Origin: a virus
IMG/VR virus record: IMGVR_UViG_3300032286_001670
Coordinates: 1-22,660 of that record
DNA: 22,660 nucleotides
Reading direction: 5' to 3' (one strand)
The position numbers and the translations under genes were made by a program. Below are positions 1 to 22,660 of the stretch, in pieces. Position 1 is the first letter of the stretch; every line of letters starts with the position of its first letter. The notes below the pieces were generated by a model. The model did not search any database. It worked only from the letters and a program-made list of their open reading frames with translations, and had not been told where the DNA came from.

Positions 1-297
1 AACGCGAGGCTGCACCCCCAGGTGGTGGCCCGTCGGCGCCGGCGCGAGCACCAGGTGGTGACCGCCGCCCTGCGGGGGATCGTGCCGCCCGCGGGACCGT
101 GGCGGGTGACCATCACGCGCGTCGGGCCGCGAGCGATGGACGACGACAACCGGACCGCGAGCGCGAAGGGCGTGCGGGACGCGGTCGCAGCATGGCTGGG
201 CGTGGACGACGGGAGCGAGAGCGTGCGGTGGGAGGTCCGTGGCGAGGTCGCCCGGGGCTACGCCGTGCGGGTGCAGATCGAGGGGAGCGTGGCGTGA
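1..297 (+). CDS. RusA-like Holliday junction resolvase, 5'-truncated
   Basis: The frame is open from base 1, so the gene starts before the window; the GTG at 22 is unlikely to be the true start, because the codons before it read NARLHPQ, which resembles the conserved N-terminal stretch of RusA-type proteins. The visible part ends at a TGA at 295-297. The core shows D-D-D-N, then a lysine, an arginine-aspartate pair and a WLGVDDG stretch, matching the D-x-D-N / K / D-D spacing of RusA-fold endonucleases, which cut four-way DNA junctions as dimers. In phages such genes lie in the replication/recombination region or just before the terminase, as here. The next gene follows immediately or overlaps, so it is probably co-transcribed with the packaging genes. 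The family call rests on motif spacing in a partial protein; a hypothetical protein of the same fold is the alternative. Confidence 0.6.
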   Translation, partial: NARLHPQVVARRRRREHQVVTAALRGIVPPAGPWRVTITRVGPRAMDDDNRTASAKGVRDAVAAWLGVDDGSESVRWEVRGEVARGYAVRVQIEGSVA

Positions 298-299
298 CG

Positions 300-539
300 A
301 TGACCGAGACGACGAAGGCCCCCGAGCTGGTGCTCGCGACGTGCGGGCACATGGTGGCGCCGACCGAGACGCGTCGGGGCCTGTGCAGGACCTGCTACCG
401 AAAGCTCAGCGGCGAGGGCCTCCCGCTGCCGCCGACGCGGTCGCGGTGGGACGACCACGATGCGCTCGCGGCGTGGGCGCGCGCCCTGCCCGAGCGGACC
501 CGCACGCAACTCCTGGCCGCGCTGATGGAGGTGCGCTGA
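300..539 (+). CDS. Small zinc-finger-like phage protein, function unknown
   Basis: A 79-residue protein, if the ATG at 300 is used; a GTG at 294 in the same frame, overlapping the previous stop, would add two residues. Near the N-terminus there is a C-x-H pair (about residues 15 and 17) and a C-x-x-C pair (about 29 and 32), a spacing that suggests one zinc-binding knuckle. The C-terminal half (WDDHDALAAWARALPERTR...) looks helical. The stop codon TGA at 537-539 is directly followed by the ATG of the small terminase gene, so the two are translationally coupled. Zinc-ribbon proteins of this size often sit just upstream of terminase genes. I do not recognise a named family, and DNA binding is only a guess from the metal-ligand pattern. 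Confidence 0.6.
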   Translation: MTETTKAPELVLATCGHMVAPTETRRGLCRTCYRKLSGEGLPLPPTRSRWDDHDALAAWARALPERTRTQLLAALMEVR

Positions 540-1022
540 ATGGCCCAAAATCGCCCGAATTCGTCCGGCCCACCCCGGCGCGAGCCCGGCCCGAAAGACC
601 GCCAGCTTGCCATGGCCATGCTCGCGGAGGGCTGGCACCTCAACGACGTGGCGGCCACGATCAAGGTGCAGCGCGCCACGGTGCGCCGCTGGCGGGACTG
701 CCCCGAGGGCCAGCGGCTGCTCAGCGAGGCGAAGGCGAAGCGCGCGGAGATCGTGTCCAGCGCCCTGGGCGACGCGCGGGAGATCCTCTCGACGCACGCC
801 GTCCAGGCCGCGCGCACCCTCGTCGACAAGCTCCGCGACCCCAAGCCCTTCGAGGCCCTCACCGCCGCCGAGGGGATCCTCTCGCGCGTGGGGCTCCCGA
901 AGGCCTCGAAGGTGGAGATGGACATGCGCGCCCAGGTCGACCTCTCGCGGCTCGCGCCCGAGGAGCTTGACGCCTTCGAGCGGCTCCTCCGCAAGGCCAT
1001 GGGCGAAGGGATGGGCGCGTGA
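540..1022 (+). CDS. Terminase small subunit-like protein
   Basis: A 160-residue protein whose ATG directly follows the stop of the zinc-finger gene. Residues about 20-52 (DRQLAMAMLAEGWHLNDVAA followed by an ATVRRWR helix) read as a helix-turn-helix of the kind used by small terminase subunits to recognise the packaging site. The middle (about 65-110) is a helical, charged segment suited to ring oligomerisation, and the C-terminus (LSRLAPEELDAFERLLRKAM) is another helix that could contact the large subunit. The gene overlaps the large terminase gene (stop TGA 1020-1022, next ATG at 1022). The role is inferred from the HTH, the size and the position; sequence similarity among small terminases is generally low, so no specific family is claimed. 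Confidence 0.7.
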   Translation: MAQNRPNSSGPPRREPGPKDRQLAMAMLAEGWHLNDVAATIKVQRATVRRWRDCPEGQRLLSEAKAKRAEIVSSALGDAREILSTHAVQAARTLVDKLRDPKPFEALTAAEGILSRVGLPKASKVEMDMRAQVDLSRLAPEELDAFERLLRKAMGEGMGA

Positions 1023-2584
1023 TGGACACCGCCGCCCTCTGCGCCCAGGCCCCGACCCTCGCCGACATCGAGTGCGCGCAGATCCGCCGCAAGGGCTTCG
1101 CGGAGTTCGTGCGCCGCGCGTGGCACCTCGTGGAGCCTGCGTCGCCCCTGCGCTGGAACTGGCACCTCGACGTCCTCTGTCGCGCGCTGGAGCGGGTGGC
1201 GCGTCGCGAGACCCGTGACCTCGCCATCAACATCCCGCCGGGCATGTCGAAGAGCCTCCTCGTCGACGTGCTCTTTCCCGCGTGGGTGTGGACGCTGCCG
1301 CCCGACCACGCGCCGGGCCTGCCCTCGATGCTCTTCGGCCCCGGTCACCGCTTCATCACCGCGAGCTACGCCGAAGACGTCGTGCTCCGCGACGCGCGCA
1401 AGATGCGCACGCTGGTGCAGAGCGACTGGTACCGCGCGCGGTGGCCCGGGGTCGAGATCCCCAGCGACGCCAGCGCTTCGAAGGCCGTGTCGATGTTCTA
1501 CACGACCCGCGGCGGGATGCGGTTTTCGACCACCGTCCGCGGGAGCGTCACGGGCCAGCACTGCGACACGATGGTGGTCGACGACCCCATCGACCCGATG
1601 GGCGCCGCGGCCGCGTCGGGCGTCGAGCTCGAAGCGGTGCTCACGTGGTGGAACGAGACGATGCAGACGCGGTTTCGCGACCACGCGACCTCCGCGCGCA
1701 TCGTGGTGATGCAGCGTGTGCACGAGCGCGACCTCTCCGCGGAGATGATCCGCACGGGCGCCGAGGTCGTGTGCCTGCCGATGCGCTTCGAGAGCGCGCA
1801 CCCGCACCGCTGCGCCGAGGACATGCGCACCGTCGAGGGCGAGCTCCTGTGCCCCGACCGCTTCCCCGGTGGGGTCGTGGCGCGTCTCGAGGTGGCCCTG
1901 GGGCCCTACGGCACCGCGTCGCAGCTCCAGCAGCGCCCCTCACCCGCGGGCGGCGGCGTGTTCCGCAAGGAGTGGATGCAGCGGTATTGGACCGACCTCC
2001 CCGCCGGCGGGACCTTCACGCAGAGCTGGGACATGGCCTTCGGCGCCACGGTGGGCGCGTCCGACACGTGCGGGCAGGTCTGGTACCAGCTCGGGGCCGA
2101 CTTCTACCTCGTCGACCAGGACAGCCAGGTGCGCGACTTCCCCTCCACCCTCGACGCGGTGCGGGCGATGACGGCGCGGTGGCCCAAGGCCCACAAGAAG
2201 CTGGTCGAGAAGAAGGCCAACGGCGCGGGCGTGATCGACATGCTCAAGCGCGAGATCCCGGGCTTCGAGCCCATCGAGCCCGAGGGCGGCAAGGTCGTTC
2301 GCGCGAACGCCGTCGCCGCGTTCTTCGCCAGCGGCAACGTGTTCTTCCCGCACCCCGAACGCGCGACGTACCCCGACGGGCGCCGCGGCGCACCCTGGAT
2401 GCGCGGGGGCGTCGCAGACCTCTCCCGGCCCGCCGCCGAGGGCTCCCTCGAGCACGTGTTCACCAGCTTCCCCAACGGCTCGAAGAAGGACCCCGTCGAC
2501 TCCGCGACCCAGTTCCTCAACCACGCGGCGCCGAGGCTGGCGCAGCGGTTCGCAGCGGCGATGGCCGCGATTCGGAAAGGCTGA
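1022..2584 (+). CDS. terL: Terminase large subunit (ATPase/nuclease)
   Basis: About 520 residues, the usual length for a large terminase. The packaging ATPase motor is marked by a Walker A-type loop at about residues 70-78 (NIPPGMSKS) and a Walker B strand at about 182-189 (DTMVVDDP, hydrophobic residues followed by two aspartates). A coupling-motif-like segment follows at about 226-240 (ARIVVMQRVHERDLS). The C-terminal RNase H-like nuclease starts at about 334 (QSWDMAFG, first metal-binding Asp), continues with VEKKANGAGVIDML near 396-409, and ends with a Lys-Asp-Pro-Val-Asp-Ser stretch. The protein cuts concatemeric DNA and drives it through the portal. The ATG at 1022 overlaps the previous stop in a TGATG junction; a GTG at 1019 would add one residue. 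The nuclease and ATPase domains look intact. Confidence 0.93.
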   Translation: MDTAALCAQAPTLADIECAQIRRKGFAEFVRRAWHLVEPASPLRWNWHLDVLCRALERVARRETRDLAINIPPGMSKSLLVDVLFPAWVWTLPPDHAPGLPSMLFGPGHRFITASYAEDVVLRDARKMRTLVQSDWYRARWPGVEIPSDASASKAVSMFYTTRGGMRFSTTVRGSVTGQHCDTMVVDDPIDPMGAAAASGVELEAVLTWWNETMQTRFRDHATSARIVVMQRVHERDLSAEMIRTGAEVVCLPMRFESAHPHRCAEDMRTVEGELLCPDRFPGGVVARLEVALGPYGTASQLQQRPSPAGGGVFRKEWMQRYWTDLPAGGTFTQSWDMAFGATVGASDTCGQVWYQLGADFYLVDQDSQVRDFPSTLDAVRAMTARWPKAHKKLVEKKANGAGVIDMLKREIPGFEPIEPEGGKVVRANAVAAFFASGNVFFPHPERATYPDGRRGAPWMRGGVADLSRPAAEGSLEHVFTSFPNGSKKDPVDSATQFLNHAAPRLAQRFAAAMAAIRKG

Positions 2585-2589
2585 CCATC

Positions 2590-4704
2590 ATGCTCTCTCG
2601 ACTCCTCGGCGCGGCACTCCGCGTGGACTCCTGGCTCAACGTGCTGACGGGCGTGGGCGGCACCAGCTCGAAGGCGGGCGCGTTCACCTTCACCGCCCGT
2701 GACCTTCTCACTGATGTGACCCTGCAGGCCCTGTATGAGCAGGACGGCTTCGCAGCGGCGATCATCGACTGCGTGCCCGACGAGGCGCTCCGTCAGGGCT
2801 TCTCGGTGACCACGGGCGAAGAGGCCGCCGACGCCGCGCTGGCCTCGGCCCTGGAGCGCCTGGGCGCGCGCCAGCGGCTCAACGAGGCGTGGTGCTGGGG
2901 GCGGCTCTACGGCGGCGGCGCGGTGTTCGTCGGCGCCGACGACGGGCGCGATCCTCGCGAGCCGCTGGACCTCGCGAGCGTGCGCAGCGTGCGCTTCCTG
3001 ACCGTGCTGGAGCGCCTCGACCTCACCCCCGCGCGCTGGGTCACGGACCCGCTCTCGCAGAGCTTCGGCGACGTGGAGGTCTACCGCCTCGCCCGCACCG
3101 GGGGCGGTGGCGGCACCGACACCCGCGAGGTGCACGCCTCGCGGCTGCTGCGGTTCTACGGCGCGCGGACCACCGCCCGGCGGCGTGCGCAGATCCAGGG
3201 TTGGGGCGTCAGCGAGTTGCAGCGCGTGTACGACAAGCTCCAGCAGTTCAACGCGACCTTCGCGGCGGTGGGGGAGCTGCTGCAGGACGGCAGCCAGGGC
3301 GTCTTCAAGGTAAAGGACCTCTTCGAGCTGATGTCGGAGGATCGCCGGGGCGACCTGAAGACGCGCATGGAGACGCTCGACATGAGCAAGTCTGTCGCGA
3401 AGAGCATCCTCGTCGACGCCGACACCGAGAGCTACGAGCGCGTGGACTCGGGCGCGCTGAGCGGCTACCCCGACACCCTCGACAAGTTCGCGCTCCTCCT
3501 CGCGGGCGCCGCGCGCATCCCGGTCACGATCCTCATGGGGCAGGCGCCCGCGGGGCTCTCGGCCACAGGCGACAGCGACATCCGGTGGTTCTACGACCGC
3601 GTCCGCACGCAGCAACAGTCGGTGCTCGCGCCGCAGGTCACCCGCCTCGCGCGGATCCTCTGCGCCGCCGCCGACGGGCCGACGGGCGGGGCGATCCCCT
3701 CGACGCTCACGCCGGTGTTCCCGCCGCTGTGGCAGCTCACCGACGCGGAGAAGGCAGAGCTGCGCGCGAAGCAGGCCACGACCGATGTGGCGTACATCAC
3801 CGCCCAGGTGCTCACGCCCGAAGAGATCGCGCTCAGCCGGTTCCCGAAGGCCGGGTGGAACCCCGACACCATCGTCGACCTCGACGCGCGCCGCGCCGCG
3901 ATGGAGGCCGGGGCGCAGGGCGAGGGCGGCGGGGACCTTGACCACGAGGAGGTCGCCGCGATCCTGGCGAAGGTGGCCGGTCGCGAGATCCCGCGGGACT
4001 CGGGACTGTCGCTGCTGGATGGCCTCGGGCTCACCCCCGAGCGCGCAGAGAGTGTCATGGGCGAGACCGGGCGCAGCTTCTTCACCGCGCCCGAGTCGGG
4101 GCACGCGCAGCAGCTCGCCGACGCCCAGGCCCAGGTGGCGAAGCTCACCCGCTCGCGCGACGGGGTGCGCGGGATGCTCTCGCGGGTGCTGGAGAAGAAC
4201 CGCGCGGGCGAGCTCGTGGTGGGGCGGCTCATCGCACGGGCGCCGACCGACACCGAGGAGGGTGACGTGCTCGAAGAGGGCGACACGGTCCCCGCCGCCG
4301 AGGGCGACCCCGCGGAGGTCCTGGACAGCGCTGCAGAGGCGCGCGGCGATGCGATGCCGCAGAAGTACAGCCACATCGACTTCACCCCGTCCGAGGGCGC
4401 GCAGAAGGCCGCGAAGCGTGCGCTGGAGGTGCGCGCCGAGAAGCCCGAGAGCCAGCGCGGCATGACCCCGGTGGGCATCGCACGGGCGCGCGACCTGTCC
4501 AACGGGTCGAAGCTCAGCCCCGAGACGGTGCGCCGGATGAAGGCCTACTTCGACCGCCACGAGGGCGACAAGAGCGGCGCGACCTGGGATGAGCAGGGCC
4601 CTGGGTGGCAGGCGTGGAACGGGTGGGGTGGCGATGCGGGCTACGCGTGGGCGCGCAAGGTCGTCGGGCAGATGGAAGCCTCGGACCGTGACGACGCGCG
4701 CTGA
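2590..4704 (+). CDS. Portal protein (DUF1073-type) with extra C-terminal domain
   Basis: A 704-residue protein that starts at ATG 2590, five bases after the terminase stop, with a GGAAAGG ribosome site in the end of terL. An in-frame opening runs further upstream, but it is a shadow of terL. Residues about 35-440 carry DUF1073-type portal features: YEQDGFAAAIIDCVPDEALR near the N-terminus, a GGGAVFVGADDG segment, VHASRLLRFYG, and the hallmark MGQAPAGLSATGDSDIRWFY at about 316-335. The portal forms the dodecameric DNA channel at one capsid vertex. Residues 450-585 are a charged linker with a short coiled-coil. From about 592 to 695 a separate domain follows (KYSHIDFTP..., VGIARARDLSNG, LSPETVRRMKAYFDRHEGDK, GGDAGYAWARKVV); I have seen this pattern in phage head proteins, but I know of no function. 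704 residues is long for the family because of this fusion. Confidence 0.88.
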   Translation: MLSRLLGAALRVDSWLNVLTGVGGTSSKAGAFTFTARDLLTDVTLQALYEQDGFAAAIIDCVPDEALRQGFSVTTGEEAADAALASALERLGARQRLNEAWCWGRLYGGGAVFVGADDGRDPREPLDLASVRSVRFLTVLERLDLTPARWVTDPLSQSFGDVEVYRLARTGGGGGTDTREVHASRLLRFYGARTTARRRAQIQGWGVSELQRVYDKLQQFNATFAAVGELLQDGSQGVFKVKDLFELMSEDRRGDLKTRMETLDMSKSVAKSILVDADTESYERVDSGALSGYPDTLDKFALLLAGAARIPVTILMGQAPAGLSATGDSDIRWFYDRVRTQQQSVLAPQVTRLARILCAAADGPTGGAIPSTLTPVFPPLWQLTDAEKAELRAKQATTDVAYITAQVLTPEEIALSRFPKAGWNPDTIVDLDARRAAMEAGAQGEGGGDLDHEEVAAILAKVAGREIPRDSGLSLLDGLGLTPERAESVMGETGRSFFTAPESGHAQQLADAQAQVAKLTRSRDGVRGMLSRVLEKNRAGELVVGRLIARAPTDTEEGDVLEEGDTVPAAEGDPAEVLDSAAEARGDAMPQKYSHIDFTPSEGAQKAAKRALEVRAEKPESQRGMTPVGIARARDLSNGSKLSPETVRRMKAYFDRHEGDKSGATWDEQGPGWQAWNGWGGDAGYAWARKVVGQMEASDRDDAR

Positions 4705-5539
4705 GCTCCTCGCGTTCCGTCGCCGTCTCACCGAGGCCGCGGCGTCGAGGCGTCGTCGGCCGAAGGTGCCGCCGCCCGCGCCTCCGTCGGGCGCCATCGT
4801 CGCGCACACCAAGCTCCTGCGGGAGCTCAGCGCGGAGATGGATGCCGCGATCCTCGACGCCCTGCGCGCCGAGGGCATCGTCCGCGCCGACGCCGCCGAC
4901 GGGGATCCGCCCTTCACCCGCGCGAAGGGTCGCAGCGCCGCCTCGCGGGCCGCGGCCGCCGTGCGCCGGGTGCTCAAGGGCAAGAGCTTCGTGGCGCGGC
5001 TGCAGGAGATCTCCGGCGCCACCGCCACCGCCTCGCGGGAGGCCTGGGCGCGCCAGCTCAAGGCCAGCCTGGGCGTCGACCTCCCGACCGCGGAGCCCGA
5101 GCTCGGGCCCGTCATGACCGCGTTTCGCGACGAGAACGTGGCGCTGATCCGCTCCCTCGCGGCCGACAAGGTGACGCGGGTGCGGGCGATCCTCGACGAC
5201 GCCGGCGCGGGCACGCGCGTCGAAGAGGTGGCGAAGAGCATCCGCGACATGGGCGAGGTCACCCGCTCGCGGGCCGAACTCATCGCCCGCGACCAGGTGC
5301 TCAAGCTCAACGCGGAGGTCACGCAGAAGCGCCACGAGGCCGCGGGCATCGTCGAGTTCGTGTGGTCGACCTCGCGCGACGAGCGGGTGAGGCCCGACCA
5401 CAAGGTGCTGGAGGGCGGGCGCTACCGCTACGACGACCCTCCCATCGTCGACCGACGCCGCGGCACCCGCGGGCTCCCCGGGATCCACTTCCAGTGCCGC
5501 TGTGTCGCAGTGCCCGTGATCCCCGGCTTCGACGACTGA
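4688..5539 (+). CDS. Minor head protein, SPP1 gp7 / Mu F type
   Basis: The frame is open from within the portal gene, but the likely start is the GTG at 4688, which overlaps the end of the portal gene by 17 bases and gives 283 residues. The N-terminus is very basic (RRRRPK), as in head proteins that touch DNA. The C-terminal 50 residues carry the family signature: DERVRPDHKVLEGGRYRYDD, then a proline-glycine loop and a FQCRCVAVPV end, that is R-x-x-H ... C-x-C-x-x-x-P. Members sit inside or at the portal vertex and are needed for head assembly; some also act on ejected DNA. Position between portal and prohead protease is standard. No toxin domain is fused at the C-terminus, unlike some relatives in Firmicutes. 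Confidence 0.85.
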   Translation: MTTRAELLAFRRRLTEAAASRRRRPKVPPPAPPSGAIVAHTKLLRELSAEMDAAILDALRAEGIVRADAADGDPPFTRAKGRSAASRAAAAVRRVLKGKSFVARLQEISGATATASREAWARQLKASLGVDLPTAEPELGPVMTAFRDENVALIRSLAADKVTRVRAILDDAGAGTRVEEVAKSIRDMGEVTRSRAELIARDQVLKLNAEVTQKRHEAAGIVEFVWSTSRDERVRPDHKVLEGGRYRYDDPPIVDRRRGTRGLPGIHFQCRCVAVPVIPGFDD

Positions 5540-5546
5540 TCCTCCC

Positions 5547-5593
5547 CGTCCCGGTCACTGGCACAGCGATGGCTAGCGCTGCCCCTCGGATCG
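5547..5593 (+). promoter_or_regulatory. Candidate phage promoter element, copy 1
   Basis: This lies in the 70-base gap between the minor head protein and the prohead protease. It contains CGTCCCGGTCA (5547-5557), 13 bases, GGCTAGC (5571-5577), and then CGGATCG (5587-5593). The same two blocks with the same 13-base spacing recur at 18386-18416 before another + strand gene. The protease GTG starts 39 bases after the first base of GGCTAGC. Within this copy, TGGCAC-N5-TGGCT at 5559-5574 also resembles a sigma-54 -24/-12 site, but copy 2 lacks the invariant -24 GG. A transcription start 5-15 bases downstream would leave a short leader with weak Shine-Dalgarno. An operator or activator site instead of a core promoter is possible. 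Confidence 0.55.
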
Positions 5594-5609
5594 CCCGCAC
5601 CGTTGGGGC

Positions 5610-6830
5610 GTGCCCGCGCTCCGACTCGACACCGCCGCCCCGCTGCGCCGCGTCGTGGAGACTCCCCAGGGAGGTCTTCGCGTCGAAGCCGCCGTGGCGC
5701 GCGCTGGCGTGCTGCGCTACCGCGACACCGCGGGGCAGGAGTGGGCCGAGCTCGTGCCCGCCGAGGAGCTCGGGGCTGAGCCGTCGCTCGCCACGCTGCG
5801 CGGCGCCACGGTGACCGACCTGCACCCCGAAGGACTCGTGACCGCGGACACCTACCGCGACGTGGCCGTGGGCCATGTGCACGACGACGCCCGCGTCGAG
5901 GGCGGATACCTCGTGGCGACGCTCACCGTGAACGACGCCGCCGAGTGCGCGCGGATTCGCTCGGGCGACCGGCGCGACACCAGCGCGGGCTACGTCTGCG
6001 ACCTCGACGAGACCCCGGGCGTCACCGCCGAGGGCGAGAGCTACCAGCGCGTGCAGCGCAACCGCCGGTACAACCACGTTGGGCTGGGGCCCGAGGGCTG
6101 GGGCCGCGCGGGCAGTGATGTGGGGCTGCGCCTCGATGGCGGGGCCGTCGCAGTGCGGGTCGATGCGCCCGCGGGAGACCCGACGATGAAGAAGACGATC
6201 AAGCTCCGCGGCCGCGAGGTTCACCTCGACATGGCCGAGGGCGAAGACAAGAAGCTCCAGATGGCGCTCGACGAGGACATGGGCGCCGTCGACGAGAAGA
6301 TCCAGAAGAAGGACGCCGAGATGGGCGCCCTGGGCGCGCAGATCGATGGGCTGCAGACCGCGCTCACCGATGCGCTGACGCAGGTCGCAACCCTCGGCGC
6401 GGCGATGAAGGCGATGGAGGCCATGAAGGCCGAGCCCGCCGAGCCCTCCGAGGAGGTGCTCGATGCCGCCCTCGCGGTGCGCGAGACCGTGCGCGCCGAC
6501 GCCGCCAAGGTGCTCGGGGCCGAGGTCTCCCTCACGGGCAAGAAGCCCGCGGAGATCAAGCGCCTCGTGGTCGCCAAGGTGCTGCCCACGGTGAAGCTCG
6601 ACTCGCTGAGCGCCGAGGCCATCGAGGGCATGTACCGCGGCGCGGTCGCGGCCGTGTCCACGGTGACCCGCAACGACGCCCTGGGCGCCGCCAACGCGGC
6701 CGCCAACGGCCGCGACCCGCAGAACCCCGCCGCGGTGAAGACCGACGGCGACGACGACATGGGCGCGAAGCTCCGCGCCCGCACGCACGCCGCCTCGCGC
6801 GCTCCCCTCACCGTCAACGGGAAGGTCTGA
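5610..6830 (+). CDS. Prohead protease (DUF2213-type) fused to a scaffold-like domain
   Basis: 406 residues starting at GTG 5610, just after the promoter-like element. Residues 1-190 match the DUF2213 pattern: a GVLRYRD opening strand, ELVPAEEL, PSLATLRGATVTDLHP, VGHVHDD, TSAGY, YNHVGL and a final GRAGSDVGLRLD. Likely catalytic candidates for this herpes/HK97-type serine protease fold are His72, Ser125 and His156; this assignment is from motif position, not shown. Residues 193-406 are charged and helical, with a coiled-coil-like stretch at about 205-300, and look like a scaffolding or delta domain that is digested during maturation. An internal ATG at 6186 may make this part separately. The cement and major capsid genes follow directly. 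Confidence 0.85.
   Translation: MPALRLDTAAPLRRVVETPQGGLRVEAAVARAGVLRYRDTAGQEWAELVPAEELGAEPSLATLRGATVTDLHPEGLVTADTYRDVAVGHVHDDARVEGGYLVATLTVNDAAECARIRSGDRRDTSAGYVCDLDETPGVTAEGESYQRVQRNRRYNHVGLGPEGWGRAGSDVGLRLDGGAVAVRVDAPAGDPTMKKTIKLRGREVHLDMAEGEDKKLQMALDEDMGAVDEKIQKKDAEMGALGAQIDGLQTALTDALTQVATLGAAMKAMEAMKAEPAEPSEEVLDAALAVRETVRADAAKVLGAEVSLTGKKPAEIKRLVVAKVLPTVKLDSLSAEAIEGMYRGAVAAVSTVTRNDALGAANAAANGRDPQNPAAVKTDGDDDMGAKLRARTHAASRAPLTVNGKV
6173..6188 (+). promoter_or_regulatory. Possible internal ribosome site and start for scaffold-only product
   Basis: GGGAGA at 6173-6178 lies seven bases before an in-frame ATG at 6186-6188 in the protease gene. The ATG is codon 193, exactly where the protease fold ends and the scaffold-like tail (MKKTIKLRGREVHLDMAEG) begins. 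Translation from here would give a 214-residue scaffold protein identical to the protease C-terminus, the arrangement known for lambda C/Nu3. Whether it is used is inference. Confidence 0.4.
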
Positions 6831-6832
6831 CC

Positions 6833-7660
6833 ATGGCTCCTTCGCTCGCCACCTACGACCGGGCGCCCTCGGGCGGCTTCGCCGGTCAGATCGCCCTCCC
6901 CGCCGAGGGCTTCCGCGTCGTCTCGCGCCGCGCCCTGGGCGCTCTGATCGCCGGAGCCCCCGTGCTCCGCGATATCGACGCCGGCACCGAAGATGGTGTC
7001 CAGGCGTACCCCGCTCCCCCTGCGGCCGACGCCGACGGGATCGTCCTGTCGCGCGCCACCGCGGCCACCGCGACCAGCATCACCACCACGGGCCTCGACG
7101 GTGCGCTGGGCCAGGGCGAAATGTACCCGCCCCGCAACGTGACCATCACCGCGACGAGCAACGCGAACTTCGACCTCACGACCTGGATCGTGCGCGGCCT
7201 CGACGAGAACGGCCTGCCGCAGGAAGAGGTCTTCGTGATGCCCGACGCGGGCAACGTCACGCTGACGGGCAACAAGTTCTTTAGCTACGTCATCGAGGTC
7301 TACGTGCCCGCGCAGAGCGGCACCGGCGGCGCGTACACCGTGGGCTTCGGCGCGAAGCTCGGCCCCCTCGACAAGCACTTCGCGGGCGTCGCGCTCTACG
7401 ACGCGACGAAGCCCCCGGGCGCCTACGCCGAAGACGACTCGGTGAGCGTGCTCGAGGAGGGCGCGATCTACGTCCAGAGCGAGACCGCCGTGGACCCCAC
7501 GAAGCCGGTCTACGTGCGGCAGGTGATCTCCGGCAACGAGGTCCGCGGGCACTACCGCGCGACCGTCGACGCCAACGACCTCGCGCAGATCGTCCGTGCG
7601 CGCTGGATCGAGAAGACCACGGGCGCCGGCGTGGCCGGCCTGCGACTCCTGTCGCGCTGA
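6833..7660 (+). CDS. Capsid cement/decoration protein with inserted domain
   Basis: 275 residues; ATG 6833 is preceded by GGGAAGG at the end of the protease gene and lies two bases after its stop. The ends resemble phage structural cement proteins: an N-terminal GGFAGQIALP stretch, and near the C-terminus VYVRQVISGNEVRGHYRATV followed by an ARWI...GAGVAGLRLL ending. A second domain sits in the middle (about residues 99-175), rich in Thr/Val and ending VPAQSGTGGAYTVGFGAK; it reads as a beta-sandwich and is shared with the tail sheath (see 10861-11091). Cement proteins bind the outside of the expanded capsid and stabilise it. Position just before the major capsid gene supports the call. The family assignment is from memory of motif layout, not a search. 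Confidence 0.75.
   Translation: MAPSLATYDRAPSGGFAGQIALPAEGFRVVSRRALGALIAGAPVLRDIDAGTEDGVQAYPAPPAADADGIVLSRATAATATSITTTGLDGALGQGEMYPPRNVTITATSNANFDLTTWIVRGLDENGLPQEEVFVMPDAGNVTLTGNKFFSYVIEVYVPAQSGTGGAYTVGFGAKLGPLDKHFAGVALYDATKPPGAYAEDDSVSVLEEGAIYVQSETAVDPTKPVYVRQVISGNEVRGHYRATVDANDLAQIVRARWIEKTTGAGVAGLRLLSR
7127..7357 (+). repeat. Shared beta-sandwich-like domain, cement-protein copy
   Basis: Codons 99-175 of the cement protein align without gaps to codons 171-247 of the tail sheath. I count 28 identities in 77 positions by hand, including the PAQSG-x-GG-x-x-TVG motif and a G-x-D-x-x-G turn. It is a protein-level duplication; the DNA has diverged. Confidence 0.7.
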
Positions 7661-7670
7661 AGGAACGACC

Positions 7671-8639
7671 ATGAAGCGATCCATTCGTCAGGACCAGTAC
7701 GCGAGCGTCATCGGCGCGATCAACGCGCGGCTCCCGCCCGAGCAGCGCCTCGACGCGAACGAGACCGCCATCCTCACGCGCCAGCTCGTCGACATCGACG
7801 CGCGCGCGTTCGACCAGCTCTACCCGGAGCTCAAGGGCACCCGGCTCTTCCCGGTCAAGAGCGACATCAACCCCGGCGCGCGGACGTACCTCTACGAGGT
7901 GCGGGACTACGCGGGCCAGGCCAAGCGCGTCACGAACTGGGCAACGGACTTCCCCGGCGTCGACGTGCAGAGCGGCGAGGTCGAGGCGCGCCTGGAGAGC
8001 TACGGCGACTCCTACGCCTACACCCTGCAGGACGCCCGCGCGTCGCTCATGGCAGGCCGCAGCATCGAGGACAGCCGCGCCCTGGCCGCGCGTGAGGTGC
8101 TCGCCCGCAAGCTCGACGTGCTCATCGCCACCGGCGACAGCGACGTCGGGATCACCGGCGCGCTCAACAACGCCAGCGTACCCACCTTCTCGCCCGTCAC
8201 GGGCGTGTGGTCGAACGCGGGCACCGACGGCGCCGAGATCGCCCAGGACCTCATGGCGATGCTCGGTGACATCCGCGTCGACAGCCGCGGCTCCGAGAGC
8301 GCCGACGCGATCCTGCTGCCGCCCTCGCTGGAGGAGATCGCGCAGCGCAAGCTGATCCCCAACACCGACGTGACCGCGATGGACTTCTTCAAGAAGAATC
8401 GTCCCGGCATCACCGTCGACACCTGGGAGCGTTTGGAGACGGCCGGGGCGGGCGGCGTGCCGCGCGTCATGGCCTACACCCGCCGCGAGGAGAAGGTCTG
8501 CTCGCTGGTTCCCGTGGAGTTCGAGACCTTCGCGCCCCAGCAGGAGGGCCTCGCCTGGAAGGTGCTCTGCCACCTCCGCGCGGGCGGCGTCATCTTCCGC
8601 TACCCGGGCAGCGCCCGGTACATGGACGGGTGCGCGTGA
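7671..8639 (+). CDS. Major capsid protein, DUF2184-type (HK97 fold)
   Basis: 322 residues from ATG 7671, with AAGGA at 7660-7664 as ribosome site. The frame opens earlier, but those codons shadow the cement gene. The N-terminus (LTRQLVDIDARAFDQLYPEL, then FPVKSDINPGARTYLYEVRD) is typical of DUF2184-type major capsid proteins: a helix followed by the E-loop region. The middle helix (ARASLMAGRSIEDSRALAAR, then ARKLDVLIATGD) corresponds to the spine helix, and the C-terminal part (DFFKKNRPGITVDTW, VPVEFETFAPQQEGLAWKV, GGVIFRYPGSARYMDG) to the P-domain and A-domain strands. It builds the icosahedral shell together with the protease/scaffold two genes upstream. The next gene begins in its stop codon. 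The assignment is strong by motif order, length and position. Confidence 0.88.
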   Translation: MKRSIRQDQYASVIGAINARLPPEQRLDANETAILTRQLVDIDARAFDQLYPELKGTRLFPVKSDINPGARTYLYEVRDYAGQAKRVTNWATDFPGVDVQSGEVEARLESYGDSYAYTLQDARASLMAGRSIEDSRALAAREVLARKLDVLIATGDSDVGITGALNNASVPTFSPVTGVWSNAGTDGAEIAQDLMAMLGDIRVDSRGSESADAILLPPSLEEIAQRKLIPNTDVTAMDFFKKNRPGITVDTWERLETAGAGGVPRVMAYTRREEKVCSLVPVEFETFAPQQEGLAWKVLCHLRAGGVIFRYPGSARYMDGCA

Positions 8640-8998
8640 TGGAGCGCGAGCGCCACATCGTGCGCGTCCGCAACGCGCACTCCGCCAAGGTCTGCGGCGT
8701 CGCCGCGGGCGCCCAGGGCGAGGTCGACGCCAACAACCCCGGCGTGGCCATCGCGCTCAAGACCGGGCTCCTGCAGCCCGTGCGCGAGGATGGCCTCGTG
8801 CTCCCGTCGACCGACGAGGGCATGGTGCCCGCGAGCGAGCTCCGCGCCGCCGTGGCCGAGATCGACCGCCGCGGCCTGCTCCTCGAGCAGGCCCACCGCG
8901 AGCTCACCGAGCTCCGCGCGCAGGTCGAGGCGCTCACCGCGCCGAAGGCCCCCGTGGTCGACGGCGAGAAGCCCGCGAAGGGCCAGAGGGCGAGCTGA
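8639..8998 (+). CDS. Small head-region protein with C-terminal coiled coil
   Basis: 119 residues from ATG 8639, which shares its first base with the capsid stop codon; GTG codons at 8630 and 8636 are alternative starts. Residues about 5-50 (HIVRVRNAHSAKVCGVAAGA, then QGEVDANNPGVAIALKTGLLQPV) look like a small beta-barrel domain. Residues about 65-105 form a helical segment with heptad-like leucines (LRAAVAEIDRRGLLLEQAHR and onward), and the tail is charged. Genes of this type occur between the capsid and the connector genes, where they could be fibre-like decorations or head-completion factors. I recognise no named family, so the function is left open. Confidence 0.7.
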   Translation: MERERHIVRVRNAHSAKVCGVAAGAQGEVDANNPGVAIALKTGLLQPVREDGLVLPSTDEGMVPASELRAAVAEIDRRGLLLEQAHRELTELRAQVEALTAPKAPVVDGEKPAKGQRAS

Positions 8999-9000
8999 TC

Positions 9001-9291
9001 GTGGCGATGTCCCTCGCGACGTTCCGCGTCGAATATCCCGAGTTCGTGGCCGTTGGCGACGTGCTGGTGTCGGCGAAGCTCGCCGCCGCCCTCACGCGCA
9101 CCGACACCACGGGCTTCGGGGACGACGCGGACGCCGCGCAGGGGCTCCTCGCCGCCCACCTCCTCGCGATGGGCCCGGGTGGCCTGACCGCGCGCCAGGA
9201 GGGCAACGACAAGGCCCGCACCTCCTACCTCGAAGAGCGTCAGCGCCTCGCACGCGCCCGCTTCGGCGGGCCGAGGCTCGCGCGTCCATGA
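9001..9291 (+). CDS. Head-tail connector protein, DUF4054-type
   Basis: 96 residues from GTG 9001, two bases after the previous stop; ATG 9007 is an alternative. The N-terminus reads FRVEYPEFVAVGDVLVSAKL, the common opening of DUF4054 proteins (F-x-x-x-(F/Y)-PEF-x-x-V-x-D), followed by an amphipathic helix with GLLAAHLLAMG. These small all-helical proteins form the ring that attaches to the portal after DNA packaging (gp6/gp15-like adaptors). The following neck gene starts in an ATGA overlap at 9288. Size, motif and place between capsid and neck genes agree. Confidence 0.8.
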   Translation: MAMSLATFRVEYPEFVAVGDVLVSAKLAAALTRTDTTGFGDDADAAQGLLAAHLLAMGPGGLTARQEGNDKARTSYLEERQRLARARFGGPRLARP

Positions 9292-9764
9292 GCGTGCGCG
9301 TGGTCGACAACGGCGCTGACGCCCTCGTGGCGCGCATTCGCGCGTTGCGGACCACGAAGGCCGGCGTGCGCGTGGGCATCCTCTCCGACGCGCCCAAGAA
9401 GGAGCGCGAGGGGGCGACGGGGAAGCTCTCGCTGCTCGAGGTCGCCGCCGTGCACGAGTTCGGCGCGCCCCGCGCGGGCATCCCGGCGCGGTCGTTCATC
9501 CGCGGCACCATCGACGAGAGGACCGACGACATCGCCCGGCTGGAGCGCGTGCTGCTCGCCAAGGTGGTTGCCGGTGACATCGAGCTCAAGCCCGCCCTCG
9601 ACGCCATCGGCGCGAAGGTGGCGGGATGGATTCAACAGCGCATCGCGGCGGGCATCGAGCCTGCGCTGAGCGCCGAGACCGTGGCGAAGAAGAAGAGCAG
9701 CACGCCGCTGGTGGACACGGGTCAACTCCGGTCCTCGGTGACGTGGCTCGTGGAGGGCGCGTGA
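9288..9764 (+). CDS. Neck / head-tail completion protein (HK97 gp10-like)
   Basis: 158 residues from ATG 9288, overlapping the previous gene by four bases; the longer open frame upstream is a shadow. The diagnostic segment is LLEVAAVHEFGAPRAGIPAR then SFIRGTIDE, the conserved (A/V)-x-x-x-EFG...IP-x-R-(S/P)-F(I/L) motif of tail-completion and virion-morphogenesis proteins. The C-terminus has TPLVDTGQLRSSVTW, also typical (L-x-D-T-G-x-L-x-x-S-(V/I)). The protein helps join head and tail or finish the tail end. The gene overlaps the next one by four bases (GTGA), so the neck genes form one translationally coupled set. Confidence 0.82.
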   Translation: MSVRVVDNGADALVARIRALRTTKAGVRVGILSDAPKKEREGATGKLSLLEVAAVHEFGAPRAGIPARSFIRGTIDERTDDIARLERVLLAKVVAGDIELKPALDAIGAKVAGWIQQRIAAGIEPALSAETVAKKKSSTPLVDTGQLRSSVTWLVEGA

Positions 9765-10354
9765 ACCTCGCGACCCTGGAGCCCGGCCTGCTCACCTGGC
9801 TGTCGACCCTCACCGGCACCGCCGCGGCCCTCTGCGTGAAGGCCAACGCCTCGCGCCCGGTGGTGCCCGCGGGCGCCGCGCTGGTGCTCATCCAGTGGGT
9901 GAGCATCCCCCAGGTGGGCCTCGACGCGACGGCGTGGGAATACGACGATGACGCGCCCACCGCGCTCACCGAGCTCACGCCGTCGCTTCATGGCGACCGA
10001 CGGCCGGTGCTCCAGGTCGACGTCGAGGTCGAGGACCAGCGCTCTGGTTACGACGCCTCCGCGATCGCTCAGCGCATCGTCGACCGCTGCCGCGCCCCGA
10101 GCTCCCTGACGGCGCTCGGGGCGCTCAACGTGGCCCTCGCGGGCGTGGCCCCGGTGCGCCGCACGGACTACCCCTTTAACGGGCGCATGACGGCGCGCGC
10201 GACCGTGGAGCTCACGTTCAACGCGGTGAGCCACTACACCGACACCGCGGGGCAGACGGCCACCATCACAAGCGTCCAGATCGGCGCGACGGTGACCGGC
10301 TCCGCGGGGACTGCACTGCCCGACACCGTGGACAGCGGAGGCACCTTCTCATGA
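9761..10354 (+). CDS. Neck/tail terminator-like protein
   Basis: 197 residues from GTG 9761, in a GTGA overlap with the neck gene. The mid-region (VLQVDVEVEDQRSGYDASAI, then IAQRIVDRCRA) and the later NGRMTARATVELTFNAVSHY look like the mixed alpha/beta fold of tail terminator proteins: a helix, long strands and a late strand beginning ATVELTFN. In tailed phages the protein before the sheath gene caps the tail tube and sets the head-tail junction. The last 35 residues are Thr/Gly/Ser-rich. The assignment to a terminator rests mainly on position (last gene before the sheath) and weak pattern similarity. Confidence 0.65.
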   Translation: MNLATLEPGLLTWLSTLTGTAAALCVKANASRPVVPAGAALVLIQWVSIPQVGLDATAWEYDDDAPTALTELTPSLHGDRRPVLQVDVEVEDQRSGYDASAIAQRIVDRCRAPSSLTALGALNVALAGVAPVRRTDYPFNGRMTARATVELTFNAVSHYTDTAGQTATITSVQIGATVTGSAGTALPDTVDSGGTFS

Positions 10355-11997
10355 GCCTGCAAGACATCGTCAGCGTCGCCATCACCCGCGTGTCCAGCGC
10401 GGTCACGCAGCAGGGCTTCTCGACGCCGTGCATCCTCGCGTTCCACACGCGCCGCATGAGCGACCGCGTGCACAGCTACGCGAGCCTCGCCGAGATGGCC
10501 ACCGCGGGCTACACGAGCGACGACACGGCCTACAAGATCGCCAGCGCGCTGTGGTCGCAGCCCAACCCGCCCGCGGCCATCAAGATCGGCCGCCGCGCCA
10601 ACGCGTTCACGAAGAGCGTGCGGCTGACGCCCTCCGCGGCGAACGCCACGGCGTACACCGTCGAGTGTGAGGGGCTGGAGGCCAGCTACACCAGCGACGG
10701 TTCCGCGACGGTCGGGGAGATCTGCACCAACCTCACCGCGGCGATCAACGCCCTCGCCGACGTGGATGCGATCCTCGCCACGAGCGGGACCACGAGCATC
10801 GCGACGCAGACGCTCTCGGGCGCGAGCCTCAACGGCGTGCTGGGCTACCGCGCGCTCTCCCCCTCGCGGCGCATCACGCTGGTGCTCTCGGCGCACGCCG
10901 ATTGGGACGCGACGACCGCGACCATCACCGGCAAGGACGCGGGCGGCAACACCATCACCGACACCGTGGCGATCCCCAACGGCGGCGGCGCGACGGTCGC
11001 CACCGCGAAGCTCTTCGCCCGGGTGACCTCGGTGGCGATCCCGGCGCAGAGCGGAAGCGGGGGCACCTTCACCGTGGGCGTGGCCGCGCCCTGGGCCGCG
11101 ACCGACGACACCACGCACATCACCCTCGCGGCGCCTGCCGGGCTGATCCCCTCGCTGAAGCTCACCGGCGCGGGCGTGCTGGCGCTGGAGGACCGCACCG
11201 CGGACCCGGGCCTCGCCGCCGACCTCACCGCGATCCGCGCCGAGGACGACGACTGGTACTGCGCGCTGCTGGACTCCAACAGCTCCGCGGAGATCCTCGC
11301 CCTCGGCGCGATCATCGAGCCGCTGACGCCGAAGAAGATCCTCGTGGCGCAGAGCGCCGACACCGAGGTGCTCAACGCCGACAGCATCACCGACGTGGCC
11401 TACATCGTCGCCGACCGGGATTACTTCCGCACGCACGTGAGCTTCCACCCGCACATCGCGACGGTGGATTCGTGGATCGCTGCGAGCCTCGTGGGCAGCG
11501 CCCTGGCCTACAGCCCCGGCTCGGTCACCTGGGTGAACCGCGAGCTCGTGGGCATCGGCGACTGGGCACCCACCAGCGCCAGGCGCGCCGCCCTCGTGGC
11601 GAAGAGCAGCGGCTCCATCGAGACCGTTGCGGGCCGCAAGGTCACCTTCGGCGGCAAGGTCGGCGGGGGCGAGTGGCTGGACATCATCCACGGCCTCGAC
11701 TGGCTCCACGCGCGCATCGGGGAGCGCGTCTTCGGGCTCCTCGTGTCCGCGCAGGGCGACAAGATCGGCTTCACCGACAAGGGCATCGCCCGGGTGCACG
11801 CCGAGCTCCGCGCGCAGCTCACCGAGGCGAGCGCGGCCCCCTCGAACCTGCTCGCCACCTGGAGCACCACGGTGCCCACCGCGGCGTCGCTGAGCTCCGG
11901 GCAGCGCGCCACCCGCGTGCTCCCCAACGTCACCTTCAGCGCCACGGTGCAGGGCGCCATCCACGCCGTCAACGTCGCGGGCACGGTCGCGGCCTGA
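10351..11997 (+). CDS. Tail sheath protein (DUF3383-type)
   Basis: 548 residues from ATG 10351, with GGAGG about nine bases upstream and a four-base overlap with the previous gene. The N-terminus (LQDIVSVAITRVSSAVTQQG, then FSTPCILAF) and the later WYCALLDSNSSAEILALGAI, followed by a KKILVAQSADTEV strand, match DUF3383 sheath proteins; the C-terminal domain (RIGERVFGLLVSAQGDKIGF, then TDKGIARVHAELRAQL) is the conserved part that links neighbouring sheath subunits. The sheath contracts to drive the tube through the cell envelope, so this phage has a contractile tail. Residues about 171-247 are an inserted domain shared with the capsid cement protein. The tube gene follows after 20 bases. Confidence 0.88.
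   Translation: MSLQDIVSVAITRVSSAVTQQGFSTPCILAFHTRRMSDRVHSYASLAEMATAGYTSDDTAYKIASALWSQPNPPAAIKIGRRANAFTKSVRLTPSAANATAYTVECEGLEASYTSDGSATVGEICTNLTAAINALADVDAILATSGTTSIATQTLSGASLNGVLGYRALSPSRRITLVLSAHADWDATTATITGKDAGGNTITDTVAIPNGGGATVATAKLFARVTSVAIPAQSGSGGTFTVGVAAPWAATDDTTHITLAAPAGLIPSLKLTGAGVLALEDRTADPGLAADLTAIRAEDDDWYCALLDSNSSAEILALGAIIEPLTPKKILVAQSADTEVLNADSITDVAYIVADRDYFRTHVSFHPHIATVDSWIAASLVGSALAYSPGSVTWVNRELVGIGDWAPTSARRAALVAKSSGSIETVAGRKVTFGGKVGGGEWLDIIHGLDWLHARIGERVFGLLVSAQGDKIGFTDKGIARVHAELRAQLTEASAAPSNLLATWSTTVPTAASLSSGQRATRVLPNVTFSATVQGAIHAVNVAGTVAA
10861..11091 (+). repeat. Shared beta-sandwich-like domain, sheath copy
   Basis: Codons 171-247 of the sheath gene pair without gaps with codons 99-175 of the cement protein. 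The best-preserved stretch is IPAQSGSGGTFTVG, against VPAQSGTGGAYTVG in the cement protein. It probably projects from the sheath surface. Confidence 0.7.
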
Positions 11998-12017
11998 GCC
12001 GCACGGAGAACTGAGTC

Positions 12018-12455
12018 ATGAGCGATCCCCTCAAGGTCTACTCGCCGCAGCAGGTCGCGCTGACCCTCGGTGGCCTCGACATGTCGCAGGGCATGGGCGA
12101 CGGCGATTTCTTCACGTGCGAGCCCGCCAGCGAGGGTCACGCCTCGAAGGTCGGCGCCGACGGCTCGGTCGCCATCGCGGAGATCATCGACCCGCGCGCG
12201 AACGCGAAGATCGTGACGATGCAGACGTCGTCCACCAACGCGCTCATGGGCGCGCTGATGGCCCGCGGCGCCATCGTACCCTTCGAGATGCGCGACATCG
12301 CGACGGGCTCCCTGATCGTCACCAGCCCCACGGCCAAGATCAAGAAGTGGCCCGCGACGGCGCGCGGCAAGGAGGTCGGGCAGGTGGAGTGGGAGATCGA
12401 GCTCTTCGGCACCATCTGGGCACACGGCGCGACCGCTGCAGCGTCGGTGGGCTGA
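12018..12455 (+). CDS. Tail tube protein (DUF3277-type)
   Basis: 145 residues from ATG 12018, with GGAGA about nine bases upstream in the 20-base gap after the sheath. The sequence opens KVYSPQQVALTLGGLDMSQG and continues with a GDFFTCEPAS loop, DGSVAIAEIIDPRANAKIVTM and QTSSTNALMGALM, which is the usual pattern of DUF3277 tail tube proteins: beta strands of a two-sheet barrel plus one helix. Six-fold rings of this protein make the inner tube through which DNA passes. It is the expected partner of a DUF3383 sheath. Its stop overlaps the start of the chaperone gene by one base. Confidence 0.87.
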   Translation: MSDPLKVYSPQQVALTLGGLDMSQGMGDGDFFTCEPASEGHASKVGADGSVAIAEIIDPRANAKIVTMQTSSTNALMGALMARGAIVPFEMRDIATGSLIVTSPTAKIKKWPATARGKEVGQVEWEIELFGTIWAHGATAAASVG

Positions 12456-12907
12456 TGCGCGAGCCGGAGATCGTCTCCCTCGGGGAGCACACCTACGAGA
12501 TCAAGCCGCTCAACACGAGCGCGATGATCAAGCTCATGGCGAAGCTCACCCGCATCCTCGGGCCGAGCGCGGCCATGCTCGACAACCCCGCCGACCTCGT
12601 GTCGATGGCGAACGTCGGGCGCGTGCTCGCAGACCTCGCGGAGCGCATGGACGAAGCCGAGGTGACCGCGGTGTGCATGGTCCTCGCGGAGCACACCATG
12701 GTCATCGACGGCGACAAGAAGCTCCGTCTCGGCGGCGGCGCGGGCGCGCAGTGGGAGATGCACTTCCAGGGCGACGCGGTGGCGCTGTTCCGCTGGCTGG
12801 GGGCCGCGCTGCGGATGAACTTCGGCCCTTTGGCCGCGTGGCTGGAGGAGGCAAGCAAGGCCCACATGGGCAAGCTCACCACCGCCTCCAGCGCCGCGGC
12901 GAAGTAG
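12455..12907 (+). CDS. Tail assembly chaperone, upstream product (G-like)
   Basis: 150 residues from ATG 12455, which overlaps the tube stop by one base. The frame is open further upstream, but that is a shadow of the tube gene. The protein begins with two strands (EIVSLGEHTYEIKPLN) and continues as helices with many Leu and Ala, the layout of G-type tail chaperones, which bind the tape measure protein until the tube polymerises round it. It sits directly between tube and tape measure genes, the canonical place. A slippery heptamer at 12826-12832 (codons 125-126) could send a fraction of ribosomes into the -1 frame and make a longer G-T-type protein of about 213 residues. The function rests on position and on this recoding signal. 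Confidence 0.78.
   Translation: MREPEIVSLGEHTYEIKPLNTSAMIKLMAKLTRILGPSAAMLDNPADLVSMANVGRVLADLAERMDEAEVTAVCMVLAEHTMVIDGDKKLRLGGGAGAQWEMHFQGDAVALFRWLGAALRMNFGPLAAWLEEASKAHMGKLTTASSAAAK
12826..12832 (+). other. Candidate -1 ribosomal frameshift site, C_CCT_TTG
   Basis: The heptamer CCCTTTG fits the X_XXY_YYZ rule and is in the right phase for the upstream chaperone frame (C CCT TTG). After slipping back one base the ribosome would read CCC TTT and continue in a frame that stays open from 12832 to the TGA at 13093. CCT and TTG look rare in this GC-rich gene set, so the site stands out. No strong downstream pseudoknot is evident by eye. Confidence 0.55.
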
Positions 12908-12915
12908 CGATCCAC

Positions 12916-13095
12916 GTGCCCCCGGCTGCGGTGAGTGACATCCCGTGGCCGGTGTGGCGCGTGGCCTCCAGCGGGCGCTTCGGCGACTCGCTGCACACCA
13001 TCCTCACGGCGTGGACCCTCGATGAGGTCTACGCAGCCAACCAGATCATTGACGCGCTCCTCGACGCTGAGGCGCGAGCCGCGCAGGAGAAGTGA
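12916..13095 (+). CDS. Tail assembly chaperone, downstream ORF (T-like)
   Basis: A short frame between the chaperone stop (12907) and the tape measure start (13099). If translated alone it would begin at GTG 12916 (59 residues) or GTG 12931 (54 residues), but neither has a clear ribosome site. It reads SDIPWPVWRVASSGRFGDSL and then a helix with DEVYAANQIIDALLDAEARA, which looks like a real protein in contrast with the Arg/Gly-rich shadow codons before it. The most likely expression route is the -1 frameshift from the upstream gene, giving a fusion like lambda gpGT or P2 E/E'. In that case the expressed segment begins at 12832. The stop lies three bases before the tape measure GTG. A free-standing small gene is the alternative. 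Confidence 0.6.
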   Translation: MPPAAVSDIPWPVWRVASSGRFGDSLHTILTAWTLDEVYAANQIIDALLDAEARAAQEK

Positions 13096-13098
13096 CCC

Positions 13099-14793
13099 GT
13101 GGCAGGTGAAGCACTGCGCCAGGTCTTCGCGGAGTTCGGCTTCAAGGTCGACGACGCCCCGCTGGAGAAGATGCTCGCGGACACCGAGCGTCAGATCAAG
13201 CTCGAGGAGTCGCTCTCGAAGACCGAGAAGAAGGTCCTCGCCGACGTTCAGAGGTCTGCGGCCGAGAAGGAGAAGGCGAAGACCGCAGAGGCCGCCGCCG
13301 CCAAGAAGGCATCCGAGGACGCCGCCAAGGCCGCCGAGGATGAGCGCAAGGCCATCCTCGACACCATCCCCGGCCTGCGGATGCTCAACAGCCTCAAGGG
13401 CAGCGTTCGCGCGCGGGCCCTCGGGCTCGCGGCCGGGATGGGCGCGGTCGTTGCGGTGGCCCACCGCTTCGCCACGGCCTTCGCGGGCGACGTGGCCGCG
13501 CTGCGAGAGACCGCCGACGCCGCGCGCGTCACGGAGACGCAGTTCCAGCAGCTCGCCTTCGCGGGCAACGCCGCGGGTGTGGGCGCCGACGTCGTCACCG
13601 GGTCGCTCAACACCCTCGCCGAGGGCCTGCGCGCCATCGAGGCCCGCACGGGTGGCCCCACCAACGCGCTCTACCGCCTCGGAGTGCGCGCGCGGAACAC
13701 CGACGGGACGATCCGCGACACGAACGACGTGCTGCTGGACCTCGCCGACCGCTTCGAGCGCGTGCGATCCCCGGTGCATCGGGCGCGGCTCGCGCAAGAA
13801 CTGTTCGGCTCCAGCGGGCGGCGCATGCTCGCCGTGCTCGCGGGCGGGAGCGCGGCCCTGCGGCGCCAGCGCGAGGACTTCGCGGCCCTGGGTGGCGGGG
13901 TGCTTCCCGAGGCGGTTGAGCAGGGGCGGCGCTTCACCGTGGCGCAGGGGCGCATGCAGGTCGCTCTCGACAGCGTGCGGAGCGTGATCGCGACGTCGTT
14001 GCTGCCGGTGATGACCTACCTCACCAACGGCATCGCCAACGCCACCGGGTGGTTCTCGCGCATGACCCGCGGCTCCAACATCGTGAGCGTGGCCATCGGC
14101 GCGGTCGGGATCGCAGGCGCCGCAGCGGCGGTGCAGATCATCGCAGCGTGGGGCCCGGTGCTCGCGCCCCTCGCGGCGTCGGCGCTGGCCCTCGGCGTCG
14201 TGCTGCTGGTGGTCGACGACATCGTGACCTTCCTGCGCGGCGGCAACTCCGTCATCGGGGAGTTCATCGACTACCTCTATGGCGCGGGTGAGGCGCAGAA
14301 CACGCTGCAGTACCTCCCGGTCCTCTGGCGCGACATCACCGAGTGGATCGACGCCGCCACCGCGAAGGTCGTGGGTTTCCTGCAGAGCATCGGCGTAATG
14401 CGCACCGAGGTCGCCGCCATCGGGCGCCTGCGGCCCATGAGTGAGCGCGTGGGCCCGCGACCGGGCGCACCCCCGCAGGAAGGCCCCGCGGGCACTGCGA
14501 CCGTCACCGGGCGTCGCGGCGTGCGCCTCACCTCTGTGACCCCCACGGTGGACCGCACGCCCACCGCGCCGACGCAGCCGGACTACCTGCGCATGCTGAA
14601 TTACACGCCGATGGCGACAGCCCCGGTGCGCGCCGGCGGCGGCAACCGCACGACGCAGGTGACCACGCAGAACACCTTCCAGATCACCGGCATCACGGAC
14701 CCCGAAGCCGCGGCGCGTCGAGTGGCCGCGATCATCGAGGCGCAGGCGCGCCGACAGCGCGACGAAGCCCACCCCCAGGACGCAGAGGAGTAG
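13099..14793 (+). CDS. Tail tape measure protein
   Basis: 564 residues from GTG 13099, with GGAGA about nine bases upstream. The N-terminal 110 residues are highly charged coiled-coil (ADTERQIKLEESLSKTEKKV onward, many Lys/Glu/Ala). Then comes a tape-measure core domain (VAALRETADAARVTETQFQQ, LAFAGNAAGVGADVV, LAQELFGSSGRRML). At about 320-380 hydrophobic segments follow (SVAIGAVGIAGAAAAVQIIA, LAPLAASALALGVVLLVVDD) that may enter the host membrane on ejection. The C-terminus is Pro/Thr-rich with a final helix. The protein sets tail length and is ejected ahead of DNA; at about 0.15 nm per residue, 564 residues suggest a tail of roughly 80 nm. No peptidoglycan hydrolase domain is visible. Confidence 0.85.
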   Translation: MAGEALRQVFAEFGFKVDDAPLEKMLADTERQIKLEESLSKTEKKVLADVQRSAAEKEKAKTAEAAAAKKASEDAAKAAEDERKAILDTIPGLRMLNSLKGSVRARALGLAAGMGAVVAVAHRFATAFAGDVAALRETADAARVTETQFQQLAFAGNAAGVGADVVTGSLNTLAEGLRAIEARTGGPTNALYRLGVRARNTDGTIRDTNDVLLDLADRFERVRSPVHRARLAQELFGSSGRRMLAVLAGGSAALRRQREDFAALGGGVLPEAVEQGRRFTVAQGRMQVALDSVRSVIATSLLPVMTYLTNGIANATGWFSRMTRGSNIVSVAIGAVGIAGAAAAVQIIAAWGPVLAPLAASALALGVVLLVVDDIVTFLRGGNSVIGEFIDYLYGAGEAQNTLQYLPVLWRDITEWIDAATAKVVGFLQSIGVMRTEVAAIGRLRPMSERVGPRPGAPPQEGPAGTATVTGRRGVRLTSVTPTVDRTPTAPTQPDYLRMLNYTPMATAPVRAGGGNRTTQVTTQNTFQITGITDPEAAARRVAAIIEAQARRQRDEAHPQDAEE

Positions 14794-14796
14794 GCC

Positions 14797-15426
14797 ATGC
14801 CCTTGCTTGAATACCAGACCGCCGACGGGCTCCTGGCCATCGCCCTCGATGTGACCGAGAAGGAGGGCTACGAGTCGACCGCGGAGCCCACCGAGCACGC
14901 GGTGGACAGCGGCGTGGTGATCGTCGACCACCTCAAGCGCAACCCCGACACGATCACGCTGGAGGGGATGGTCACCAACAGCCCGTTGGTGCTCCCTGCG
15001 TCGCACACCGGGGGCGTCACGGGCGGGGTGCAGCCCACCACGCTCAACGTCGGCGGCAAAGAACTCAAGGCCAGCGTGTTGACCTGGAGTGGCAGCTTCG
15101 ACCGGGTGCGCGCGGTGGACGAGGCGCTCAACGCCCTCGTGGGCACCGCGGTGCTCCGCTACACGGGCGTGCTGCGCACGGTGGAGGACCTGGTGCTCAC
15201 CCGCTACAGCACCTCGAAGGACTCCGAGCACGGCAACGCGCTCCCGGTGGTGCTGGAGCTTCGCCGCATCCGGCGGGCGAACATCCAGCGGGTGCCGGTG
15301 CCTGCGCAGCGCCGCGGACAGCCGCCGCAGAACCGTGGGCAGCAGCCCGCTGTGCCCAACAACTCCACCCTTCGCAACGGCGTCGATTCGGCGCGCGCGG
15401 TCCTTCGCGGGGCCTTCGGAGGCTGA
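14797..15426 (+). CDS. Dit-like baseplate protein
   Basis: 209 residues from ATG 14797, with GAGGAG in the last codons of the tape measure gene. The N-terminal 150 residues resemble the N-terminal domain of Dit-like phage tail proteins: an early EHAVDSGVVIVDHLKRNPDT, then ITLEGMVTNSP, then a helix (FDRVRAVDEALNALVG) and the strands TAVLRYTGVLRTVEDLVLTR. The C-terminal 50 residues are Pro/Gln/Arg-rich and probably disordered before a final helix. Such proteins form the ring connecting tube and baseplate hub. The gene lies directly after the tape measure, as expected, and two bases before the plug gene. Confidence 0.78.
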   Translation: MPLLEYQTADGLLAIALDVTEKEGYESTAEPTEHAVDSGVVIVDHLKRNPDTITLEGMVTNSPLVLPASHTGGVTGGVQPTTLNVGGKELKASVLTWSGSFDRVRAVDEALNALVGTAVLRYTGVLRTVEDLVLTRYSTSKDSEHGNALPVVLELRRIRRANIQRVPVPAQRRGQPPQNRGQQPAVPNNSTLRNGVDSARAVLRGAFGG

Positions 15427-15428
15427 CC

Positions 15429-15791
15429 ATGGCTGTCCTCAACATCCCCTGCACCCCGGGCGGGCAGAGCACGTGGACGCAGACCACGGCCCTCGACGGG
15501 CGCGAATACCAGATCACCTTCCGGTGGTCGCAGCGCAGCGGCCGGTGGTCCCTCGACCTCGCCGACCAGGTCGGCGCGGCCATCGTCACCGGGCGGGTGC
15601 TCGCGCCCTCCCTGCGGCTCCTGCGCGGCGTGCGGGACTCGCGGTGCCCAGAGGGAGACATCGTGCTCGTGGACCAGCGCAGCGTGCGCGAGGGCCTCGA
15701 CGATCCGACCTTCACCAGCCTCGGCGACCGGCACGTGCTGCTCTACCTCGATGGCGCCGACCTCGACGCCGTGCGCGAGGTCATCCCGTGA
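15429..15791 (+). CDS. Baseplate plug protein (Pam3 gp18-like)
   Basis: 120 residues from ATG 15429, with GGAGG about eight bases upstream. The sequence YQITFRWSQRSGRWSLDLAD followed by a strand and a late LGDRHVLLYLDG matches the small baseplate plug family described from cyanophage Pam3: a compact beta-domain with W-x-x-R-S-G-R-W near the N-terminus and a LG-x-R-x-x-L-x-Y motif near the end. The plug closes the tube inside the baseplate before ejection. The stop overlaps the GTG of the hub gene by four bases. Naming is by recalled pattern. Confidence 0.78.
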   Translation: MAVLNIPCTPGGQSTWTQTTALDGREYQITFRWSQRSGRWSLDLADQVGAAIVTGRVLAPSLRLLRGVRDSRCPEGDIVLVDQRSVREGLDDPTFTSLGDRHVLLYLDGADLDAVREVIP

Positions 15792-16681
15792 CGCAGCGCC
15801 TGTTCATGCGCTCGTGGCGGGTGCAGGTCGGTCCGTTCGCGACCACCGACCTCGATTGCAGCTTCAAGATCGAGCGGACCACCGCCGCGCGCCCGGGGAC
15901 GTGCGAGCTGGTGCTCTACAACCTCTCCCCCGAGCACCGGGCACAGATCCTCGCGCTCCCCCGGCGCAGGTCGTTCGGCAGCGCAGCGGGCGCTGCGAAC
16001 CCGCAGACCGTCGTGGAGGTGTCCGCGGGGTACGTCGAGGCCTCCCGCCCGGTGATCTTCCGCGGCAACCTCCGGCGCGCGGTCGAGAAGCGCGAGCACC
16101 CCGAGTGGACGCTGGAGATCGGCGCGGGGGATGGGGAGTTCGCGTTACGGCGCGCGCGGGGTGCGAACGCCTTCTCGTCGGACACCTCCCTGCGCGACGT
16201 GATCCGGGGCATCGCGGAGCAGATGGAGGTCGACCCGGGCAACGTGGACGACGTCAGCGAGCTCGCGGCCATCGGGCGCGTCGGCGCGCTGTTCCCCGAG
16301 GGGCACGTACTCCACGGTCCCGCCGCGGAGCAGCTCACGGCGCTGTGTCGCAGCGCGGGCCTGGAGTGGTCGGTCCAGTCGGGCGTGCTCCAGCTCCTGC
16401 CCCGGGGCCGCGCGCTCCAGCGGTCGGCGGTGGTGCTCAGCTCAGACACGGGCCTCGTGGGCAGCCCCGAGAAGAACGGGCGACACCGCGCGAAGGCGAA
16501 GGCGCTGCTCATCCCCGGCCTCGCCCCCGGCGGCCTCGTGCAACTGCAGAGCACGGTGCTCAGCGGAACCTACCGCATCGGCCACATGGCCCTCGCGGGC
16601 GACACTCGCGGGGCAGAGTGGGGCGCAGAGCTCGACCTCACCAGCCTCGCCTTCTACGAGAGCCGGAGGCTGTTTCGATGA
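15788..16681 (+). CDS. Baseplate hub protein
   Basis: 297 residues from GTG 15788, four bases of overlap with the plug gene; the longer open frame upstream is a shadow. The opening strands (RSWRVQVGPFATTDLDCSFK, then IERTTAARPGTCELVLYNLS) fit the first barrel of phage hub proteins: a phi-x-F-x-I-x-R-T strand followed by C-x-(L/I)-x-(L/I)-YNLS. The middle (SDTSLRDVIRGIAEQMEVDP) and later LTALCRSAGLEWSVQSGVLQ correspond to the second barrel and its helix, as in gpD/gp27-type hubs. It connects tube, plug and spike at the centre of the baseplate. No lysozyme domain is fused to it. The following spike gene begins in an ATGA overlap. Confidence 0.8.
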   Translation: MTQRLFMRSWRVQVGPFATTDLDCSFKIERTTAARPGTCELVLYNLSPEHRAQILALPRRRSFGSAAGAANPQTVVEVSAGYVEASRPVIFRGNLRRAVEKREHPEWTLEIGAGDGEFALRRARGANAFSSDTSLRDVIRGIAEQMEVDPGNVDDVSELAAIGRVGALFPEGHVLHGPAAEQLTALCRSAGLEWSVQSGVLQLLPRGRALQRSAVVLSSDTGLVGSPEKNGRHRAKAKALLIPGLAPGGLVQLQSTVLSGTYRIGHMALAGDTRGAEWGAELDLTSLAFYESRRLFR

Positions 16682-17445
16682 CATGGGACCGAACGATTGA
16701 GCCGTCGCAAGAAGACCTGATCCGCGCGCACATTGAGCACGCACTCCACCAGGTGCACACCGCGATGCCCTGCCGCGTGCAGAGCTACGACCCGGCGCTT
16801 CAGGTGGTCGACCTCGTGCCGCTGGTGCGGTGCGCGGTGCACGACCCCGATGGCGGCATCACGCACGAGGATTACCCCGTGCTGCCCTGCGTGCCGGTGG
16901 TTTTCCCGCGGACCGCGGACCACTTCATCGCCTTCGCGATCCAGCCCGGGGACATGGGCGTCGCGCTGTTCTGCGAAGACGCCATCGGGCACTGGCGTGC
17001 CGGAGGGGGCGACGTCACCGACCCGGGCTTTCTCGGGCGGCACCACCTCGGCGCGGGCGTGTTCATCCCGGGGCTGTTCGACCGCAGCCGCAAGCTCACC
17101 AACGCGCCCGTGTTCGCGAACACGCCCGGGTCGCCGCGCCTCGTGATCGGCAGCGACGACACCGCCGGGACGAGGGTGACCTTCAACAACAACGGGTCGC
17201 TCAAGATCACCCAGGGCAGCACCGTGGTGTTCCAACTCGACGCCGACGGGACCACGCACGTCGGCGGCGCTGCCGCGTCGCAGTTCGTAGCCCTCGCGAA
17301 CCTCGTGGACTCGCGGCTCTCGACGATCCGCACGTGGCTCAACACGCACACGCACCCGACCGCAGCGACGGGCCCCGTCAGCGCGCCCTCCACGCCCCTC
17401 GGCGCCCTCGACAGCGTGGCCGCGACGAAGGCCAAGGCTACCTGA
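16678..17445 (+). CDS. Baseplate spike / assembly protein (gp138- or gpV-like)
   Basis: 255 residues from ATG 16678, overlapping the hub stop by four bases. The N-terminal region (HTAMPCRVQSYDPALQVVDL, then VPLVRCAV) and YPVLPCVPVVFPRTADHFIA, GDMGVALFCED form the OB-fold type domain found in spike proteins such as gp138 and gpV. Residues about 155-205 (RVTFNNNGSLKITQGSTVVF, QLDADGTTHVGG) suggest a trimeric beta-helix shaft, and HTHTHPT near the C-terminus offers histidines that may bind metal at the tip region. It pierces the outer membrane when the sheath contracts. Its last seven bases overlap the end of the convergent lipoprotein gene. Trimer and metal binding are inferred from family knowledge. 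Confidence 0.8.
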   Translation: MTWDRTIEPSQEDLIRAHIEHALHQVHTAMPCRVQSYDPALQVVDLVPLVRCAVHDPDGGITHEDYPVLPCVPVVFPRTADHFIAFAIQPGDMGVALFCEDAIGHWRAGGGDVTDPGFLGRHHLGAGVFIPGLFDRSRKLTNAPVFANTPGSPRLVIGSDDTAGTRVTFNNNGSLKITQGSTVVFQLDADGTTHVGGAAASQFVALANLVDSRLSTIRTWLNTHTHPTAATGPVSAPSTPLGALDSVAATKAKAT

Positions 17446-18355
17446 CCTCGCAGCCCAGCAACCACACGTCGCCGCGCTCGGGGCTCACCGTGCGACCTGG
17501 CACCCCGGTCACCCCGCCCACGCTGGGTGTCGGCGGCGCCGAGAAGCTCACCCGGAACGACTGCCGCCCGCCGACCTCGGTGCCGGCCACCACCTCGATG
17601 TTGCGGCCCTGGGTGGCACCGCCCCCGACGACGGCCACGCTCGCCCCCGCGTTGCTGCGGTAGTCCGGGACCAGGCCGGTGATCTGCGACCCGGCGCGGA
17701 GGTTGAAGTTCAGCCGCGAGCCCGTGCGGGTGCATGTGGCCCCCGTGACCGCGGTGATGGGCTCGGCGCCGCAGGGCCCGCCATCCTGCCCCGTGCACGT
17801 CTCGAAGAACAACACCCGCACCTCGAGGGCCCCCGGCGGCGGGTCGAGCGGGTAGACCTGCGACCCGGCGTCGACCGGCGGCGCGTCCACCACGTCGGGG
17901 ACTGCGACGGCAACGTCGGGCGCCTCCCCGGCATCTGGCGGTGCGCCCGCATCGAGCGAAGGGCACCGGCAGGCGCTCCACCCGTCGGCGGCGCACCGCC
18001 GCTCGCCCAGGGTGCCAGGGCACGCGCACGGCTCGCTTTCGCCAACGGTGCACCCCGCGTCGACGACGTCGCGCACCATGAGCACGTCGGGAGCGTCGCG
18101 CGGGGCGGGTCGATCGGCCGTCACCGCGGCGTCGGCCATCGGGCAGGTGCACGGTCCAAGCGACCGCCCGTCCGCGGCGCAGACCTGGGCACCAGGCGCC
18201 CCGCCCACGCACGCACACGCCACCTGTGCGCCGGGGATGCATAGGGATGCCCCGTCCGGCCCCGCGGCGGCGTCTTCCGGCGGGGTGGACGGGCCGGTGT
18301 ACCGCGCGGAGCAGCCGAGGGCGAGGAGGGCCAGAACGGGCAACCAGGGGCGCAT
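17438..18355 (-). CDS. Cysteine-rich lipoprotein, probable phage cargo gene
   Basis: The only convincing minus-strand gene. The start is set by the ATG at 18355 because the protein then opens with a classic signal peptide MRPWLPVLALLALGC, lipobox L-A-L-G-C with Cys15 as the lipidation site; the longer open frame upstream is discarded. It has 305 residues. Two repeats follow, at about 39-71 and 102-131, with the pattern C-x7-C-x-C-x(8-9)-C-x(7-9)-C-x-C, separated and followed by Asp/Ala/Pro-rich linkers. The C-terminal domain (about 172-305) looks beta-rich with further cysteines and is unknown to me. Similar repeat-plus-linker lipoproteins are common in Myxococcota. It is inverted between spike and wedge genes, so it is likely transcribed separately, for instance from a prophage. 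A role in surface exclusion or host surface change is speculation. Confidence 0.78.
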   Translation of the reverse strand: MRPWLPVLALLALGCSARYTGPSTPPEDAAAGPDGASLCIPGAQVACACVGGAPGAQVCAADGRSLGPCTCPMADAAVTADRPAPRDAPDVLMVRDVVDAGCTVGESEPCACPGTLGERRCAADGWSACRCPSLDAGAPPDAGEAPDVAVAVPDVVDAPPVDAGSQVYPLDPPPGALEVRVLFFETCTGQDGGPCGAEPITAVTGATCTRTGSRLNFNLRAGSQITGLVPDYRSNAGASVAVVGGGATQGRNIEVVAGTEVGGRQSFRVSFSAPPTPSVGGVTGVPGRTVSPERGDVWLLGCEVR

Positions 18356-18385
18356 GCGGTGACCATACGTCGGCCGCGGTCGCCT

Positions 18386-18431
18386 CGTCCCGGTCAGTGT
18401 CGCAGCCTGGGCTAGCCCCTCGCACGGATCG
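18386..18431 (+). promoter_or_regulatory. Candidate phage promoter element, copy 2
   Basis: CGTCCCGGTCA at 18386-18396, 13 bases, GGCTAGC at 18410-18416, then CGGATCG at 18425-18431. It lies in the 94-base divergent gap between the lipoprotein and the wedge gene, 40 bases before the wedge GTG measured from GGCTAGC (39 in copy 1). It would restart transcription downstream of the inverted lipoprotein gene. The remaining gap bases hold nothing else that I recognise; a promoter for the lipoprotein must also lie here but is not visible. Confidence 0.55.
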
Positions 18432-18449
18432 GCACGCACGCTGGGCCGC

Positions 18450-18833
18450 GTGCGTGACCTTGCCCTCGACCCATCAACCGGCGATCTGAAGCTCACCCGC
18501 GGGTCGGACGGCCTGCGGCGTGCGGAGCTCACCTCGGGCGCCGACGCCGTGCGGCAGAAGCTGCACTTGCGCCTCGGGCTCGTGGCCGGGGAGTACCCCT
18601 TTGACCTCGGGGTGGGCATCCCCTTGTTCACCCAGGTGCTCGGGAAGGCCAGTGGGTTCGCCGTGGCCGAGGGCGTCTACCGGCGCGCAGTGTCGACCTG
18701 CCCCGGCGTGCGCAGCGTCGAGTCGTTCCGCTTCTCGGTGAGCGCCGCCCGCCGTGCCTCGGTGAGCTTCACCGTCACGCCCGTTGAGGGCGCGGCCATC
18801 ACCGTCACCGACTTCGCCGCGGGGGCCGCGTGA
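18450..18833 (+). CDS. Baseplate wedge protein, gp25/W-like
   Basis: 127 residues from GTG 18450, placed just after the second promoter-like element. The sequence contains ELTSGADAVRQKLHLRLGLV followed by AGEYPFDLGVGIPLFTQVLG, the T4 gp25 / P2 W pattern: a helix, then a G-E-(Y/W)-x-x-D-x-x-x-G-(I/V)-P segment. The C-terminal strands (CPGVRSVESFRFSVSA, RRASVSFTVTPVEG) complete the small domain. The wedge protein contacts the sheath and triggers contraction. The next gene begins in a four-base GTGA overlap. The Shine-Dalgarno is weak, as for the other gene behind the same element. Confidence 0.85.
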   Translation: MRDLALDPSTGDLKLTRGSDGLRRAELTSGADAVRQKLHLRLGLVAGEYPFDLGVGIPLFTQVLGKASGFAVAEGVYRRAVSTCPGVRSVESFRFSVSAARRASVSFTVTPVEGAAITVTDFAAGAA

Positions 18834-20005
18834 CCGCGGGGCTCACCGCCACCGGCTGGGTGCCGAAGACCGCGACGGAGGTGCTCGCGGAGCTGGAGAC
18901 CGACGTGCGCGCGGAGCTCGGCTCCGACGTGGACGTGTCCGCGGAGAGCGTCTTCGGCCCGGTGCTCGCGGCGTGCGCCACGAAGCTCGGGCAGCTCTGG
19001 GAGCTCGTGGGCGCGGTCTACGCAGCGCGCACGCCTGGCGGGGCCGCGGGAGAGGCTCTCGCGGCAGCGGCCGGGATCTTCCCTGCGCTCGAGCGGCGCG
19101 CGGCCACGAAGGGCACCGTCACCCTGAGCGTCACGCTCAACAACGGCGTGACCATCCCCTCGGGCTCGCGCGCCTCGGTGACCGGGGAGCCCGCGAACGC
19201 CTGGGTGACCACCGCCTCGGTGACCAACAGCACCGGCAGCGCCACCACGCTCACCGTCGCCGCGGAGGCCCTCGACACGGGGCGCACCCCGGCGCCGGCC
19301 GGGACCATCGCGGTGATCGCCACGCCGGTCAGCGGGTGGACCGCGGTGACGAACCTCGCCGACGCGACCGCGGGCCTGCCCGTCGAGACCGACGCGGCCT
19401 TTCGGCTGCGGCGTGAGCAGAGCGCACAGCGCGCGGCGTCGTCGCCCCTCGACGCCATCGTGGCGCAGGTGCTGGAGGTCCCGAACGTCACCCAGGTGAC
19501 CGGCTGGGAGAACACCTCGCTGCTGTCGGATGCCATCGGGCGACCGGGCAAGAGCGTGGAGGCCATGGTCCTCGGGGGCACCGACGCCGCCGTGGGCCGC
19601 GCAGTCTTCGCGGCGAAGGCGGGGGGCATCGAGACGGTGGGCAGCACCACGGTGACCTTCACCGATGCGAACGGCCGCACGCGCTCGGTGAAGTTCAGCC
19701 GCCCCACGTCGCTGACGATGTACGCCACGATCCGCGTCGAGGTCGACCCCGACACCTACGCGGGCGACGCCGCGGTCAAGGCCGCGTTCCTCGAGGTGAG
19801 CGACGAGTTCCGCGCCGGGTCTCCCGCGCGCATCTCCGACCTGCTCACCGCCGTGTGCGCGGTCGCGGGCGTGACCGACGCCTACGTGTTTATCGGCACC
19901 GTCGCCACCGAGGCGCTCCAGCAGCGCACCAACTACGTGCCGGGCGAGCGCGAGCGGTGCGTCTTCGCTGACGGCCGGATCACCGTCACCCGGGGGCTGT
20001 CGTGA
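18830..20005 (+). CDS. Baseplate J-like wedge protein
   Basis: 391 residues from GTG 18830, overlapping the gp25-like gene. Typical J features in order: an N-terminal VLAELETDVRAELGSDVDVS with LWELVGAVYAARTPGGAAGE, the GTVTLSVTLNNGVTIPSGSR strand region, ATAGLPVETDAAFRLRREQS with the D-x-x-(F/L)-R-x-R motif, and SSPLDAIVAQVLEVPNVTQV with a later LGGTDAAVGRAVFAAKAGGI. The protein forms the ring of wedge units around the hub, like P2 J or T4 gp6. Its neighbours (gp25-like before, tail-protein-I-like after) are the standard W-J-I order. The next gene overlaps by four bases. Confidence 0.88.
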   Translation: MTAGLTATGWVPKTATEVLAELETDVRAELGSDVDVSAESVFGPVLAACATKLGQLWELVGAVYAARTPGGAAGEALAAAAGIFPALERRAATKGTVTLSVTLNNGVTIPSGSRASVTGEPANAWVTTASVTNSTGSATTLTVAAEALDTGRTPAPAGTIAVIATPVSGWTAVTNLADATAGLPVETDAAFRLRREQSAQRAASSPLDAIVAQVLEVPNVTQVTGWENTSLLSDAIGRPGKSVEAMVLGGTDAAVGRAVFAAKAGGIETVGSTTVTFTDANGRTRSVKFSRPTSLTMYATIRVEVDPDTYAGDAAVKAAFLEVSDEFRAGSPARISDLLTAVCAVAGVTDAYVFIGTVATEALQQRTNYVPGERERCVFADGRITVTRGLS

Positions 20006-20640
20006 CCGAGGCCAACGCCGTCACCGACGTCGCGCTGATCTCCGACCACGAGGGAGAGGGCGTCGCGCTGCTCCCTGGGCAGCTTCGCAAGGCCAACGTC
20101 GAGGGGCTCACGCGCGGGCTCATGGCCTCGGTGCAGCGGCTGGAGACGGCGACGCACCCGCTGGTGGTCCTCGGCATCGACGAGAGCTCGGGGCACGCGC
20201 TCACCCAGCTCGGGGAGCTGATGGGCCTGCGCCGCCTCGACGCGACCACGATCACCGACGCGCGCTACCGGGTCGCGCTGCACGCGTGGGCGCGCACGAT
20301 GCGCTCCAACGGCACCGTGCCCGACGTCGACGCGGTCATGGCGATCCTCACCGGGGAGGAGCTCAACTCGGGCGCGTGGGCGGTCACCGAGGTGTTCCCC
20401 GCGGCGATGCTCGCGGAGCCCACGGACGCCCTGCTCACCGATGACGGGTACGTGGGCGCCATCGCGCGTCGACTGCGCGCCGGGGGCGTGGAGCTGCAGG
20501 TGATCTGCCCCCCCGCAGGCAACGCGTTCCGGTTCGCCGCGGGCTCCGAGGCGTTGGAGGCCGGGACCAACACCGGCTTCGCAGATCTCTCCGGCTCAAC
20601 GCCGGTCGACGGCGGCGAGCTCGCCGGGGTGGTGCACTGA
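20002..20640 (+). CDS. Baseplate/tail protein I-like (DUF2612-type)
   Basis: 212 residues from GTG 20002, with a four-base overlap. The helix LTQLGELMGLRRLDATTITD followed by ARYRVALHAWARTMRSNGTV fits the DUF2612 / tail protein I pattern: G-E-x-x-G-x-x-R and then a Y/R-x-x-(V/L)-x-x-x-(A/I) helix leading to S-N-G-T. The C-terminal part (ELQVICPPAGNAFRFAAGSE) is strand-rich. In P2-like baseplates the I protein links the J ring to the tail fibres, which agrees with the fibre gene that follows in a one-base overlap. Assignment is by position plus this motif. Confidence 0.75.
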   Translation: MTEANAVTDVALISDHEGEGVALLPGQLRKANVEGLTRGLMASVQRLETATHPLVVLGIDESSGHALTQLGELMGLRRLDATTITDARYRVALHAWARTMRSNGTVPDVDAVMAILTGEELNSGAWAVTEVFPAAMLAEPTDALLTDDGYVGAIARRLRAGGVELQVICPPAGNAFRFAAGSEALEAGTNTGFADLSGSTPVDGGELAGVVH

Positions 20641-22535
20641 TGGCGTCGAGACCGACACGCATGCCGCGCTTCGCATGGAGCGCGAGCGCTGGCCTGGTGG
20701 AGCCGATTAGCTCCATCGCCGACGATGGATTCCCCGCGCGGTACGAGGCGCCGGCGCAGTGGTTCAACTACCTGTTCCACTACTCCCTCGCCTGGAGCGA
20801 CTTCCTGCGCGGCCCCGGGTGGGGCGCATGGACGCGCGCGGCGCATGGCGGCAGCGCGGCGACCTTCACCAGCATCACCGGCCTCGCTGTCGACGCTGAC
20901 GACACCCGGGCGCGGGCACAGCGCTACCGCTACGCGATCACCGGCGCGGCCTCGGGGCCTGCGGCGAAGATCGCCGTCTCGCGCAACGGGCTGACGTGGC
21001 AAGACCGCGCGGTCCCGACCGGCGTGGGCACCGTCGACGGCATCGCACAGGTCGGCGTCTACTGGGTGGTCTGGTGCGACGGGGGGACCACGCAGACCGC
21101 GTACCGGACGCCGGTGCACGACGGCTCCAGCTCCAGCGGCATCGGCACCAGCGATGCCACGTACTGGACCCTGGTGTCCGCGCTCGGGGGACTGCCCATT
21201 CGCGGCATCGTCAAGGGCGGCTCGAACATCTACGCGCTGCAGCGCGGGAGCGCCGGGCAGTACAACGTCGTGGGTTCTTCGGACGACGGCACCACCTGGC
21301 CCTACTCCGCGGGCACTGCGTGGGTCAGCGGTGGCGCGCGGGCGACCTCCATCGCCTACGACGACTCGCGCTCACGGCACATCGTCTCGTCGAGCATCGG
21401 GCAGGTCGCCGCGCTCCCGCCGCTGTCGACGTTCCCCACGGGCGGCGGCGCGCTCGGCACGATGTCGGGCATCCCCAGCGATGCGCGGGTCCAGCTCGTG
21501 GTGGGCGGACCCTCGGACGCGCGGACGCTCCTCGCGTGGGCGAGCTACCGCGAGGACGGCACCACCGCGCTCGCGGCCACGCTGCTCTGGCGCTCCACCG
21601 ACGGCGGCGCGACGTGGAGCGCCATCACCGTGCCCACCGGGTGGGGCGCGACCATCACGGACCTCGCGCACGTCGACGGCTCATGGATCGCCACGCAGAG
21701 CGCCGCCCCGTACCTCTGGCGCTCTGACGACGACGGACAGAACTGGGAGCGCCTTCCGCTGCCGGTCACAGACACCCTCGCTGACTGGCCGTTGCAGCGC
21801 GCGGTCTACGCCGACGGGCAGATCGTCGCGACGGGGCTGACGTGGACGGTCTACTCGACGCGCGCCTCGGCGACCTCGCCGGGCACGTGGACCTCGCGCG
21901 AGCCGGTCTACCTCGCTGACGCGGGGAGCCTCCGCGGGCGCACCATCGCCACGACCGCGCCGACCAACGGGCAGACGCTGGTGTGGAACAGCTCCACGTC
22001 GCAGTGGGTGCCCACCGCCGTGTCGAGCTCCCCGACGACCACGCGCGGCGACCTCATCGTGCGCGGTGCGAGCGCTGACCAGCGCCTGGCGCTCGGGACC
22101 GTGGGGCACTACCTGCGCGCGGACTCGCCCGACCCGGCGTGGTCGCCGCTGATGGCGTCGGACCTCGTCGGCTTTCGCCAGCTCATCCCGCTCGCGCCCT
22201 ACGCCACCACTGTCTCGACGGCCGACGTCGCCATCGGCGGCGCGCGCTTCGACCCCGCGGACTACGCGATCACAGGCAAGACCACGGTGCTCACCCTCGA
22301 CGCGATCGGGCAGGTGGTGAACAGCGTCACGGGCACGCTGACGATGCACAACCTCACCGACGCTGTCGACGTCGCGACGCTGTCGTGGACCGAGACCAGC
22401 GCGACCCGCAAGACCGCGTCCGTGACGCTGCCGGGCGCGGCGAAGGTCTACGAGTTGCGGCTGCGCAAGAGCGGCGGCGCGGTCTCTGATTACGCGGTGA
22501 TTCTAGCCGCCAACCTCCGCACCACCTGGAGCTGA
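20640..22535 (+). CDS. Tail fibre / receptor-binding protein with Asp-box propeller
   Basis: 631 residues from ATG 20640, which shares a base with the previous stop. The N-terminal segment with QWFNYLFHYSLAWSDFL (about 40-56) is like the baseplate-attachment part of other phage tail proteins. Four Asp-box-like motifs (S-x-D-x-G-x-x-W type) lie at about 114-120 (SRNGLTW), 213-220 (SSDDGTTW), 318-326 (RSTDGGATW) and 361-369 (RSDDDGQNW), pointing to a beta-propeller as in sialidases and BNR proteins. At about 469-487 is RGDLIVRGASADQRLALGT, a motif seen in other phage tail proteins, followed by a strand-rich C-terminal domain. It most likely recognises a surface glycan. No catalytic residues for a glycosidase can be assigned by eye. 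Confidence 0.78.
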   Translation: MASRPTRMPRFAWSASAGLVEPISSIADDGFPARYEAPAQWFNYLFHYSLAWSDFLRGPGWGAWTRAAHGGSAATFTSITGLAVDADDTRARAQRYRYAITGAASGPAAKIAVSRNGLTWQDRAVPTGVGTVDGIAQVGVYWVVWCDGGTTQTAYRTPVHDGSSSSGIGTSDATYWTLVSALGGLPIRGIVKGGSNIYALQRGSAGQYNVVGSSDDGTTWPYSAGTAWVSGGARATSIAYDDSRSRHIVSSSIGQVAALPPLSTFPTGGGALGTMSGIPSDARVQLVVGGPSDARTLLAWASYREDGTTALAATLLWRSTDGGATWSAITVPTGWGATITDLAHVDGSWIATQSAAPYLWRSDDDGQNWERLPLPVTDTLADWPLQRAVYADGQIVATGLTWTVYSTRASATSPGTWTSREPVYLADAGSLRGRTIATTAPTNGQTLVWNSSTSQWVPTAVSSSPTTTRGDLIVRGASADQRLALGTVGHYLRADSPDPAWSPLMASDLVGFRQLIPLAPYATTVSTADVAIGGARFDPADYAITGKTTVLTLDAIGQVVNSVTGTLTMHNLTDAVDVATLSWTETSATRKTASVTLPGAAKVYELRLRKSGGAVSDYAVILAANLRTTWS

Positions 22536-22537
22536 CA

Positions 22538-22660
22538 ATGGCCATTCAGAAGTATCGGGACATCGCCTGCTCCGACGGAGCCGCAGCCATCGCGGAGCTC
22601 GTCTTCAGGCTCACCGCCAACGGGTTCACCTACGTGGCGCACTCCACGGGCTCTGGCGGC
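22538..22660 (+). CDS. Start of an unidentified tail-region gene, cut by window edge
   Basis: ATG 22538 lies two bases after the fibre stop, with GGAG about eight bases upstream, and the frame stays open for 41 codons to the end of the window. The N-terminus reads AIQKYRDIACSDGAAAIAEL followed by a FRLTANGFTYVAHSTGSGG stretch. It resembles short accessory tail or fibre-assembly proteins by position only; I recognise no family. Confidence 0.6.
   Translation, partial: MAIQKYRDIACSDGAAAIAELVFRLTANGFTYVAHSTGSGG

Follow-up and report, generated by a model that had tools for sequence, protein, structure and literature searches.

Putative late promoters paired before the protease and wedge genes of a high-GC contractile-tailed phage and its relatives

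Two intergenic elements in a viral DNA stretch of 22,660 bases (the window, G000, an entire IMG/VR virus record with 72% GC) are very probably phage late promoters, judging from relatives in which the core recurs at the two corresponding gene boundaries, each genome having its own paired upstream box. The reading as late promoter or activator site made in the original prediction is supported in this way. The position of the elements, their core with its invariant spacing, the lack of a Shine-Dalgarno sequence and the paired, lineage-specific upstream box were all determined by sequence comparison. The window contains a structural block of contractile-tail type in which genes for terminase, an SPP1-gp7/MuF-like head protein, a DUF2213-type protease, capsid, neck, sheath and tube are followed by those for tape measure, spike region, wedge, baseplate and fibre. 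The first element (site 1) occupies the 70-base gap between the end of the gp7-like gene (5539) and the start of the protease gene (5610), and the second (site 2) lies in the gap that separates the wedge gene, starting at 18450, from a lipoprotein-like gene of the other strand (17438-18355).

Exact copies of the repeat CGTCCCGGTCA-N13-GGCTAGC were found at 5547-5577 and 18386-18416. The boxes are 13 bases apart in both, and 7 of these 13 bases are common to the two. In the window CGTCCCGGTCA starts only at 5547 and 18386, and GGCTAGC is unique to 5571 and 18410, as had been noticed by eye. A scan of both strands of the 22,660 bases allowing up to three mismatches returned only the two known copies, and in 100 shuffles the bipartite pattern was matched 0.05 times on average, never twice in the same shuffle. 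The two intergenic regions of the window match at 25 of 31 positions, compared with a maximum of 23 over 2000 shuffles. Copies scattered inside genes, which would speak against a promoter, were looked for in the window and none was found, both copies being intergenic. The distances of 39 and 40 bases to the start codon given in the original prediction count from the first base of GGCTAGC (5571 to 5610 and 18410 to 18450). CGGATCG does occur at a similar offset in both copies, although it falls inside a 19-base stretch that is not conserved in relatives. Copy 1 heads a late group as supposed, but the first gene of this group encodes the DUF2213 head protease and is not the capsid gene itself.

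Table 1. Coordinates of the two elements and of the associated genes in the window.
Feature	Position	Strand	Remarks
Site 1, upstream box CGTCCCGGTCA	5547..5557	+	About -63 to -53 if +1 is 5610; putative activator site
Site 1, stretch from upstream box to GGCTAGC	5558..5570	+	TGGCA near the position of GCGTGCCA in relatives
Site 1, -35-like box CTAGC	5573..5577	+	Family consensus [CG]TNG[CA]
Site 1, -10-like box CACCGT	5598..5603	+	A-11 and T-7 in 21/21 family sites
Site 2, upstream box CGTCCCGGTCA	18386..18396	+	
Site 2, stretch from upstream box to GGCTAGC	18397..18409	+	
Site 2, -35-like box CTAGC	18412..18416	+	
Site 2, -10-like box CACGCT	18437..18442	+	
DUF2213-type head maturation protease, first gene of late group 1	5610..6830	+	GTG at putative +1, no Shine-Dalgarno
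gp25/Mu gp46-like baseplate wedge subunit, opening late group 2	18450..18833	+	GTG at putative +2
Lipoprotein-like gene between both late groups	17438..18355	-	Site 2 in divergent gap
Candidate trans-acting late activator, 79-aa Zn-ribbon-like protein before terminase	300..539	+	Hypothetical role

Other features of the window were recorded in the course of the analysis. The tetranucleotide CTAG is strongly avoided, with 3 occurrences against about 57 predicted by base composition, two of the three being inside the putative promoters, and it is also rare in the relative G001 (6 versus 68). The product of 17438-18355, on the minus strand, is an Asp/Ala/Cys-rich lipoprotein-like protein (MRPWLPVLALLALGCSARYTGPS...) whose gene is inserted against the late strand in the interval between spike and wedge. 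The cargo of this interval differs among relatives: G001 and G008 encode other lipoproteins, G017c has a PIN-domain gene there and G088 has no inserted gene. A domain of about 115 residues is common to the gene following the protease (6833-7660) and to the tail sheath (10351-11997), with about 35% identity and E values of about 1e-14 to 1e-16 in relatives.

The exact pattern was also found in seven viral contigs, which are fragments of close relatives (mostly 94-98% identity in the site-flanking proteins), and each fragment has its copy at the same gene boundary as the window. At site 2 of these close relatives, the bases just left of the element have changed, and the element and the bases up to the start codon are unchanged. 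Syntenic distant phages were found with terminase and protease profiles, and in these relatives, with about 30-60% protein identity, the element precedes the DUF2213 protease and the gp25-like wedge genes. Both boundaries are occupied in G001, G008-G010, G017c and G088, and the wedge boundary in L101/103, L108, L112, L115, L117, L123 and L126. In G001 the protease gene is preceded by GCGTCCCCTCGATCGCGTGCCACCGTGCTCTAGC and the wedge gene by GCGTCCCCCCGATCACGTGCCACCGTACTCTAGC, and this element is the best same-strand 32-base repeat of the whole contig. G008, G009 and G010 have exactly two copies each of a similar element, about 12.5 kb apart and at the same boundaries, and the two boundaries of G017c both carry CCGCCCCCGCCAGATCCGCCCCCCTCGCATCTAGC, identical across 35 bases; this 41.4 kb phage contig, binned in a bacterial MAG, is circular and bears a terminal repeat of 101 bases. 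In each of the five genomes tested, the paired intergenic regions outmatched all 2000 shuffles.

Alignment of the sites, anchored on CTAGC, revealed a second conserved box, GCAC[CG]NT, exactly 19 bases downstream of CTAGC, with the start codon 37-39 bases from CTAGC. The family core reads [CG]TNG[CA]-N19-[GC]CAC[CG]NT-N6-8-start codon in 21 sites of about 14 lineages, several of the compared contigs being fragments and some counts including related lineages separately, and the 19-base gap is constant across the 21 sites. With +1 defined as base 37 after the first C of CTAGC, positions G-50, T-36, G-34, C-12, A-11, C-10 and T-7 are invariant in all of them, and the start codon is at +1 in 17 sites, at +2 in two and at +3 in two. 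When gaps of 13 to 25 bases were scanned, only the 19-base gap was enriched (15 matches forward and 1 reverse), other gaps giving 1-5 forward matches. The strict pattern [CG]T[AG]GC-N19-[GC]CAC[CG]NT-N6-8-RTG occurs exactly twice on the plus strand and never on the minus strand in each of the six long contigs (the window, G001, G008, G010, G017c and G088), with 0.00-0.06 matches in shuffles. The elements of these six contigs are repeated, intergenic, in the same orientation and placed before structural operons, as would be expected of phage late promoters. No Shine-Dalgarno sequence is present at any of the 12 late starts checked, and several other starts in the same genomes carry one. CACSNT was found 12-14 bases before the start codon in 12/12 late starts and in none of the other automated gene starts listed, the gene calls beyond the structural block having been made automatically by codon-position GC. 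The wedge proteins have conserved N-termini (MR-x-[LF]ALD), which supports the assigned start codons.

A scan of viral contigs with the core pattern only revealed a new lineage (L090/G088), in which the core precedes a protease gene whose product is 44% identical to that of the window. Its predicted partner before the wedge gene was present as the sole other match in the contig, and both sites have CTGACCCACCTCGCGAGCCAG in common, which was absent from the search pattern. A baseplate-J profile scan, which is blind to the motif, yielded 51 loci. Among these loci, the high-GC lineages whose wedge gene is preceded by an intergenic gap (L101/103/127, L108, L112, L115, L117/121, L123 and L126) have CAC[CG]NT 12 bases before the start codon and STNG[CA] exactly 19 bases upstream of the first letter pair of the CAC[CG]NT box. 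L117 and L123 match the strict pattern, and the other loci need letters 3 and 5 of the first box relaxed; the -35 consensus was loosened after seeing L101, L108, L112, L115 and L126, but the -10 box and the spacing were not. In the contig of L115 (G094), the region upstream of the protease gene contains TTGCGTGCCA-N7-CTTGC-N19-GCACCCT, as predicted, and the CTTGC variant is common to both its protease and wedge sites. The core was not found in those more distant baseplate-J loci whose wedge gene abuts the preceding gene, nor in the more distant relatives G013 and G014 (complete or long genomes, about 64-65% GC). Pattern matches in L091-L093, L078, L081, L086 and L088 were judged to be chance from their context.

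Some relatives showed additional particularities. G014 and L037 have a GTGCGTAGACCTTTACGCAC-like dyad before the protease gene in place of the core, and in the lower-GC relatives L036 (9930-9990) and L037 (4347-4366) this dyad, or a near version of it, is followed by TGCTA shortly before the protease start; the dyad is possibly the own late activator site of these phages. A scan of bacterial genome contigs with the sheath, aimed at the host, gave no match, and a terminase scan of the same kind of contigs retrieved one close contig, the circular phage genome in the proteobacterium MAG; no further copy was found in 71 genomes of the class of this MAG. The contig concerned, G017:C130 (L042/L072-L074), is assigned to an 'uncultured proteobacterium' MAG and represents a complete phage genome, circular and with a tyrosine integrase, rather than a piece of chromosome. 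Ahead of a small inserted gene it has a third copy (L042:13570-13604) with the upstream box and CTAGC, which has no proper -10 box and no start codon at +1 and is read as a promoter that has decayed or been borrowed. Its MuF/gp7 head protein (L042:11602-13571) has PF04233 in the middle and extends far beyond it at the C-terminus; with the small separate gene that comes next, this is the layout of a MuF polymorphic toxin and an immunity gene. An extra intact promoter-like element is located after the large terminase gene in L016 (1823-1862), with an upstream box common to the protease promoter of L032; both are probably the same phage.

The bipartite anatomy first proposed has to be modified, because GGCTAGC is indeed part of the element but corresponds to a -35-like box, and the CAC[CG]NT box 19 bases further on had been overlooked. 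The fixed 19-base gap, the invariant CAC..T, a start codon close to +1 and late starts without a Shine-Dalgarno sequence argue that GGCTAGC is -35-like and not -10. Recognition of sigma-70-type -10 boxes rests chiefly on A-11 and T-7, and T-36 and G-34 correspond to the TTG of the -35 box. In comparison with the sigma-70 -10 box (TANNNT), A-11 and T-7 are present in 21/21 sites, and so is C at -12; in comparison with TTGACA, the T and G of TTG are invariant, the second T occurs in 5/21 and TTGA in L101. If the -35 hexamer is taken as TNGCNN, the spacer is 18 bases (16-18 in the sigma-70 reference). A standard sigma-70 reading is weak because position -12 has C instead of T and the -35-like box keeps only the T and G of TTGACA. 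RNA polymerase holoenzyme would read the -35-like [CG]TNG[CA] (CTAGC in the window) and, 19 bases on, the -10-like CAC[CG]NT (CACCGT and CACGCT). Transcription would probably begin on the start codon or no more than 2 bases from it, so that the protease-to-spike and wedge-to-fibre mRNAs are predicted to be leaderless, a feature that we consider probable. In promoters described for leaderless genes, TANNNT stands shortly before the start codon, at about -12 (PMC3898074, PMC12340547). The elements resemble these in a -10 box ending 6-8 bases before the start, in A-11 and T-7, in the lack of a Shine-Dalgarno sequence and in GTG/ATG starts, but they have C and not T at -12 and, in addition, both a fixed -35-like box and an upstream box that is conserved.

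As a sigma-70 promoter the core would be poor, and binding of a phage protein to the upstream box (about -63 to -45) is probably required. Over the 30 bases left of CTAGC, 22-30 are identical within a genome, versus 6-19 between lineages, and the 19-base spacer has no consistent within-genome excess of identity. Thus, the core is clade-wide and the upstream box is set per phage; being alike within a genome and unlike between genomes, this box fits what is expected of a phage-specific activator site. It is not purely phage-specific, because a degenerate GCGTGCCA-N7 at the same register is partly common to several lineages (it was seen in many), the window lineage being among the most diverged. 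The simplest reading is that the upstream box may serve an activator that binds immediately ahead of -35, as in the late promoters of Mu or P2, and action of a phage activator there is the reading towards which we lean. The binding site would shift from lineage to lineage, with both copies of a genome shifting together. Promoter activity, the leaderless start and activator dependence are what we infer from these comparisons, and the explanation as a whole (core, leaderless start and activator at the upstream box) appears likely.

An alternative with a modest chance of being right is that the sigma factor reading the late promoters is phage-encoded, or an unusual one of the host, and also contacts the upstream box, without a separate activator. 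The rigid spacing and the departure of CACSNT and of the -35-like box from the common sigma-70 consensus would fit such a factor. Among the scanned genes of the complete 41 kb G017c, for which gene calls were non-exhaustive, no sigma factor or RNA polymerase gene was detected by Pfam, and the core is shared across lineages whereas the upstream box varies, which indicates two recognisers. It has also been considered that CTAGC is itself the -10 box, with transcription starting about 7 bases later and CACSNT being part of a short leader that aids translation. This geometry is implied when GGCTAGC is taken as the downstream half of the promoter, and TAGCNN, with its first T and A, is loosely -10-like. 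Nevertheless, the 19-base gap is constant while the start-codon distance varies (37-39), the late starts lack a Shine-Dalgarno sequence, and the middle base of CTNGC varies (CTTGC, GTTGA, CTCGC) with CAC..T invariant. A search for RNA leader structure gave nothing beyond chance (z-scores of 1.42, 0.63, -0.03 and -0.42), and this second possibility is judged improbable. Inserted genes adjoin the elements (the lipoprotein gene of the window, and the PIN-domain gene and extra copy of G017c), as would be the case if the repeats were module-boundary linkers kept for recombination or gene exchange and not for transcription; this is very unlikely, considering that G088, without the lipoprotein-like gene or any other inserted gene at site 2, still has both copies, and that neither the tight start-codon distance nor the constant forward orientation would be expected of linkers. 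Sigma-54 (-24/-12) promoters with an enhancer-binding protein can practically be dismissed, although copy 1 alone matches 10 of 12 consensus positions (TGGCAC-N5-TGGCT), because the GG-N10-GC spacing is not kept in copy 2, which reads TGTCGC without the GG, as the original prediction had already pointed out, or in the relatives, where the G-C pairs are 12 and not 10 bases apart (e.g. GTGCCACCTGTCTCTAGC; N12 in G001 and G008), and the invariant CACSNT would be left unexplained.

As late promoters with an upstream activator site, the elements would work like the Mu-C or P2-Ogr late promoters, without being assigned to either group. In Mu, the head protease gene I and the baseplate genes each follow a late promoter of their own, and P2 late promoters share an upstream site at about -55. 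The Mu late promoters Plys, PI, PP and Pmom are activated by C, and the likeness to the elements lies in the existence of several late promoters with poor -10/-35 boxes and an activator site beside or overlapping -35 (PMC4461284). In contrast, the description of Mu consulted here mentions no CACSNT -10 box, no rigid spacing and no start codon at +1 (PMC4461284). No match to a Mor/C-family activator was found among the scanned G017c genes, the window itself covering only a fragment of its phage. The P2 late promoters contain TGT-N12-ACA and are activated by the Zn-finger protein Ogr (PMC3931495). They are similar to the present elements in being separate late promoters with a common upstream site, and a small Zn-binding protein is a plausible activator here as well. 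Inspection of 5540-5580 and 18380-18420 revealed no TGT-N12-ACA, and the candidate, in the window (300-536) as in relatives, differs from Ogr in Cys spacing (CX2C...CX2C versus CX2CX22CX4C) and gave no Ogr_Delta match.

This candidate belongs to a family of Zn-ribbon-like proteins of 74-90 aa that have CX2C...CX2C and whose C-terminus is helical; their genes immediately precede that of the small terminase. The gene is present in the six lineages in which the region is available (the window, G001, G008, L034, G017c and G088), and the G088 protein, outside the training set, was recovered with E = 1.7e-16. G013, G014, L037 and L038, all of them without the core, yielded no convincing match. The co-occurrence of the Zn-ribbon gene and the core could be simple descent. 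The window protein lacks the second Cys, comparison with Pfam and PHROG gave no convincing match, and a mediocre AlphaFold model (pLDDT 70) had no Foldseek match in PDB. That the product of 300-539 is the activator is a guess, and a doubtful one. A GcrA-like double-HTH gene of G017c (35349-35687) was rejected as activator, no homologue having been found in the other compared genomes. We tentatively consider, as a possibility with less than even chances, that the elements represent an undescribed class of late promoters, TNG-N20/21-CACSNT with the start codon at +1, driving leaderless late operons throughout a clade of uncultured high-GC temperate phages, in which the activator would be a small phage Zn-ribbon protein unlike Ogr or C whose specificity would have been rewired between lineages together with both sites.

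Knowledge of these phages comes only from metagenomes and a small number of bacterial genomes. The comparison presents the element as a putative promoter with defined boxes and an inferred start site, which marks the late gene groups in poorly annotated fragments. The approximately 14 natural variants, in which the site of the regulator changes in step at two loci, would be useful for studying regulator-site co-evolution, and the results suggest that the structural operons of this clade are translated from leaderless mRNAs.
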